Of a stretch of 64,000 nucleotides of DNA, positions 1 through 64,000 are shown one piece after another (within the stretch, counting starts at the first letter, position 1; the number at the start of each line of letters is the position of its first letter). The notes beneath the pieces are model-generated. The model saw nothing but the letters and a program-made list of their open reading frames with translations. It did not search any database and was not told where the DNA came from. The stretch is from positions 270,001 to 334,000 of the forward strand of contig VGCE01000001.1 in the NCBI GenBank assembly GCA_016870155.1, read 5' to 3'. The DNA comes from Actinomycetota bacterium. GTDB taxonomy: Bacteria; Actinomycetota; Thermoleophilia; Miltoncostaeales; Miltoncostaeaceae. The position numbers were made by a program, and so were the translations under genes.

Positions 1-115
1 CCGTGGGGTCGACCCCCAGCTTCACGCGCAGGGGCGCGCCCTGCGCGAGGCGGTCCACGAGATCCCCGGGCGGCTGCACGTCCACGGCGCGCGCCAGGAG
101 GCCGTGGGTGCTCAT
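1..115 (-). CDS. tyrS: Tyrosyl-tRNA synthetase, N-terminal fragment (cut by window edge)
   Basis: Only the first 38 codons lie in the window. The protein begins MSTHGLLARAVDVQ and reaches LRVKLGVDPT, the start of the class I synthetase motif that in TyrS continues into the HIGH-like signature. The enzyme charges tRNA-Tyr in the cytosol. The ATG at 113-115 is preceded by a GGGGG Shine-Dalgarno about 6 bases upstream. It is the last gene seen of the long minus-strand amino-acid block and follows the DNA glycosylase gene after 61 bases. TrpS has a similar fold but a different N-terminus, so TyrS is favoured. Confidence 0.8.
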   Translation of the reverse strand, partial: MSTHGLLARAVDVQPPGDLVDRLAQGAPLRVKLGVDPT

Positions 116-176
116 TCGCGGACCCCCGGCATACGGCCCTCCTCATCCGAAGATCGTCCTGATGCGGGGGTCGTCC

Positions 177-767
177 TCATGCGTTGATGCTCCTGGGAAT
201 CGGTCGGGAGAGGTAACGCGAATCGCAATCCACCATACGCCACTGCAGCTCGGTTGCCTGCGAGATGCCGATGCGCGGGGCGGATGCCACCTCGGGCTCA
301 TGGCGCCTGCGGCCCACGTGCAGGCCGGCCTCGACCAGCGAAAGGCCATCGAGGTCGCCGGTGATGCCCAGGGCCTGCGTGAGCCGACCAGGGCCGGCGC
401 AGAGCAGGCGGTCGTCGTCGATGCCGCGCCGGTCGCGCATGGAATCGATCCCATGCGTGGGCTCGATGGCGCGGATGAGCACCGCGGCGCCCGTGCCCGG
501 CTGCTCGGTGACCAGGTTCAGGCACCAGTGGATGCCGTGGATGAGGTACACGTACACCGTGCCCGGGGGGCCGAACATCGACCGGCACCGCCCGGTCTCG
601 CCCCTGTAGGAGTGCGAGGCCGGATCGCGCTGGCCGTAGGCCTCGGCCTCCACGATCACGCCGCCCGCGCCGCCATAGGACAGCTCGCACCCGATGACCT
701 GCTCGGCCACCACCTCGGGCGGGCGGTCGAAGAACGCCCGGCCAACGGCCCGGGCGCGGCGGGTCAC
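177..767 (-). CDS. mpg: 3-methyladenine DNA glycosylase (AAG/MPG family)
   Basis: This 196-residue protein matches the usual size of bacterial AAG-type glycosylases, which flip out and excise alkylated purines. The hallmark segment is visible around residues 40-75: VIVEAEAYGQRDPASHSYRG with the catalytic Glu, followed by FGPPGTVYVYLIHG, the DNA-intercalating and nucleobase-pocket region. A late GPGRLTQALGI segment is also typical of the family. The gene overlaps the end of argH by 4 bases (ATGA), so it is translationally coupled to an unrelated biosynthetic gene. Placement next to tyrS is seen in some other bacteria. No active-site change is apparent. Confidence 0.9.
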   Translation of the reverse strand: MTRRARAVGRAFFDRPPEVVAEQVIGCELSYGGAGGVIVEAEAYGQRDPASHSYRGETGRCRSMFGPPGTVYVYLIHGIHWCLNLVTEQPGTGAAVLIRAIEPTHGIDSMRDRRGIDDDRLLCAGPGRLTQALGITGDLDGLSLVEAGLHVGRRRHEPEVASAPRIGISQATELQWRMVDCDSRYLSRPIPRSINA

Positions 768-2149
768 CAGGCCTCCACCCGCTGCTCGATCCGCGTGAGC
801 TGCTCGACCACCCGGGCGCGGGCGGTGCCGCCAGGCACGTCCTTGCCCTCCGCTGACGCCTCGGCGGTGAGCTGCGGTAGCTCCACGCCCTGCAGACCCG
901 ACGCGGCGAGGTCGTCCGGCGTGGCATCGGCAAGCCCCACGCCCCGATCGGCACAGGCCCTCACCAGCGCCCCGACGGCCTCATGGGCCTTGCGGAAGGG
1001 CCACCCCTGGCGCACCAGGGCGTCGGCAAGGTCGGTGGCAGCCAGGAACCCCTCATCAGCCGCGGCCGCCATGGCATCGGCGTCAAAACGCGCCGTGGCA
1101 ACCATGCCCGTGATCGCCGGCAGCAGCAGGTCGATGGTGTCCGCGGCATCGAACAGGTAGTGCTTGTCGTCCTGGAGGTCCTTGTTATACGCCAGGGGCA
1201 GGCCCGAGAGCGCGCCGAGCAGCCCGCTGAGGTCGGCCGTGAGCCGCGCGGCCTTGGCGCGCGCGAGCTCGGCGGCGTCGGGGTTCTTCTTCTGGGGCAG
1301 CATCGACGAGCCGGACGCGTAGGCGTCGTCCACCTCCACGAACCCGGCCTCCTCCGACGACCACCACACGAACTCGGCGCCGAGGCGCGACAGATGCACG
1401 CCCATCTGCGCGGCGAAGGCCAGGTAGTCGACGAGGGCGTCACGGTTGCTCACGGCATCCATGCTGTTCGGCGTGATGCCGGTGAACCCGAGCTCATCGG
1501 CCGTGGCCTGCCGGTCGATGTCGAAGCCGCTGCCCGCGAGCGCGCCGCTGCCAAGAGGGCTCTCCCCCGCCGACTCCATGGCGAACATCAGCCGCCGGTG
1601 GTCGCGGTCGATCATCCAGGCGTACGCCAGCAGGTGGTGCGCCAGCCGCACGGGCTGCGCCCTCTGGAGGTGCGTGTAGCCGGGCATCAGGACGTCCATG
1701 CCGGCCCGCGCCTGCGCGATGAGCGCCCGGGCCAGCGCCTTCAGCGCCGCGGCCTGGGCCTCGCAGCGGCCCCTGAGCCACAGCAGGGTGTCGGTGATCA
1801 CTTGGTCGTTGCGGCTGCGCCCGGTGTGCAGGCGCCGGCCGGCATCACCGGCGAGCTCGGTGAGCCTGCGCTCCACGGCGGTGTGGATGTCCTCATCCCC
1901 GGGCTGAAAGGCGAACGTGCCCGCGGCGAACTCGCTCTCCACGTGGGCAAGCCCGGCGTCGATGGCCGCGGCGTCATCGGCCGGGATGATCCCCTGGGCG
2001 CCCAGCATGCGCGCGTGTGCGCGGGATCCCCGGATGTCCTCCTGCCACAGGCGCTGGTCCACCGAAAGCGACGCGTTCAGGGCGTCAAAGGCCTCGGCGG
2101 GCGAGCCCTCGAACCGGCCGCCCCAGAGCCTCGACGCGTCGTCGCTCAT
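764..2149 (-). CDS. argH: Argininosuccinate lyase
   Basis: The 461-residue enzyme cleaves argininosuccinate to arginine and fumarate, the last step of arginine synthesis. It begins MSDDASRLWGGRF, the canonical ArgH start, and carries the fumarase/aspartase-superfamily signature GSSMLPQKKNPDAAE near residue 280. Length equals the family norm. The open frame extends upstream without a stop, but the ATG at 2147-2149 overlaps the stop of the preceding aminotransferase gene (ATGA) and fits the family N-terminus, so it was chosen. No other arginine gene is in the window, so argH is detached from a classical arg operon. Confidence 0.96.
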   Translation of the reverse strand: MSDDASRLWGGRFEGSPAEAFDALNASLSVDQRLWQEDIRGSRAHARMLGAQGIIPADDAAAIDAGLAHVESEFAAGTFAFQPGDEDIHTAVERRLTELAGDAGRRLHTGRSRNDQVITDTLLWLRGRCEAQAAALKALARALIAQARAGMDVLMPGYTHLQRAQPVRLAHHLLAYAWMIDRDHRRLMFAMESAGESPLGSGALAGSGFDIDRQATADELGFTGITPNSMDAVSNRDALVDYLAFAAQMGVHLSRLGAEFVWWSSEEAGFVEVDDAYASGSSMLPQKKNPDAAELARAKAARLTADLSGLLGALSGLPLAYNKDLQDDKHYLFDAADTIDLLLPAITGMVATARFDADAMAAAADEGFLAATDLADALVRQGWPFRKAHEAVGALVRACADRGVGLADATPDDLAASGLQGVELPQLTAEASAEGKDVPGGTARARVVEQLTRIEQRVEAW

Positions 2150-3288
2150 GCCGCCCCCGCCCCCACGGCGCCTGCCGCACTGGCCCTCTCGGCCTGGATG
2201 GCCCGGTCGAGGGCGCCGCACACCCGGTCGACCTGCTCCTCGGTCATCTCGCAGAAGAACGGCAGCGCGATGGTGGATGCGCTGATGGACTCGGTGATGG
2301 GCAGCTCGCCCGGCCCGTGGCCGTGGGCCTCGCGGTAGTACGGCTGCAGGTGGATGCACGGCAGGTAGGGCTTGGCCGATACCCCCTCGGCCTCGAGGCG
2401 GCCGATGATGGCGTCGCGGTCGAGGTCGGCGTCCAGCCTTGGCGCGTACACGAACCACGAGCGCCGCTGCGAGCCCTCGTACATGGGCGTGACACCCTCG
2501 ATGTGCTGCACGCGGTCCTGGTACATGCCGGCGACCTGCGCCCGGACGTCCTGCATCCAGTCGAGGCGCTCCAGCTGGGCCACGCCGATGGCGGCGTGCA
2601 CGTCGGACAGCCGGTAGTTGAACCCCAATCGCGAGTGCACCAGCCACGCGCCGTCGTCTGAGCGCCCCTGGTTGGTGAGGCTCTTCAGCAGCGTGTAGAG
2701 GTCGTCGTCGTCGGTGAGCACCACCCCACCCTCGGCGGTGGTGAGCTGCTTGTTGGCGTAGAAGCCGAACACCGCCGGGTGCCCGAACGTGCCCAGCTTG
2801 CGGCCGTTGAGGTCGCCGTCGATGCTCTGGCAGGCGTCCTCCACGATTCCCAGCCCGTGGCGATTGGCGATCTCCACGAGCGCGGGCACGTCGGCCGGGT
2901 GGCCGAAGATGTCCACGATGAGTATCGCCTTGGTGCGCGGCGTGATGGCCGCCTCCACCGCCGCGGGGTCCATGTTGAACGTGAGCGGATCGACCTCGGC
3001 GAACACCGGCGTGGCGCCCGTGTAGAGGATGACGTTGGCGGACGCCACGAATGAGAACGACGAGGTGATGACCTCGTCCCCGGGCCCCACGCCGAGCGCG
3101 TGCAGGCAGCAGTGCAGGCCCGCGGTGCCCGACGAGCACGCGACGGCATGCCTGGTGCCGATGCGATCGGCCCACATGCGCTCGAACCGCGTGACGGCGG
3201 GCCCCAGTGACAACTGGCGCGAGCGCAGCACATCATCCACCAACTCGCGCTCGCGATCGCCGATCACGGGCCGCGCGAGGGGGATCAT
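2146..3288 (-). CDS. DegT/DnrJ/EryC1/StrS-family PLP aminotransferase
   Basis: A fold-type I aminotransferase of about 380 residues. The N-terminus MIPLARPVIGDRERE is typical of sugar (nucleotide-linked) aminotransferases; CSSGTAGLHCCLHALGVGPGDEV forms the cofactor pocket (residues about 50-72), and FYANKQLTTAEGG holds the Schiff-base lysine. Family members usually aminate keto-sugars for cell-surface glycans, so its place between cimA and argH is odd. The substrate cannot be read from sequence. An alternative GTG start at 3303 overlaps the cimA stop (GTGA) and would add five residues; neither start has an ideally spaced Shine-Dalgarno, and the ATG gives the family's usual N-terminus. Confidence 0.88.
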   Translation of the reverse strand: MIPLARPVIGDRERELVDDVLRSRQLSLGPAVTRFERMWADRIGTRHAVACSSGTAGLHCCLHALGVGPGDEVITSSFSFVASANVILYTGATPVFAEVDPLTFNMDPAAVEAAITPRTKAILIVDIFGHPADVPALVEIANRHGLGIVEDACQSIDGDLNGRKLGTFGHPAVFGFYANKQLTTAEGGVVLTDDDDLYTLLKSLTNQGRSDDGAWLVHSRLGFNYRLSDVHAAIGVAQLERLDWMQDVRAQVAGMYQDRVQHIEGVTPMYEGSQRRSWFVYAPRLDADLDRDAIIGRLEAEGVSAKPYLPCIHLQPYYREAHGHGPGELPITESISASTIALPFFCEMTEEQVDRVCGALDRAIQAERASAAGAVGAGAA

Positions 3289-3299
3289 GTCATCCGGGC

Positions 3300-4895
3300 T
3301 CACGCCTCCCGCGCCCCGGCGGTGCTCGGCACGGCGGCGCGTCGCACGCCGTAGTCGAGGCTGTCCACCAAGGCGTCCCACGAGGCGGCGATGACGTTCT
3401 GGTTGACACCCATGGTCGACCAGGTGGACGTGCCGTCGGTGGAGTCGATGAGCACGCGCGTCGTGGCGTCGGTGCCATGGCCCTCGTCGAGGATGCGCAC
3501 CTTGAAGTTGACAAGCGAGATCTGCTCGAGGCCCGGCACGCGACCGGCCAGCGCCTGGCGCAGTGCCCTGTCGAGCGCGTTCACCGGGCCATTGCCCTCG
3601 GCGGTGGCCACGAGGCGCGCGCCGTCGTGGTGCAGGCGAACGGTGGCCTCGGTCATCACCCGGCTGGTCTCGTCGCGCTCTGTGATGACCCGGAATGACT
3701 CGAGCACGAACACCGGCTCATGCACCCCGGCCTCGCGCTCGAGCAGGATCGTGAATGACGCGTCGGCCACCTCGAAGTGGTAGCCCTCATGCTCGAGCTC
3801 CTTAATGCGCGCCAGGATGCGCGGAGCCAGGTCGGGATCGGCCTCGACGTCGATTCCCGCCTCGCGGGCCCTCTCGAGCACCACGTGGCGGCCCGAGAGC
3901 TCGCTCACCTTCATGCCGCGCTCGTTGCCCACCAGCGCGGGGTCGAGGTGCTCGAACGTGCGCGGGTCCGACACCATTCCGGCCACGTGCATTCCCCCCT
4001 TGTGCGCGAAGGCGTTGGCGCCCACGTACGGGGCCCAGGCATCGGGCGGCATGTTGGCGGTCTCGGCGGCCCAGTGCGACAGCCGCGTGAGCTCCTCGAG
4101 GCCGCCGGGCCTCAGTACGTCGAAGCCCATCTTGAGCGCGAGCGACGGCGCGATGGAGATCAGGTTTGCGTTGCCGCAGCGCTCGCCCCAGCCGTTGATG
4201 GTGCCCTGCACCTGCCGGGCGCCCTGCGTGACGGCCGCGAGCGAGTTGGCCACGGCGCACTCGGCGTCGTTGTGGGTGTGGATGCCGATGCGGGCGTCCG
4301 GCAGCGCGGCCACCACCTCACCCGAGATGCGCTCGACGTCCGTGGGCAGCGTTGCGCCGTTGGTGTCGCACAGCACGAGCCACGACGCGCCGTTGGCGTG
4401 CGCGGCCTTCAGGCACTCGATGGCGTAGCCGGGGTGCTCGCGGTAGGCGTCAAAGAAGTGCTCGGCGTCGTAGAAGACGTCCTTGCCCTCTGACAGCAGG
4501 AACGCCACTGACTCGCCGATCATCGCGAGGTTCTCCTCGCGCGACACCTTGGTGACCTTCTGCAGGTGCAGGTCCCAGGTCTTGCCCACGATCGTGGACA
4601 CCGGCGCGAAGCACTCCACCATGATGCGCAAACCCGGGTCTTGGTCGGGCGGGGTGTTGCGCCGGCGCGTCATGCCGAACGCCGCGATGCGGGCGTCGCC
4701 GAGGTCCTCGCACGCGAGCAGGTCGAAGAGCTGGCTGTCCTTGGGGTTGGACGACGGGAAACCCGCCTCCACCACGTCGAAGCCGACGTCGGCGAGCCGC
4801 AGGGCCACCTGCAGCTGCTCCCCCACCGAGAGGCTCATGCCCTCCCGCTGCATGCCGTCGCGCAGCGTGGTGTCATAAAGGAGGATGCGTTCCAT
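3300..4895 (-). CDS. cimA: (R)-citramalate synthase
   Basis: A 531-residue member of the homocitrate/isopropylmalate/citramalate synthase family. The N-terminal TIM barrel has YDTTLRDGMQREGM (residues about 7-20), CDTNGATLP and the metal-binding HTHNDAECAVAN. A C-terminal LeuA-type allosteric domain follows (residues about 400-520). The length, the MQREGM variant and GTINGWGERCGN resemble CimA of the long type rather than LeuA, which is encoded separately nearby. CimA condenses pyruvate and acetyl-CoA, giving 2-ketobutyrate for isoleucine without threonine deaminase. The start ATG shares its A with the ilvE stop (TGATG). Confidence 0.9.
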   Translation of the reverse strand: MERILLYDTTLRDGMQREGMSLSVGEQLQVALRLADVGFDVVEAGFPSSNPKDSQLFDLLACEDLGDARIAAFGMTRRRNTPPDQDPGLRIMVECFAPVSTIVGKTWDLHLQKVTKVSREENLAMIGESVAFLLSEGKDVFYDAEHFFDAYREHPGYAIECLKAAHANGASWLVLCDTNGATLPTDVERISGEVVAALPDARIGIHTHNDAECAVANSLAAVTQGARQVQGTINGWGERCGNANLISIAPSLALKMGFDVLRPGGLEELTRLSHWAAETANMPPDAWAPYVGANAFAHKGGMHVAGMVSDPRTFEHLDPALVGNERGMKVSELSGRHVVLERAREAGIDVEADPDLAPRILARIKELEHEGYHFEVADASFTILLEREAGVHEPVFVLESFRVITERDETSRVMTEATVRLHHDGARLVATAEGNGPVNALDRALRQALAGRVPGLEQISLVNFKVRILDEGHGTDATTRVLIDSTDGTSTWSTMGVNQNVIAASWDALVDSLDYGVRRAAVPSTAGAREA

Positions 4896-5821
4896 CAGCC
4901 CGCCGGCGTCGCCGCTGTCACGTGCTCGAGCCAGTGCACCCACCGGGCGTCACGGCCATGCACCACCTCGTGGAACACGTGCTGCAGCCGCAAGGTGACG
5001 GGGCCGGGCTCGCCGACGAGGTGGTCGTCCACCGACCGCACCGGGCATACCTCGGCCGCGGTGCCGGTGACGAACACCTCATCCGCCTGGTACAGCTCGG
5101 CGCGCGCGAGGTCGCGCTCCACCACCTCGTAGCCCTCGGCGCGCGCGATCTCCATGATCGAGTTGCGCGTGATGCCCTCGAGAATGGATGCCGAGATGGG
5201 CGGCGTGCTGATGACTCCGTCCTTCACGATGAAGATGTTCTCGCCCGAGCCGTCGGTCACCATGCCGAGCTCGTTGAGCAGGATGGCCTCCTGGTAGCCC
5301 GCGTGCTGGGTCTCCATCTTGGCGAGGATCGAGTTGAGGTACTGCCCGCCGGCCTTGGCCGTGGCGGGGATGGTGTTGTTGCCGATGCGCCGCCAGCTCG
5401 AGATCTTGGCCTTGATGCCGTGCTTCATGCCGTCCTCGCCCAGGTAGGCGCCCCACACCCAGGCGGCGATGGCGATGTCGACGGGAGCCTCGACGGGGTT
5501 GAGCCCCATCACTCCGTACCCGCGCATGGCAATGGGCCGGATGTAGGCCTCGTGCAGGCCATTCGCTGCGATCACCTGGTGCACCGCGGTGCGCAGCTCC
5601 TCGTGCGAGAACGGCAGGGGCATGTAGTACTGCGCCGCCGAGCGCTCGAGGCGCAGGAGGTGCTGGTCGAGCCGGAACACCGCGGGGCCGTCCCCGGTCT
5701 CGTAGGCGCGAATGCCCTCGAACACCGACGTGCCGTAATGAAGGGCATGCGTGAGCACGTGGACGGTGGCATCTGCCCAGTCCACGAGCGACCCGTTCAT
5801 CCAGATCTTGTCGGCTTCCAT
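4895..5821 (-). CDS. ilvE: Branched-chain amino acid aminotransferase (class IV)
   Basis: This 308-residue PLP enzyme performs the last transamination of valine, leucine and isoleucine synthesis. It starts MEADKIWMNGSLVDW and has the class IV features ALHYGTSVFEGIRAYE, the PLP-lysine segment AKAGGQYLNSILAK (Lys near residue 160) and the signature around MVTDGSGENIFIV. Length equals E. coli IlvE. It sits between leuB and cimA, joined to cimA by a TGATG overlap, so pathway genes for ketoacid formation and amination are co-transcribed. Confidence 0.95.
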   Translation of the reverse strand: MEADKIWMNGSLVDWADATVHVLTHALHYGTSVFEGIRAYETGDGPAVFRLDQHLLRLERSAAQYYMPLPFSHEELRTAVHQVIAANGLHEAYIRPIAMRGYGVMGLNPVEAPVDIAIAAWVWGAYLGEDGMKHGIKAKISSWRRIGNNTIPATAKAGGQYLNSILAKMETQHAGYQEAILLNELGMVTDGSGENIFIVKDGVISTPPISASILEGITRNSIMEIARAEGYEVVERDLARAELYQADEVFVTGTAAEVCPVRSVDDHLVGEPGPVTLRLQHVFHEVVHGRDARWVHWLEHVTAATPAG

Positions 5822-5883
5822 ACTGCGACGGCCCTTCGTCGTGTGGTTGACCCGGGCTCGGCTGCCCGCGTATCAGCTGGAGT

Positions 5884-6936
5884 CTACCCCGCCGCGGAGA
5901 TCAGCAGTTCGCCCATCTCGTGGGTGGAGCACCCGCCGCCCAGGTCGCGCGTGCTGTGGCCCAGCGAGAGCACCTGGTCCACGGCGGTCTCGATGGCGCC
6001 CGCGCCCCTGGGGGCGTCCAGCGAGTACCGCAGCATCATCGCGGCGGAAAGGCAGGTGGCGATGGGGTTTGCGATGCCCTGGTCAGCGATGTCCGGGGCC
6101 GACCCGTGCACGGGCTCGTACAAGCCCGGGCCGTGACCGCCGAGGCTCGCCGAGGGCAGCAGGCCGATGGAGCCGCTGATCATCGCGGCCTCGTCCGAGA
6201 GGATGTCGCCGAACATATTCTCGGTGACGATCACGTCGAAGTCGGCCGGGCGGCTGACCAGCTGCATGGCGGCATTGTCCACCAGCATGTGCTCCAGCTC
6301 AACGTCGGGATGCTCCTCGGCCACGCGCATCACCTCTTCGCGCCACAGCCGCGAGCTCTCGAGCACGTTGGCCTTGTCGACCGAGGTCACCTTGCCGCGG
6401 CGGGCCAGGGCCGACTCGAACGCCACCTCGGCTACGCGGCGCACCTCGGCGCGGCTGTACGTGCACGTGTCGTAGGCGCTGTCGCCCTCCCGGCCGCTCG
6501 TGCCGAAGTAGATGCCGCCGGTGAGCTCGCGCACCACCAGCAAGTCGGTGCCCTCGATGCGCTCCGTGCGCAGCGGGCTGCTCTCGTACAGCGACGGGAT
6601 GGGCTTGACCGGCCGCAGGTTCGCGAACAAGCCCAGGCCGGCGCGCAGCGCCAGGAGCGCCTGCTCGGGGCGCGGGTCGTCGGGGTTGGTGGTGTCCCAC
6701 TTGGGCCCGCCCACCGCGCCCAGCAGCACGGCGTCGGCCGCCTGGCACTCCTCCATCACGCCATCGGGCAGGGGCTTGCCGTGGGTGTCGATGGCGCAGC
6801 CACCCACCGCGTGGGAGTCCCAGTCCACCTGCATCTCGTCGAGGTGCGCAACGTGGTCCACGAGGCGGCGCGCCTCGCCGATGACCTCGGGCCCGATGCC
6901 GTCACCGGGCAGCAGTATGACCTTGACCTCACGCAT
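5884..6936 (-). CDS. leuB: 3-isopropylmalate dehydrogenase
   Basis: A 350-residue NAD-dependent beta-decarboxylating dehydrogenase that turns 3-isopropylmalate into 2-ketoisocaproate for leucine. The start MREVKVILLPGDGIGPEV is canonical. LGAVGGPKWD, the substrate-binding arginine region (GLFANLRPV), DKANVLESSRLW and the metal-binding NMFGDILSDEAAMISGSIG segment are all visible in order. It follows leuD by 30 bases in the leu operon and appears intact. Confidence 0.95.
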   Translation of the reverse strand: MREVKVILLPGDGIGPEVIGEARRLVDHVAHLDEMQVDWDSHAVGGCAIDTHGKPLPDGVMEECQAADAVLLGAVGGPKWDTTNPDDPRPEQALLALRAGLGLFANLRPVKPIPSLYESSPLRTERIEGTDLLVVRELTGGIYFGTSGREGDSAYDTCTYSRAEVRRVAEVAFESALARRGKVTSVDKANVLESSRLWREEVMRVAEEHPDVELEHMLVDNAAMQLVSRPADFDVIVTENMFGDILSDEAAMISGSIGLLPSASLGGHGPGLYEPVHGSAPDIADQGIANPIATCLSAAMMLRYSLDAPRGAGAIETAVDQVLSLGHSTRDLGGGCSTHEMGELLISAAG

Positions 6937-6966
6937 TGCGGTTCCTTCGTTCGTCTCGGACGTGGT

Positions 6967-7566
6967 TCAAAGCAGGACGGTGGTGACCGGGCCCTGGCGC
7001 TCGCGCGAGGCCTCGTAGGCGGCGATGTCGGCGTCCTTCAGCATGGTGAGGCCGATGTCGTCCCAGCCGTTCAGCAGGCGGTCGCGCACGCTGTCCTCGA
7101 TGTGGAACTCCACGGCGCGGCCATCGGGGAAGGCCACCACGCACTCCTCGAGGTCGACGGTCATCTCGGTGCCGGGCTGGTCGATGGCCTCCTGCATGAT
7201 GGTGCGCACGTCATCCCCGGGAAGGATGACGGGCAGCATGCCGATCTTCGTGCAGTTGGTGCGGAAGATGTCGGCGAACGACGGCGCGATCACGACGTCG
7301 AAGCCGTAGTCCTGGATCGCCCACGGGGCGTGCTCGCGCGAGGACCCGCAGCCGAAGTTGCGGCCGGCCACGAGGATGCGGGCGCCCTCGTACTCGGGGC
7401 GGTCGAGGATGTAGAAGTCCTCGTCCTTCCAGTCGAAGAACAGGAACTCGCCGAACCCCGTGCGCTCGACGCGCTTGAGGAACTGCTTCGGGATGATCTG
7501 GTCGGTGTCGACGTCGGCCCGGTCGAGCGGGGCCACCTTCGACGTGACGATGGTGAGGGGCTTCAT
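6967..7566 (-). CDS. leuD: 3-isopropylmalate dehydratase small subunit
   Basis: The 199-residue swivelling subunit pairs with LeuC to isomerise 2- to 3-isopropylmalate. It starts MKPLTIVTSKVAPLDRADVDTDQIIP, as LeuD proteins do, and contains GRNFGCGSSREHAPWAI near residue 70, the conserved substrate-contacting loop. The open frame continues upstream through leuC sequence, but the ATG at 7564-7566 lies 11 bases after the leuC stop behind a GGGGAGGC Shine-Dalgarno and was chosen on family alignment. Confidence 0.95.
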   Translation of the reverse strand: MKPLTIVTSKVAPLDRADVDTDQIIPKQFLKRVERTGFGEFLFFDWKDEDFYILDRPEYEGARILVAGRNFGCGSSREHAPWAIQDYGFDVVIAPSFADIFRTNCTKIGMLPVILPGDDVRTIMQEAIDQPGTEMTVDLEECVVAFPDGRAVEFHIEDSVRDRLLNGWDDIGLTMLKDADIAAYEASRERQGPVTTVLL

Positions 7567-7577
7567 TTCGGCCTCCC

Positions 7578-8993
7578 CTATGCGCCCGCGAGGGCGACGT
7601 CGAAGGTGCGGACGTCCACGAGGTGCCCGGTGATGGCCGCGGCGGCGGCCATGGCGGGGCTCACCAGGTGGGTGCGGCCACCCTTGCCCTGGCGTCCCTC
7701 GAAGTTGCGGTTGCTGGTGCTGGCGCAGCGCTCGCCCGGCTCGAGGATGTCGGGGTTCATCCCCAGGCACATCGAGCAGCCGGCGTCGCGCCACTCGAAC
7801 CCTGCCGTGCGGAACACCTCGTCCAGGCCCTCTTCCTCGGCCTGGGCCTTGACGGCCATCGAGCCCGGCACCACCATGGCGCGCATGCCGTCCTTCACCG
7901 TGTGGCCCCGCACCACCTCGGCGGCGGCGCGAAGGTCCTCGATTCGACCGTTGGTGCACGAGCCCAGGAACACCGTGTCGATGGCGATGTCCTCCATCGC
8001 CTCGCCCCCCTGCAGGCCCATGTACTCGAGCGACCTGCGCACGGCCTCCTGGTCGGTGAGGTCGTCGTACTGCCCGGGCGTGGGAACGCGGCCAGTGATG
8101 GGCGCCACCATGCCGGGGGTGGTGCCCCACGTCACCTGCGGGGCCAGCGACGGAACATCCACGTCCATCTCGCGGTCGAACTCCGCGTCGGGGTCGCTCG
8201 GCAGGTCGCGCCAGCGCCCCACTGCCGCGGCGAAGTCGTCCGGCGCGGCCATACGGCCCTCCACGTAGGCGAACGTGGTGTCGTCGGGCGCCACCATTCC
8301 GGCGCGCGCGCCGCCCTCGATGGACATGTTGCACACGGTCATGCGGCCCTCCATGGTGAGGCCGCGGATCGCCGGCCCGGCGTACTCCACCACGTGGCCC
8401 TGCGCCCCCGCGACGCCCATCTGGCCGATGGCGCCGAGGATGAGGTCCTTGGCCACCACGCCCCGGGGAAGCTCGCCCTCGAAGTTGATGCGCATGGTGC
8501 GCGGCATGCCCTGCGGCAGCGTCTGGGTGGCCAGCACGTGCTCTACCTCGCTGGTGCCGATGCCGAAGGCCAGCGCGCCGAAGGCGCCGTGCGTCGAGGT
8601 GTGGCTGTCACCGCACACGATCGTCATGCCGGGCTGGGTGAACCCAAGCTCCGGGCCGATCACGTGCACGATGCCTTGGCGGGGGCTGGTGAGCGAGAAG
8701 AGCGGGATGCCGAATTCGGCGGCGTTCTTCTCGAGCGCCTCCACCTGCAGGCGCGAGAGCTCGTCCTCGATGCCCAGCTCGCGGCCCACGGTGGGCACGT
8801 TGTGGTCAACGGTGGCGAGGGTGCGGTCGGGGCGGCGCACGGCGCGGCCGGCCATGCGCAGGCCGTCGAACGCCTGCGGCGAGGTGACCTCGTGCACGAG
8901 GTGCAGGTCAATGTAGAGGATCGCCGGGCCGTCGGGGCTCTCGGGAACGACCTCATGGAGGTCCCACACCTTCCGGAACAGGGTCTTGCCCAC
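7578..8993 (-). CDS. leuC: 3-isopropylmalate dehydratase large subunit
   Basis: A 471-residue aconitase-family subunit carrying the [4Fe-4S] cluster. Cluster cysteines lie in [13 protein letters not shown] and in [11 protein letters not shown]. The substrate region [20 protein letters not shown] is typical of LeuC. The start is a GTG giving [16 protein letters not shown]; this matches the conserved LeuC N-terminus (MGKTL..K), so the upstream extension of the frame is rejected. It lies between leuA and leuD on the minus strand. Confidence 0.95.
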
Positions 8994-9028
8994 TGCCTTG
9001 GTCCTCTCTGTCGTTCCCGGCCGCGCGG

Positions 9029-10603
9029 CTACACGCCGCTCTCGGCCATCCTCTCGGTAGTGTCGGCATTCCTGCTGGCGGTCACCGCGCGCAGGTAGGC
9101 GATGGCGCTGGCCTCCAGCACGTCGGGGGACACCCCCTGGCCGGTGAACTGCCTGCCGTTCAGCTCGCACAGCACGCGGGCCTCGCCCAGGGCGTCGGGG
9201 CCGTCGGTCACCGCCGACACCGAGTACTCCAGCAGCGTGCCCGCCGAGCCCACGGCGGCGTCGATCGCGCCGATCAGCGCGGCTACGGGGCCATCGCCCT
9301 CGGCCTCGCCCGAGAACTCCGTGCCGTCGGTGCTGCGCACGGTCACCTGCGCGCGCGCCTTGTCGCCCGATGCCCCGCTGAACGAGATGTCGCGCAGCTC
9401 CAGCTGGTGCTCGTGGTCAACGCGCATTTCGTCCTCCATCAGCGCCTCGAGGTCCATGGCGGTGAGCTCGCCCTTGCGGTCGGCCACCGCCTTGAACCGG
9501 CGGAAGGCCTCGTTGAGGGCGTCCTTGTCGAGCTCGTAGCCCAGGTCGGTGAGTGCCTGGCGCAGCGCGTGGCGGCCGGAGTGCTTGCCCAGCACCAGCT
9601 CGCTCTGCATCAGCCCCACGCTCTGGGCATCCATGATCTCGTAGGTGAGCGGGTTGGCGAGCACGCCGTGCTGGTGGATTCCCGCCTCGTGCGCGAATGC
9701 GTTGCGGCCCACGATCGCCTTGTTGGGCTGGATCTCATACCCGGTGAGCCGGCTCACCATGCGGCTGGCCTTGGTGATCTCGGTGGTGTGGATTCCCGAC
9801 CACAGCCCGCCGAGGTCCTCGGCGCGCGTGCGCAGGATCATCGCCATCTCCTCGAGGCTGGCGTTGCCCGCGCGCTCGCCGATGCCGTTGACGCACACCT
9901 CCACCTGCCGCGCCCCCACCTCGAGGCCGGCCAGCGAGTTGGCCACGGCCAGGCCCAGGTCATTGTGGCAGTGCACCGACAGCGTCACGTCCTCCAGCGA
10001 CGGCACGCGCTCATAGAGCTCAATGAGCAACCGCTGGAACTCCGTGGGCATCGTGTAACCCACGGTGTCCGGGATGTTGATGGTCCCCGCGCCCTCTACG
10101 ATGGCCGCGCCGATCACCTCGGCCACGAACGCCGGGTCGGACCGCGTGGCGTCCTCGCACGAGAACTCCACGTCGGGGCTCAGGCTCACGGCGAGCTTCA
10201 CGGCGTCGATGGCGGTGGCCAGCACCTGGGGGCGATCCATGCGCAGCTTGTGCGCCATGTGGATGTCGGACGTGGCGATGAAGGTATGGATGCGCGGCTT
10301 CCCTGCGTCGCGCACGCCCTCCCACGCCACGGCGATGTCCTTCTCGTTCGCGCGGGCCAGGCCGGCGATCGTCGGGCCCTCCACCTCACGGGCCACAGCC
10401 TGCACGCCCTCCAGGTCGCCCGGCGACGAGATCGGGAAGCCGGCCTCGATCACGTCCGCCCCGAGGCGCGCGAGCTGCTGGGCGATCTCCACCTTCTCCC
10501 GCAGGTTCAGGTGAATGCGCGGCGACTGCTCCCCATCGCGAAGGGTCGTATCGAAGAACGTGACGCGCTTGGCGTCATCTCGGCTGGCGTCGTCGGCCGG
10601 CAC
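9029..10603 (-). CDS. leuA: 2-isopropylmalate synthase
   Basis: The committed enzyme of leucine synthesis condenses 2-ketoisovalerate with acetyl-CoA. The 524-residue product has the catalytic [17 protein letters not shown] (residues about 16-32), the metal site [31 protein letters not shown], and a C-terminal leucine-binding regulatory domain from about residue 390. It is the long bacterial form. The GTG at 10601-10603 was chosen because an AGGAGG Shine-Dalgarno lies 6 bases upstream. Expression probably depends on the leader described separately, because part of the leader can pair with that Shine-Dalgarno. Confidence 0.95.
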
Positions 10604-10760
10604 GGGGGCCTCCTCCTGGCTCGTGTGGACTGATCCTGTGCCCGGCGCATCCGGGCGTGGGTGTCGAAGCGCTTCCCCTAGCGGGGAAGGAGCAGAAGGG
10701 CGCCCAGCGTGCCGCGACCGGCCAGGAGGTTGGTGTTCGCGGTGACGCACATCGCCCGGC
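10604..10760 (-). promoter_or_regulatory. leuA leader: candidate leucine attenuator / Shine-Dalgarno sequestration
   Basis: In the minus-strand RNA, three pairings are perfect. A 9-nt stretch CCTCCTGGC (10729-10721), inside the leader-peptide codons, is the exact complement of GCCAGGAGG (10620-10612), the leuA Shine-Dalgarno. A 7-bp stem with a 4-nt loop (CTTCCCC/GGGGAAG, 10689-10672) overlaps the last Leu codon and stop of the leader peptide. A second 6-bp hairpin (GCCCGG/CCGGGC, 10656-10640) follows. No U-run follows either hairpin, so control of leuA translation is more likely than factor-independent termination. The mechanism is inferred. Confidence 0.7.
10678..10752 (-). CDS. leuA leader peptide (24 aa, Leu-rich)
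   Basis: A 24-codon reading frame, ATG at 10750-10752 to TAG at 10678-10680, encodes a peptide ending in TLGALLLLPR. Seven of 24 codons are leucine, with four in a row (CTT CTG CTC CTT) just before the stop. It lies 75 bases upstream of leuA and its codons overlap the RNA pairings of the leader, the arrangement expected of an attenuation peptide whose ribosome senses charged tRNA-Leu. The upstream Shine-Dalgarno is weak (GGGCG). Leu-rich leaders before leuA are known in actinobacteria, so family knowledge supports the call. Confidence 0.75.
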   Translation of the reverse strand: MCVTANTNLLAGRGTLGALLLLPR

Positions 10761-10799
10761 AGACTAGCGCACTCGTCGATCTCGGCAACAGCAGGCGCA

Positions 10800-12380
10800 C
10801 TACACGTCGAGTTCGACGAACCACACCTCTGCGTCGGCGCCGTCGGCGATGGCGGCCTGGGTCTCGGGCGGCACCGGGGTGTCCACCGTGACGCCCATGG
10901 TGGCCTGACCCTCGAGCGAGCGGCCCACGGCCATGGACGCGATGTTGATGCCCTGGCCGGCGATCACCGTGCCGACGGTGCCGATCTTGCCCGGCTTGTC
11001 GGCGTAGCGGAGGATTCCCACGTGATCGGCGAGCTCGAGCTCGATCGATTGGCCCAGAACCTCGACCAGGCGCGGGCGCGAGGTGCTGCCCACGGTGGTG
11101 CCGGCCACCGAGACGTCGCCGATCTGCACCTTGAGGCGGCTCGTGTAGTCGCGCGAGACCGACGTGGCTGAATCGCTCCACTCGATGCCGCGCTCGCGGG
11201 CACGGTCGGCGGCGTTCACCATGTTCACGCTCTCCACCGTGTGGCCGGTGAGCGCGCCGGCGAGCACCGCGGTGACGAGCAGCCGGGTGTCGTGCTCGGC
11301 GATCTCGCCCTCGCAGATGACCTCGATGGAGTCGGTGATGCCGCCCGCGATGCCCGCGGCAAGGCGGCCGAGGTGGCCGGCCAGGGGGAGGAAGGGGCCT
11401 ACTGTGGCCATGGTCTCGGCCGATACCACCGGGATGTTGACGGCGCTGGTCACCATGCCACCGGTGAGCGCGGCGGCCACCTGCTCGGCGCATGCCACGC
11501 CCGCGCGCTCCTGCGCCTCGCCGGTGGATGCGCCCAGGTGCGGGGTGACGATGATGCCGTCCACGCCGAAGTACGGGCTCGCGGTGGCGGGCTCCTCGGG
11601 GAACACGTCGATCGCGGCGCCCGCGACCTTGCCGCTCTCGATCGCGGCGACCAGATCGGCCTCGACGATGAGATCGCCGCGGGCGTCGTTGATGATGCGC
11701 ACGCCGTCGCGCATCTTTCCCAGGGCATCCGCGTTGATGAAGCCGCGGGTCTCGGGCGTGGACGCCACGTGCAGGGTGATGAAGTCGCACTCGGGATAGA
11801 GCCCGTCAAGCGACTCGGCCTTCTCCACGCCCATCTCGCGGTAACGGGCGTCGGCCACGAAGGGGTCGTAGGCCACCACCCGCATGCCGAGGCCCATCGC
11901 GCGCTCGGCCACGAGCTGGCCGATGTTGCCGAAGCCGATGACCCCGAGGGTCTTGCCGGTCACCTCGATGCCGCCGAACCTCGCGCGCTCCCAGCGGCCG
12001 TCCACCAGCGCGGAATGCGCCTGCGGGATGTTGCGGGCCTGGGCGAGCATGAGGGCGATGGCGTGCTCGGCCGCGGAGACGGCGTTGGAGCCCGCGGCGT
12101 TCACCACGATGATTCCGCGCTCGGTGGCCGCGGGCACATCCACGTTGTCGACACCCGTGCCGGCGCGACCCACCACCTTCAGGCCGGGCGCGGCGGCGAT
12201 GAGGGCGGCCGTCACCCTGGTGGCGCTGCGCACCACCAGGGCGTCGTAGGGCGCGATGCGCTCGGCCAGCTCGTCGGCAGACCACTGCAGCTCCAGGTCG
12301 ACGTCGCCCACCGCCCGGAGCACCTCGATTCCGGCATCGGCGATCTTCTCGGTGACGAGTATCCGAGGACGGTGATTCAT
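10800..12380 (-). CDS. serA: D-3-phosphoglycerate dehydrogenase (long form)
   Basis: A 526-residue SerA that oxidises 3-phosphoglycerate in the first step of serine synthesis. Visible in order are MNHRPRILVTEKIADAGIE, RAGTGVDNVDVPAATERGI, the NAD-binding GVIGFGNIGQLVAERA, the catalytic Arg region INDARGDLIVEADL, and TPHLGASTGEAQERAG with the catalytic His. Residues about 320-526 form the intervening (ASB) domain and a C-terminal ACT domain, the type that gives serine inhibition in mycobacteria. It lies between ilvC and leuA with 19 bases to ilvC. Confidence 0.95.
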   Translation of the reverse strand: MNHRPRILVTEKIADAGIEVLRAVGDVDLELQWSADELAERIAPYDALVVRSATRVTAALIAAAPGLKVVGRAGTGVDNVDVPAATERGIIVVNAAGSNAVSAAEHAIALMLAQARNIPQAHSALVDGRWERARFGGIEVTGKTLGVIGFGNIGQLVAERAMGLGMRVVAYDPFVADARYREMGVEKAESLDGLYPECDFITLHVASTPETRGFINADALGKMRDGVRIINDARGDLIVEADLVAAIESGKVAGAAIDVFPEEPATASPYFGVDGIIVTPHLGASTGEAQERAGVACAEQVAAALTGGMVTSAVNIPVVSAETMATVGPFLPLAGHLGRLAAGIAGGITDSIEVICEGEIAEHDTRLLVTAVLAGALTGHTVESVNMVNAADRARERGIEWSDSATSVSRDYTSRLKVQIGDVSVAGTTVGSTSRPRLVEVLGQSIELELADHVGILRYADKPGKIGTVGTVIAGQGINIASMAVGRSLEGQATMGVTVDTPVPPETQAAIADGADAEVWFVELDV

Positions 12381-12399
12381 GCGCGGCAGCCCCCCGGGC

Positions 12400-13407
12400 T
12401 CAGAACTCGGTGTCGATCCAGTCCATCATGCCGCGGAGCTTCTTGCCGGTCACCTCGATGGGGTGGTTGGACTGGGCCTCCGCGGTGGCGGTGAAGTTGG
12501 GCAGCCCCGCCTTGTACTCGGCGATCCACTCGTTGGCGAACTCCCCGCTCTGGATCTCGGCGAGGATCTTGCGCATCTCGGCGCGGGTGTCGTCGGTGAT
12601 GATGCGCGTGCCGCGCGTAAGGTCGCCGTACTCCGCGGTGTTGGAGATGGAGTACCGCATGCCGGCGATGCCCTTTTCGTACATGAGGTCGACGATCAGC
12701 TTCACCTCGTGCAGGCACTCGAAGTAGGCCAGCTCGGGCGGATAGCCGGCCTCGGTAAGGGTGTCGAAGCCCGCGCGCACGAGCTCGGTGAGCCCGCCGC
12801 AGAGCACCACCTGCTCGCCGAAGAGGTCGCTCTCGCATTCATCGCGGAAGGTGGTGGGGATGACGCCCGCGCGGGTGCAGCCGATGCCCTTGCAGTAGGC
12901 GCGCACGAGGGCGTCGGCGTTGCCGGTGGCGTCCACCTCGACGGCCATCAGGCCGGGTACGCCCTTGCCCTCGGTGTACTGGCGGCGCACGAGGTGACCC
13001 GGGCCCTTGGGGGCGGCCATGGCGACGTCCACGCCCTCGGGCGGGGTGACGGTGCCGAAGTGGATCGCGAAACCGTGGGCGAAGAGCAGCATGTTGCCGG
13101 GCTCGAGGCCGTCGGCGATCTCCTGGGCGTAGACGTCGCCCATGATCTCGTCGGGAACCAGGATCATCACGAGGTCGCCGTTCTTGGCGGCCGCCGACGG
13201 CGAGAGCACCTCGAGGCCGTCGGCCGTGGCCTTCGCGGCCGATGCCGAGTCGGGGCGAAGGCCCACCACCACGTCCACGCCGGAATCCTTGAGGTTCAGC
13301 GCGTGGGCGTGGCCCTGGCTCCCGTAGCCGATGATGGCGACGCTCTTGCCGCCCAGCGCGCCGAGGTCGGCGTCGGCGTCGTAGATCATCTTCAGCTCGT
13401 CGCTCAT
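12400..13407 (-). CDS. ilvC: Ketol-acid reductoisomerase, class I
   Basis: The 335-residue enzyme isomerises and reduces acetolactate and acetohydroxybutyrate in valine and isoleucine synthesis. The nucleotide-binding motif is [21 protein letters not shown] (residues about 22-42). The coenzyme loop GLRPDSAS has serines, consistent with NADPH preference. [21 protein letters not shown] and metal ligands in the [12 protein letters not shown] and [13 protein letters not shown] helices are present. The length is that of class I enzymes. It follows ilvN by 15 bases. Confidence 0.96.
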
Positions 13408-13422
13408 CTGGTCTTTCTTCGG

Positions 13423-13911
13423 CTAGGTGGTCTTGTCGCCGCGGCCGAGTGCCACGACGCCGGTGCGGACCATCTCGACAAGGCCGTTGTTCCGCAGGAG
13501 CTCCTCGAGGTTCTCGAGCTCCGCGGTGGTGCCGGTGGCCTGGATGATCAGTGACTCGCTCGTCACATCCACGATCTCACCCTTGAAGATGTCCACGAGG
13601 GCGAGGATGTCGCTGCGCGAGGTGCCCACCGTGGTCACCTTGAACAGCCCGAGTTCACGAGCGACCATGTTCTCGGGGTCGAGGTCGCGCACCTTGATCA
13701 CGTTCACGAGCTTGTCGAGCTGCTTGGTGATCTGCTCCACGGGGAAGCGCGAGGCGTCCACGGTGATGGTCATGCGCGAGCGGTGCTCATCCTCGGTGGG
13801 GCTCACCGCGAGCGAGTCGATGTTGTAGCCACGTCGCGTGAACATCCCGGCGACGCGCGAGAGCACGCCCGGCTTGTTCTCCACGAGGACGGAGAGGGTG
13901 TGCTGGGTCAC
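13423..13911 (-). CDS. ilvN: Acetolactate synthase regulatory (small) subunit
   Basis: A 162-residue ACT-domain protein that binds valine and regulates acetohydroxyacid synthase. The ACT fold starts TLSVLVENKPGVLSRVAGMFTRRGYNI at residues 4-30, and the second half (GLFKVTTVGTSRSDILALVDIF) is typical of IlvN/IlvH. The GTG at 13909-13911 fits the family N-terminus. A TATGCT -10 box (13920-13925) lies 8 bases upstream, implying a leaderless mRNA and a promoter of its own. The catalytic partner ilvB is not upstream as usual and is not elsewhere in the window. Confidence 0.94.
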   Translation of the reverse strand: MTQHTLSVLVENKPGVLSRVAGMFTRRGYNIDSLAVSPTEDEHRSRMTITVDASRFPVEQITKQLDKLVNVIKVRDLDPENMVARELGLFKVTTVGTSRSDILALVDIFKGEIVDVTSESLIIQATGTTAELENLEELLRNNGLVEMVRTGVVALGRGDKTT

Positions 13912-13931
13912 GGCGCGGGAGCATACCCCAC

Positions 13932-14063
13932 GCCGGGGCACGATCGGCCCCGGGGCATTTCCGCAGGAAGGACCAGTGCCGCCATGGCTCCGGGGCGAAG
14001 CCCCGGTTCCCCACGCTGCCCCGGCGACCGGAGGAATTGCCCCGGGGCCGATCGTGCCCCGGC
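13932..14063. repeat. 26-bp perfect inverted repeat flanking an 80-bp spacer
   Basis: The arm 13932-13957 is the exact reverse complement of 14038-14063 over 26 bases, and similarity continues imperfectly for about 10 more bases inward. The spacer holds a further small hairpin, CCGGGGC-GAA-GCCCCGG (13991-14007). The unit fills the gap between the end of gatB and the ilvN promoter; its left arm begins 7 bases from the ilvN -10 box. It could be a miniature element, an excision scar or a gatB terminator. No second copy was seen in this window. Confidence 0.8.
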
Positions 14064-14074
14064 CCTGGGGTCGG

Positions 14075-15520
14075 TCAGTCGCCCAGGACAGCGGCCCGGA
14101 CGAGCGTCTGGACGGCCTGCGGGTTGGCGCGGCCTCCCGTCTTCTTCATCGCCTGGCCCACGAAGAAGCCCAGCACCTTGTCCTTGCCGTCGCGCAACTG
14201 CTGGGCCTGGTCCGGATTGGCGGCCACCAGCTCGGCCACGATCGCCGCCAGCTCCGACCCGTCCATCGCTCCCAGGCCCTTTGACTCGACCACCGCTGCC
14301 GGCTGGTCTCCGGTCTCGATCATGCCCGCCAGCACCTCCTTGGCGGCCGGCACGGCGATGGTGCCCGCCGCCAGCAGGTCGACCAGGGCGGCGATGTGCG
14401 CCGGGGTCACCTTCGACTCCCACGGCTCGATGCCGGCTTCGCGCAGCTGGGCGCGCAGCTCGCCGCGGATCCAGTTCGCGCAGGCCTTGGGGTCGGCCAG
14501 CGCAGCGGCGTCCATGAAGTAGGCCACAAGCTCTGGGCTCTCGGTGATCACCTCGGCGTCCTCGGGCGTGAGGCTCATCTCCTCCACCATTCGCCGGCGC
14601 ACGGCCAGCGGCAGCTCGGGCAGGCCTGCGCGCAGGTCGTCCACCCACGCGGGATCCGGAGCCACGGGCACGAGATCGGGCTCGGGGAAGTACCGGTAGT
14701 CGTGCGACTCCTCCTTGGAGCGCAGCGACGTGATGTGCCCGGTCTCGGGCTCGTAGTGCACGGTCTCCTGCGACACCCGGCCGCCGTCCCGCAGGATCTG
14801 CTCCTGCCGGGCGATCTCGGCCTCGATGCCCCGCTCGAGGAAGCGGAAGGAGTTCATGTTCTTGAGCTCGGTCTTGGTGCCGAACGCGTGCGTGCCCACC
14901 GGCCGGATGGACACGTTGGCGTCGGCGCGCATGGAGCCCTCCTCCATGGAGCAGTCGCTCACGCCGAGGAACAGCAACGCCTGACGCAGCTGGCGCAGGA
15001 AGGTGACGGCGTCTGATGCCGACCTGAGGTCGGGCTCGGTGACGATCTCCACCAACGGGGTGCCGCCACGGTTGAAGTCGACCACCGAATCCTCGGCGCC
15101 GGCGCGTCGTCCGCCCAGGTGAGTGAGCTTGGCGGCGTCCTCCTCGAGGTGCGCGCGCGTGATGCCCACGCGAAGCTCGGACCCATCATCCCTGACGGCC
15201 ACGAACTCGCCCCGGCCGCAGATGGGGATGTCGAACTGGCTCACCTGGTAGGCCTTGGGGAGGTCCGGGTAGAAGTAGTTCTTGCGATGGAAGATGGAGC
15301 GGGGGGCGATCTCGCAGCCCAGCGCCAGGCCGATCTTCAGGGCGCGGCGCACGGCCTCCTCGTTCACCACCGGCAGCACGCCGGGGTGGGCCAGGCACAC
15401 GGGGCAGGTGTGCACGTTGGGCGGATCGCCGAACGACAGCTCGCACCCGCAGAACATCTTGGTGTGGGTGGAGAGCTGCACGTGGATCTCCACGCCGATC
15501 ACCGGCTCGAACTCGCTCAC
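14075..15520 (-). CDS. gatB: Asp-tRNA(Asn)/Glu-tRNA(Gln) amidotransferase subunit B
   Basis: The 481-residue tRNA-binding kinase subunit of the GatCAB complex, which converts mischarged Glu-tRNA(Gln) and/or Asp-tRNA(Asn) to the cognate aminoacyl-tRNA. It begins FEPVIGVEIHVQLSTHTKMFCGCE, has the zinc-knuckle pattern C-x-C...CPVCLAHPG, and FNRGGTPLVEIVTEPD. The C-terminal YqeY-like domain spans residues about 400-481. The GTG start at 15518-15520 overlaps the gatA stop (GTGA), matching the family N-terminus. Confidence 0.96.
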   Translation of the reverse strand: MSEFEPVIGVEIHVQLSTHTKMFCGCELSFGDPPNVHTCPVCLAHPGVLPVVNEEAVRRALKIGLALGCEIAPRSIFHRKNYFYPDLPKAYQVSQFDIPICGRGEFVAVRDDGSELRVGITRAHLEEDAAKLTHLGGRRAGAEDSVVDFNRGGTPLVEIVTEPDLRSASDAVTFLRQLRQALLFLGVSDCSMEEGSMRADANVSIRPVGTHAFGTKTELKNMNSFRFLERGIEAEIARQEQILRDGGRVSQETVHYEPETGHITSLRSKEESHDYRYFPEPDLVPVAPDPAWVDDLRAGLPELPLAVRRRMVEEMSLTPEDAEVITESPELVAYFMDAAALADPKACANWIRGELRAQLREAGIEPWESKVTPAHIAALVDLLAAGTIAVPAAKEVLAGMIETGDQPAAVVESKGLGAMDGSELAAIVAELVAANPDQAQQLRDGKDKVLGFFVGQAMKKTGGRANPQAVQTLVRAAVLGD

Positions 15521-16956
15521 GTGGCCAGCCCCGGGGGACGCGTGTCGAAGGCCAGGGCCTTCTCCACGGCATACGCGGCGTCGAGCAGGCGGTTCTCGCT
15601 GAATGCCGGCCCGGCAAGCTGCAGGCCCACCGGCAGGCCGTCGGCGAGGCCGCACGGGATCGAGATGGCGGGCAGGCCCGCGAGGCTGACGGGGATCGTG
15701 CAGACGTCCGCGAGGTACATGGCATATGGATCCGCAGTGCGGTCGCCCAGCGGGAACGCCGCCGTGGGTGAGGTCGGCGACGCCAGCAGGTCCACGTCCT
15801 CGAATGCCGCGTCGAACTCGCGCACGATCAGCGTGCGCACGCGCTGCGCACGGCCGTAGTACTGGTCGTAGTAGCCCGACGCCAGGGCGAAGGTGCCGAG
15901 CATGATGCGGCGCTTAACCTCCGGTCCGAACAGCTGGCCGCGGGTCATCTCGTACTGGTCGAGCAGGTTGTCGGCGGGCACCGGGTGGCCGTAGCGGATG
16001 CCGTCGAACCGGGCGAGGTTCGACGAGCACTCGGCGGGCGCCAGCACGTAGTAGGTGGCCAGGCCGCTCAGCGCGCTGGGCAGGCTCACCGGCACCACCG
16101 TGGCGCCGAGGTCCTCCATGGTCTTCAGCGAGGCGTCCAGCGCGGCGCGCACTCCGGGCTCCACGCCCTCCTCCGTGAGCTCCTCCACCACGCCCACGCG
16201 AAGGCCTGCGAGGTCGGTGGCGGTGGGCAGGGTGATCTCACCCGGCCAGTCGAGCGACGTGCTGTCCATGGGATCGCGGCCCACCATGTGGCGAAGCAGC
16301 AGGGCGGCGTCCTCCACCGTTCGGGCGAAGGGGCCCACCTGGTCAAGCGATGATGCGAAGGCGATGAGGCCGTAGCGCGAGATGGCGCCATAGGTGGGCT
16401 TCATGCCGACGATGCCGCAGAGCGCCGCGGGCTGCCGGATGGATCCCCCGGTGTCGGAACCGAGCGACCACGGCACCTGGCGCTCGGCCACCGAGGCGGC
16501 AGAGCCGCCGCTCGACCCGCCGGGCACGCGCTGGTGGTCCCAGGGATTGAGGGTGTTCTTGTAGGCGGAGTTCTCGGTGCTCGACCCCATGGCGAACTCG
16601 TCCATGTTGGTCTTGCCCAGCACGATGGCCCCGGCGTCCTCAAGCCGCTGCACGCACGTGGCGGTATACACCGGGCGGAAGCCCTCGAGCATGCGCGACC
16701 CGGATGTGGTGACGATGTCGCGGGTGGAGAGGGCATCCTTGATGGCGATGGGCACGCCGGCCAGCGGCGGGCGCTCGGGAAGGGCATCGATCTCACGGGC
16801 CCGCGCCCGGGCGCCCTCCGCGTCGACCGCCAGGAAGGCCTCCACCGGGTCGGCGTCCACGGCCTGCAGGTGGGCGTCCACCAACTCGAGCGAGGTGGTC
16901 TCCCCCGCCTGCAGCGCGGCCACCTGCTCGGCGGCGGTGAGGTCACGCAGGGCCAT
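15517..16956 (-). CDS. gatA: Asp-tRNA(Asn)/Glu-tRNA(Gln) amidotransferase subunit A
   Basis: A 479-residue amidase-signature enzyme that releases ammonia from glutamine for the GatCAB complex. The Ser-cisSer-Lys triad is visible: Lys in GVPIAIKDAL (near residue 72) and the serines in the glycine/serine-rich RVPGGSSGGSAASVAE and GSDTGGSIRQPAALCG segments (about residues 145-180). The C-terminal SIPCGLADGLPVGLQLAG is typical. It is joined by 4-base overlaps to gatC upstream and gatB downstream. Confidence 0.96.
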   Translation of the reverse strand: MALRDLTAAEQVAALQAGETTSLELVDAHLQAVDADPVEAFLAVDAEGARARAREIDALPERPPLAGVPIAIKDALSTRDIVTTSGSRMLEGFRPVYTATCVQRLEDAGAIVLGKTNMDEFAMGSSTENSAYKNTLNPWDHQRVPGGSSGGSAASVAERQVPWSLGSDTGGSIRQPAALCGIVGMKPTYGAISRYGLIAFASSLDQVGPFARTVEDAALLLRHMVGRDPMDSTSLDWPGEITLPTATDLAGLRVGVVEELTEEGVEPGVRAALDASLKTMEDLGATVVPVSLPSALSGLATYYVLAPAECSSNLARFDGIRYGHPVPADNLLDQYEMTRGQLFGPEVKRRIMLGTFALASGYYDQYYGRAQRVRTLIVREFDAAFEDVDLLASPTSPTAAFPLGDRTADPYAMYLADVCTIPVSLAGLPAISIPCGLADGLPVGLQLAGPAFSENRLLDAAYAVEKALAFDTRPPGLAT

Positions 16957-17237
16957 CAGTCCATCCTCGGAACGCCGAAGGCATCATCCACGACGTCGTC
17001 GGCCTCGCGCAGGGCCTCCACGCGCGGCAGGCTCGGGCGCGGCACGTCGGCACGCAGCACGTTCTCGAGGGCGATCACGTGGGTGGTCGGGGGCACGCCG
17101 TCGAGGTCCATGGACCGGATCGCGTCGATGTGCTGGAGGATGCCCGAGAGCTCCTCCTGCATCGCCTTCTCCTCCTCGGGCCCCAGCCGCAGCCGGGCGA
17201 GGCGCGCCACATGGCGCACTGTGTCCTCGTCGATCAT
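16956..17237 (-). CDS. gatC: Asp-tRNA(Asn)/Glu-tRNA(Gln) amidotransferase subunit C
   Basis: The 93-residue GatC belt subunit wraps around GatA and stabilises the complex. MIDEDTVRHVARLARLRLGPEEE and GILQHIDAIRSMDLDGVPP are diagnostic, and the late VLRADVPRPSLPRVEALRNA-like region is conserved. The ATG at 17235-17237 is the first gene of gatCAB; a TACAGT -10 box lies 9 bases upstream, so the transcript has almost no leader. It is divergent from thiL across 52 bases. Confidence 0.94.
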   Translation of the reverse strand: MIDEDTVRHVARLARLRLGPEEEKAMQEELSGILQHIDAIRSMDLDGVPPTTHVIALENVLRADVPRPSLPRVEALREADDVVDDAFGVPRMD

Positions 17238-17246
17238 CGGCGGAGG

Positions 17247-17283
17247 ACTGTAGCCGAGCACCGAAGGGGGTGGCTGGTAGCGT
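17247..17283. promoter_or_regulatory. Divergent gatC/thiL promoter pair
   Basis: Two TANNNT hexamers face opposite ways. TACAGT on the minus strand (plus-strand 17247-17252) lies 9 bases before gatC. TAGCGT on the plus strand (17278-17283) lies 6 bases before the thiL ATG. The spacing places transcription starts at or next to the start codons. No good -35 elements were recognised. The assignment is by position and hexamer only. Confidence 0.5.
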
Positions 17284-17289
17284 CGGGAC

Positions 17290-18270
17290 ATGGACGGCGA
17301 GCTCGAGCTGATCCGGCGCATCGCCGCCCGGGTGGGCGTGCGGGGAGGAGTGAGCGTCGGCATCGGCGACGACGCCGCGGTGCTGGAGGACGGCACCGTG
17401 CTCTCGCTCGACATGGTGGTGGACGGCGTGCACGTGACCCGCGCCACCCACTCCCCCGCGGATATCGGCCACACGGCCCTGGCGGTGAACCTGTCCGACG
17501 TGGCAGCCATGGGCGCGGTGCCGGTGGCGGCCTTGGTGGGCCTCGGCGTGCCCGAGGGCCTTTCCGGCGACGACGTGGACGCCATGTACGGGGCGATGGA
17601 GGCCCTTGCCGAGCGCCACGGATTGAGCATCGCCGGGGGCGACGTGTCGGCGTCGCCCGTCCTCACGCTCTCGGTGGCGATCATGGGGCGCACACCGGCG
17701 GGCGTGCGGCCGGTGCTGAGATCCGGCGGCAGGGCCGGCGACCTGCTGGTGGTCACGGGTCCGCTCGGCGCGTCGGCCGCCGGGCTCATGCTGCTGGGCG
17801 ACCCGACGCTCGCACCCGACCTCGCGCATCGGGACGACCTCGTGACCAGCCACCTGCGGCCAGATGCAATGGTGGACGACGGCCTGCACCTCGGTAAGGC
17901 CGGCGCCACGGCGATGATCGACATCTCCGATGGGCTACTCCTCGACGCCGACCGGGTGGGGCGGGCATCGGGTGTGGTTGCGGAGATCGACCTCGCCGCG
18001 GTGCCCGTGGCACCGGGTGTGGCCGAGGTACTCACCGCCGGCTCGGCCACGGGCACCCGCGAGGGGAGCCGCGAGGCCGGCACCGCGCTGTTCGCCGCCA
18101 CCGGGGGCGAGGACTACCAGCTGCTCGCGGCCGTGCCGCCATCGGCCGGGCTGGAGCCCCACGTGAGCGTCGTGGGTCGGCTGGTGGAGGGGCCGTCCGG
18201 CGTGCGTGCGCTGCAGGATGGCCACGACGTCACCCCGGAGCGCCTCGGCTGGGAGCATCGCCTCCCCTAG
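17290..18270 (+). CDS. thiL: Thiamine-monophosphate kinase
   Basis: The 326-residue enzyme phosphorylates thiamine monophosphate to the cofactor thiamine pyrophosphate. The PurM/ThiL fold is clear from SVGIGDDAAVLEDG (residues about 19-32), DMVVDGVHVTRATHSPADIGHTALAVNLSDVAAMGA, and ATAMIDISDGLLLDADRV near residue 207. GGEDYQLLAA is the usual late motif. It is monocistronic with a leaderless-type promoter. Its TAG stop overlaps the stop of the convergent MMPL gene within a CTAG tetranucleotide. It complements the TPP-regulated transporter at the window end. Confidence 0.93.
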   Translation: MDGELELIRRIAARVGVRGGVSVGIGDDAAVLEDGTVLSLDMVVDGVHVTRATHSPADIGHTALAVNLSDVAAMGAVPVAALVGLGVPEGLSGDDVDAMYGAMEALAERHGLSIAGGDVSASPVLTLSVAIMGRTPAGVRPVLRSGGRAGDLLVVTGPLGASAAGLMLLGDPTLAPDLAHRDDLVTSHLRPDAMVDDGLHLGKAGATAMIDISDGLLLDADRVGRASGVVAEIDLAAVPVAPGVAEVLTAGSATGTREGSREAGTALFAATGGEDYQLLAAVPPSAGLEPHVSVVGRLVEGPSGVRALQDGHDVTPERLGWEHRLP

Positions 18271-20357
18271 GGCTGGGAGCGCCCCCGGGCGCGCTTCCAC
18301 AGCGCCGACGGCCACCACGTGCGATCGCCGATGTCCAGCACCAGCGCCGGCACCAGAATCGACCTCACCACCAGGGTGTCGAGCAGCACGCCAAAGGCCA
18401 CGAGGAACCCGATCTGGGTGATGCTGACCAGCGGCAACACCGCCAGCACGGCGAACGTGCCGGCCAGGACCACTCCCGCCGACGTGATGACTCCGCCCGT
18501 CACGGCGAGGCCGCGCAGCATCCCCTCGCGCGTGCCGTGCTGCAGGGTCTCCTCGCGCACGCGCGCCATGAGGAAGATGTTGTAGTCCACGCCCAGCGCC
18601 ACGAGGAATATGAAGCCGAACAAGGGCAGGGCCGGGCTCTCGCCGGCGAACCCCGCGAGGTCGAACACCAGGCTCGCGATGCCGAGGCTCGCGAGGAACG
18701 ACAGGATGACCGTGGCGATGAGGATGACTGGTGCGGCGACCGCCCGCAGCAGGAGCGCGAGGATGCCGAGCACCACGAGCAGCACGATCGGCACCAGCAG
18801 GCGCAGGTCGCGACTGGATGCGGCGTCGAGGTCGGCCTCTACTGCCGTGGGTCCGCCCACCAGCACGCCATCTCCCCCGGCGGCCTTGGTGCGCATGCGC
18901 AGATCGGAGATGTCGGCGTATGCCTCGGTGCTGTACGGGGAGTCCTTCAGCGTGACGTCGTAGAGGGTGCCGGGGGTCCCCGTGCCCACCTCGCGCACCG
19001 CGCTCACGCCCGGCGTCTCGCGCATTGCAGACACCACCGCAGCCGTGTCGGCCCCGGGCGGCACGATCACGTTGGTGGGAGCCGAGGATCCGGCGGGGAA
19101 GGCCGTGTTGATGAGTCGCTGGCCCTGGATGGACTGCACGTCGGATCGGAAGTCATCGGCCGAGGTGAGGGTGGCGTTGTACGACAGCAGGCCCAGGCAC
19201 CCCAGCGCCAGCACCGCGGTGGTGGTGACCCACGTGGCGCGGGGGCGCACGGCCACCCTCTCGCCCAGGCGCCGCCACCACCCCCGGGTCTCGTTGCTGC
19301 CCGTGGTGCCGAGGCGCGGGATGAACGGCCAGAACGCCACGCGCCCGCCCAGCAGCAGCAGCGCGGGCAGCGCCGTGAGCATCACCAGCATGGCCACGAA
19401 CACGCCCATCGCGGCGATGGGACCGAGGCCGGCGGTGCCGTTGACCTCCGCGAGCGTGAGGCACAGCAGGCCTGCGATCACGGTGCCTGCAGACGCAAGG
19501 ATGGCCGGGCCCGCGCGCAGGATAGCCGTGCGCATGGCCTCGTGCTTGTCCGCGGTGCGCCGGAGCTCCTCGCGATATCGCGCGGTGAGCAGCAGCGCGT
19601 AGTCGGTGCCCGTGCCGAACACGAGCACCAGCAGGATTCCCGCGGATTGGCCGTTGACCACCACGCCGGCGTCGGCGATGAGGTAGCCGAGGGCGCGCAC
19701 CGTGATCTCCGCCATCGCCAGTGCGATGAACGGCAGGAACCAGAAGATGGGGCTTCGGTAGATGATGAGCAACAGCACGAACACGATCACGGCCGCGGCC
19801 AGCAGCAGGTTCGTGTTGATTGCGCCGAACACCTCAATGGCATCCGCCGAGATTCCCGCGGGCCCGGTCACCTTCACCTCGAGGCCCGGCGGGGCCGCCG
19901 CCGCGAGGTCGTCGCGCAGCTTCGTGACGTTGTCAAGCAGCAGGTCGGAGTCGCCGTCCACCTTGAGGTTGGCGATGAGCAGCTGGGCGGTGCCGTCCTC
20001 CGACACGGGGCCGGGCACCACGCCCGGCGGCTGCACGCCGTCGGCCAGCGGGTTGTTGAACTTCGCGGTCACCGCGCCCAGCGCCGCGCGGTCGGCGGCA
20101 GTGAGCCCGCCCTCACGCAGGGCCACGGCCACGGCGGGGGTTACGTCACCGCCGGGGAACTTCTCCTGCAGGTCGAGCACGGTGACCGACTCGGCGGCCC
20201 CCGGCAGGAAGCTCGAGGGCTCGTTCGACTGCGCCGACTCGAACTTCGACGCCAGCGGGAACAGCGCCACGAGGATGAGGATCCAGATGCCGAGCACGAT
20301 CCACTTGCCCCACCTGGTGGCGGGGAACGCGGCGATGCGGGAGAGGGTGCTTCTCAC
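18267..20357 (-). CDS. MMPL/RND-family membrane transporter
   Basis: A 696-residue polytopic protein with the two-repeat MMPL/SSD layout: a first transmembrane helix at residues about 14-33, a large extracytoplasmic domain, about five helices between 165 and 325 (DYALLLTARYREELRR is the MMPL signature with its acidic residue), a second soluble domain, and a second helix set with GVDYNIFLMARVREE at about 600-615. Relatives export lipids or drugs in actinobacteria. The substrate is unknown. The GTG start at 20355-20357 has a TACTGT -10 box 7 bases upstream, which decides the start against the longer open frame. Confidence 0.88.
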   Translation of the reverse strand: MRSTLSRIAAFPATRWGKWIVLGIWILILVALFPLASKFESAQSNEPSSFLPGAAESVTVLDLQEKFPGGDVTPAVAVALREGGLTAADRAALGAVTAKFNNPLADGVQPPGVVPGPVSEDGTAQLLIANLKVDGDSDLLLDNVTKLRDDLAAAAPPGLEVKVTGPAGISADAIEVFGAINTNLLLAAAVIVFVLLLIIYRSPIFWFLPFIALAMAEITVRALGYLIADAGVVVNGQSAGILLVLVFGTGTDYALLLTARYREELRRTADKHEAMRTAILRAGPAILASAGTVIAGLLCLTLAEVNGTAGLGPIAAMGVFVAMLVMLTALPALLLLGGRVAFWPFIPRLGTTGSNETRGWWRRLGERVAVRPRATWVTTTAVLALGCLGLLSYNATLTSADDFRSDVQSIQGQRLINTAFPAGSSAPTNVIVPPGADTAAVVSAMRETPGVSAVREVGTGTPGTLYDVTLKDSPYSTEAYADISDLRMRTKAAGGDGVLVGGPTAVEADLDAASSRDLRLLVPIVLLVVLGILALLLRAVAAPVILIATVILSFLASLGIASLVFDLAGFAGESPALPLFGFIFLVALGVDYNIFLMARVREETLQHGTREGMLRGLAVTGGVITSAGVVLAGTFAVLAVLPLVSITQIGFLVAFGVLLDTLVVRSILVPALVLDIGDRTWWPSALWKRARGRSQP

Positions 20358-20427
20358 GCGGGCGACAGTACCCGCGGTGCTTGCGCGTGCACCGAGTGAA
20401 CGGTCATGCGCGTCGGGGGGCGATACC

Positions 20428-20784
20428 GTGCAACACGTGCAGGATCTGATCTCGCAGCTGGATGCCTTCGAGTCCCTCGTGGAGGAGGCCGTGCAGGACA
20501 TCCCGGAGCCGTTCGCATCGGCCCTGGACGAGGTGGCGCTGATCGTGGAGGATCACGCCGTGGGGCGATCGCTCTACGGGCTGTACGAGGGGCATCCGCT
20601 CACCACCGGCACGATCCCCTCGGGCGCCATACCGCCGCGCATCACGATCTACATGCACCCAATGGTGGATCACTTCCGTGACCCCGCGGTGCTGCGCCAC
20701 CAGGTGCGGGTGACCGTGCTGCATGAGCTGGGCCACCACATGGGGCTCGACGAGGACCGCCTCGACGAGCTCGGCTACGCGTGA
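20428..20784 (+). CDS. Small zincin-like metallopeptidase-domain protein
   Basis: A 118-residue protein with the zinc-binding helix LHELGHHMGLDEDRLDELG (HExxH then a downstream Asp/Glu) near its C-terminus, plus an N-terminal helical part (FESLVEEAVQDIPEPFASAL). This is the compact minimal-zincin family (COG3824 type), cytoplasmic and of unknown substrate. The GTG at 20428-20430 follows a GGGGGG Shine-Dalgarno 7 bases upstream; a second GTG nine bases later is possible. It is divergent from the MMPL gene. Confidence 0.82.
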   Translation: MQHVQDLISQLDAFESLVEEAVQDIPEPFASALDEVALIVEDHAVGRSLYGLYEGHPLTTGTIPSGAIPPRITIYMHPMVDHFRDPAVLRHQVRVTVLHELGHHMGLDEDRLDELGYA

Positions 20785-20832
20785 ACCACGCCTGAGCCGA
20801 GCCCGCCGGGCGGGCCACGCCGTGCGGAGCGA

Positions 20833-21501
20833 CTACGCTCGCGCCGGCGCGTTCTCGAGGCCGGTGACGTTGATCGAGGCCTCCCCGCCGTAGCGCTTGT
20901 TGAGGTTGATGATGATGGCCGTCATCCCCTCGATGATGATCGCGTTGGCCAGCGGGCCGGCATCGAGGCCCCGGCATCCCGGGATGTCCTTGGTGAGGTC
21001 GATGACGGCCTCGCGGGCATCCTTGCTCTTGCCGCACACCAGGACGTCGCCCTCGATGGGGTGACGCTCCTGCAGCGCCGCGGCCGGCAGGTTGTTGTAG
21101 GCCACGACCACCTTGGCCTCAGGGGCCAGGTTCTGGATCTGGTGGGCGCATGAGGCGGCCGGCAGATCGAGCACCGCCATCGCCCCGCTCTTGCCGAACT
21201 TGAGCGCGTTGACCACGCTCACGAGCACCTTTCCGGCGAGCGGCTCCGCCAGCGCCGGCATGGTTGCCTCGATGCCCTCGAAGGGGATCGACAGCACGGC
21301 AAGCTCGCCGGCGGCCGCGGCCTCGGCGTTCTCCATGGGCATGAACGTGCCCTCCGGGTAGGCCTCGCGCAGGCCGTCTGCGGCCTGGTCGGCGCGCTCC
21401 TGGCTGCGCGAGCCCACGATGATCTCGTGGCCCGCGGCGGCAAACGTGATGGCGAGACCGCGACCGAGGTCGCCGGTGCCGCCGAAGATCGCGATCTTCA
21501 C
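20833..21501 (-). CDS. npdG: NADPH:F420 oxidoreductase (NpdG/Fno type)
   Basis: The 222-residue protein begins VKIAIFGGTGDLGRGLAITFAAAGHEIIVGSRS, a Rossmann loop with the TGDLG pattern and a downstream Ser-Arg typical of F420-dependent NADP reductases. It carries hydride between NADPH and coenzyme F420. SIPFEGIEATMPALAEPLAGKVLVSVVN and CGKSKDAREAVIDL also fit. The GTG start overlaps the folD stop (GTGA), so F420 and folate one-carbon genes are coupled. F420 use is consistent with an actinobacterium; no F420 synthesis gene is in the window. Confidence 0.88.
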   Translation of the reverse strand: MKIAIFGGTGDLGRGLAITFAAAGHEIIVGSRSQERADQAADGLREAYPEGTFMPMENAEAAAAGELAVLSIPFEGIEATMPALAEPLAGKVLVSVVNALKFGKSGAMAVLDLPAASCAHQIQNLAPEAKVVVAYNNLPAAALQERHPIEGDVLVCGKSKDAREAVIDLTKDIPGCRGLDAGPLANAIIIEGMTAIIINLNKRYGGEASINVTGLENAPARA

Positions 21502-22376
21502 GTGATGATTCCCCTCGTAGGTTCGTCCCCCATCCGACGCTCGGCGGATTGGAGGGTGTTCGCCAATAGGAAAGCGATTGTCATGGGTCCCACGCCCCCG
21601 GGAACGGGAGTGATGGCCCCCGCGACCTCGGCCACCTCGTCGTAGGCGACGTCCCCGCACAGGCGGTCGTCGAGGCGATTCATGCCCACGTCGACCACGG
21701 TGGTGCCGGGCTTGACCCAGTCGCCGCGCACCATCTCGGCCACGCCCACGGCCGCCACGATGACGTCGGCTTCGCGGCACACCGCCGCCAGGTCGCGCGT
21801 GCGCGAGTGCGTGATGGTGACCGTGGCGTTGCGCTCGAGCAGCATGAGCGCCTGCGGCTTGCCCACGATCACCGACCGGCCGATCACCACCGCATTAGCC
21901 CCCTCGAGGTTCACCCCTGCGTCGTCGAGCAGCCACATCACGCCGCTCGGCGTGCACGGGCGCAGGCAGGGCTCGCCGCGCACCAGGTGCCCGATGTTCA
22001 CGGGCGAGAACCCATCGACGTCCTTCGACGGCGCGATGTGCGCCGCGATGGCGGGCTCTGCGAGGGGCTCGGGCACCGGCAGCTGCACCAGCATGCCGTC
22101 CACCGTGTCGTCCGCGGCGAGGCGGTCGAGCAGGGCGTCCATCTCGGCCTGCGTGGTGCCGGCGGGCAGCTTGATGCGCTCCACCGTCATACCGGCCTCC
22201 TCGGCCTGCTGCGCCTTGTTGCGCTGGTAGATCTCGCTGGCGGGGTCGTCGCCTACCTGGATTCCCACAAGACCGGGCTTGCGCCCGTGCTTCTTCTCGA
22301 AGGCCGCGCAGCCCTCGGCCACCCGCTCGCGCACCCTGCGGGCGCCGTCGCGCCCGTCGATCACCGTGGCGCTCAT
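21498..22376 (-). CDS. folD: Bifunctional methylenetetrahydrofolate dehydrogenase/cyclohydrolase
   Basis: A 292-residue FolD interconverting methylene-, methenyl- and formyl-tetrahydrofolate with NADP. It shows GIQVGDDPASEIYQRNKAQQAEEAGM with the active-site Tyr/Lys region, VQLPVPEPL, KDVDGFSPVNIGHLVRGE, CTPSGVMWLL, VVIGRSVIVGKPQALML and a C-terminal TPVPGGVGPMTIAFLL. Length and order are normal. The start codon overlaps the pcrA stop by 4 bases. It is transcribed with pcrA and npdG. Confidence 0.95.
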   Translation of the reverse strand: MSATVIDGRDGARRVRERVAEGCAAFEKKHGRKPGLVGIQVGDDPASEIYQRNKAQQAEEAGMTVERIKLPAGTTQAEMDALLDRLAADDTVDGMLVQLPVPEPLAEPAIAAHIAPSKDVDGFSPVNIGHLVRGEPCLRPCTPSGVMWLLDDAGVNLEGANAVVIGRSVIVGKPQALMLLERNATVTITHSRTRDLAAVCREADVIVAAVGVAEMVRGDWVKPGTTVVDVGMNRLDDRLCGDVAYDEVAEVAGAITPVPGGVGPMTIAFLLANTLQSAERRMGDEPTRGIIT

Positions 22377-24508
22377 CCGGCCACCTTTCGCATCGGTGCC
22401 ATGTCGGCCATCAGCACTCGCTCCTTGTCGTCAAATCGCACCTGGATCAGTCGGCCCTTCTGCTGCACTGCCGTGATGACGCCCTCCCCGAACGACTCGT
22501 GCACCACCGCGTCGCCGATGTCGAAGTCGGGCGCCACGATGGCGCTTCCCGCCTCCACCGTGGGCGTGGCCCGTCGCGCGGGCCGCCCCAGGGCATCGTC
22601 GGGGATTTCCTCGATGAACCGCGAGGGGATGGAGTACATGCGGTTGCCCCGCAGCGACCGGCTGTCGGCATGGGAGAGGACCAACCGCTCGCGGGCCCGG
22701 GTAAGAGCCACGTAGCAAAGGCGCCGTTCCTCCTCGAGCCCGTCGGGGTCATCGATCGAGCGCACGTGCGGGAAAAGACCCTCCTCGAGGCCCGTGACCA
22801 TCACCACGTCGTACTCGAGGCCCTTGGCGTTGTGGACGGTCATCAGGGTGACCGTTCCCGCGTCGTCCCGGGCGTCGTCCACGGCCGACACCAGCGCGAC
22901 CTCCTCGAGGAATCCCGACAGCGTGGGCTGCTCGGCGCGCGCGGCGTACTCGGCCGCCACGCCCAGGAGCTCCTGCAGGTTGTCGAGTCGCCCCAGCCCC
23001 GCCTCGGCCGGGCCGTCGGCCAGAAGGGCATCCCGCAGGCCGGAGTCCTCGATCGCGCGTTCCATCACGCGCTCGGGCGGGGCGCCCGAGGCGTCCATGG
23101 CGCGCAGGCGCTCGATGAGGCCGCCCAGCGAGCCGAGGGCGTCGCGCTGCACGGCGTTGAGGCGGGGCGCCAGGTCGGGCTCGCGCGCCACGACGTCCAT
23201 GGTGGTGCCGTGCGCCTCAGCGGCCTCGGCCACCTTGGCCAGCGCAGCGGGCCCGAGGCCCCGCTTGGGGCTGCCGGCGGCGCGCGCGAAGGCCTCGCGG
23301 TCGGCCGGGTTGGCCACCACGCGCAGGTAGGCCATGAGGTCCTTCACCTCGGCGCGCTCGTAGAAACGCGGGCCCCCCAGCACCTGGTAGGTGATGCCCG
23401 ACCTCACCAGCTGGTCCTCGATCACGCGGCTCTGCGCGTGGGTGCGGTAGAAGACCGCGATCTCGTCGAGCGAGCGCCCCTCGGCCGTTGCCCGGCCGAT
23501 CTCGCGCACCACGAGGCGGGCCTCGTCGTGCTCGTCGGTGCACACCTCCACCGCCACGGGCTCTCCCCCCTCGCGGTCGGTGAACAGCCGCTTGGCGTGG
23601 CGGCCGCGGTTGTTGCGCACCACCGCGTTGGCCGCCTCGAGGATGGTGGAGGTGGACCGGTAGTTCTGCTCGAGCGGGATGACCGTGGCCTCGGGGTAGT
23701 CGGCCTTGAACTCGAGGATGTTGCGGATGTCCGCACCACGCCATGAGTAGATGCCCTGGTCGTCATCGCCCACCACCATCACGTTGCGCTCGGGCTCGGC
23801 GAGGATCCTCACCAGCCAGTACTGCGCGTGGTTGGTGTCCTGGTACTCGTCGACCAGCACGTGGCGGAACCGGCGCTGCCAGCGCTCGCGCACCGCCTGG
23901 TCGCGGCGCAACATGTCCACCGTGACCATGAGAAGGTCATCGAAGTCCACGGCCTGGTTGGCGATGAGGCGGTCCTGGTAGCGCTGGTACAGCCGCGCGA
24001 TGCCCTGCTCGGGCTCGTCAGGGGCGCGATCGGCCAGGTCGCGCGGGTGCAGCAGCTCGTTCTTGGCGGCCGAGATGTGGCCGAGGACCGCGCGCGGGGT
24101 CAGCCGCTTGGGGTCGATGCCCTCGTCCTTGAGGATGTCGCGCATGAGCCGCTGCTGGTCGGCGTCGTCGTAGATGCTGAACGTGCGCTCGTACCCCGCC
24201 GCCTCGTGCTCGATGCGCAGCATGCGCGCGCAGGCCGAGTGGAAGGTGGACGCCCACAACCCCGACGCCCCGTCCCCGATGAGCTCGGCGATGCGATCGC
24301 GCATCTCGCCGGCGGCCTTGTTGGTGAAGGTGATGGCCAGGATCTCGCGCACGGGCACGCCGCGCTCGCGCACCAGGTGGGCGATGCGGTGGGTGATGAC
24401 GCGGGTCTTGCCGCTGCCCGCGCCTGCCAGCACCAGCAGGGGGCCGTCACCGTGCAGCACGGCCTCGCGCTGAGGTGGGTTGAGGCTTCCCAGGAGATCC
24501 GTGCTCAC
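22373..24508 (-). CDS. pcrA: UvrD/PcrA-type ATP-dependent DNA helicase
   Basis: A 711-residue SF1A helicase moving 3' to 5' in repair and replication restart. Motifs in order: Q motif LNPPQREAVLH, Walker A GAGSGKT (about 30-36), TFTNKAAGEMRDR, Walker B VDEYQDTNHAQY, QGIYSWRGADI, QNYRSTSTILEAAN, and TVHNAKGLEYDVVMVTGLEEGLFPH. The C-terminus GDAVVHESFGEGVITAV...VRFDDKERVL is the Tudor-like RNA-polymerase-binding tail seen in PcrA. The GTG start at 24506-24508 has a TACCTT -10 box 6 bases upstream. Confidence 0.95.
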   Translation of the reverse strand: MSTDLLGSLNPPQREAVLHGDGPLLVLAGAGSGKTRVITHRIAHLVRERGVPVREILAITFTNKAAGEMRDRIAELIGDGASGLWASTFHSACARMLRIEHEAAGYERTFSIYDDADQQRLMRDILKDEGIDPKRLTPRAVLGHISAAKNELLHPRDLADRAPDEPEQGIARLYQRYQDRLIANQAVDFDDLLMVTVDMLRRDQAVRERWQRRFRHVLVDEYQDTNHAQYWLVRILAEPERNVMVVGDDDQGIYSWRGADIRNILEFKADYPEATVIPLEQNYRSTSTILEAANAVVRNNRGRHAKRLFTDREGGEPVAVEVCTDEHDEARLVVREIGRATAEGRSLDEIAVFYRTHAQSRVIEDQLVRSGITYQVLGGPRFYERAEVKDLMAYLRVVANPADREAFARAAGSPKRGLGPAALAKVAEAAEAHGTTMDVVAREPDLAPRLNAVQRDALGSLGGLIERLRAMDASGAPPERVMERAIEDSGLRDALLADGPAEAGLGRLDNLQELLGVAAEYAARAEQPTLSGFLEEVALVSAVDDARDDAGTVTLMTVHNAKGLEYDVVMVTGLEEGLFPHVRSIDDPDGLEEERRLCYVALTRARERLVLSHADSRSLRGNRMYSIPSRFIEEIPDDALGRPARRATPTVEAGSAIVAPDFDIGDAVVHESFGEGVITAVQQKGRLIQVRFDDKERVLMADMAPMRKVAG

Positions 24509-24560
24509 CGGGCAAAGGTAGCGCCCGAGGCGGACACCCAGAGGGGGGTCGGGGGGCTGC

Positions 24561-25334
24561 CTAGGCGGCGTCCACGGACGCCCTGCGGGCCTCGCGGATG
24601 CCCTCCTTCACCTGGTCGCGGCAGTCGGGGTCGTCGGCCTTCGGCGGCGGCTCCTCGCCGGCGCGCAGTGCGGCGATCTCGGCCTCGAGCTCCTCCACCC
24701 GCTGGATGAGGCAGTCGAGGGCGTCGGCGACGGGGTCGGGAAGGCGCGTGTGATCGAGGTCCGGGTGGTGGATCTTCTCTGGGTCCACGCGCTGGCCCTC
24801 CAGCACCACCGGCTGGCCGGGGTTACCCACCACGGTGGAGTTCGCAGGGACGTCCTTCACCACGATGGACCCCGCGCCGATCTTGGCCCCCTCGCCGATC
24901 TCCAGCGGACCCAGCACCGCTGCGCCCGCGCCCACGATCACGCCATCGCGCAGCGTGGGGTGGCGCTTGCCGCCGTGCTTGCCGGTGCCGCCGAGGGTCA
25001 CGCCCTGGTACACCGTGACGTCCTCGCCGATCTCGGTGGTCTCGCCGATCACCACGCCCATGCCGTGGTCGATGAAGAACCCCGGGCCGATGATTGCACC
25101 GGGGTGGATCTCGATGCCGGTGACGAGCCGCGACACCTGGCTCACCACGCGGGCGGGCAGGTGCAGGCCGCGGAGGTTGAGCCGGTGGGCCGCCCGATGC
25201 ATCCACACCGCGTGCAGCCCGGGGTAGGTGAGCACCAGCTCGGCGGTGCTGCGCGCGGCGGGGTCGCGCTCGCGCGCGGCATCGAGATCGCGCCGCAGCG
25301 CGGACGAGATTCGGCTGAGCCGGCCATCAGGCAT
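24561..25334 (-). CDS. cysE: Serine O-acetyltransferase
   Basis: The 257-residue enzyme acetylates serine for cysteine synthesis. The left-handed beta-helix of hexapeptide repeats runs from about residue 75 ([30 protein letters not shown]) to 165, with the catalytic His/Asp in GFFIDHGMG and [14 protein letters not shown]. The tail after residue 170 is longer and partly coiled-coil ([16 protein letters not shown]), unlike the short C-terminal tail that docks into CysK in enterics. A TATACT -10 box (plus-strand 25341-25346) lies 6 bases before the ATG, a leaderless start. Confidence 0.93.
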
Positions 25335-25340
25335 GCGCCG

Positions 25341-25348
25341 AGTATATT
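25341..25348. promoter_or_regulatory. Overlapping divergent -10 boxes for cysE and the NIL gene
   Basis: The near-palindrome AGTATATT reads TATACT on the minus strand (25346-25341), 6 bases before the cysE ATG, and TATATT on the plus strand (25343-25348). The plus-strand start would fall at or near an ATG at 25356 that opens a 12-codon frame ending inside the NIL gene. The two promoters share bases, so the polymerases should exclude each other and expression may be reciprocal. Confidence 0.5.
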
Positions 25349-25375
25349 CACGCCCATGTCGAAGGAGCGCATCCG

Positions 25376-25612
25376 GTGGCCAGCATCCGCGTGAGACTCA
25401 CGTTTCCGGAGGACCTCGTGCGCGAGCCGATCGTGCACCGGCTCTCCACCGAGCATGACGTCGTATGCAACATCCGGCGAGCGGACGTTCGCGACCGCAC
25501 CGGCTGGGTGATCCTCGAGATCAGCGGTGACGCCGACCACCTGGTGGATGTGCGCCGGTGGCTCGAGGACACCGGAGTGCGGGTCGACGACCTCGAGCCC
25601 TACCTTCTCTAG
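25376..25612 (+). CDS. NIL-domain protein
   Basis: A 78-residue stand-alone NIL domain (ferredoxin-like fold): [21 protein letters not shown], then [22 protein letters not shown] and [22 protein letters not shown] domains are known at the C-terminus of methionine ABC transporter ATPases, where they bind methionine, and in sulfur-related ferredoxins. Here it lies between cysE and cysK, supporting a sulfur role. The GTG at 25376 follows an AGGAG sequence about 9 bases upstream. Confidence 0.8.
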
Positions 25613-25673
25613 CGTCACCGCAGACGGGGCCCAGTGCCAGATCGGGCCGTCACCCACCGCCCGCGCGGTGCGA

Positions 25674-26279
25674 ATGGAGAACGTGCGCGCCCGCGACCTG
25701 GCAGCCCTGCAGGCGCTGATCGAGGCCGTGCCGACGGTCCCGCCGTACGACGTGGCGCTAGAGCCCGGGGACCCCGTGGCGCCGCTGGTGCGCGCGGCAG
25801 GCTTCGAGGCCTACGCCACCACGGTGAAGTTCGCACGAGCCATCGAGGGGCTGCACGAGGGCGACCCCGCCGACGGGGTGCGCCTGCTCACCTACGACAA
25901 CGCCATGGCCGAGCGCTACGACGAGGCCGAGTTCGACGCCCTGCACGGGCTGGCCATCTACAAGGCCATGGGAAGGCCCACGGGCTACAACCGGGGCGCG
26001 GGCTACGGCGACTTCACGGTGGCCCTGCGCCGCGACACCCTCATCGGGTTCTGCTTCACCCAGGTGCCCGAGGGCATCATCTGGTGGCTCGGCGTGGTGC
26101 CCGAGGAGCGCCGCAAGGGCGTGGCCCGCATGCTCATCTGCTCAGCCGCGCGCGCCACGCGCACCGCCGGCGGCACCCACCTGCTGGTGGAGGCCGAGGA
26201 CACCCCCGAGGCCAGGGCGTTCTTCGGCGCCCTTGGATTCCGCGAGCGCGGGACCCGGGAACTGCTGATAAGGGGCTGA
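25674..26279 (+). CDS. GNAT-family N-acetyltransferase
   Basis: About 201 residues. The C-terminal half is a GNAT domain: TLIGFCFTQVPEGIIWWLGVVPEERRKGVARMLICSAA gives the beta4 and Q/RxxGxG/A acetyl-CoA loop (ERRKGVA), followed by LLVEAEDTPEARAFFGALGFRERG. The N-terminal half is unassigned. The ATG at 25674 is chosen; a GTG two codons upstream is possible. It is 61 bases after the NIL gene on the same strand, so probably co-transcribed. The substrate is unknown; a link to cysteine or serine acetylation is only contextual. Confidence 0.75.
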   Translation: MENVRARDLAALQALIEAVPTVPPYDVALEPGDPVAPLVRAAGFEAYATTVKFARAIEGLHEGDPADGVRLLTYDNAMAERYDEAEFDALHGLAIYKAMGRPTGYNRGAGYGDFTVALRRDTLIGFCFTQVPEGIIWWLGVVPEERRKGVARMLICSAARATRTAGGTHLLVEAEDTPEARAFFGALGFRERGTRELLIRG

Positions 26280-26310
26280 GCGATCGCGCGGCGGGCGGCG
26301 ACGGGGTCCG

Positions 26311-27240
26311 CTAGGCCTCGGCGAAGAGCGCGGTGGAGAGATACCTCTCGCCGGTGTCGCAGATGATCGTGACCACCACCTTGCCCTCGTTGCCCGGGCG
26401 CCTGGCGATCTGCATGGCCGCCCACACGTTGGCCCCCGCCGAGATGCCGGTGAGGATGCCCTCCTCGCGTGCCAGCCGGCGCGACACCTCGAAGGAGTCC
26501 TCGGCCGAGGCCTGGATCACCTCATCGTAGATTCCGGTGTCGAGCACGCCGGGCACGAAGCCCGCGCCGATGCCCTGAATGCGGTGCGGGGCGGGCTCGC
26601 CGCCTGAGAGGACAGGGGAGTCCACGGGCTCCACCGCCACGACTTTCACCTCGGGCTTGCGCTCCTTCAAAACGTGCCCCACGCCGGTGACGCTGCCGCC
26701 GGTGCCCACACCGGCCACGAAGAAGTCCACCGTGCCCTCGGTGTCATCCCAGATCTCGATTGCCGTGGTGCGGGCGTGGACGTCGGGGTTCGCGGGGTTC
26801 TCGAACTGCTGGGGGATGTACGCGCCGGGGGTCCCGGCCGCGATCTCCTTGGCCTTGCCGATGGCCCCACGCATGCCCTCGGTTGCTGGGGTGAGCACCA
26901 GCTCGGCCCCGTAGGCTTTCAGCAGCGACCGACGCTCCATGCTCATGCTCTCGGGCATGGTGAGGATGCAGCGGTAGCCCTTGGCCGCAGCCACGAACGC
27001 CAGTGCGATTCCCGTGTTGCCCGAGGTGGGCTCGACGATCACGCTCTCGCCCGGCGTGAGCAGGCCCTCGGCCTCGGCGGCCTCCACCATGGCCAGGCCG
27101 ATGCGGTCCTTCACGCTGCCCGCGGGGTTTGCCGCCTCGAGCTTGCCGAGGATCGTCGCGCCGGTCTCCTCCGACAGGGTGGAGAGGAGCACGAGCGGAG
27201 TGCCCCCTACCAGGTCGGTCATGCTCTGCACGATGGGCAT
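26311..27240 (-). CDS. cysK: Cysteine synthase A (O-acetylserine sulfhydrylase)
   Basis: A 309-residue PLP enzyme making cysteine from O-acetylserine and sulfide. [23 protein letters not shown] holds the PLP lysine (near residue 44), [23 protein letters not shown] the substrate loop, and [16 protein letters not shown] the phosphate cup. [16 protein letters not shown] is present near the C-terminus. The ATG at 27238-27240 has a TAGCCT -10 box 7 bases upstream, so an upstream 35-codon extension of the frame is rejected. Works with CysE encoded 1 kb away. Confidence 0.95.
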
Positions 27241-27330
27241 GCGGGTGAGGCTACCAGTGGGCCCTGTTACGACGTGTATCCGGCGCATGCGCCATGCTGC
27301 CGGTGCATTCGCAGCAACCCTGGAGCCCGG

Positions 27331-28626
27331 ATGCGCTTCCGGCAAGTGATCAACGGGGACCTCGGGTGCGCGTCATACCTGGTGGGCGACCTCGAAAGCG
27401 GGCAGGCCGCGGTGGTCGACCCGCGGTGGGACATCGCCCCGTACCTCGAGGCGGCGGGCAGCCGGGGCGTGCGCATCACGCACATCATCGAGACCCCCAC
27501 GACCGCCGATCACGTGTCCGGGCGGGGTCGCCTGCACGAGGCCACCGGCGCCACCATGCACCTGAGCCCGCTGGTCGGCGCGCAGTTCCCTCGCGAGCCG
27601 CTCGACGACGGCGCGGTGGTCGATCTTGGCGAGATGCGCCTGCAGGCGCTGCACCTGCCGGGCCATCGGCCCGAGCACGTCGGGCTGCTGCTCATCGACG
27701 CCAGCCGCGGCCCCGAGCCCCGGGCGGTGCTCACGGGCGATTCGCTGTTCGTGGGGGACGTCGGGCGGCCCGGCCTGGCCGTGGACGCCGTGGAGGGCGC
27801 GAAGGACCGGCACCGCAGCATCAGGCGCCTCATGGACCTGCCCGACCGCCTCGCCGCAGACGAGGACATGCTGGTGGTGGACGTGCGCGATCACCGGGAA
27901 TTCGCCGAGTTGTGCATCCCCGGGTCGGTGAACCGCCCCTGCTGGTCGTTCCGCGATGGCCCCGGCGAGATCCTCACCGGGCGCTACCTGCTCGTGATCT
28001 ACGCCGCCGGAAGGCGCGCAGGCCTGGCGGCAGGCGCGCTGGCCCGCGAGGGGCGCGAGCCGATCATCCACCTGCACAACTGCGGCGTGCAGACCATCGA
28101 GGGCCTCGGCATGCAGATGGAACGGGGCGAGGCGCCTCAGGGTCTCTGCGCGGCGTCCACCAGCGCCCTGATGACCGCGCTGGTCGGGTCGGCCTCGGGG
28201 TGCCACTGCACCCCCAGAGCGAACCTGCGCCCCGGCACCTCGATGGCCTCGGGGACTCCATCACCGCTCGATATTCCCGTGAGCACCAGGCCATCACCCA
28301 CGCGCTCGATGGCCTGGTGGTGGTGGCTCGGCACCGAGTGCACCACCTCGCCCGTGGCGAGGGCCGCAAGCGAGCCCTCCTCCAGGTCGACCAGGTGGTC
28401 GTTGCCCTCGAAGCTCCCGGTGGTGCGCCGGTGCTCGGTCGACCCGAGCGCCTCCGGCAGGTGCTGCATGAGGCTTCCCCCGAACGCCAGGTTCATCACC
28501 TGCATGCCGCGGCAGATGCCGAGGAACGGCATATCGCGGGCAATGGCATCGCGCACGAGGGCGAGCTCCCATGCGTCGCGCACGGGGTCCGGTGCCTCGG
28601 CCTCGGGATGCGGCGCCTCGCCATAG
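27331..28626 (+). CDS. Degenerate metallo-beta-lactamase/rhodanese protein (probable pseudogene)
   Basis: The frame starts [20 protein letters not shown], as ETHE1-like sulfur dioxygenase/rhodanese fusions do, but key features are lost. The metal motif HxHxDH reads TPTTADH (residues 55-61), missing two histidines. After [17 protein letters not shown] (137-152) the second half of the lactamase domain is absent and the sequence jumps to a rhodanese domain (about 175-265). Its active-site loop reads YAAGRRAG (224-231) with no cysteine. No stop occurs where homology ends (about 28137); the frame runs 490 bases antisense through the next gene. Either a decayed gene or a non-catalytic protein; decay is favoured. 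Confidence 0.6.
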
Positions 28627-28850
28627 AGCGACGCCTCGAGATCATTGCCGCCGGTGAGCATGAGGGCGTCGATTCGGTCGAGCACCTCGCCCGGGCCGCA
28701 TGACTGGGGTGGAATGACCACGGCGATGCCGTTGGCCGCCTGGACCTGCCCCACATAGTCGGCGGCCACCACTGCTGCGGGCTGGTCCCACGGACCCCAC
28801 TGTGTGCGCAGCACTGCGCAGGCGATGCCGATGACCGGTGGCGGGGTCAC
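28137..28850 (-). CDS. Class I glutamine amidotransferase-like hydrolase (peptidase C26, PuuD-like)
   Basis: A 237-residue protein with the C26 layout: [32 protein letters not shown], the nucleophile elbow [19 protein letters not shown] (Cys near residue 112), [18 protein letters not shown] and the catalytic His/Glu in [11 protein letters not shown] (near residue 217). Relatives hydrolyse gamma-glutamyl bonds, as in gamma-glutamyl-GABA. It abuts the Rrf2 gene with no gap, so the two are probably one transcript. A sulfur-related gamma-glutamyl substrate would fit the location but is inference. Confidence 0.88.
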   Translation of the reverse strand: MTPPPVIGIACAVLRTQWGPWDQPAAVVAADYVGQVQAANGIAVVIPPQSCGPGEVLDRIDALMLTGGNDLEASLYGEAPHPEAEAPDPVRDAWELALVRDAIARDMPFLGICRGMQVMNLAFGGSLMQHLPEALGSTEHRRTTGSFEGNDHLVDLEEGSLAALATGEVVHSVPSHHHQAIERVGDGLVLTGISSGDGVPEAIEVPGRRFALGVQWHPEADPTSAVIRALVDAAQRP

Positions 28851-29264
28851 CTAGATGTGGAACATCGGCGCGTCGGCGCTGCGCGCCTCGCGCTCGGCGA
28901 CGTCCTTCACCGTGACCCCGCGGAAGGCGTCGGACAGCCGCTCGGCACCCTCCGCCCAGATCATCGCCACGGGGCACCCGTCAGGGTCGTCGGTGCCGCC
29001 GATCGGGCCGTCCACGGCCTCCACCACCTCGAGCACGGAGACCTCGGCAGGGTCGCGCCTGAGCGTGTACCCGCCCTTCACCCCGCGCTGGCTCTGCAGC
29101 AGCCCCGCCCGCTTGAGCGACGCGAACACCTGCTCCACCTGGTGCGCCGGAATGCCGCGGCAGCCGGCGACCTCGAGTATGGGCACGGGGCTTGTGCCGC
29201 CGCGCGACGCGAGCTCGATGAGTGAAAGCAGGGCCACCCTGCTGCGGTCGCTCACGTTAATCAC
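28851..29264 (-). CDS. Rrf2-family transcriptional regulator (possibly CymR-like)
   Basis: A 137-residue winged-helix regulator: SDRSRVALLSLIELASRGG, a recognition segment GIPAHQVEQVFASLKRAGLLQSQRGVKGGYTLRRDP, and the dimerisation tail DAFRGVTVKDVAE. IscR, NsrR and RsrR use three cysteines for an Fe-S cluster; only one Cys (in DPDGCPVAMIW) is present, so a cluster is unlikely. Cysteine-poor Rrf2 proteins include CymR, which partners CysK to sense cysteine, and cysK and cysE are nearby. The start is a GTG behind GGGGG. The upstream palindrome suggests autoregulation. Confidence 0.85.
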   Translation of the reverse strand: MINVSDRSRVALLSLIELASRGGTSPVPILEVAGCRGIPAHQVEQVFASLKRAGLLQSQRGVKGGYTLRRDPAEVSVLEVVEAVDGPIGGTDDPDGCPVAMIWAEGAERLSDAFRGVTVKDVAEREARSADAPMFHI

Positions 29265-29272
29265 TAAAAACC

Positions 29273-29302
29273 CCCAAAAGTCAGAAGACTTTTGGGAGTT
29301 TA
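29273..29302 (-). promoter_or_regulatory. Rrf2-gene promoter with palindrome (candidate operator, possible terminator)
   Basis: On the minus strand a TAAACT hexamer (29302-29297) is followed at once by a perfect 10-bp dyad, CCCAAAAGTC-TTCT-GACTTTTGGG (29296-29273), then GGTTTTTA and the GTG start. The dyad covers the expected transcription start of the Rrf2 gene, a standard repressor site. For a transcript arriving from the upstream gene the same sequence, with its T-run, would act as an intrinsic terminator. Its AT content stands out from its surroundings. Confidence 0.65.
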
Positions 29303-29307
29303 GCGCG

Positions 29308-29781
29308 TCAGTCGGACTCCAGCGACGACACGGTGATCAGGAGCCCGTTCTCCACGCCCGTGCGGCGAAACTCCGGGCGGCCCGAGCCCGGGTTTTGCTT
29401 GCTGCGCTTGTAGAACACAAGCTGGATGAGATCGAACCAGCCATCGATGTCGGAGGGCAGGAAGATGTAGCGCGTGGTGGGGGTGTCGATGAACAGCCGC
29501 GGGCGCTTGGCGCCGCGGGGCACTTCCCCCGGCGACAGCGGCCACCGCTCCACCGCGCGGATGTCGTCGAGGGGGATCTCTCGCCGCTTGGCGCCCAGCA
29601 GGTGGTCGAGCGGCGTGGGCACGAAGAGGATGCGGGCGTCGGTGAGGTTCAACTGCCCGTGCCGGCCGAGCCACCCGTTGTTGAGATCGGTGCTGGTCCT
29701 CTTGAGCACCGTCTCGTCGGAGCCCAGCTTGGGGGCGTGACCATTGCGGGGGAGTCTGGTGGAGGGAGCGTCGTTCGCCAT
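29308..29781 (-). CDS. Hypothetical GRAM/PH-like domain protein
   Basis: I do not recognise a named family with certainty. The 157-residue soluble protein has no signal peptide or membrane segment. NLTDARILFVPTPLDHLLGAKRREIPLDDIRAVERWPL resembles the beta-strand core of GRAM/PH-like domains, in which a strand reading 'displayed as' hydrophobic residues precedes a conserved Ile-Arg-x-Val-Glu turn. The ATG at 29779-29781 has a TAGGCT -10 box 6 bases upstream. Downstream is the Rrf2 palindrome; co-function with it is not evident. Confidence 0.6.
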   Translation of the reverse strand: MANDAPSTRLPRNGHAPKLGSDETVLKRTSTDLNNGWLGRHGQLNLTDARILFVPTPLDHLLGAKRREIPLDDIRAVERWPLSPGEVPRGAKRPRLFIDTPTTRYIFLPSDIDGWFDLIQLVFYKRSKQNPGSGRPEFRRTGVENGLLITVSSLESD

Positions 29782-29809
29782 GGAATTAGCCTAGCACCGC
29801 GCGAGAGTG

Positions 29810-30468
29810 CTACTCCGACGCGAAGAGCTCCATCAGGGCGGAATCCTGCCCCGGCTCGGCGATGACCACCACCTGGTCGCCCGCGCCCAGCACGGTGTCG
29901 GGCGCGGCCACGCGCCCCACGCGGTTGCGCAGCACGCTGATCACCAGCGTGCCGGGGGCATCGGGAGGTCGGCCACCGGGGTGCCCTCGGCCCGGCTGCC
30001 CTCCACCACCTGGATCTCGATGACCTCCAGGTTCTCGCGCCTCAGCGAGAACAGGTGCACCAGCGAGTGCTGGGGCACCTCGTGCTCGATCAGCGAGAGG
30101 ATCGACTCGGTCGCGCATACCGTGGGCGCCACGCCCAGCAGGTCGAAGTGCTGCTGGTTGCGCGGGTCGTTCACCCGGGCCACGACGTTCTCCACTCCGA
30201 AGTGATCGCGCGCCACCTGCCCGATGATGATGTTGTCCTCGTCATCACCGGTGACGGCGATGCACACGTCGGCGCGCGCCATGCCCGCGGCGTCGAGCAC
30301 GAAGATCTCGGTACCGTCGCCGTGGCGGGCCATGTGCTCGAACTCCGACTCCAGCGTGGCGTACCGCTGGGGGCGGGCCTCGACGATGGACACCTCATGG
30401 CCCATGCGCAGCAGCGCGCGCCCCAGGTTGGCGCCCACCTTTCCCCCGCCCACGATCACCGCGTACAT
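29810..30468 (-). pseudogene. trkA: TrkA-family K+ channel/transporter regulator, frameshifted
   Basis: The first frame begins MYAVIVGGGKVGANLGRALLRMGHEV, an RCK_N NAD-binding domain, and continues to VADLPMPPARW before a stop at 29941. The adjacent frame carries the missing C-terminal RCK_C domain, GTLVISVLRNRVG...QVVVIAEPGQDSALMELFASE, ending at 29810. Adding one base to the run of five C (plus-strand G at 29954-29958) restores one reading frame of about 219 residues. Either a homopolymer sequencing error or a recent frameshift. The start codon overlaps the stop of the upstream TrkA gene. Confidence 0.8.
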
Positions 30469-30896
30469 CAGGCAGCCTGCTCCTCATCGCCCGTGGCGAA
30501 GGCGCGCAGCGCCTGCGACATGCGATCGATGGCGCTGCGCGTGGGGCACACGGTGACGAGGCCCTTCTCCTCGTAGAACTTCGCGCGCGCGGGGTCGAGC
30601 ACGCGCACGATCACGCAATCCACCAGATAGCGGTCGCGCGCGAGCTGCGCGATGACCAGGTTGGTGTTGTCGCCGTTGGTGGCCGCCACGAAGGCGTCCG
30701 CCCGCTTGATGCCCGCGGCCTCGAGCACGGTGGTCTCGAGCGCAACTCCCTGCACGAACTCCCCGGGGAAGTCGCTGCCGAGCCGCTGCAGCGCCTCGGC
30801 GTTCTGGTCGATCACGTTGACGTCGTGACCATCCTCCGCCAGGTCGCGCGCCACCCGGGCGCCAACCCGGCCACACCCCACAACCACGACGAACAC
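30468..30896 (-). CDS. TrkA-N (RCK_N) domain protein, short form
   Basis: A 142-residue NAD-binding K+-transport regulator: VFVVVVGCGRVGARVARDLAEDGHDVNVIDQN is the Rossmann motif and VAATNGDNTNLVIAQLARDRYLVDCVIVRV the second half. Unlike typical TrkA (about 220 residues) it has no C-terminal RCK_C domain. Paired trkA-like genes (ceoB/ceoC) are usual in actinobacteria. The start is a GTG at 30894-30896; the longer open frame upstream overlaps a small membrane-protein gene in another frame. No Trk membrane channel is encoded in the window. Confidence 0.85.
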   Translation of the reverse strand: MFVVVVGCGRVGARVARDLAEDGHDVNVIDQNAEALQRLGSDFPGEFVQGVALETTVLEAAGIKRADAFVAATNGDNTNLVIAQLARDRYLVDCVIVRVLDPARAKFYEEKGLVTVCPTRSAIDRMSQALRAFATGDEEQAA

Positions 30897-30925
30897 CCGC
30901 GCTCCTCCAAGAGATCGACTGAACC

Positions 30926-31105
30926 CTAGTCCGACCGCTGCCGCCACCACAGCCACAGGCGCCCGCCGCCGGCGATGACCAGCGCGACGCCCAGTATCCA
31001 CGCCACGGCGCTGGCCCCGGTGACGGCGCACCGCACCAGCTGGATCACGCCCAATGCAAGGATGAGCCCCGACAGGACGATCGTTGCGATGGCGCGCCCG
31101 TCCAT
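30926..31105 (-). CDS. Small two-helix membrane protein (59 aa)
   Basis: A previously unlisted frame of 59 codons, ATG at 31103-31105 to TAG at 30926-30928. The product MDGRAIATIVLSGLILALGV... has two hydrophobic stretches, residues about 5-25 and 32-48, and a basic tail ending WLWWRQRSD, so a hairpin in the membrane is predicted. It lies between the hppA terminator and the TrkA pair on the same strand with 29 bases to the TrkA gene. No family recognised. Codon use fits the genome. Confidence 0.6.
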   Translation of the reverse strand: MDGRAIATIVLSGLILALGVIQLVRCAVTGASAVAWILGVALVIAGGGRLWLWWRQRSD

Positions 31106-31111
31106 GACGCC

Positions 31112-31153
31112 GCAGGATGCGGGGGCCCGGTTGCCCGGGCCCCCGCATCCTGC
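31112..31153 (-). terminator. Terminator hairpin of hppA
   Basis: A perfect 19-bp stem (31112-31130 with 31135-31153) and 4-base loop lie 5 bases after the hppA stop codon. No T-run follows, as is common for high-GC actinobacterial terminators. It separates hppA from the small membrane-protein/TrkA genes downstream. Confidence 0.75.
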
Positions 31154-31157
31154 GTTC

Positions 31158-33266
31158 CTAGACCAGGAAGGGGATGAGCAGGAGCGCCACGATGTTGGCG
31201 ATCTTGATCATCGGGTTGATGGCGGGACCCGCGGTGTCCTTGTAGGGGTCACCGACGGTGTCACCGGTCACCGCCGCCTTATGGGCCTCGGATCCCTTTC
31301 CGCCGAACTCGCCGTCCTCGATCAGCTTCTTCGCGTTGTCCCACGCTCCACCGCCTGAGGTCATGGAGATGGCCACGAAGATTCCGGTGACGATGACGCC
31401 GAGCAGCAGTCCTCCAAGCATCACGCGCCCGTTGTCGACGCCGAAGATGAAGGCGACGATGATCGGCACGATGATCGGGATGAGGCCCGGGATCAGCATC
31501 TGCTTCTGCGCCGAAGCCGTGACGATGCGCACGCTGCGCGCGTAGTCCGGCTTCTCGGTGCCCTGCATGATCCCTGGCTTTTCCTTGAACTGCTGGCGCA
31601 CTTCCTCCACCACCTGGGCTCCTGCGCGTCCCACCGCCTCCATGGAGAAGGCGGCGAAGATGAAGGGCATGAGGCCACCGATGAAGAGTCCGACCACCAC
31701 GAACGGGTCGGCGAGGTCGAACGAGAGATCGAGTGCCGTCTCGCCCGCCTTCCCGATCGCGAACTTGAGTTCCTCGACGTACGAGACGAAGAGGATCACG
31801 GCGGCGAGGCCAGCCGAACCGATGGCGTAGCCCTTGGTGACGGCCTTGGTGGTGTTACCGACCGCGTCGAGCGGATCGGTGACCGCGCGCACCGAGTCGG
31901 GCAGCTCGGCCATCTCGGCGATGCCGCCCGCGTTGTCGGTGATCGGGCCGTAGGCGTCGAGCGCCACGACGATCCCCGCAAGCGAGAGCATTGCCATCAC
32001 CGCCACGCCGATTCCGTAGTAGCCCGCCAGCTCGTACGAGCTGACGATGCCGGCCACGATCACGATCACCGGCAGGGCGGTGGCCTTCAGGCTCACGGCG
32101 AGGCCGGCGATGATGTTGGTGGCGTGCCCGGTCTCGGACGCCTTGGCGATGCTGCGCACCGGCGGCCAGATGGTGCCGGTGTAGTACTCGGTGATGGCCA
32201 CCAGCAGGATGGTCACGCCCAGGCCCACCAGAGCGGCCCAGTAGTAGTTGGCCCATCCGCCCGGGATGATCCCGTTGGCGCCACTCGGAACAACGCCCTC
32301 CATCATCCACTTCGTCAGCGGGATGAAGAGCAGGGCCGAGAGCACCGCCGCCACGCCCAGGCCCGTGTAGAGCGCCGAGGTGACGGAGCTGTTCTTGCCG
32401 AGCCTCACGAACCACGTGCCGATGATCGAGGTGATGATCGACGCGCCGCCGAGCAGAAGCGGGAACAGGATGGCGTTGATGGAGCCGGTGCCCACGAAGA
32501 ACAGCGAGCCCAGGAACATCACCGCCACGGTGGTGACCGCGTAGGTCTCGAACAGGTCGGCGGCCATACCGGCGCAGTCGCCGACGTTGTCGCCCACGTT
32601 GTCGGCGATCACGGCCGGGTTGCGCGGGTCGTCCTCGGGGATTCCCGCCTCGACCTTGCCCACCAGGTCAGCGCCCACGTCGGCGCCCTTGGTGAAGATG
32701 CCGCCGCCCAGACGGGCGAACACGCTGATGAGCGAGCCGCCGAAGGCCAGGCCCACGAGCGGGGCAACGGCCTCCTTGTCGCCGCCGAGGACCAGGAAGT
32801 ACCCGGCCACCGCCAACAGGCCCAGGCCCACCACGAGCAGGCCCGTGACCGAACCGCCCTTGAACGAGATGCTCAGGGCCGGCTTGAGGCCGCCCCGGGC
32901 CGCCTCGGCCGTGCGCACGTTGGTGCGCACCGAGACGTTCATTCCGATGAAGCCGGCCGCGGCGGACGCCACGGCACCGATGAGGAACCCGATCGCGGCC
33001 TTCCAGCCGAGCAGCGACGAATCCACTGCGCTGCCGAGGAAGCCGATCACGAGGAACAGGACCACGGCGACGACGCCGATGATCGCGTACTGACGGTTGA
33101 GGTACGCCTTGGCGCCCTCCTGGATCGCTCCTGCGATCTCGCGCATCCTCTCGTTGCCCGCGGGCTGCTTGAGGATGTATGCGGCGAGACCCAGGCCGTA
33201 TGCGATGGCGATGAGCCCGCAAACGAGCGCGACCCATGCACTATTGTCCGACAGCCAGCCGGCCAA
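31158..33266 (-). CDS. hppA: H+-translocating membrane pyrophosphatase, K+-independent type
   Basis: A 702-residue pump with about 16 membrane helices that couples pyrophosphate hydrolysis to proton export. Catalytic segments are [68 protein letters not shown], and [18 protein letters not shown] at the C-terminus. The diagnostic site reads [10 protein letters not shown]: Lys at the position that is Ala in K+-dependent enzymes. The start is TTG (33264-33266) behind a GGAGG Shine-Dalgarno at 6 bases, deciding the start. Transcribed alone, with its own terminator. Confidence 0.96.
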
Positions 33267-33316
33267 GAACTGCCTCCAGGTCTAGGGATACGGGTCCGGC
33301 GCTCAGCCGGGCCTGC

Positions 33317-33344
33317 GCGTGCGGGGGCCGGGGCCCCCGCACGC
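33317..33344. repeat. 12-bp perfect hairpin in the hppA upstream region
   Basis: GCGTGCGGGGGC and its complement enclose a 4-base loop. On the plus strand the hairpin is followed by GACGCGGTTTTC, like an intrinsic terminator, although no plus-strand gene lies upstream. On the minus strand it would sit about 50 bases before the hppA start, in its leader or promoter. It may block antisense or readthrough transcription between hppA and the plus-strand gene at 33408. Confidence 0.55.
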
Positions 33345-33407
33345 GACGCGGTTTTCTACCAGACACCACGGCGCGATTGCCCATGAGAGTGCCAATAATG
33401 CACCCCG

Positions 33408-33998
33408 ATGCGACCTGCCATCGCCCTCTCCATCGCCGCGGCTGCCGCCGGTGCCGGTGCTGCCCTCGCGCTGGCCCGCGGCGTGCGCCAACCCGGTCCT
33501 CGCCTGCCCGGCGACCGGCTGGTGAAGCGCGCGGTGCTCACGCGCACCATGCGATCACGCATGCCCGGCACGCCCGATGCGGTGTGGCCCTGGCTCGCGC
33601 AGTTGGGTGCCGGGCGCGGCGGGTGGTACTCCATCGACCTCATCGACAACGGCGGGCGGCCGAGCGCCAGGGCCATCGACCCCGACCTTCAGCGCATCGC
33701 GCCGGGAGACCGGCTGGAGGCCTCCACGTGGGGCGGTCCGCCCTTCGTGGTTACGTCACTCCGGGAGAACCATTCGCTCGTCACGGTGCTGCGGGCACGG
33801 CGGGGGTGGCTGCGGGTGTCGTATGCCTATGTGATCGACGCCCACGAGGCGGGCGCCAGCACGCTCACGGCCCGCCTGCGCATGGGCGGGCACCCGGGCG
33901 TGGTGGCCCTCCTGCTCTCCCCCATGGTGCTGCTGGGCCACGAGGTGGGCCAGCGCGTGCAGTTCGCCCGGCTTCGCCGCCGGATCAGTGGTCGCTGA
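33408..33998 (+). CDS. Hypothetical membrane-anchored SRPBCC-like protein
   Basis: A 196-residue protein. Residues 1-25 are an Ala-rich hydrophobic segment (membrane anchor or signal). The body has MPGTPDAVWPWLAQLGAGRGGWYSIDLIDNGG, then PGDRLEAS and FVVTSLRENHSLVTVL, a pattern seen in START/SRPBCC-fold proteins annotated as polyketide-cyclase-like. Its function is unknown. A weak AATAAT -10 box is 8 bases before the ATG. The 3' end overlaps the convergent mtnP gene by 14 bases. Confidence 0.7.
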   Translation: MRPAIALSIAAAAAGAGAALALARGVRQPGPRLPGDRLVKRAVLTRTMRSRMPGTPDAVWPWLAQLGAGRGGWYSIDLIDNGGRPSARAIDPDLQRIAPGDRLEASTWGGPPFVVTSLRENHSLVTVLRARRGWLRVSYAYVIDAHEAGASTLTARLRMGGHPGVVALLLSPMVLLGHEVGQRVQFARLRRRISGR

Positions 33999-34794
33999 TC
34001 ACGGCGCCCTCGAGGGCGTTGCCGCAGGCGTCCTGATGGGACGGGATGCGCGGGATCACCGAGAACAGCAGGTCGCGAAGCCGCTCGTTGTTCTTCGCGA
34101 AGACCTCGAACACCTCGGCCAGTGACACCGGCTGCACCCCCTGCATGCCCTCGAGCCCGGCGTCGTAATCGGTGACCAGCGACACGTTGGCGTAACAGAT
34201 CTCGAGCTCGCGGGCGAGGTGGCACTCGGGGTAGGCGGTCATGTTGATGGCGTGCCAGCCCATGTGGTTGAACCACTTGCTCTCGGCGCGGGTGGAGAAC
34301 CGGGGGCCCTGTACCACCACCACCGTGCCGCCGTCGTGAACGGGGATCCCCAGCTCCTTGCAGCCATCCACCAGCAGGCCGCGCAGGGTGTCGCAGTAGG
34401 GGTCGGCGGCGCTCACGTGAGTGGCGTGCGGGCCGTCGTAGAAGGTGTCCTTGCGGGCCGAGGTGCGGTCGATGTACTGGTCGCACACCACGAACTCGCC
34501 CAGGCCGATGTCGGGTTGCAGGCTGCCCGACGCACATGGCCCCAGCAGGTGCGTGACCCCGAGCTCCTTCATGGCCCGCACGTTCGCCCTGTAGGGGATC
34601 ATGTGCGGCGGGTACTGATGGTGGTGGCCGTGCCGCGGGAGGAACGCCACGCGGCGCCCGCCGACATCGCCGATCACGATGTTGCCGCTGGGCGCCCCAT
34701 ACGGGGTGTCCATCACCACTTCCTCGGTGTCCTGCAGGAACGAGTAGAAACCCGAGCCCCCGAACACCCCGATCTCCGCGCGCTGGTCGGCCAC
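33985..34794 (-). CDS. mtnP: S-methyl-5'-thioadenosine phosphorylase
   Basis: A 269-residue trimeric phosphorylase of the PNP/MTAP family. It has IGVFGGSGFYSFL, LPRHGHHHQYPPHMIPYRANV, VVVQGPRFSTRAESKW, NMTAYPECHLARELEICYANVSLVTDYDAG; the Asp pair in TDYD favours adenosine-type substrates, so methylthioadenosine salvage is preferred over purine nucleoside phosphorylase. The GTG start at 34792-34794 follows the stop of the DUF1844 gene by 5 bases. It is third in the ybdK-DUF1844-mtnP operon. Confidence 0.9.
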   Translation of the reverse strand: MADQRAEIGVFGGSGFYSFLQDTEEVVMDTPYGAPSGNIVIGDVGGRRVAFLPRHGHHHQYPPHMIPYRANVRAMKELGVTHLLGPCASGSLQPDIGLGEFVVCDQYIDRTSARKDTFYDGPHATHVSAADPYCDTLRGLLVDGCKELGIPVHDGGTVVVVQGPRFSTRAESKWFNHMGWHAINMTAYPECHLARELEICYANVSLVTDYDAGLEGMQGVQPVSLAEVFEVFAKNNERLRDLLFSVIPRIPSHQDACGNALEGAVISDH

Positions 34795-34799
34795 GGTTG

Positions 34800-35297
34800 C
34801 TACTTGTCCCCGGGGGTCCAGATCTTGCCGCCGCCCTCGGCGCCGCCGGGCGTCCACAGGTCGCCACCGGCCTGACCGCCCGCGGGGGGCTTGGGAGCCG
34901 CGCCGCCGCCGGCACCGCCCTCACCCTCCTCGCCGCCTTCCCTCGCGGCCTTGGCCTGATCCACCAGCTCGGCGAAGGCCATCTGCAGCTGCGCAAGGGG
35001 CTCGGCGAACGGCTTGGCGGCCTCCTCGCCCATGATGGCGTTGGTCACGGCGAGCAGCGCCCGCAGCGACTCGATGGCCAGGCCGGCCTGCGGCAGGTCG
35101 AAGTCCTCTTCGCCGCGCGGACCCAGGCCCATGCGGATCGCCGCCATGTCGGTGAACGTGGCCATCGTCTGGAAGACGACGTCCTGCACCGGCGTGGTCA
35201 TCAGGCGGCGCAGCATCTCGGCCGCAACCATCTCCTCCTGGGTGAGCTCGCGCTCCTCCCCGTCGCCCTCGGGCGCCGTCGGCTCGTCAGTGCTCAT
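34800..35297 (-). CDS. DUF1844-domain protein
   Basis: A 165-residue cytoplasmic protein of unknown function. Residues about 15-75 (ELTQEEMVAAEMLRRL ... AAIRMGLG) and the helix DLPQAGLAIESLRALLAVTNA match the DUF1844 pattern. The C-terminus is a low-complexity Gly/Ala/Pro-rich tail with two near-identical DLWTPGG / KIWTPGD repeats. The start overlaps the ybdK stop by 4 bases. Coupling to both a gamma-glutamylcysteine-ligase-like enzyme and MtnP hints at sulfur metabolism, by context only. Confidence 0.65.
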   Translation of the reverse strand: MSTDEPTAPEGDGEERELTQEEMVAAEMLRRLMTTPVQDVVFQTMATFTDMAAIRMGLGPRGEEDFDLPQAGLAIESLRALLAVTNAIMGEEAAKPFAEPLAQLQMAFAELVDQAKAAREGGEEGEGGAGGGAAPKPPAGGQAGGDLWTPGGAEGGGKIWTPGDK

Positions 35298-36484
35298 GCG
35301 TTGCTCACCGTTCCCATCATCTCGAGTGCGTTCTCCGCCGAGCGACGCGTGCGCTCGGCGGCCTGTGCGTGCATCGCCACGATGTCCTCCCCGGACTCCA
35401 TGGCGCGAATCTGGCGCAGCGCGCCGTTGCCCTCATCCAGCATTGTCGGGACCGCCGCGAGGAACGGCGCAAGCCCCAGCCGGTCGTGCGCCGGGGCCGA
35501 GTACTCCAGCAGGGCGCGCACGGCGTCGCCTGTGGTGCGCTCCTCGCCGGTGGCGAAGTCGATCATCTTGCCCGCCAGCCCGTGGCGCTGTGCACGCCAG
35601 AGGTTCTCCTCGAGCAGGCGCCCGGGGTGGGCCGGCAAGGGCTCGCCGGCGTCGTAGGCCTCGGCGAAGCGCGCCACCAGCGCCAGCGACAGCGCGGTTA
35701 TTCCAAAGGCCTCCACCATGTCGGTCTGGCCGTCGGCGATGCGCACCTCGATGGTGCCGAAGTCGTGGTGCGGCCGGATGCTCCACCAGATCTGCGTGCT
35801 CTCCACGATCGACCCGGTGCGCTCGAGCAGCCGCACGAAGTCGGCGTACTCGTCGAAGTCCATGAGCGGATCGGGGATGCCGCAACGCGGGAACGACTTC
35901 GTGAACAGCGACGTGCGGGTGGAGTGCAGCCGCGTGACCCTGCCCAGGTACACGGCGCTGTTGGCTGACAGCGCGAGAATCTCGGGCAGCACGCTGCGCA
36001 TGGCGGTGCACACGCGAATGGCGCGGTCGGCGTCGCGCAGGCCGACGTGCAGGTGCTGCGACCAGGTGTTGTTGATCCACGCGATGTATCCGAGCTCGCC
36101 GGCCACGCGCTCGTAGTGCGGGGTGTCGATGATGCGCTGGTCCTGCCATGGGCTGAACGGATGGCAGCCGGTGATGGCCGTGGCGATGCCCAGCGACTCG
36201 GCATGCCTGATCACCGCCAACCGCCCCTCGGCCAGCTCGCGCGCGGCGCCGGCGAAGGTCATGTGGGGGGCGGTCTTGTACTCGATCTCGCTGGTGATGA
36301 GCTCGCCGGCGAGGTGGCCCCTCAGGTCAGCGGGCGCCGAGTCGTGGACGTCCTCGAACCGCTGCACCAGCGCCATCGAGGTGGGGTCGAGCAGCTGGTA
36401 CTCCTCCTCGAGCCCCACGGTGAAGTCGGTGGAGGCGGCGAAGCGGTCGCGCACGCCGTCGAGTATCGAGGGAGCCTCGGGCAC
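35294..36484 (-). CDS. ybdK: Carboxylate-amine ligase, YbdK/glutamate-cysteine ligase 2 family
   Basis: A 396-residue ATP-dependent ligase of the GCS2 family. FTVGLEEEYQLLDP (residues about 20-33) is the canonical metal-binding start, followed by SEIEYKTAPHMTFAGAAREL, NNTWSQHLHVGLRDADRAI and IRPHHDFGTIEVRIADGQTD. YbdK has weak gamma-glutamylcysteine ligase activity in E. coli; actinobacterial relatives include EgtA of ergothioneine synthesis, but no other egt gene is near. The GTG start has a TAGCCT -10 box 8 bases upstream. First gene of a three-gene operon. Confidence 0.88.
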   Translation of the reverse strand: MPEAPSILDGVRDRFAASTDFTVGLEEEYQLLDPTSMALVQRFEDVHDSAPADLRGHLAGELITSEIEYKTAPHMTFAGAARELAEGRLAVIRHAESLGIATAITGCHPFSPWQDQRIIDTPHYERVAGELGYIAWINNTWSQHLHVGLRDADRAIRVCTAMRSVLPEILALSANSAVYLGRVTRLHSTRTSLFTKSFPRCGIPDPLMDFDEYADFVRLLERTGSIVESTQIWWSIRPHHDFGTIEVRIADGQTDMVEAFGITALSLALVARFAEAYDAGEPLPAHPGRLLEENLWRAQRHGLAGKMIDFATGEERTTGDAVRALLEYSAPAHDRLGLAPFLAAVPTMLDEGNGALRQIRAMESGEDIVAMHAQAAERTRRSAENALEMMGTVSNA

Positions 36485-36520
36485 GGGCGCGCAGGCTACC
36501 AGCGCACCCCCGCGCGCCGG

Positions 36521-37000
36521 TCAGCCGGTGACCGCCCCCGCCCGCCGGTTGGACAGGTATGCCCGTGCCTGCCCCAGCGGATAGGTGGCCTTCTGCCGCG
36601 GGGCCCGCAGGTACCACTTGGTGGTCACCCGCACGGTGCCCTTGCGAAGGGCGGCCGCGAGCGCCGGGGTGGGCGTGCACCGGGCCTCGAGCCGCCGGCC
36701 CGCGAGCCGCGCGGGTCCGCGACAGGCCGTCACACGTCGCGCGGCTGTCTCGCGCGCCGTCGCGCTGGCCCCCGTGACGAAGGTCGTCTGCATCGTGACC
36801 GGGGGAAAACCGGCCACGGCTTCCCCCATATAGCTCACGAACGACACGGTCACCACGATCTTGCGGTCGGGATCCCACGGGCGGGCGGTCGCGTGGCTCG
36901 CCCACCACACGGCCGTGGCGGCGCAGGCGCCCGCCAAGGCGAGCGCGGTGATCTTCCGGGGGGCGACGAGGGGCATCGGGAGCAACAGCAGCGGCGCCAC
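36521..37000 (-). CDS. Hypothetical secreted or membrane-anchored protein
   Basis: A 159-residue frame with a hydrophobic N-terminal segment (residues about 1-35, PRKITALALAGACAATAVWWASHATA) resembling a signal sequence or anchor. The body contains VTVSFVSYMGEAVAGFPPVTMQTTFVTGAS and ends RVTTKWYLRAPRQKATYPLGQ. No family recognised. A GTG at codon 13 could be the true start. Real coding is supported by the signal-like start and consistent third-position GC, but not by homology. Confidence 0.5.
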   Translation of the reverse strand: MAPLLLLPMPLVAPRKITALALAGACAATAVWWASHATARPWDPDRKIVVTVSFVSYMGEAVAGFPPVTMQTTFVTGASATARETAARRVTACRGPARLAGRRLEARCTPTPALAAALRKGTVRVTTKWYLRAPRQKATYPLGQARAYLSNRRAGAVTG

Positions 37001-37050
37001 GGGACCTCACCCCGGCCCGGGTTCGCACGGCGCCCTCCGAGGGGGTGATA

Positions 37051-37176
37051 CGGTCCCGTCGGACCGCACGGCACAGGGCCCTGCGGCGCGAGGAAGCACC
37101 CCGTCTGGACGCAGTTGTTCCCGGTAGATGGTGGATGGTTCCTCACCATCGCGGCGCGTGCCGCAGGGAGAACAAC
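37051..37176 (+). promoter_or_regulatory. Structured 5' leader of the DEAD-box helicase gene
   Basis: Several pairings are perfect: CGGTCC/GGACCG (37051-37056 with 37061-37066); CCCTGCGGC (37079-37087) with GCCGCAGGG (37160-37168), whose 3' arm abuts the GGGAG Shine-Dalgarno; and GTTGTTC (37114-37120) with GAACAAC (37170-37176), which overlaps the last base of the Shine-Dalgarno. GATGGTG/CACCATC forms an inner hairpin. The leader could mask the ribosome site, as in cold-shock helicase mRNAs; that role is inference. Confidence 0.55.
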
Positions 37177-37179
37177 CGA

Positions 37180-38442
<1,263 letters not shown>

Positions 38443-38502
38443 CCCCCTCCCACGCCGTGGCGTCGCTGGTCTACTATCCCGCGCGCGCTACGACGCCGAC
38501 CC

Positions 38503-38575
<73 letters not shown>

Positions 38576-38613
38576 TTCGACGAATCCCCCGCTCAAGCGC
38601 GCCTTCCCCACTC

Positions 38614-39069
38614 TTACGCCACCAGCCGCAGGTTCGGCTGCTCCGGCGATGGGCACGTCATGGACACATCGCCCTCGACGGACGCGGCCTGGGGGGCCTC
38701 ATTCCGAGCCAGTCGGATTGCTCCCGACCGGTCGCGGGGCATGCGCAGATCCCGTCTGGCGAACTCGTGCGCGTAGATGGATGGCTCACCCGAGCGAATC
38801 AACAGGCTGGCGAACACATGGCGCCCGTCGTAGGGGCGGGCCTGCTCAACCCCCGCCCGCCGCCACGCCGGCCGGAAGACCCGTGACCTCCAATTGCGTA
38901 GATCCAGGTACCCCCCTTGCGGCGCCGGGCACACTAGCCCGGTCGTGTCGCTCCCCTTGCGAAACGCCCAGAGTTCTTCCGCCCGCGGGACGAGAAGGTT
39001 GACTGCCCTGCCTTGGGCGGTCTTCGTCCCGTTGAGTTTTCCCTCTACGTAGGCACGCTCGACGAAGAT
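38614..39069 (-). pseudogene. Decayed tyrosine recombinase (integrase) fragment
   Basis: About 150 residues of a tyrosine integrase catalytic domain survive: FVERAYVEGKLNGTKTAQGRAV, then RPYDGRHVFASLL with the Arg-His of the RHxxR-type box, then directly YAHEFARRD, where the Tyr (38775 region) is the expected nucleophile. The stretch between them, normally holding the LGH box, is missing (roughly 18 residues), and the N-terminal arm-binding and core domains are absent. It ends 38 bases from the tRNA-Thr gene. Remnant of an integrated element. Confidence 0.75.
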
Positions 39070-39070
39070 G

Positions 39071-39117
39071 CAGTCCACCCCAGCCTTCAGCGTGCAGCTT
39101 TTCGCCCCGGTGCCGTA
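39071..39117 (-). repeat. Partial duplicate of the pentapeptide-gene 5' end
   Basis: About 47 bases here resemble 39862-39908 inside the pentapeptide-repeat gene (roughly three quarters identical by eye). Translated, GTGAKSCTLKAGVDC parallels GTGTKTCVLKPGADC. The fragment joins directly to the integrase remnant in one open frame, so it marks a deletion or recombination junction between a second copy of the pentapeptide gene and the integrase. Confidence 0.6.
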
Positions 39118-39167
39118 GCGGCGGTCTTCGATCTCGGCAAGGAACTGGACTGCCGGCCGGTCACCCG

Positions 39168-39989
39168 TCAGGAGGCCACTTGCCAGCAGCCCTGTGGCAG
39201 CCGGGGATCCGTGCGGCTGCCGATGAATGAGGCGGCGATGAATGCGCCGCTCGGGCACGTCGTGCTACCGAAAATCGAGCCGTACGGAGGGGTGGTGCTA
39301 CCGAAATCTGTGGTCGAGTCCACGAGGGCGCCGGTCATGTTTGCCTTCTCCAGAATGCTTGCCGAGGCAAGTGCACCCTGCAAATCCGTCCTGATCATCG
39401 TGGCCCCCTCGAAATCCATCACCATATTCGGGAGGAACTGGTCGGAGCACGTCATTGTCTCGAGCCTGTTAACGACCCGCATGCGGGCATTGCTGAGGTT
39501 GGTTTGGCTGAACTCGCTCTGGTAGAGCCACGCGCCCTGCAGGTTCGCGCCAGTGAGGTTGGCCTTCGTGAAGTCTGTACTGCATGAATCCGTCCAACTG
39601 AGATCTGCGCCGGTAAGGTCGGCCCCGGCGCAGTTCGGATAGCACTTCGGCCTGCTGCCGCCGCTGCCGTTGAACGGGCCCATGCGTACGTTCGCGAGTT
39701 TCGCCCCACGGAAGTCCGCATGCCGCAGGTTCGCCCCCCGGAAGTCTGCTCCGCGAAGATTGGCACCACGGAAGTCCACCCCGCGAAGGTCGGCCTTCGT
39801 GAACTTCGCCTTCTTCAGGTTGCCGTGGTGCTCGACGGCCCAGCGATGGACGACCCCGCGGCAGTCAGCCCCGGGCTTCAGCACGCAGGTCTTCGTACCG
39901 GTGCCGATGGTGGTCGAGGGTGCGGCAGTGCCCAGCGCGGGAAGCGCCAGGGCGGCGGCTGCGGTGAGGAGGATGGGGAGGCGGCGCAT
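39168..39989 (-). CDS. Secreted pentapeptide-repeat protein
   Basis: A 273-residue exported protein. Residues 1-23 are a signal peptide (MRRLPILLTAAAALALPALG, then TAAP). Residues about 60-100 are tandem A(D/N)Lxx repeats (ADLRG VDFRG ANLRG ADFRG), giving a right-handed quadrilateral beta-helix, with further repeats at 120-165 and 200-225. At least eight cysteines (TKTC, GADC, KCYPNC, DSC, MTC, TTC, GCW) suggest disulfides outside the cell. G+C is visibly lower than in flanking genes, and it lies in the tRNA-Thr island, so acquisition by transfer is likely. Role unknown. Confidence 0.85.
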   Translation of the reverse strand: MRRLPILLTAAAALALPALGTAAPSTTIGTGTKTCVLKPGADCRGVVHRWAVEHHGNLKKAKFTKADLRGVDFRGANLRGADFRGANLRHADFRGAKLANVRMGPFNGSGGSRPKCYPNCAGADLTGADLSWTDSCSTDFTKANLTGANLQGAWLYQSEFSQTNLSNARMRVVNRLETMTCSDQFLPNMVMDFEGATMIRTDLQGALASASILEKANMTGALVDSTTDFGSTTPPYGSIFGSTTCPSGAFIAASFIGSRTDPRLPQGCWQVAS

Positions 39990-40160
39990 GGGAGGCTCCT
40001 TGCGGGAACGGATTCGCGTGCCGGGGAGGCTAGCCGCTACCGGGAGAAGGACCTCGGGCGCCGGGTTCCTTTGCCCGAGGAACCCCTCGTGGGACGCGCT
40101 GCGGGCACCCTACCCGCTGCGCGAGGGGCGCGGGGTGCTCGCGGGCGCCCGCGCCCGGGC

Positions 40161-40631
40161 CTACGCCCCGGGCTGCCAGATCATCAGCACCAGCACGGCC
40201 ACCGCCAGCACCACCGAGGCCCAGTGCATGGCCCACGTGGCGCGGTTCGACAGCATCGCCCGCAGGGTGGCCTCGTCACCTGCGCCGTCGTCGGCGAGCG
40301 CCACCGCGTACTCGCGCGTCTTGCGGCTGCGACGCCCGCCCCATGCCCCCACCACCAGCGCGATCACGAACAGCACGATGCTGATCTCCAACCACCGCTG
40401 GCCGTAGCCCCCGATATTCCCCGAGAGGTAGAAGCCCGCGACCAGCAGCACCACGCCGCCCACCGCCAGCATGATCGCCCCGGGACGGGCGAGATAGAGG
40501 ATCGCCGCGACCTCGGACGGCTTCTCGCGCTTGGGCGCGGCCCACGCCACCACGCCGGCCACCGCGACACCGGCGAAGTAAAGGATCACCCCGATCAGGT
40601 GGAAGAGGGTGCCGATCTGATAGCCGCTCAT
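40161..40631 (-). CDS. DUF2269-like integral membrane protein
   Basis: A 156-residue protein with four predicted helices: IGTLFHLIGVILYFAGVAVAGVVAW, IMLAVGGVVLLVAGFYL, WLEISIVLFVIALVVGAW, and WASVVLAVAVLVLMIW. The first helix pattern (GTLFHLIGVILYFAGVAVAG) matches the DUF2269 family of unknown function. The ATG at 40629-40631 follows a GGAGCACC Shine-Dalgarno; a longer frame upstream is rejected. The 171 bases after it hold an 8-bp CCTCGGGC/GCCCGAGG hairpin (near 40050-40080) that could end transcription, and no gene. Confidence 0.7.
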   Translation of the reverse strand: MSGYQIGTLFHLIGVILYFAGVAVAGVVAWAAPKREKPSEVAAILYLARPGAIMLAVGGVVLLVAGFYLSGNIGGYGQRWLEISIVLFVIALVVGAWGGRRSRKTREYAVALADDGAGDEATLRAMLSNRATWAMHWASVVLAVAVLVLMIWQPGA

Positions 40632-40784
40632 GGTGCTCCGTGTCGTCAGGGTGGCGTCGCGCGCACAGTAGACCGGCCACGGCACCGTTCGAAGCCATCC
40701 GCCACACACCGCTGACAGCCGTCACCGCTGAGCAGGGCGGCGCCGTTTTGCTAGCGTCGCCGACCGCCGTGCGAGCGGCTATCT

Positions 40785-40858
40785 GGCGGAGTAGCTCAGC
40801 TGGTTAGAGCAGCGGAATCATAATCCGCGTGTCGGGGGTTCGAGTCCCTCCTCCGCTA
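40785..40858 (+). tRNA. tRNA-Met (anticodon CAT, elongator type)
   Basis: A 74-base cloverleaf: acceptor GGCGGAG/CTCCGCT with a G1-U72 wobble, D-arm with GGTTAGAGC, anticodon stem GCGGA/TCCGC and loop ATCATAA giving CAT, T-arm GGGGG-TTCGAGT-CCCTC, discriminator A. No initiator-type C1-A72 mismatch or triple G-C anticodon stem end is seen, so it is elongator tRNA-Met, or less likely a lysidine-modified tRNA-Ile2. CCA is not encoded. Confidence 0.93.
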
Positions 40859-40901
40859 CTGCATGCGGGCGCGCCCGGCGCGCGCGACTACCCTGCGGCA
40901 C

Positions 40902-41267
40902 ATGACAGAGGCTCGCTCGCTCGAGGTCGTCTTCCCCGGCGATACCAATCACCTGGGAACCCTCTTCGGGGGCACGCTGATGGCGTGGATGGACCGCACC
41001 GCCTACTTCGCGGCGTCCCGGCGCGCACGCGGCACGGTGGTCACCCGCAAGGTGGACGAACTGCAGTTCCGCGTGCCGATCCAGGTGGGCGACTTCGTGG
41101 AGCTCGTGGCCACCGTCGAGACCGAGGGGCGCACCAGCATGCGCGTGGTGGTGGAGGTGCACCGCGAGGACCCCGCCGACGGCACGCGCGAGCTGTGCAC
41201 CACGGGCCACTTCGTGATGGTGTGCGTGAATGACGACGGCACACCGCGGGAGATCCCGCCGAAGTGA
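40902..41267 (+). CDS. Acyl-CoA thioesterase, hotdog fold (YciA/BACH-like)
   Basis: A 121-residue single hotdog domain. GDTNHLGTLFGGTLMAWMDRTAYFAASRRARG contains the active-site Asn and Asp positions of the YciA/cytosolic acyl-CoA hydrolase family; VDELQFRVPIQVGDFVELVATVETEGRTSMRVVVEV is the beta-sheet half. It hydrolyses acyl-CoAs. The ATG at 40902 has a TACCCT -10 box 7 bases upstream and no Shine-Dalgarno, so leaderless translation is expected. Its TGA overlaps the next start. Confidence 0.88.
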   Translation: MTEARSLEVVFPGDTNHLGTLFGGTLMAWMDRTAYFAASRRARGTVVTRKVDELQFRVPIQVGDFVELVATVETEGRTSMRVVVEVHREDPADGTRELCTTGHFVMVCVNDDGTPREIPPK

Positions 41268-41368
41268 TGGACATGAACGGCGGCGGCTACCGGCGGGTGC
41301 TCAGGTGGACCAACCTCGTCCTGCTGCTCATCGGAATCGTCCTGGCGATCCTGTTCGGGCCGTTCTAG
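41267..41368 (+). CDS. Single-helix membrane micropeptide (33 aa)
   Basis: A 33-codon frame starting with the ATG that shares a base with the thioesterase stop (TGATG). The product is MDMNGGGYRRVLRWTN followed by LVLLLIGIVLAILFGPF: a short basic head and one C-terminal membrane helix. Such tail-anchored peptides are usually missed by gene callers. Translational coupling to the thioesterase supports expression. Its TAG overlaps the stop of the convergent rex gene (CTAG). Confidence 0.6.
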   Translation: MDMNGGGYRRVLRWTNLVLLLIGIVLAILFGPF

Positions 41369-42015
41369 GTGAGGTAGAAGTACAGCGCGTACAGCAGCTC
41401 GACCGCCGGGCTGCTGGTGTGCACCGTCACGTCGGATGGCACCGACAGCAGGGCGTCGGAGTAGTTGAAGATGATCTTCACGCCGGACGCCACCAGGTCG
41501 TCGGCCACCTGCTGGGCGGCCACGGTGGGGATCGCCAGCACGCCCACCTCCACGCCCTCGCTCTCGACCACCAGCGGAAGCTCGCTGTAGTGGCGCACCG
41601 TGAGGTCGCCGATACGCATGCCCACCTTGTCGGGGTCGGCGTCGAACACAGCCGAGATGCGGAATCCGTGGTCGGCGAAGGCCCCCGACGACGCGATGGC
41701 CTGGCCCAGGTTGCCGGCACCGAATAGCGCGATGTTGTGCTGCCCCGAGGTGCGCAGGATCTTGCGGATCTGCCCGATGAGTGTGTCGATGTCGTACCCC
41801 ACCCCGCGCTTGCCGAACTTGCCGAAGCCCGAGAGGTCACGGCGGATCTGCGTGGGGTTCACGTTGGTGTACTCGGAAATGGCCTGGCTCGAGATGGAGG
41901 TCTTCCCCATCCGCTTGGCCTGCGTGAGCACCTGCAGGTAGCGCGAGAGGCGTGCTGCCACGCCGAGGGTGAGTTGTTCGGGCACGTCCGTCCGTTCGGG
42001 CGCTTGTATCAGCAC
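41365..42015 (-). CDS. rex: Redox-sensing transcriptional repressor Rex
   Basis: A 216-residue NADH/NAD+-sensing repressor of respiratory and fermentative genes. The winged helix (residues about 15-80) has TSISSQAISEYTNVNPTQIRRDLSGFGKFGKRGVGYDI, diagnostic of Rex; the Rossmann domain has IALFGAGNLGQAI and a domain-swapping C-terminal helix. The GTG start lies 5 bases after a TACTTT hexamer. TTGTG and TACAA half-sites, 9 bases apart, overlap the start region and may be an imperfect Rex operator (consensus spacing is 8). Confidence 0.95.
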   Translation of the reverse strand: MLIQAPERTDVPEQLTLGVAARLSRYLQVLTQAKRMGKTSISSQAISEYTNVNPTQIRRDLSGFGKFGKRGVGYDIDTLIGQIRKILRTSGQHNIALFGAGNLGQAIASSGAFADHGFRISAVFDADPDKVGMRIGDLTVRHYSELPLVVESEGVEVGVLAIPTVAAQQVADDLVASGVKIIFNYSDALLSVPSDVTVHTSSPAVELLYALYFYLT

Positions 42016-42039
42016 CGCACAAAGTAGCAGGCCGGGTTA

Positions 42040-44685
42040 TCAGCCCCCGACGGCGAAGGGCGCGCTGCGCCTGCGGTGCTGGGCGCCGTTGGCGTCGGTG
42101 GCCGTGACCACCGCCCGGTAGCGGCCTGCCGGCACCGCGGGCCCGGTGGCCGACCGGCGCGAGAGCAGTATTCGATATGTGGCGGCGGGCCAGTCTCCGG
42201 ACGGCTCGCCCTGGCTCACGCGGATGGCGTCCCCCCCGCCCACCGGCACGAGGTCCACGCGCACATCGCGCAGCGTTGCCGCGGTGAGCCCCCGGGCGGT
42301 GATGCCGCGCATGCCGACGCGCACCACCACCTGGCCGAGCCCCGACCCGGTACGGCGCACCTCCGGCTTTCCGAGCGCGCCCTTGGGCACCGGCACGCGC
42401 GGTGCGGTCCACACCAGCGCCGACCCGGCGGCGATGTCGCCGCCCTGCGGGGCGATGACCAGCCGGCCGCGCCATGCCTCGTCTCCCGCCTGCGGCGCGC
42501 GCGGCACGTCGATGGATGCCGTGGCCCGGCCGCCCGGCTTCAGATCGATGGGCTCGCCCACCGGCCGGTAGTCGCCATCGGGGCCCTGCAGCAGCATGCG
42601 GTATGGCCCCCCGGTGCCGGTGAGGTCGCGCACCGCGAACTTCAGCGTGGTGGCGTCGTCGCGGCGACGGATGCCCGTGAGGATCGGCGGGTCGATCGCG
42701 ATACCGGGCAGGGCCCGGGTGTGGATGGATGCCGGGTCGGGCGCGCTGCCGGCGCCGGCATCCACCAGCGCCGAGTTCGGGACGGGGCCCGCCAACTGCA
42801 CGAGCACGCTGCGGATGTCCTCCGGGCGCCAGGAGGGGTGGTCCACCCGCAGGCGCAGCGCGGTGGCGGCCACGGACGCCGTTGCGGCCGACGTGCCGCT
42901 GAGCGGCGCCTGCCGCGGCTGGCCCGACTCATCACGGCCCGGGTACGCGGCATCCACCGCGATGGCCGGCGCCACCAGGTCGGGCTTCAGGCGCCCGTCG
43001 GCGGTGGGCCCGCGCGACGAGAACGACGCCATGGCCGCGCTGGCTCCCTGGTCGGCGCGCGGCACCACGCTCACCGATGCCGAGGGGTCGCGGGCCAGCA
43101 TGGTCATGACAGCCCTGCCCTGCATGGGCCCGAGCCCCACGACGGGGATGGGCAGGTCGGCACCGCCGACGATGCCCGGGAACGCCCCGGTGCCGTCCTC
43201 ATCCCACACCACCAGGGCCAGCGCGCCGGCGCCCGCGGCCCGGCGTGCCACCTCGGCGAGCGGCGCCCCGCTGCGCGTGACCATGGCCACTGCGCCGGCC
43301 ACGATGCTGCGTCCGCCCTCGCCCGCGAAGTCGCGGGTGCCGGTCCCGCTGCCCACGCCCGCGTCGCCGCTGGCCGGCACCAGGCGCAAGCCGGACCCCA
43401 GGGAGTTGGAGGGCTCGGCGCCCATTAGGGGCAGCGGGCCCATGCGGGCGGCGGCCGGACCGATGGACATCGTGAGGTCAGCCGTACGCGGCGCGGTGCC
43501 GCCGGCCATGCCGCCCACAACCAGGACCTCCTTCATGGCGGCGGCGTTTCCGAGCGTGCCCGGCACCCCGCCCGTGGGGCCGTCGTTGCCCGCGGGGGCC
43601 ACCACCACGGCGCCCGCGCGGTCGGCCGCGGCCATCGCCCGGGCCACGGGGTCGACGCCGCCCGCGCCGAAGCCCCGGGCCAAGCCCATCACCACCACGT
43701 CGGCGGCGTCCTCGGGGGCGCCGTCGCGGTTGGGATCCATGGCGATCTCCAGCGCCGCCAGCACGCGGTCGGTGCGGGCCAGCGTGCGCACCCAGCCATC
43801 CACCATCTCGCGTGCGGTCACGCGGTACACCAGCATGCGGGGCATCACGCCCGCGGGCAGGCCCGCAAGCGCCGGCGAGCGCAGGATGATCGATGCCATC
43901 TGCGTGCCATGGCTCTCGCCCGCTGGATCGTTGGGGTCAGGCGAGGGATCGGTGTCGCCCTCCACCAGGTCGGATCCCGCGATGATGAGGTTCGCGGGAC
44001 CGACGCCGCCGCCGAGCCACGGGTGGGCGGCGTCCACCGCGCTGTCGATGAGCGCGATGTGCATTGGGCCCTGCGGGGGGGCCGGGGTCGGCGTTGCCTG
44101 CGGGGCGGGTGTGGCCTGCGGGGCGGGCGCGAGCTGCGGGGTGGTGGCCGCGGGCGTCGGGGTGGTCGGCGTGGTGGTGACGCGCGAGGGTGCGGTGCCG
44201 GTGCCCGCACCCGGGGAGCCGGCCGTGGGCAGCGGCAGGCCCGGCTGCGCCTGCGCCGGCGACATGAAGAGCACCGGCACCACGGCCTGGATACCCGGGA
44301 TCTCCGCGGCGGTGCTGAGCCGGCCGGATGGCAGGCGCACGGCCAGGCCGTTCACCAGGGTGCGGTAGCGGTGGGTGACCACCCCGCCCATGCCCTGCAG
44401 CGATCCCTCCACCGCCAGCTGGTCGGCCTGCATGGTGGACAGCACCGGCGGGCGATCGGCCTCGGGAACGTCCACCAGGCCGGGTCCGTCGAGCAGGATG
44501 ATGGCCGACTCGGTGTCGCCGGCCGGGGGCACCTGCGGGGCGCGCTGGCCGTCCACCACGTCGCGCCAGCCGGCAGCCGCCACCAGCGCGCCGTCGGCGG
44601 GGGCGCCCTCCTGCGCCACCACGAACGCCGGCGCGGCGATGGCCGCGGCGGCCGCGAGCGCGATGCCGGTGTGCAGGCCCCTCAT
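42040..44685 (-). CDS. Secreted subtilisin-like serine protease with PA insert
   Basis: An 881-residue exported S8 protease. A signal peptide (MRGLHTGIALAAAAAIAAPAFVVAQ) is followed by a propeptide-like region, a Pro/Thr/Ala-rich linker at about 155-200, and the catalytic triad: Asp in IALIDSAVDAAHP, His in ESHGTQMASIIL, Ser in PLSGTSAATASVAA. Residues about 400-530 look like a protease-associated insert. The C-terminal 200 residues are beta-rich (Fn3-like). It overlaps the tsaD stop by 4 bases, so it is the last gene of the udg-tsa operon, an unusual partner. Substrate unknown. Confidence 0.88.
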   Translation of the reverse strand: MRGLHTGIALAAAAAIAAPAFVVAQEGAPADGALVAAAGWRDVVDGQRAPQVPPAGDTESAIILLDGPGLVDVPEADRPPVLSTMQADQLAVEGSLQGMGGVVTHRYRTLVNGLAVRLPSGRLSTAAEIPGIQAVVPVLFMSPAQAQPGLPLPTAGSPGAGTGTAPSRVTTTPTTPTPAATTPQLAPAPQATPAPQATPTPAPPQGPMHIALIDSAVDAAHPWLGGGVGPANLIIAGSDLVEGDTDPSPDPNDPAGESHGTQMASIILRSPALAGLPAGVMPRMLVYRVTAREMVDGWVRTLARTDRVLAALEIAMDPNRDGAPEDAADVVVMGLARGFGAGGVDPVARAMAAADRAGAVVVAPAGNDGPTGGVPGTLGNAAAMKEVLVVGGMAGGTAPRTADLTMSIGPAAARMGPLPLMGAEPSNSLGSGLRLVPASGDAGVGSGTGTRDFAGEGGRSIVAGAVAMVTRSGAPLAEVARRAAGAGALALVVWDEDGTGAFPGIVGGADLPIPVVGLGPMQGRAVMTMLARDPSASVSVVPRADQGASAAMASFSSRGPTADGRLKPDLVAPAIAVDAAYPGRDESGQPRQAPLSGTSAATASVAATALRLRVDHPSWRPEDIRSVLVQLAGPVPNSALVDAGAGSAPDPASIHTRALPGIAIDPPILTGIRRRDDATTLKFAVRDLTGTGGPYRMLLQGPDGDYRPVGEPIDLKPGGRATASIDVPRAPQAGDEAWRGRLVIAPQGGDIAAGSALVWTAPRVPVPKGALGKPEVRRTGSGLGQVVVRVGMRGITARGLTAATLRDVRVDLVPVGGGDAIRVSQGEPSGDWPAATYRILLSRRSATGPAVPAGRYRAVVTATDANGAQHRRRSAPFAVGG

Positions 44686-45707
44686 GCGGCGATCCCGCCG
44701 GGCGGGGCCGTGGCGACGGCGTCCTCGCCCACGTAGTCGGGCCACGCGATGGCCGGGGTGAACGCCGCGGCGGCGGCAATCATGGCGGCGTTGTCGGTGC
44801 ACAGAGCGCGATCGGGGATCGCCACGCGCAGGCCACGCTCCGATGCCGCCTGCTCCACCAGTTCGCGAAGCCGCCCGTTGGCGGCCACTCCGCCGCCGAT
44901 CGATACCGCCGGCACGCCGTGGATATCGGCCGCCAGCATGAGGCGGTCCACCAGCGGGCGCACGATGGCCTCCTGGTAGGACGCCGCGAGGTCGGCGCGC
45001 CGGGCCTGCACGCCGTCGTCGCCCAGCTCACGCGTGGCGTAGAGCAGGGCCGTCTTCACCCCAGCGTACGAGAAGTCGAGTTGCTGGGGCCCACGCGACC
45101 TGAGGCCCACGGGGAAGTCGAAGGCCGTGGCGTCGCCCTCGCGGGCCAGGGCCTCCAGGCCCGGGCCGCCCGGATAGGGAATGCCCAGCAGGCGCGCGCC
45201 CTTGTCGATGGCCTCGCCCGCGGCGTCGTCGAGGGTCTGGCCGAGCAGATGCGGGGCTGCGTAGTCGCTCACCAGGTCGAGCCGCGTGTGCCCCCCGGAC
45301 GCCGTGAGGGCCACCAATGGCGGGTCGAGGGCGAGGGGCTCGAGCCAGCACGCGGCCACGTGCCCGTGCAGGTGATCGGCCATCACCAGCGGCTTGCCGG
45401 TGGCGTAGGCCAGCGCCTTGGCCGTGGCCACGCCCACCAGCAGCGCGCCGATGAGGCCGGGGCGCCGGGTGACGGCGATGCGGTCGATGTCGTCGAGGCC
45501 CAGCCCGGCGTCGTCGAGGGCCCGGTCCACCACGGCGTTGACCGTGGTGAGGTGGTGGCGGGCCGCGACCTCGGGCACCACGCCGCCGTACACCGAGTGC
45601 AGCTCTGCCTGAGATGCCACCACGTTCGAGAGGATTCGGCGGCCATCGACCACGGCGGCGGCGGTCTCGTCGCAGGAGGTCTCGATGGCGAGCACCACGT
45701 CGCCCAT
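44682..45707 (-). CDS. tsaD: tRNA N6-threonylcarbamoyladenosine transferase TsaD
   Basis: The 341-residue ASKHA-fold enzyme transfers threonylcarbamoyl to A37 of ANN-decoding tRNAs. It shows VLAIETSCDETAAAVVDG, the iron-binding HLHGHVAACW, VALTASGGHTRLDLV, AIDKGARLLGIPYPGGPGLE and SIGGGVAANGRLR. The ATG at 45705-45707 overlaps the rimI stop; ten upstream codons of open frame are excluded because TsaD begins at this Met. Its partners TsaB and TsaE are in the same operon. Confidence 0.96.
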   Translation of the reverse strand: MGDVVLAIETSCDETAAAVVDGRRILSNVVASQAELHSVYGGVVPEVAARHHLTTVNAVVDRALDDAGLGLDDIDRIAVTRRPGLIGALLVGVATAKALAYATGKPLVMADHLHGHVAACWLEPLALDPPLVALTASGGHTRLDLVSDYAAPHLLGQTLDDAAGEAIDKGARLLGIPYPGGPGLEALAREGDATAFDFPVGLRSRGPQQLDFSYAGVKTALLYATRELGDDGVQARRADLAASYQEAIVRPLVDRLMLAADIHGVPAVSIGGGVAANGRLRELVEQAASERGLRVAIPDRALCTDNAAMIAAAAAFTPAIAWPDYVGEDAVATAPPGGIAA

Positions 45708-46204
45708 CAGCTGCCGTCCTCCTGCGGCTTCCGCCACATGATCAGCGCGTCCTCCTGGTTGTCGGAGTAGTAGCGCGGCCTGACGCCGCAGTCCACGAAT
45801 CCCCGCGCCCGATACAAGCGTATGGCGGCATCGTTCGAGACCCGCACCTCGAGGGTGTAACGATCGTACGGCCGACCGTCGAGGGCGGAGATCACGCCGT
45901 CCACCAGCATTCCCCCGATGCCGCGGCGACGGTGCCCGGTATCGACGGTGACGTTGAGGATGTGCCAGGAATCACCCTGCCCCGCGCAGGCGATGAAGCC
46001 CACCACCTCGTCGCCGTCCACCGCCACCAGCATGGCGCCCTCGGGGCGAAGGAGTTCCTTCGCGAACAGCTGGCGCGACCACGGCACGGGGTTGTTGCGC
46101 GTCTCGATGGACAGGATCGCGGTGATGTCGTCGGGGCGTGCCGGACGCACCACGGGCGGGCGGGCCTTCGGCATGCGCGGGGCGTTGGCCTGGCGCGCGC
46201 TCAT
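45707..46204 (-). CDS. rimI: Ribosomal-protein-alanine N-acetyltransferase RimI
   Basis: A 165-residue GNAT enzyme. RPARPDDITAILSIETRNNPVPWSRQLFAKEL is the RimI-type N-terminus with the acceptor loop NPVPWS, WHILNVTVDTGHRRRGIGGMLVDGVI the acetyl-CoA loop, and LEVRVSNDAAIRLYRARGF the conserved EVR-NxxA-xxLY segment. RimI acetylates the N-terminus of ribosomal protein S18. It lies between tsaB and tsaD with 4-base overlaps, the usual bacterial order. Confidence 0.93.
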   Translation of the reverse strand: MSARQANAPRMPKARPPVVRPARPDDITAILSIETRNNPVPWSRQLFAKELLRPEGAMLVAVDGDEVVGFIACAGQGDSWHILNVTVDTGHRRRGIGGMLVDGVISALDGRPYDRYTLEVRVSNDAAIRLYRARGFVDCGVRPRYYSDNQEDALIMWRKPQEDGS

Positions 46205-46932
46205 GCCGGGGCCTCCTCGCGCAGTCGGCGCAGACGGTTTTCCTCGGCGTCCGGCAGGCGCAGGTACTCAGGGGCGACGGGCCTGCCCGCGCGCGCCCTC
46301 ACCCGTTGCACCAGGCGCACCGGGGAGATGCGGTCGGCCAGGGCGTGCGCGCGGCGGGCCTCGGGGGGAAGCGGCACCAGGTCGGCGCCGTCGCCCGCCA
46401 CCGCGCAGGCGCCGATCGGGGCGAGCGCCATTGCCAGCGCGTCGGGGTCCCACGCCGCGGGGGCCACGACCTCCTGAAAATCCCCGGTCGGGCTCACGCG
46501 ATACGCCGCGGCGAACACCTGGCCGCGACGGGCATCGATGACCGGGATCACGAGGGTGTCCTCTCCACGGGCAGGCGCGCCAGGCACATCGCCGGCCGCC
46601 TCACCGCTGCCGTCGCCGAGGGCGATGCCCAGAGCCAGGGCCTCGAGCGTGGATGCCCCGTGCACCGGGATCGCCAGTGCCTGCCCCAGGCCGAGCGCCG
46701 TGGCGATGCCGATGCGGATGCCCGTGAATCCGCCGGGTCCGAGGCCGACGACGATGTCATCGAGATCGCGGGGCGTGACGCCCGCCTCGCCGAACAGCTC
46801 GTGCGCGGCCTCCAGCATGCGGCGGCCGCCACCCGGGATGCGCGGGAGCCAGGTCTCGGCCACGACGTCGTCGCCATCGACGATCGCCAGGGCCGGGTCA
46901 GGCGTTGCGGTGTCGAGCGCGAAGGTCGTCAC
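46201..46932 (-). CDS. tsaB: tRNA threonylcarbamoyladenosine biosynthesis protein TsaB
   Basis: A 243-residue inactive ASKHA paralogue of TsaD that scaffolds the t6A complex. TFALDTATPDPALAIVDGDDV and the conserved VGLGPGGFTGIRIGIATALGLGQALAIPVHGASTLEAL are diagnostic. The GTG at 46930-46932 is used because earlier codons lie in tsaE sequence; the genes overlap by 35 bases. The C-terminal half includes PVIDARRGQVFAAAYR and the usual PEYLRLPDAEEN end. Confidence 0.93.
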   Translation of the reverse strand: MTTFALDTATPDPALAIVDGDDVVAETWLPRIPGGGRRMLEAAHELFGEAGVTPRDLDDIVVGLGPGGFTGIRIGIATALGLGQALAIPVHGASTLEALALGIALGDGSGEAAGDVPGAPARGEDTLVIPVIDARRGQVFAAAYRVSPTGDFQEVVAPAAWDPDALAMALAPIGACAVAGDGADLVPLPPEARRAHALADRISPVRLVQRVRARAGRPVAPEYLRLPDAEENRLRRLREEAPA

Positions 46933-47383
46933 AAAGGGCCTCGAGCGATGCATCGGTACCGGGATCAGCGCCATCCAACCGTAACACCCGCCTGTCGCCA
47001 CCCCCGTGGGCGATGTCGACGCGCACGCGAGGCTCGGGAAGCCCGTGCAGGACGGAGTCGGGCCACTCAACGAACGCCACGACCTCGGGGCCCACGCACT
47101 CGAGTGCGAGGCCGAGTTCCTCATCGTCGGGGTCGCCCAGGCGCCAGGCGTCAAGGTGCGCCACGGGCAGGCGCCCCGCGTAGGAATTGGCGATGGCGAA
47201 GGTGGGACTGGTGACGGGGCCCTCCACGCCGAGAGCCCGCGCGGCGGCGCGCACCAGGGTGGTCTTGCCCGCGCCGAGGTCGCCGCGCAGCACCACGACG
47301 TCGCCCGGGGCGAGCAGCGCTGCGATGCCCGCGCCGATGTGCTCGGTGTCATCCGGGCCCTCGCTCACGAACTCCGCGGTCAT
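46898..47383 (-). CDS. tsaE: tRNA threonylcarbamoyladenosine biosynthesis ATPase TsaE
   Basis: A 161-residue P-loop ATPase that drives t6A synthesis turnover. Walker A is LRGDLGAGKTTLVRAAARALG (about 36-56), followed by VTSPTFAIANSY, HLDAWRLGDPDDEELGLALE and FVEWPDSVLHGLP, the hallmark TsaE motifs. The ATG at 47381-47383 shares its A with the udg stop (TGATG). Length is normal. Confidence 0.95.
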   Translation of the reverse strand: MTAEFVSEGPDDTEHIGAGIAALLAPGDVVVLRGDLGAGKTTLVRAAARALGVEGPVTSPTFAIANSYAGRLPVAHLDAWRLGDPDDEELGLALECVGPEVVAFVEWPDSVLHGLPEPRVRVDIAHGGGDRRVLRLDGADPGTDASLEALCDDLRARHRNA

Positions 47384-48105
47384 CAGAACAGGCCGAGCTG
47401 CTCGGTGGATGGCTCCGGGATGGCCCCGGCGTCGGCCCCAGCCCCTGCTGTTGCCCCGCGCGGGGCGGGCGCGCTCGCCGGGTCGGTCCTCCCAGACGCC
47501 TCTGCCGCGACAGCCCCGGGGTCGGCGCCGGCCACCATTGCCGGCAGCCGCGCGAAATCCTCCTGCAGGCTCCCGAGCATGGCCCGGGTGTAGAGGGCGG
47601 CGGCCGGGTGGTACACCGGATAGAGCGTGACCGGCACCCCCGCGAACTCGGTGGGCAGCGGCTGGCCGCGCACCTTGCTGATGCCCTCGGGCCGACCGGA
47701 CAGCAGCTTGGTGGCGAAGTTGCCGAGCGTGCACACCACGCGCGGTCGGATGAGCGCCACCTGCTCCTCGAGATAGCCGCGGCAGGAGTCGATCTCGTCG
47801 GGACGCGGATCGCGGTTGCCGGGCGGCCGGCACTTGAGCACGTTGGCGATGAACACCTGGTCGCGGGTCATGCCGATGCCGGCCAGGAGCTCGTCGAGCA
47901 GCTTCCCTGCCTGGCCCACGAACGGCAGGCCCGTGCGATCCTCGTTGGCCCCCGGGGCCTCCCCCACGAACAGCAGGTCGGCGTCCGGATCGCCCGCTCC
48001 CACCACCACGTTGGTGCGGCCCTCGGACAGGGGACAGCGCGCGCACCCGCGAAGGTGCTCGGCCAGCCTTTCCAGCGCCAGGGCACGGACCGCGGCATCG
48101 CTCAT
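47383..48105 (-). CDS. udg: Family 4 (Fe-S) uracil-DNA glycosylase with C-terminal clamp motif
   Basis: A 240-residue type 4/5-related UDG that removes uracil from DNA. Four cysteines fit the [4Fe-4S] site: C21, C24, C92 (VLKCRPPGN) and C108 (EIDSCRG). Motif A is [20 protein letters not shown], and YHPAAAL is the motif B-like end. After the catalytic domain (about residue 195) comes an Ala/Gly/Pro linker ending EQLGLF; QLxLF is the bacterial sliding-clamp-binding pentapeptide. It heads the tsa operon, with a TAGCGT hexamer 9 bases before the ATG. Confidence 0.9.
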
Positions 48106-48159
48106 CGACTCCCCACGCTATAAGCGACCCCGGACGCCCGGATCGCCCGCCGCACGGCC

Positions 48160-48189
48160 TTGTTACACGGGTACCGGGCGGGCTAGATT
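48160..48189 (+). promoter_or_regulatory. Candidate panC promoter
   Basis: TTGTTA (48160-48165) and TAGATT (48184-48189) are separated by 18 bases, a sigma-70-like pair. They lie about 110 bases before the panC ATG; the leader between holds no recognised riboswitch and no clear Shine-Dalgarno. Confidence 0.5.
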
Positions 48190-48301
48190 GCCCCATCTGA
48201 ATTCGGCGCCAAGCCCGGTACCCCGCCTCGGGGACTGGAGCGAGTCCGGTTCAGCGGTGCCCGCCACCCGGTGTGGGCACGTTGTGCTGCGCCAGTCGTA
48301 C

Positions 48302-49609
48302 ATGACCCACACACAGTCGCAATCCTACGATTCCCGGACGCGCCCCGACGTGGTCCGCACGGTGCCCGAACTGCGCGCCGCCGTCGACGCCCTGCGCGCC
48401 GGGCGCGGGTCGGTGACGCTGGTGCCCACCATGGGCGCATTCCACGAGGGCCATCTGTCGCTCATGCGGCGCGCCGCGGAGGGCGGCAGCGGCGTGGTGG
48501 TGTCGCTCTTCGTGAACCCCACGCAGTTCGCCCCCACCGAGGACCTCGCGGCGTACCCGCGCGATGAGGACCGCGACCTGGCGCTGGCCGGCGGCGCGGG
48601 GGCCGACCTGGTGTGGGCACCGGCGGTGGAGGACGTCTACCCCGGCGGCGACGCCATGGAGATCACCATCGGCGGGCCGGCCAAGGTGCTGGAGGGCGCA
48701 AGCCGCCCCCACCACTTCGCCGGAGTGGCCACCGTGGTGGCCAAGCTGCTCGTCGCCGTGCGGCCCGACCGCGTGGTGTTCGGGCAGAAGGACGCCCAAC
48801 AGGTGGCGGTGATCCGCCGCCTGATGGCCGACCTGCATCTCGACGACATCGAGATGATCATCGCCCCTATCGTCCGCGAACCTGACGGCCTTGCGATGAG
48901 CAGTCGCAACGCCTACCTGGGCACCGACGATCGCGCCGCCGCGGTGGTGCTGTCACGGGCCCTGGCGGCGGCAGCCGGACTCGCCGAAGAGGGCGCGGAC
49001 GACGCGGCGCGCATCGAGCGGGCGGCGCTGGCGGTGATGGCCGCCGAGCCGCGATGCGAACCTGAGTACGCGGCAGTGGTCCACCCGGACACCTTCGCCA
49101 GGCAGGAGCGCCTGGAGGCACCCGCCCTCCTGTGCGTTGCCGCGCGGGTGGGTCCCGCACGGCTCATCGACAACCGGGAACTTCCCGTACCCACCACACG
49201 GAGGACAAACGTGCCCCGAGCACGCACGATGCTCAAGAGCAAGATCCACCGCGCCACGGTGACCGACGCCAACCTGAACTACGTCGGCTCGATCACCGTG
49301 GACCGCGACCTGCTCGACCTCGCCGACGTCCATGAGTACGAGAAGGTGAGCGTGCTCAACATCAACACCGGCGCCCGGTTCGAGACCTACGCCATCAATG
49401 GCCCCCGCGGCCGTGGCGACATCTGCCTCAACGGCGCGGCCGCCCGGCTGGGGCACCCCGGCGACCTGGTGATCATCCTCACCTACGCCGAGTACGACGA
49501 GGCCGAGCTGATGGGCGGCCACGAGCCCACCGTGGTGCAACTGAACTCCCGCAACGAGGTGACCGACCTGGTGGAGGACATGGTGCCGGTTATGTGGGAG
49601 GTCGAGTAA
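48302..49609 (+). CDS. panC: Pantoate-beta-alanine ligase fused in frame to aspartate decarboxylase (PanC-PanD)
   Basis: One 435-codon frame without an internal stop. Residues about 15-295 are Pan[31 protein letters not shown] (HIGH-like), [41 protein letters not shown], and the usual PanC end [11 protein letters not shown]. After a nine-residue linker (PTTRRTN region) PanD begins. PanC joins pantoate and beta-alanine; PanD supplies beta-alanine from aspartate. An internal GTG with its own GGAGG Shine-Dalgarno lies at the junction, so PanD may also be made alone. ATG at 48302; a GTG at 48350 is an alternative start. Confidence 0.85.
49211..49609 (+). CDS. panD: Aspartate 1-decarboxylase (internal start within the panC-panD frame)
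   Basis: From GTG 49211 the product is 132 residues, the normal PanD size: [31 protein letters not shown], with the self-cleavage site Gly26-Ser27, which yields the pyruvoyl group. [47 protein letters not shown] follows, with active-site Tyr and Asn. GGAGG lies 6 bases before the GTG. If translated only as the fusion, cleavage would leave PanC carrying the short beta chain. Its stop overlaps the start of panB by 16 bases. Confidence 0.85.
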
Positions 49610-50385
49610 GCATCCTCGCCGCCTCCGACATCCGGGCGCTCAAGGGCACTCGCCGGCTGGCGACGCTCACGGCATACGACTACCCCATGGCCCTGGCTCT
49701 CGACCAGGTGGGGCTCGACGTCATCCTCGTGGGCGACAGCCTCGGAGAGGTGGAGTTGGGGTACGACTCCACCCGCGCCGTCACGCTCGAGATGATGGCG
49801 CACCATGTGCGGGCGGTGGCGAACGGTGCCACGCGCACGCACATCTGCGGTGACATGCCCGCGGGCTCGTACGCCGATCCGCGGCAGGCGGTGGCGAGCG
49901 CGATGACCCTGGTGTCAGCAGGCGCGCACTCGGTGAAGCTCGAGGGCGCGCTGATCCCGCAGGTGGGGGCCATCATCGATGCCGGCATCCCCGTGATGGG
50001 CCACGTGGGACTCCTGCCGCAGACCGCCGAGGGCGGCTACCGCAAGCAGGGCGGGACCACCCGGGACGCCGACCGCCTCGTGGCCGAGGCCATCGCGCTC
50101 GACCGCACCGGGTGCTTCGCGATCGTCATCGAGTGCGTGCACGCCGAGGCCGCCAGGCGCATCACCGCGGCCGTGGGCGCGCCCACCATCGGCATCGCCG
50201 CCGGCATCAACTGCGACGGCCAGGTGCTGGTGAGCACCGACCTCATCGGGCTGCTGCCCGACCCGCCGGCCTTCGTAGCGCCGCGTGCAAACGTGCGCGA
50301 CATCATCATCGGCGCGGCCGCGGAGTTCGCCGCCGAGGTGCGCGCGACCAAGAGCGAGCCGGCCGCGCGAAGCGCGAGGCCATAG
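49594..50385 (+). CDS. panB: 3-methyl-2-oxobutanoate hydroxymethyltransferase
   Basis: A 263-residue PanB that makes ketopantoate from 2-ketoisovalerate and methylene-THF, linking the valine pathway and FolD to coenzyme [53 protein letters not shown] and [21 protein letters not shown] are canonical. The GTG at 49594 lies inside the panD end and lacks a well-spaced Shine-Dalgarno. GGGAGG is instead 9-10 bases before an ATC that would give the usual PanB N-terminus, so the start is uncertain. Confidence 0.93.
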
Positions 50386-50390
50386 CCAAG

Positions 50391-50459
50391 CCCCGGTGTC
50401 AGGCACCTAACCAAGCCGCGCGCCTTGCGTGACGGTCGGTTAAGTGCCTGACACCGGGG
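50391..50459. repeat. Long REP-like inverted repeat between panB and fumC
   Basis: The 22-base arms 50391-50412 and 50438-50459 are reverse complements with one difference (a G-U in RNA), enclosing a 25-base loop. The arm core GGTGTCAGGCACC is a palindromic motif I recall from intergenic REP-type repeats associated with IS200-like (Y1) transposases in many bacteria; no such gene is in the window. It sits between converging genes 5 bases from one stop and 3 from the other, where it would serve as a two-way terminator. Confidence 0.75.
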
Positions 50460-50462
50460 TGG

Positions 50463-51791
50463 CTAGATCAGGCCGCCCTTTGCAATCTTCCTCAGGTTCA
50501 GGGCCTTGTCGAGGGTGGCCTCGTCCACGCCCTTCTCGCGCGCGACCTCGCGGAGCGGACGGCCGCTCCCCGTGGCCTCCTTCACGATGTCGGTGGCGAG
50601 GTCGTACCCGATGTAGGGGTTCAGCGCGGTGGCCGCGGCCAGCGTGCCCTCGGCATGGCGGTTGAGCCCCTCGAGGTTCGGCTCGATGCCGTCCACGCAC
50701 TTTTCGCGGAACACCGTGGCCGTGGTGGTGAGCAGGTGGATCGACTGCAGAAGGTTGCGCGCCATCAGCGGGATGCGCACGTTGAGTTCGAAGTTGCCCT
50801 GCGTGCCCGCCACCGTGATGGCGGTGTCGTTGCCGATCACCTGGGCGCCCACCTGCATCACCACCTCGGGGATGACCGGGTTGACCTTGCCCGGCATGAT
50901 CGACGAGCCCTTCTGCAGCTCGGGCAGGAAGATCTCGCCCAGGCCGCAGCGCGGGCCCGATCCCATCCACGCCAGGTCGTTGGCGATCTTCGTGAGCGAC
51001 ACAGCCAGCATCTTCAGCGAGGCGGAGGTCTCCACCAGGCCGTCGCGGTTGGCCTGCGCCTCGAAGGGGTCGGCCGGCGCAGAGATCCTGAGGTTGGTCT
51101 CCTTGGCCATGATGTCGCGCACCATCTTCGCGAACGTCGGGTGGGTGTTGAGCCCGGTGCCCGTGGCCGTCCCGCCGAGTGGGATCATCCCGAGGCGCGG
51201 CAGCGTGGCCTTGATGCGCTGGGTTCCCAGGCGCACCTGCGCGGCGTAGCCCGCGAACTCCTGCCCAAGGGTTACCGGCACGGCGTCCATCAGGTGGGTG
51301 CGGCCGGCCTTCACGAGCCCGCCGAACTCCCTGGCCTTGGCGGCGAACGACTTCTCGAGCGCCTCTAGGGCCGGCAGCAGCTTGTGGGTAATCTCGTCGA
51401 GCGCCGCCAGGTGCACAGCCGACGGGAAGACGTCGTTCGAGCTCTGGCCCATATTCACGTGGTCGTTCGCGTGGACCGTGACGCCCTTGATCTCGCGCGA
51501 GGCGACCTTCGCGATGACCTCATTGGTGTTCATGTTGCTCGAGGTACCCGAGCCGGTCTGGAACACATCCACCGGGAACTGGTCGTCGAAGTGGCCCGCG
51601 GCCACGGCCATGCCGGCCTCGGCGATCGCGGTGGCCACGCCCTTGTCGAGCAGTCCCAGCTGCGCATTGGCACGGGCGGCGCCGGCCTTGATGCGGCCGA
51701 GCCAGTGGATCACCGGAAGGGGAATGGGCTCCCCCGAGATCGGGAAGTTGTCGACCGCCTTGTCGGTCTCGCCACCCCACAGCTTCGCCAT
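50463..51791 (-). CDS. fumC: Class II fumarate hydratase
   Basis: A 442-residue iron-independent fumarase of the TCA cycle. LWGGETDKAVDNFPISG is the N-terminal start; TGSGTSSNMNTNEVIA, HVNMGQSSNDVFPSA (catalytic His region), AGRTHLMDAVPVTLGQEF and the signature GSSIMPGKVNPV are all present. The N-terminus is slightly shorter than in E. coli FumC. The ATG at 51789-51791 follows AAGGGAG at 5 bases, excluding the longer upstream frame. Confidence 0.95.
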   Translation of the reverse strand: MAKLWGGETDKAVDNFPISGEPIPLPVIHWLGRIKAGAARANAQLGLLDKGVATAIAEAGMAVAAGHFDDQFPVDVFQTGSGTSSNMNTNEVIAKVASREIKGVTVHANDHVNMGQSSNDVFPSAVHLAALDEITHKLLPALEALEKSFAAKAREFGGLVKAGRTHLMDAVPVTLGQEFAGYAAQVRLGTQRIKATLPRLGMIPLGGTATGTGLNTHPTFAKMVRDIMAKETNLRISAPADPFEAQANRDGLVETSASLKMLAVSLTKIANDLAWMGSGPRCGLGEIFLPELQKGSSIMPGKVNPVIPEVVMQVGAQVIGNDTAITVAGTQGNFELNVRIPLMARNLLQSIHLLTTTATVFREKCVDGIEPNLEGLNRHAEGTLAAATALNPYIGYDLATDIVKEATGSGRPLREVAREKGVDEATLDKALNLRKIAKGGLI

Positions 51792-51879
51792 CGGTACTCC
51801 CTTGTTGAATCGTCGGCGGGAGCAGGCTACATGCGCCGAGCCGCCGGGCACCGGCATGCGGCCCGGCCAGGGGCGCCTG

Positions 51880-53201
51880 TCAGCGCAGATCCCCCAGGGC
51901 GCCGAGCAGCCCCGCCGCGCCGCGCACGCCCAGGTCGAGGTTCTCGAGGCGCATGTGCTCATCGGGGGCGTGCAGGCCGTCATCCGGCAGGCCGAAGCCG
52001 CTCAGCACCACCGACGTGCCGCGGTCGGCCATGGCAGCCACCACGGGAATGCTGCCGCCGATCCCCAGCGGGGTCACGGGAAGGCCCGTGGCCTCGGTGA
52101 TGCCGCGCATGGCGGCGGCGATCACCGGGTCGGACGGATCGAGCCTGCTCGATCCCGCTACGCCCAGGCCCTCCACCTCGAGGTCGGCACCGCCGGGGCA
52201 CGCCGCCTGCATGAGGTCACGCATCACCTGCGCGAGCCGATCGGCATCGGCGCCCGGCGGAATGCGGCACGAGACCGTGGCCTCGGCCACCGTGGGGATC
52301 ACCGTGGCGACCAGCGATGGGTCGCCCGCCCGGATGCCATGCACGTCCACCGAGGGCAGCATGGTGGTGCGGCGCCGGTACTCGTCCACCGCGCGGTCGT
52401 CCAGCGGCCGTCCTCCCGCCTGCGACAGCAGTTGATCACCGCCCGGAAGCGTGGCCCAGGCGTCCACCTCAGCCGCGGACGGCTCGGGCGCGCCATCCAG
52501 CAGGGGTGCCGGCACGCGCCCCTCGCGCATCACCACGGCACCCAGCACCTGCATGAGGGCGTGGATCGAGTTGAGGGCCGCGCCGCCGTACATGCCGGAG
52601 TGCAGGTCGGCGTCGCCTCCGCGCACGCGCACGCGGAAGTACGCCAGGCCCCGCAGCCCCGTGCACACCGCAGGGCGCCCGGGACCGATCATGGGCGAAT
52701 CGAAGATGACCGCCGCGCGAGCCGGATCGGCCTCGGCCGCGATGAAGTCCGCCGCCGAGTGGCCACCGCTCTCCTCCTCGCCATCGATGAGCACCCGCGC
52801 CCGCACCGTGAGCCGCCCCTCGGCCCGCAGTCGCTGCAGCGCCACCAGCAGCATGAACAGGTTGCCCTTGTCGTCGGTGGCGCCGCGCGCGAACACCATG
52901 CCGTCGCGCACCTCGGGATCGAACGGCGGGCTGGTCCAAAGCGAGAGGTCGCCGGGCGGCTGCACGTCGTAGTGCCCGTAGATCGTCACCACGGGGGCAT
53001 CGGGCGCGTCGTCGCTCGGGGGAACCTCGCCCACCACCAGCGGGTGCCCCGACGTGGTGACCACATCCGCGGTGCCCCCGGCGCGGCGCACCTCGTCGGC
53101 CACCATCTCGGCGGCGCGCAGCATGTCACGCTCATGGGCAGGGTCGGCGCTGATGCTCGGGACCCTCAGCAGGTCGAGCAGGCGCGCGAGCTCCTCCTCG
53201 G

Positions 53202-53205
<4 letters not shown>
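51880..53205 (-). CDS. M20-family metallopeptidase (dipeptidase-like)
   Basis: A 441-residue di-zinc peptidase. Metal and catalytic segments: [10 protein letters not shown] (His), [25 protein letters not shown] (bridging Asp), [10 protein letters not shown] (catalytic Glu and ligand Glu), and a late [10 protein letters not shown] and HAPDEHM (His). The lid-dimerisation domain spans about 185-310. It resembles the CNDP/DapE-like dipeptidases acting on small peptides in the cytosol. The ATG overlaps the uvrA stop by 4 bases, a coupling with no obvious functional sense. Confidence 0.9.
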
Positions 53206-56072
<2,867 letters not shown>

Positions 56073-56116
56073 TGCACCCATCGTAACCCGGCCCGCCGTC
56101 GCCCCGGCCTGCGAAC

Positions 56117-56584
56117 ATGCGCGCCGTGACCAGCGCATGCGAACGCGCCGAGTGGGCGCGCCACTGCGACACGGCCATGCGCGATGCCGGGCTGCGAGCG
56201 GGCGGCGCGCGCCAGGCGGTGGTGCAGCTGCTGGCGCGGCAGGACTGCTGCCTGAGCGCGCACGAGATACACGACGCCCTGGCGGCCGAGCCCGGCCCCA
56301 CGCCGGGAATGGCCAGCGTGTACCGCGCGCTCGAGACCCTCACCAACCTGCACCTGGTGCACAAGGTCGACCTGGGCGGGCAGGTGGCCAAGTACGAGCC
56401 CGCGCACCCCGGCGGGGATCATCACCACCACGCCGTGTGCCGCGAGTGCGGAGCCGTGGTGCCGATCGAGGACGACGGCGTGGAAATGGCCATCCACGCC
56501 ATGGCCGACCGGCTGGCCTTCGACGTGGAGGCCCACGACATCACGCTGCGCGGCCGCTGCGCGCGATGCGCGGGGGTGCGCTGA
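56117..56584 (+). CDS. Fur-family metalloregulator (Fur/Zur/PerR type)
   Basis: A 155-residue regulator. The DNA-binding helix region is [54 protein letters not shown]; the sensing domain has [23 protein letters not shown] and ends with CARCAGVR, so two CxxC pairs give the structural zinc site. The HHHH stretch fits the regulatory metal site. The exact metal cannot be assigned; the short spacing and CRECG favour Zur or Fur. Divergent from uvrA; alternate GTG start at 56126. Confidence 0.88.
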
Positions 56585-56671
56585 CCACCGCGATCGCGGC
56601 CGACGGTTGCTCTCGCCGCGTGCATTCGTCCCCCGTCCTGCCGACGAAGGGCCGCACCCTGCGCGGTGCCC

Positions 56672-57756
56672 TCAAGCCCGACGAGCAGGTGCTGCTGCTC
56701 TGCCCCCCTCGCACCGCGGCCGCTCCTGCGAGGCGATGGCCTTCTTCGATACATCGGATGACGACACGTGCCTGACGCCACAGGCGATGCCGACGGCCGC
56801 CTCAGCCAGGAGCGTCACGCCGATCACCTGGGCCTCCACGCGCGCGGCCTCGAGGCCGATGAGGTCGTTGCCCGCAGGCACCAGCATCTCCACCGCCGCC
56901 GACTCGAAGAGCGCGCGGCAGGTGCAGCTCCTGTGCATCACCATGAATGCCGGGATCAGCAGGATGAAGCCGAGCACGCACACGGCCCATTCCGGGAGCG
57001 GGATGGGCGCGGGATCGGGATGGCGTTCGCCAGGCCCGCCACGGTGCCGATGAGGCGTTCATTCCCGCACTTGGTGTCGTCCCCCTGCACGATGGGCGGG
57101 ATGACCACGATGAGCGTGAGCGCCACCCACTACCGGTGGGGAAGGCCGGTTGCCACTGCGATGGACGTGCCGATCACGAAGGGCCCCGCCACGATGGCGC
57201 CCGAAACCGATCCGTGGCCGATCCAGTTCGCCATGCCGGGCACCCCGGCCTTCATCCCGAGGCGGCGTCCGGTGACCACCCCGATCAGGCTGCCCAGCAC
57301 CGCGAACACCGCGCTGGGGATGGCGTCGCGTACTCCCGCCACCTGCATGGCCATCGTCGGCTCCATCCCGGCGTAGAGCGGCGCGGACATGCAGCCATAC
57401 GGCATGCCGGTGACGGCCGTGAGGCCCGCCGTAGCCCACCGTCGTGGTGGCGAAGGCGTACACGCCGAGCAGGGGCACCACCCACGCCGTGCGCCGCCAG
57501 CCCGACCTCATGGCTGCCGATACGCCGATGATCACCGCCATGAGCGTGGCGGCGGCGCTCAGCCCGGCCAGCACCACCCGGGGCACCTGCGAGGGGTCGG
57601 TCTGGATGTTCGGCTCGCGCGCCGCTCCCGACGTCGCGCCCTCCTCGCCATGCGCCACGTCCGCGTCCTTCACCGCGCGCACCCGGAGAGGGCAGGGGCC
57701 GCGCCGGCGACGATCGCCGCGATCAGGGTGGCCAGTGCGGTGCGCGGGCGGGTCAT
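56672..57756 (-). pseudogene. Broken polytopic membrane-protein gene
   Basis: Coding similarity in adjacent frames reveals one decayed gene. A first frame from GTG 57682 (VRAVKDADVAHGEEG... LAGLSAAATLMAVIIGVSAAM ... FATTTVGYGG) shifts near 57430 into LTAVTGMPYGCMSAPLYAGMEP...AIPSAVFAVLGSLIGVVTGRR. That frame meets an in-frame TAG at 57130-57132, resumes as WVALTLIVVIPPIVQGDD, and shifts again near 57020 into WAVCVLGFILLIPAFMVMH to a stop at 56672. An earlier short frame from 57756 (MTRPRTALATLIAAIVAGAAPALSG) may be its first segment. Five or six helices; family not recognised. Confidence 0.7.
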
Positions 57757-57794
57757 GCCCGTGACCCTTCCCTCAATGCGAATGATTCTCGCCC

Positions 57795-58085
57795 TCAGGT
57801 TGCGTCGGGGTCCCATCGGCGCAGGATCTCCTCGTGACGCCGGCGCCGCTCGGCCTCCTCGCTCCACTCCTCATCACCCGATGGCCGGTACGGCGACGGG
57901 TGGTCATCGCCCCAGAAGGCGCCCTTTCCGGGCAGCCCCAGAAGCGCCGCGAAGATGTCGTCCTCCTCCATACCCGGGGCCGCAAGCGAGCGGAACACCA
58001 TGTCGGGGTCGGGATCCACGCGGTCGTCAGGCTCCACGCCGCCGTCGGGCACGCGCTCGGGGTCCGGGGGGTCCAGCGCGCCCAT
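57795..58085 (-). CDS. Small acidic hypothetical protein
   Basis: A 96-residue protein rich in Asp, Glu and Pro, with MEEDDIFAALLGLPGKGAFWGDDHPSPYRP in the middle and a charged helical end EERRRRHEEILRRWD-like. No family recognised, no membrane segment. Its ATG shares a base with the uvrB stop (TGATG), so it is co-translated with UvrB. A role as a UvrB accessory is possible only by context. Confidence 0.6.
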   Translation of the reverse strand: MGALDPPDPERVPDGGVEPDDRVDPDPDMVFRSLAAPGMEEDDIFAALLGLPGKGAFWGDDHPSPYRPSGDEEWSEEAERRRRHEEILRRWDPDAT

Positions 58086-60106
58086 CAACCCTCGGCCCCC
58101 GCCGCCACGGCCTCCTCGCCCAGCTCGGCGCGCAGCACGGCCAGGCGGTCGCGCAACTCCGCCGCCTGCTCGAAGCGCAGCTCCTCGGCCGCGGCCATCA
58201 TCTCCTGCTCCACCTCCACCATCACGCGGCGGATCTCGTCGGGGGTGGCCCCCGCCGGCACGGCGTGCTCCTTCTTCGTGCGCTTGCGCCCGCCGCCGCC
58301 CTTGAGGCCGAGGAACTCCACGATGTCCGACACGCCCTTGCTGATGCTCACGGGCGTGATGCCGTGCTCCTCGTTGTGCCGGCGCTGGATGTCCCGGCGG
58401 CGGGAGGTCTCCTCCATGGCCACGCGCATGGCCTCGGTCTCGCGGTCGGCGTACATCAGCACCTGGCCGTTGACGTTTCGCGCGGCGCGGCCGATGGTCT
58501 GGATGAGCGCCGTCTGCCCGCGCAGGAAGCCCTCCTTGTCGGCGTCGAGGATCGCCACCAGCGTGACCTCGGGAAGGTCGAGGCCCTCGCGCAACAGGTT
58601 GACGCCCACCAGCACGTCGAACTCGCCCAGACGGAGTTCGCGCACCACCCGGATGCGCTCGATGGCGTCGATGTCCGAGTGCAGGTAGCGCGCCTTGATG
58701 CCGGCGTCCACCAGGTAGTCGGTGAGGTCCTCGGCCATGCGTTTGGTGAGGGTGGTCACCAGCACGCGCTCGTCGCTGTCCACCCGGGCGCGGATCTCGC
58801 CGATGAGGTTGTCCACCTGGTTCTCGGTGGCGCGCACCTCCACCTCGGGGTCCACCAGGCCGGTGGGCCGGATGATCTGCTCCACCACGCGCGACGACTG
58901 GTCGCGCTCGAACTGGCCCGGGGTGGCCGACACGAACACCACCTGCCCCACGCGCTCGAGGAACTCCTCGAGCCGGATGGGTCGGTTGTCGGCGGCGGAC
59001 GGCAGGCGGAATCCGTGCTCGATCAGCGCCAGCTTGCGCGAGCGGTCGCCCTCGTACATGCCGCGCAGCTGCGGCACGGTGTTATGCGACTCGTCGATGA
59101 AGCAGAGGAAGTCGGGCGGGAAGAAGTCGAGCAGCGTGGCGGGCGGCTCGCCGGGCGCGCGGCCGTCGAGGATGCGCGAATAGTTCTCGATGCCGGAGCA
59201 GAACCCCACCTCGCGCAGCATCTCCATGTCGTACTCGGTGCGCTGGCGCAGGCGGTGGGCCTCCACCAGCTTGCCCTGGGCGTCGAACAGCGCGCAGCGA
59301 TCCTCCAGTTCGGCGCGGATCTCGGCGACCGCGCGCTCGAGGGTGTCCTGGGGGGTGACGTAGTGGGTGGCCGGGTAGATGGCGGCGTACTGCAGGCCGC
59401 CGAACACCTCTCCGGTGACCGGGTGGAAGTGCGTGATGCTCTCGATCTCGTCGCCGAACATCGACACGCGGTAGGCGGTCTCGGCGTTGGCCGGCTGCAC
59501 CTCGAACACATCACCGCGCGCTCGGAACCTGCCGCGCTCAAGGACCATGTCGTTGCGCTGGTACTGCACCTCCACCAGGCGCGTGAAGATGTCCTCGCGC
59601 GACATCTGCGCGCCGGCCTCCAGCATCACCAGGCGCTGGGCATAGCGCTCGGGCGATCCCATGCCGTAGATGCACGACACCGAGGCCACGATCACCACGT
59701 CGCGCCGGGTCAGCAGCGCCGCGGTGGCGGCATGGCGCAGGCGATCGATCTCGTCGTTGATCGAGGCGTCCTTCTCGATGTAGGTGTCGCTGGACGCGAT
59801 GTACGCCTCGGGCTGGTAGTAGTCGTAGTACGAGACGAAGTACTCCACCGCGGCCCCCGGCAGGTACTCGCGGAACTCGTTGCACAGCTGCGCGGCGAGG
59901 GTCTTGTTGTGGGCGATCACCAGCGCCGGCCGACCCGACTGGGCGATGATGTTGGCCATGGTGAAGGTCTTGCCCGAGCCGGTGACGCCCAGGAGCGTCT
60001 GGAAGCGCTCGCCGGCCACGAGGCCCTCGCCGATGGCCTCGATGGCCTGCGGCTGGTCGCCCGTGGGGGGATGGGCATCCGAGATCATGTAGTTCGCGGG
60101 CTCCAT
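58085..60106 (-). CDS. uvrB: Excinuclease ABC subunit B
   Basis: The 673-residue helicase-like subunit that verifies damage and recruits UvrC. GVTGSGKTFTMANII is Walker A; the beta-hairpin YVSYYDYYQPEAYI-type segment (FVSYYDYYQPEAYIASSDTYIEKD) is diagnostic; DESH appears in FIDESHNTVPQL; motifs V-VI are VGVNLLREGLDLPEV and QTIGRAARNVNG. The C-terminal UvrC-binding UVR motif is VEQEMMAAAEELRFEQAAELRD. The ATG at 60104-60106 has a TACAAT -10 box 8 bases upstream. Confidence 0.97.
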   Translation of the reverse strand: MEPANYMISDAHPPTGDQPQAIEAIGEGLVAGERFQTLLGVTGSGKTFTMANIIAQSGRPALVIAHNKTLAAQLCNEFREYLPGAAVEYFVSYYDYYQPEAYIASSDTYIEKDASINDEIDRLRHAATAALLTRRDVVIVASVSCIYGMGSPERYAQRLVMLEAGAQMSREDIFTRLVEVQYQRNDMVLERGRFRARGDVFEVQPANAETAYRVSMFGDEIESITHFHPVTGEVFGGLQYAAIYPATHYVTPQDTLERAVAEIRAELEDRCALFDAQGKLVEAHRLRQRTEYDMEMLREVGFCSGIENYSRILDGRAPGEPPATLLDFFPPDFLCFIDESHNTVPQLRGMYEGDRSRKLALIEHGFRLPSAADNRPIRLEEFLERVGQVVFVSATPGQFERDQSSRVVEQIIRPTGLVDPEVEVRATENQVDNLIGEIRARVDSDERVLVTTLTKRMAEDLTDYLVDAGIKARYLHSDIDAIERIRVVRELRLGEFDVLVGVNLLREGLDLPEVTLVAILDADKEGFLRGQTALIQTIGRAARNVNGQVLMYADRETEAMRVAMEETSRRRDIQRRHNEEHGITPVSISKGVSDIVEFLGLKGGGGRKRTKKEHAVPAGATPDEIRRVMVEVEQEMMAAAEELRFEQAAELRDRLAVLRAELGEEAVAAGAEG

Positions 60107-60429
60107 CCCATGGCATTGTAGGGCGGCGAGCACCTGTACCCGTGGCGAAACGGGCCACGCGCACTCTGGTGCCGGGGCCCATTCGCCGGGCGCGCACCCC
60201 GGCATACCGTTCATCCATCGCCGCAGCGGGACAGGGACGGCGACGCTGGCATCACGCGTTGGGGATTCGCGCGATGCGAAGGCCCCGCGGCCGGGACGCG
60301 GGGCCCCGGACGGGCGGCGCAAGAGCGCCGCCCGTCCCCATTTGCGCTGTCGGCTGCCACGCTTGTGCGCCGTCGGCGGCCATGCCGCCTCCCGCTATGC
60401 TCGACCGCACTACCGGGAGGGGGACCCAC
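60107..60429. other. uvrB-gloA intergenic region with tandem hairpins
   Basis: About 320 bases without a convincing gene. It holds the uvrB promoter, then two adjacent perfect hairpins: a 9-bp stem GGCCCCGCG/CGCGGGGCC (60281-60305) and a 13-bp stem GGACGGGCGGCGC/GCGCCGCCCGTCC with loop AAGA (60308-60337). They look like a terminator pair, although the flanking genes diverge, so there is no upstream gene on the plus strand to terminate. They may insulate the two promoters or belong to a small RNA; neither is shown. Confidence 0.5.
60115..60120 (-). promoter_or_regulatory. uvrB -10 box (TACAAT), near-leaderless
   Basis: TACAAT on the minus strand ends 8 bases before the uvrB ATG, placing the transcription start within a base or two of the codon. 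There is no Shine-Dalgarno. No SOS-type (LexA) box of the actinobacterial GAAC-n4-GTTC form was seen here. Confidence 0.5.
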
Positions 60430-60819
60430 ATACCGCGCGCGCTCATCCACACCATGCTCAGAGTCCTCGACGAGGAACGCTCACTCGACTTCTACGGCCG
60501 GCTGGGCTTCGAGGAGACCGACCGCAAGCGCGTGGGCGGCGACACCGCCACCGTGATCTTCCTCGCGCTGCCCGGTGACGGCGAGCGCCTGGAGCTCACC
60601 GTGAACGACGGCCGCACCGAGCCCTATGACCTCGGGGAGGCCTACGGGCACATCGCCCTGTCGGTGGACGACATGCACGCCGAGCTCGCCGACCTGGCCT
60701 CCAAGGGCATCGAGCCAGAGAAGCCGCCCTACGCATCGCGCCCCGGCGGATCGACCATCTGCTTCATCCGCGACCCCGACGGCTACCGCGTCGAGTTGGT
60801 GGAGATCGGCCGGCAATGA
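60430..60819 (+). CDS. gloA: Lactoylglutathione lyase-like glyoxalase I (possible AUA start)
   Basis: A 129-residue VOC-fold enzyme. The four metal ligands align with E. coli GloA: His in LIHTMLRVLDEERSLDFYGRLGF, Glu in ERLELTVN, His in YGHIALSVDD, Glu in GYRVELVEIG. It detoxifies methylglyoxal, using whichever thiol this cell has. The ligand His precedes the first in-frame ATG near it (60454), so translation must begin earlier. GGGAGGGGG ends 6 bases before an ATA at 60430 that gives the family N-terminus; an ATG at 60397 lacks a Shine-Dalgarno. Confidence 0.85.
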   Translation: MPRALIHTMLRVLDEERSLDFYGRLGFEETDRKRVGGDTATVIFLALPGDGERLELTVNDGRTEPYDLGEAYGHIALSVDDMHAELADLASKGIEPEKPPYASRPGGSTICFIRDPDGYRVELVEIGRQ

Positions 60820-60855
60820 CTCCCGCCCCCGAAGGCGGGGGTGGTAGAGTCACCG

Positions 60856-60943
60856 CGAACAGGGGAGCCGCTTCAGCGGCTGAGAGGAGGCACACGGCCT
60901 CGACCCTCTGAACCTGATCTGGGTAATGCCAGCGAAGGGAGCG
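60856..60943 (+). ncRNA. TPP riboswitch (THI element)
   Basis: The conserved blocks are all present: GGGGAGCCG, then a GCCGCTTCAGCGGC hairpin, CTGAGAGG, ACCCTCTGAACCTGATC, and TGGGTAATGCCAGCGAAGGGAG. It lies directly before an ABC transporter operon; its 3' end, GAAGGGAG, is also the Shine-Dalgarno of the first gene 6 bases before the GTG. This implies control of translation initiation: TPP binding would hide the ribosome site. A CCCGCC/GGCGGG hairpin (60822-60839) just upstream separates it from gloA. Confidence 0.96.
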
Positions 60944-60946
60944 CAT

Positions 60947-61663
60947 GTGCCCCACGGGCACGGCATACGGGCAGTCGACCTGCACCTGGCGCTGGGCGAC
61001 CGCCCGCGCGTGCCGGTGCTCGACGGCGTGGACTTCGTGACGCGCGCCGGGGAGACCACGGCCATCATCGGCCCGTCGGGGTGTGGCAAGAGCACCCTGC
61101 TCGACGTGCTGGCCGGGCTCACCCCGCCCGATGCCGGGCACGCCGACCCGGGTGGCCCCGTGGCGCTGATGCCCCAGGGCGACGCGCTCATGCCCTGGCT
61201 CACCCTGCGCGAGAACGTGGCGATGGGCGCGCGGCTCGCGGGCCTGGCCGCCCATGAGGCCGACGAGCGCGCCGACGGCGCCATCGCGCTGCTGGGGCTG
61301 GCGGGGTTCGGCGATCACTACCCCCATGCGCTGTCGGGTGGCATGCGCCAACGGGCGGCGCTCGCCCGCACCGCGCTGGCCGGCCGCGCCACGTGGCTGC
61401 TCGACGAGCCCTTCGGCGCCCTCGACGCCCTCACGCGCGTGGAAATGCACAACGTGCTGGGCGATCTCCGCCGCGCCGAGCAGCCAACGATCCTGCTTGT
61501 CACGCATGACGTGGCCGAGGCCGTGGCCCTGTGCGAGCGCATCCTCGTGGCCTCCCCGCGCCCCATGCGCATCGTCGACGACATCCGGGTGGGTGATGCC
61601 GACCCGCCTGCCGTAGCCGCGTCGGTGCTGGCATCGCTGCGCCAGGCGGGAGCGCTCGCATGA
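60947..61663 (+). CDS. thiZ: Thiamine-precursor ABC transporter ATPase (ThiZ-like)
   Basis: A 238-residue ABC ATPase. Walker A is IIGPSGCGKSTLLDVLAG, Q-loop LMPQGDALMPWLTLRENV, signature LSGGMRQRAALARTAL, Walker B WLLDEPFGALDALTR, H-loop VTHDVAEA; the closest groups are nitrate/sulfonate/taurine- and HMP-type importers. The TPP riboswitch and NMT1-type binding protein make a pyrimidine precursor the likely cargo. The GTG at 60947 is chosen because GGGAG lies 6 bases upstream; an ATG at 60926 lies inside the riboswitch. Confidence 0.9.
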   Translation: MPHGHGIRAVDLHLALGDRPRVPVLDGVDFVTRAGETTAIIGPSGCGKSTLLDVLAGLTPPDAGHADPGGPVALMPQGDALMPWLTLRENVAMGARLAGLAAHEADERADGAIALLGLAGFGDHYPHALSGGMRQRAALARTALAGRATWLLDEPFGALDALTRVEMHNVLGDLRRAEQPTILLVTHDVAEAVALCERILVASPRPMRIVDDIRVGDADPPAVAASVLASLRQAGALA

Positions 61664-62580
61664 GCACCACCGAGGATCGCGCGGCGGCAGCGGCAGCCGC
61701 TGAGACCACACCGTATGCCGCAAACGGTGGGGCCGACCAAGCCATGAGCGGAACGCCGTCTATCGCGGGCGGGGGGCCGCCCGCGGTAGACGGCGTTGCA
61801 GCCGGTCGGCGCAGCCACATGCGGCCCGGGCAGGTGGCGCTGGCGATCGTGCTGCCGCTGCTGGCGATCGTGCTGTGGCAGCTGGCGGTGTGGGTGTTCG
61901 CGCCACGCGAGTGGATGCTGCCCTCGCCGCCTGCGGTGGCACAGGCCGCATGGGATGCCCGCGACCGCCTGTGGTTCCATATGCAGTGGACGATCCTCAT
62001 TGCCGTCATCGGGCTGGCGCTGGCGATCGCCATCGGCAGCGCGCTCGCCTACCTGGTGGCCCGCAGCCGGGTGGCATGGCTCGCCGTGTACCCGTGGGTG
62101 ATCGTGAGCCAGGTGATCCCCCTGGTGGCGCTGGCGCCGCTGCTGGTGCTGTGGTTCCCACCGTTCGTGGCCATCCTGGTGCTCGCGCTGCTCATGAGCA
62201 TCTTCCCCGTGGTGGTGGCGGGCGTTGACGGCCTGCGCGGCACCGACCGCGACCTGCTGCGCGCCGCCCGCGGGCTGGGCGCCGACGAGGCCTGGACGTG
62301 GCACCACGTGCGCATGCCCTCTGCCCTGCCCCGGCTGTTCACGGGCATGCGCCTGGCCGCGGTGTTCGTGGTGTCGGGCGCGGTGGTGGGCGAGCTCGTG
62401 GCGTCCGACCGCGGGCTCGGCGCGCTCACGCGGCTCACCGCCGGGCAGTTCGAGACCCCCATCACCTTCGCCGCAGTGATCCTGCTTGGCCTCATCGGCC
62501 TCGCGCTCTTCGGCCTCGTGGCGCTCGCAGAGCGCCTCGCCATTCCCTGGACCCATCGCGCCACGCGCCGCGGCTCATGA
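61660..62580 (+). CDS. thiX: Thiamine-precursor ABC transporter permease (ThiX-like)
   Basis: A 306-residue BPD-type permease. After an Ala/Gly-rich cytoplasmic head of about 55 residues come six helices (VALAIVLPLLAIVLWQLAVWVF, ILIAVIGLALAIAIGSALAYLV, and so on). The coupling EAA-like loop is LLRAARGLGADEAWTWHHVRMPSALPRLFTGMRLA, where most relatives have EAA..G. It overlaps thiZ by 4 bases and precedes the binding-protein gene by 25. Confidence 0.9.
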   Translation: MSTTEDRAAAAAAAETTPYAANGGADQAMSGTPSIAGGGPPAVDGVAAGRRSHMRPGQVALAIVLPLLAIVLWQLAVWVFAPREWMLPSPPAVAQAAWDARDRLWFHMQWTILIAVIGLALAIAIGSALAYLVARSRVAWLAVYPWVIVSQVIPLVALAPLLVLWFPPFVAILVLALLMSIFPVVVAGVDGLRGTDRDLLRAARGLGADEAWTWHHVRMPSALPRLFTGMRLAAVFVVSGAVVGELVASDRGLGALTRLTAGQFETPITFAAVILLGLIGLALFGLVALAERLAIPWTHRATRRGS

Positions 62581-62605
62581 CCCGACCACCCGACCGGAGG
62601 ATTCC

Positions 62606-63640
62606 GTGACCCATCGATCCCGCCTCGTCGCCCTGGCAGGGGCGCTCGCCCTTGTGCCGGCCGTGCTGACCGGCTGCGGCGGCGACAGCGCATCCACCGC
62701 GGCATCCACCGGCCCCACGGCCGGAGGGACGCCCGAGAAGGTGTCGCTCGTTCTCGACTGGTTCCCCAACGCCGACCACGCGGGCATCGCGGTGGCGCAG
62801 GAGGAGGGGCTCGACGCGAAGGCGGGCGCCGACATCGCCACCTCGGTGCCGAGCGACCCCACCACCACGCTCACGGCCGTCGCCGCGGGCAAGAAGGACC
62901 TGGGCATCACCTATGCCCCCGAGCTGCTCATCGCCCGGGCGAAGGGAGTACCCGTGAAGGCGGTAGGCGCCATCGCCCAAGTGCCGCTCAATTCCATCAT
63001 CGCGCGGTCCGACCGGGGCATCACCCGGCCGCGCGACCTGGAGGGCAAGGTAGTGGGCATCGCGGGCGTGCCCAGCGACCGCGCGCTGCTCGACACCGTG
63101 GTGGCGGCCGATGGCGGCGACCCCGCGAAGGTGCAGACCAAGGTGGTGGGCTACAGCCTGGCGCCGTCGCTGGCGGCCGGGAAGGTGGACGCCGTCATCG
63201 GCGCCTACTGGAACATCGAGGGCCCGGACCTGCGGATGAAGGACGTGCCGATCGAGATCATGAGGATCGACGACCACGGGGTGCCGCGCTACGACGAGCT
63301 GGTGGTGGTGGCATCGCAGGACGCCATCCGCGACAGGCCCGCGGCAATCCGCGCCGCGCTGGCCGGCATCGCCGCCGGCACCGAGGCGGCGGCCAAGGAC
63401 CTGGGCGGCGCGGTGATGGCCCTCGAGAAGGCCAACCCGGACATCGCCAAGGCGGTGCTGCCGGCGCAGGTGAGCGACACCATCCCCGCCCTGCTTCCCG
63501 AGGGCAGCGCCCCGCTGCACATGGATGCCGCGCAGTGGGACGCCCTCGCGGCATGGATGAAGGAGAAGGGGCTCGTGAAAGGCGACGTGTCGGGGTCGGG
63601 CGCGATCGACACCTCGCTGCTGCCGGAGGGCTCGCGATGA
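62606..63640 (+). CDS. thiY: Thiamine-precursor ABC transporter substrate-binding lipoprotein (ThiY/NMT1-like)
   Basis: A 344-residue lipoprotein of the NMT1/THI5 fold. The signal sequence ends in LTGCGG, a lipobox with Cys near residue 22. VSLVLDWFPNADHAGIAVAQEEGL is the canonical ThiY opening (pyrimidine-stacking Trp and Asn region), followed by DLGITYAPELLIARAKGVPVKAVGAI and VIGAYWNIEGPDLRMKD. It would bind formylaminopyrimidine or HMP. The GTG at 62606-62608 has CGGAGG 5 bases upstream. Confidence 0.92.
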   Translation: MTHRSRLVALAGALALVPAVLTGCGGDSASTAASTGPTAGGTPEKVSLVLDWFPNADHAGIAVAQEEGLDAKAGADIATSVPSDPTTTLTAVAAGKKDLGITYAPELLIARAKGVPVKAVGAIAQVPLNSIIARSDRGITRPRDLEGKVVGIAGVPSDRALLDTVVAADGGDPAKVQTKVVGYSLAPSLAAGKVDAVIGAYWNIEGPDLRMKDVPIEIMRIDDHGVPRYDELVVVASQDAIRDRPAAIRAALAGIAAGTEAAAKDLGGAVMALEKANPDIAKAVLPAQVSDTIPALLPEGSAPLHMDAAQWDALAAWMKEKGLVKGDVSGSGAIDTSLLPEGSR

Positions 63641-64000
63641 GCGACGCCACCGCGACGGGCGACGGCGTGTTTCCGCTCATCGTCGAGACGGGTATCGGGG
63701 TGGACCTCACCGGCGATGACGCCACCAAGGCCGCGGTGCGTGCCGTGGAGGACACCATCCGCCGCGTGCTGTTCCCCGGCATGCGCGACGTCCTGCCGGG
63801 CCGCGACCGCGCCAACATGCGCGTGGAGGCCACCATCGCGGTTCCGGGCGCCGATCGCGTGGACGTGGACGACGTGCGCGGGCGCTTCCCCTACGGGAAG
63901 GTGACCGCGCGCGCCGTGGAGGGCGGCCACCGGCAGCCCAACGGGCTGATCGGCGACGACGGCACCGAGGGAGTGATCCTCGTGGCCGTGGCCGTGATCG
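63637..64000 (+). CDS. Lin0512-family protein (cut by window edge)
   Basis: The first 121 codons of a protein resembling the Lin0512 family of unknown function: FPLIVETGIGVDLTGDDATKAAVRAVEDTIRR, then MRVEATIAVPGADRVDVDDVRGRFPYGKV and VEGGHRQPNGLIGDDGTEGVILVAVAV. The ATG at 63637-63639 overlaps the thiY stop (ATGA), so it is the fourth gene under the TPP riboswitch. A thiamine-related role is inferred from that position. The 3' end is outside the window. Confidence 0.75.
   Translation, partial: MSDATATGDGVFPLIVETGIGVDLTGDDATKAAVRAVEDTIRRVLFPGMRDVLPGRDRANMRVEATIAVPGADRVDVDDVRGRFPYGKVTARAVEGGHRQPNGLIGDDGTEGVILVAVAVI

What the first reader, a model, noticed from the sequence alone, without database searches (positions are those of the whole stretch)
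10604..10760. Leu-rich leader peptide whose codons mask the leuA ribosome site
A 24-codon frame with seven Leu codons, four consecutive, precedes leuA. A 9-nt stretch inside it (10729-10721) is the exact complement of the leuA Shine-Dalgarno region (10620-10612), and a 7-bp hairpin overlaps the Leu run and stop codon. A ribosome moving through or stalling in the leader would change which pairings form. There is no U-run, so the output is probably leuA translation, not transcription termination.
Basis: partly seen in the sequence, partly recalled or inferred. Interest (0 to 1): 0.7.

Follow-up and report, generated by a model that had tools for sequence, protein, structure and literature searches.

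The report
Leaderless leucine attenuator upstream of leuA
In a whole class of little-studied soil and freshwater bacteria, a tiny leucine-rich peptide gene sits before the first leucine-making gene, and its leucine codons can pair with and hide that gene's ribosome site, a probable leucine-sensing switch of a kind already known in other Actinobacteria but of a form I found no description of.

Summary
A 24-codon ORF (10752-10678, minus strand; MCVTANTNLLAGRGTLGALLLLPR*) precedes leuA. The exact 9-nt complement and the 7-bp stop-codon hairpin lie at the stated coordinates, and there is no U-run. The host is a Miltoncostaeales bacterium (Thermoleophilia, Actinomycetota). The 9-nt match alone is weak: shuffles reach it in about 2.5% of cases, synonymous recoding in 40%. 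Comparative evidence is strong. The leader occurs across the class: a covariance model hits 142 of 299 class genomes and, in the phylum sample, only genomes of this class. It precedes two non-orthologous leuA types and, once, leuS. Its hairpins covary; its Leu-run codons are frozen while leuA's Leu codons drift. In 45 of 46 leaders a TANNNT box lies 5-11 nt before a leader start, so the leader is probably leaderless. Own leader/leuA-start pairs complement better than swapped ones (0/2000 permutations). Best reading: ribosome-mediated translational attenuation, a Thermoleophilia variant of the Actinobacterial LEU-type leuA leader (Seliverstov 2005). Regulation was not tested experimentally, and single-ribosome modelling separates stalling from termination only weakly.

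The parts
10783..10788 (-). Probable -35 hexamer TTGCCG
   Evidence: Read from sequence; 16-nt spacer to the -10. No strict sigma-70 consensus hit in the scan.
10761..10766 (-). Probable -10 box TAGTCT, 8 nt before the leader ATG, implying a transcript that starts at or near the leader ATG
   Evidence: TANNNT 5-11 nt before a candidate leader start in 45 of 46 class leaders, 2.5 expected.
10678..10752 (-). Leader peptide ORF, 24 codons, MCVTANTNLLAGRGTLGALLLLPR*, probably leaderless
   Evidence: conserved in genus, family and class.
10738..10742 (-). 5' arm of internal leader hairpin P0 (CCGCG), partner CGCGG at 10716-10712; its loop carries the 9-nt anti-SD, so P0 plus the 9-nt pairing would be an H-type pseudoknot
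   Evidence: Invariant in the genus; comparable stems in other family genera but not clearly above shuffles.
10721..10729 (-).
   Evidence: 9/9 pairs kept in 13 distinct congeneric sequences (7 never vary, 2 change C-G to U-G); probability about 0 in the nested equilibrium fold.
10692..10699 (-). Leu-run anti-SD (CCTTCTGC, codons 18-21), predicted main partner of the leuA SD
   Evidence: pair probabilities about 1 with 10620-10612 except a shared G at the bulge; codons GCC CTT CTG CTC identical in all 14 congeners, against 1 of 36 Leu columns in leuA.
10672..10689 (-). Hairpin H1 (CTTCCCC-GCTA-GGGGAAG) holding the last Leu codon, Pro and the stop codon
   Evidence: near-universal in class leaders; compensatory CTT..AAG / CTC..GAG and a C-G to G-C swap in L051.
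10640..10656 (-). Hairpin H2 (GCCCGG-ATGCG-CCGGGC)
   Evidence: 6 of 13 sequences carry the compensated C-G to G-C swap; G+C-rich hairpins at the same place in other families.
10612..10620 (-). leuA Shine-Dalgarno region GCCAGGAGG, sequestered
   Evidence: opening energy of the start region 22.5 kcal/mol against 15.7 +/- 2.9 for shuffled upstream sequence (4/200 as high).
9029..10603 (-). leuA, 2-isopropylmalate synthase, the regulated gene; leuC, leuD and leuB follow

Best explanation
This is a leucine-responsive, ribosome-mediated translational attenuator. Transcription probably starts at the leader ATG (10752), so ribosomes load on the leaderless end of the mRNA and read the Leu-rich ORF. 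With ample charged Leu-tRNA, ribosomes finish and leave. The Leu-codon run (10699-10692) then pairs with the leuA SD (10620-10612), the stop-codon hairpin H1 and H2 form inside the enclosed region, and leuA initiation is hindered. When leucine is short, a ribosome held on the Leu codons, perhaps with a second queued behind it on the upstream anti-SD at 10729-10721, occupies the masking strand and frees the SD, so leuA, and by coupling the following leuCDB genes, is translated. Shown by sequence comparison: the anatomy, its class-wide conservation, base-pair compensation in H1 and H2, selection on leader/start-region complementarity, nucleotide-level freezing of the Leu run, and association with leucine genes only among the loci inspected. 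Inferred: leaderless transcription, stalling, direction of regulation, and coupling to leuCDB.
For: Conservation and prevalence: 142/299 class genomes, almost always one copy; 18/296 in a phylum sample, all of this class. Gene association: 40 further loci with model hits inspected: 38 have it before TIGR00973-type leuA, 1 before a leuA of the other (TIGR00970) type, 1 before a leuS-leuA pair; also L165, same leader before TIGR00970-type leuA. Hairpin covariation. Leader x start-region complementarity: own -19.0 against swapped -16.5 kcal/mol for the leader 5' part and -16.3 against -14.9 for the Leu run, 0/2000 permutations each; control upstream segment 299/2000. In other families the leader start pairs with the leuA start (CATGTCGTTCC / GGAACGACATG): 59.3% standard pairs against 50.4% shuffled, 0/5000. 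Leu-run codons frozen. Leaderless promoter. SD paired with the Leu run in the window; SD mostly paired in 31 of 41 leaders, 23 of them mainly with leader sequence. leuA start region harder to open than with shuffled upstream sequence, p = 0.0009 over 38 genera. No U-run after H1.
Against: The modelled benefit of a ribosome on the Leu run is no larger with the native downstream region than with swapped ones (3.5 against 2.8 kcal/mol, p = 0.53): any CU-rich Leu run pairs with any SD. In the window a single ribosome on the Leu run (12.3-16.5 kcal/mol) is little different from one at the stop codon (16.5), and queued ribosomes open the site in both cases, so sensing would rest on dwell time. P(SD paired) over genera is not above shuffles (0.71 against 0.65, p = 0.14). 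Related sequences inflate swap tests. For S. coelicolor leuA, mutations in the leader peptide had some effect but one not consistent with classical attenuation, and the LEU-element authors therefore preferred a protein-binding site (PMC1262725). No expression or TSS data exist for this organism here.
Confidence: 0.7

Rival explanations
1. Transcriptional attenuation: H1 (or H2), or Rho acting on the unprotected stretch between leader stop and leuA, terminates transcription when the leader is read to its stop; a stalled ribosome prevents this.
For: H1 is the most conserved structure and holds the stop codon and last Leu codon. Leucine leaders with U-run terminators exist in related Actinobacteria: L161-L164 before leuA, S. 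lividans leuS (PMC8079986). In f6 genomes a T-rich stretch follows H2.
Against: No U-run after H1 in the window or, on average, in the class (mean 1.9 T in 10 nt). Leader/leuA-start complementarity is under selection, which termination alone would not require.
Confidence: 0.15
2. Protein-binding site: the leader RNA is bound by a regulatory protein, as proposed for the LEU element (ML1624-like DEAD-box protein), and the peptide is incidental.
For: PMC1262725 argued this from S. coelicolor mutants and phyletic pattern. H1 and H2 are highly conserved structures.
Against: The Leu run is kept in every leader while hairpin loops and H2 sequences vary between families. The element precedes leucine genes of three families, including leuS, as expected of a leucyl-tRNA sensor.
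Confidence: 0.08
3. Unregulated start-region masking: a short upstream ORF used for translational coupling or loading, with Leu-rich sequence and anti-SD complementarity as by-products of CU-rich Leu codons.
For: Synonymous recodings give a 9-nt complement in 40% of cases; swapped downstream regions show the same modelled ribosome effect.
Against: Leu run invariant with a rare CTT codon fixed in all 14 congeners; co-variation of leader and leuA start; association with leuA/leuS only, in the loci inspected.
Confidence: 0.07

Closest known systems
LEU element of Actinobacterial leuA (Seliverstov et al. 2005, PMC1262725)
   Same: Short ORF with a Leu run before leuA; Leu-codon run pairs with the leuA SD as a base stem enclosing further helices; no terminator.
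   Different: The mycobacterial form (L151-L154) has a large CCGCGACGGGG..CCCGTCGCGG helix with a loop pairing downstream (pseudoknot) and peptide ...VLLLGRRDGV*. Here H1 is a 6-7 bp stop-codon hairpin with a 4-nt loop, peptide ...LLLLPR* or ...LLLPLRGE*, G+C-rich H2; a pseudoknot is possible (P0 + 9-nt) but not shown. It precedes a different leuA family in most genomes.
S. lividans LeuL1 leader (MRFGLLLLSCRGEGL*, PMC8079986)
   Same: Leaderless Leu-rich leader before leuA lacking a typical Rho-independent terminator.
   Different: Unlike peptide and hairpin sequence; there transcription was mapped by RNA-seq, here it is predicted.
Polycysteine leaderless short ORFs of mycobacteria (Canestrari et al. 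2020; cited through PMC13236596 and PMC9094748, original not held)
   Same: Leaderless amino-acid-rich uORF attenuating a biosynthetic operon; cited as regulation by translation attenuation.
   Different: Senses cysteine; different genes and sequence.
Classical leu/ilv transcription attenuators with U-run terminator (L161-L164; ilvBNC of Corynebacterium)
   Same: Leu-rich or BCAA-rich leader peptide before the operon, stalled-ribosome logic.
   Different: Those have a G+C-rich terminator with a T-rich tail; this element has none.

Membership tests
LEU element (Actinobacterial leuA leader) | Upstream ORF with a run of Leu codons before leuA | tested here: met
LEU element (Actinobacterial leuA leader) | Base stem: Leu run pairs with the leuA SD | tested here: met
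   (window); for the class; in part of the class another leader segment pairs instead.
LEU element (Actinobacterial leuA leader) | Conserved pseudoknot inside the base stem | tested here: inconclusive
   H1 loop is only 4 nt. P0 (10742-10738/10716-10712) plus the 9-nt pairing would form an H-type pseudoknot, but P0 is not clearly above shuffles in other genera and its loop pairs with the SD, unlike the mycobacterial helix.
LEU element (Actinobacterial leuA leader) | Homology of the conserved helices with the mycobacterial/streptomycete element | tested here: not met
   Model R1 matches no sampled genome outside this class (strict filters); helix sequences differ.
Translational attenuator with leader peptide | Leader coding sequence sequesters the downstream SD | tested here: met
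   By prediction and comparison.
Translational attenuator with leader peptide | Ribosome stalling on the leader raises downstream translation | not testable with these tools
   Modelling only; single-ribosome effect not specific.
Leaderless leader peptide | -10 box immediately upstream of the leader start, no room for an SD | tested here: met
   45 of 46 leaders; TSS itself not mapped.
Rho-independent transcription attenuator | Terminator hairpin followed by a U-run | tested here: not met
T-box, riboswitch or other Rfam leader | Covariance-model match | tested here: not met
   no Rfam 15 family at gathering score near leuA; the only weak hit is a chance CRISPR-repeat match on the other strand.

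The most novel reading that the evidence does not exclude
A class-wide leucine switch in which the 5' end of a leaderless leader pairs directly with the start region of the regulated gene (start-to-start pairing in Solirubrobacterales-type leaders) and two separate anti-SDs in the leader must both be covered, so that only a queue of ribosomes behind a leucine stall opens leuA: a dwell-time or ribosome-queue sensor rather than a simple stalled-ribosome switch.
Probability: 0.15. Interest if true: 0.65.

Novelty: new variant of a known kind. Interest (0 to 1): 0.42.

Why it matters
The mechanism of the Actinobacterial leuA leader has been unsettled since 2005, because Streptomyces mutants did not behave like a classical attenuator. 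A second, differently built leader in a deep class, with no terminator, a probable leaderless start, and evidence that leader and leuA start region co-evolve, favours translational control by a leucine-sensing ribosome. The same leader before two unrelated leuA families and before leuS points to leucyl-tRNA as the signal. It is absent from Rfam, so it is probably unannotated in Thermoleophilia genomes. The biology is of a known type, so interest is moderate.

Tried and rejected
Rfam search at gathering and relaxed thresholds: nothing relevant. The 9-nt match as stand-alone evidence: rejected as weak, 40% of synonymous recodings reach it. The 9-nt match as the main SD mask: nested fold gives it probability about 0. 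Ribosome-footprint modelling as proof of the switch: first looked convincing (Leu-run 10.2 against free 13.4 kcal/mol, p = 7e-8), but swapped downstream regions give the same drop, so it is not specific. SD pairing probability over genera against shuffles: not significant. Internal hairpin P0 as class-wide: weak. Intrinsic terminator: none. Papers: no held paper has both 'Thermoleophilia' and 'leader peptide'; Canestrari 2020 is not held.

Full report
What is there. On the minus strand, between serA (ends at 10800) and leuA (GTG at 10603), lies a 24-codon ORF, 10752-10678, MCVTANTNLLAGRGTLGALLLLPR*. leuA is a TIGR00973-type 2-isopropylmalate synthase. Titles of the closest records place the host in Miltoncostaeales, Thermoleophilia. 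Rfam has no matching family.

Is the 9-nt match more than chance? Alone, barely. Dinucleotide shuffles reach 9 nt in 131 and 122 of 5000 trials, and synonymous recodings of the same peptide in 2011 of 5000. Leu codons such as CTC and CTG are by nature complementary to an SD, so any Leu-rich leader has such matches.

Conservation in the genus. In 14 congeneric leaders (13 distinct) all 22 pairs of three helices are kept in every sequence: the 9-nt stem (7 pairs invariant, 2 C-G to U-G), H1 (one pair C-G to U-A in 3 sequences) and H2 (one pair C-G to G-C in 6 sequences). The covariation score exceeds all 500 column shuffles and all slid controls. A scan for every helix kept in all 13 sequences ranks these three first. 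Leu codons 19-21 (CTT CTG CTC) and codon 10 are identical in all 14, whereas only 1 of 36 Leu columns in leuA keeps one codon and none keeps CTT. The RNA, not just the peptide, is constrained.

Conservation in the class. The same architecture occurs before leuA across the Thermoleophilia families sampled: short ORF ending LLLLPR*, LLLPLRGE* or similar, H1 with the stop codon in or just after it, a second G+C-rich hairpin, and leuA starting 73-110 nt downstream of the H1 loop. The H1 pairs stand in nearly all of 58 aligned sequences, with compensatory changes. A covariance model finds it in 142 of 299 class genomes under strict filters, usually once per genome; in a 296-genome phylum sample its 18 matches are all in this class. 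Of 40 further loci with hits that were inspected, 38 have it before a TIGR00973-type leuA, one before a TIGR00970-type leuA and one before a leuS followed by a TIGR00970-type leuA; a further family has the leader before a TIGR00970-type leuA (L165). The leader therefore goes with leucine genes whatever their ancestry.

Leaderless start. In 45 of 46 leaders a TANNNT box lies 5-11 nt before a possible leader start, against 2.5 expected. In the window it is TAGTCT at 10766-10761, 8 nt before the ATG, with TTGCCG 16 nt further up. S. lividans leuL1 and other Actinobacterial leaders are leaderless by RNA-seq (PMC8079986). The regulatory RNA is thus probably the 149 nt from 10752 to the leuA start.

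Leader and leuA start co-evolve. With one genome per genus (43), the leader 5' part pairs with its own leuA start region at -19.0 kcal/mol on average, against -16.5 with swapped ones; the Leu run at -16.3 against -14.9; both 0 of 2000 permutations. An upstream control segment is not significant (299/2000). In Solirubrobacterales-type leaders the leader start and leuA start are complementary to each other (CATGTCGTTCC / GGAACGACATG), 59.3% standard pairs against 50.4% when partners are shuffled, 0 of 5000. Shared ancestry inflates such tests, so they support rather than prove.

What masks the SD here. The equilibrium fold of the predicted transcript pairs the SD with the Leu run (10699-10692), not with 10729-10721, and the leuA start region costs 22.5 kcal/mol to open, against 15.7 +/- 2.9 for shuffled upstream sequence (4/200). 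Over 38 genera the opening energy is also above shuffles (13.0 against 11.3, p = 0.0009), though SD pairing probability is not. The 9-nt stretch lies in the loop of a genus-invariant CCGCG/CGCGG hairpin, so it could act as a pseudoknot partner that nested folding cannot see.

Mechanism and its limits. A ribosome on the Leu run lowers the modelled cost of opening the leuA start region, but swapping in other genomes' downstream regions gives the same drop. In the window, one ribosome on the Leu run (12.3-16.5 kcal/mol) hardly differs from one at the stop (16.5), while a queued pair opens the site (9.6-12.9). So the anatomy of translational attenuation is well supported; that stalling rather than simple passage is the signal is inferred from the Leu run and the gene set.

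Comparison with the known. Seliverstov et al. (2005) described the LEU element: Leu-run ORF before leuA, Leu run pairing with the leuA SD, a conserved pseudoknot, mechanism unknown. The window element works like a LEU element and is best called a Thermoleophilia variant. Strict membership is unproven because the pseudoknot test was inconclusive and no sequence homology of the helices was found. Acidimicrobiia-like relatives (L161-L164) instead carry a U-run terminator after a Leu-rich leader (their taxonomy is my guess from the sequences).

Noticed in passing
L222 (G050:C85), 5412-2830 and upstream: The leucine leader precedes leuS, followed by a TIGR00970-type leuA, so in this genome it heads a leucyl-tRNA synthetase / leuA pair.
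   Followed up: yes
L165 and L243: The same leader stands before a TIGR00970-type leuA in two families, which suggests non-orthologous replacement of the gene beneath a kept leader.
   Followed up: partly
L161-L164, about 150 nt upstream of leuA: Other Actinomycetota have ...LLLLT* or ...LLLLM* leaders followed by a G+C-rich hairpin and T-run, an apparent true transcription attenuator of leuA.
   Followed up: no
L223:180-330 (G326:C50): A second, partly degenerate copy of the leader 1.1 kb upstream of the leuA leader, not followed by an intact leuA.
   Followed up: partly
L008 both ends (G001:C75:80-180 and 490-590): Two near-identical leader copies in opposite orientation at a contig end, probably an assembly artefact.
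   Followed up: no
window 13423-13941 and G000:C9:46711-48402: ilvN and ilvC lie in the leu cluster, but ilvB is on another contig with no obvious Leu-rich leader close to it.
   Followed up: partly
window 60851-60957: TPP riboswitch on the plus strand (Rfam RF00059, 69.4 bits).
   Followed up: no
L049, L052 (f6 genomes): In this lower-G+C family a T-rich stretch follows the second hairpin, so termination may contribute there.
   Followed up: no
window 3378-4892: A LeuA paralogue (33% identity to LeuA), probably citramalate synthase or a related enzyme.
   Followed up: no
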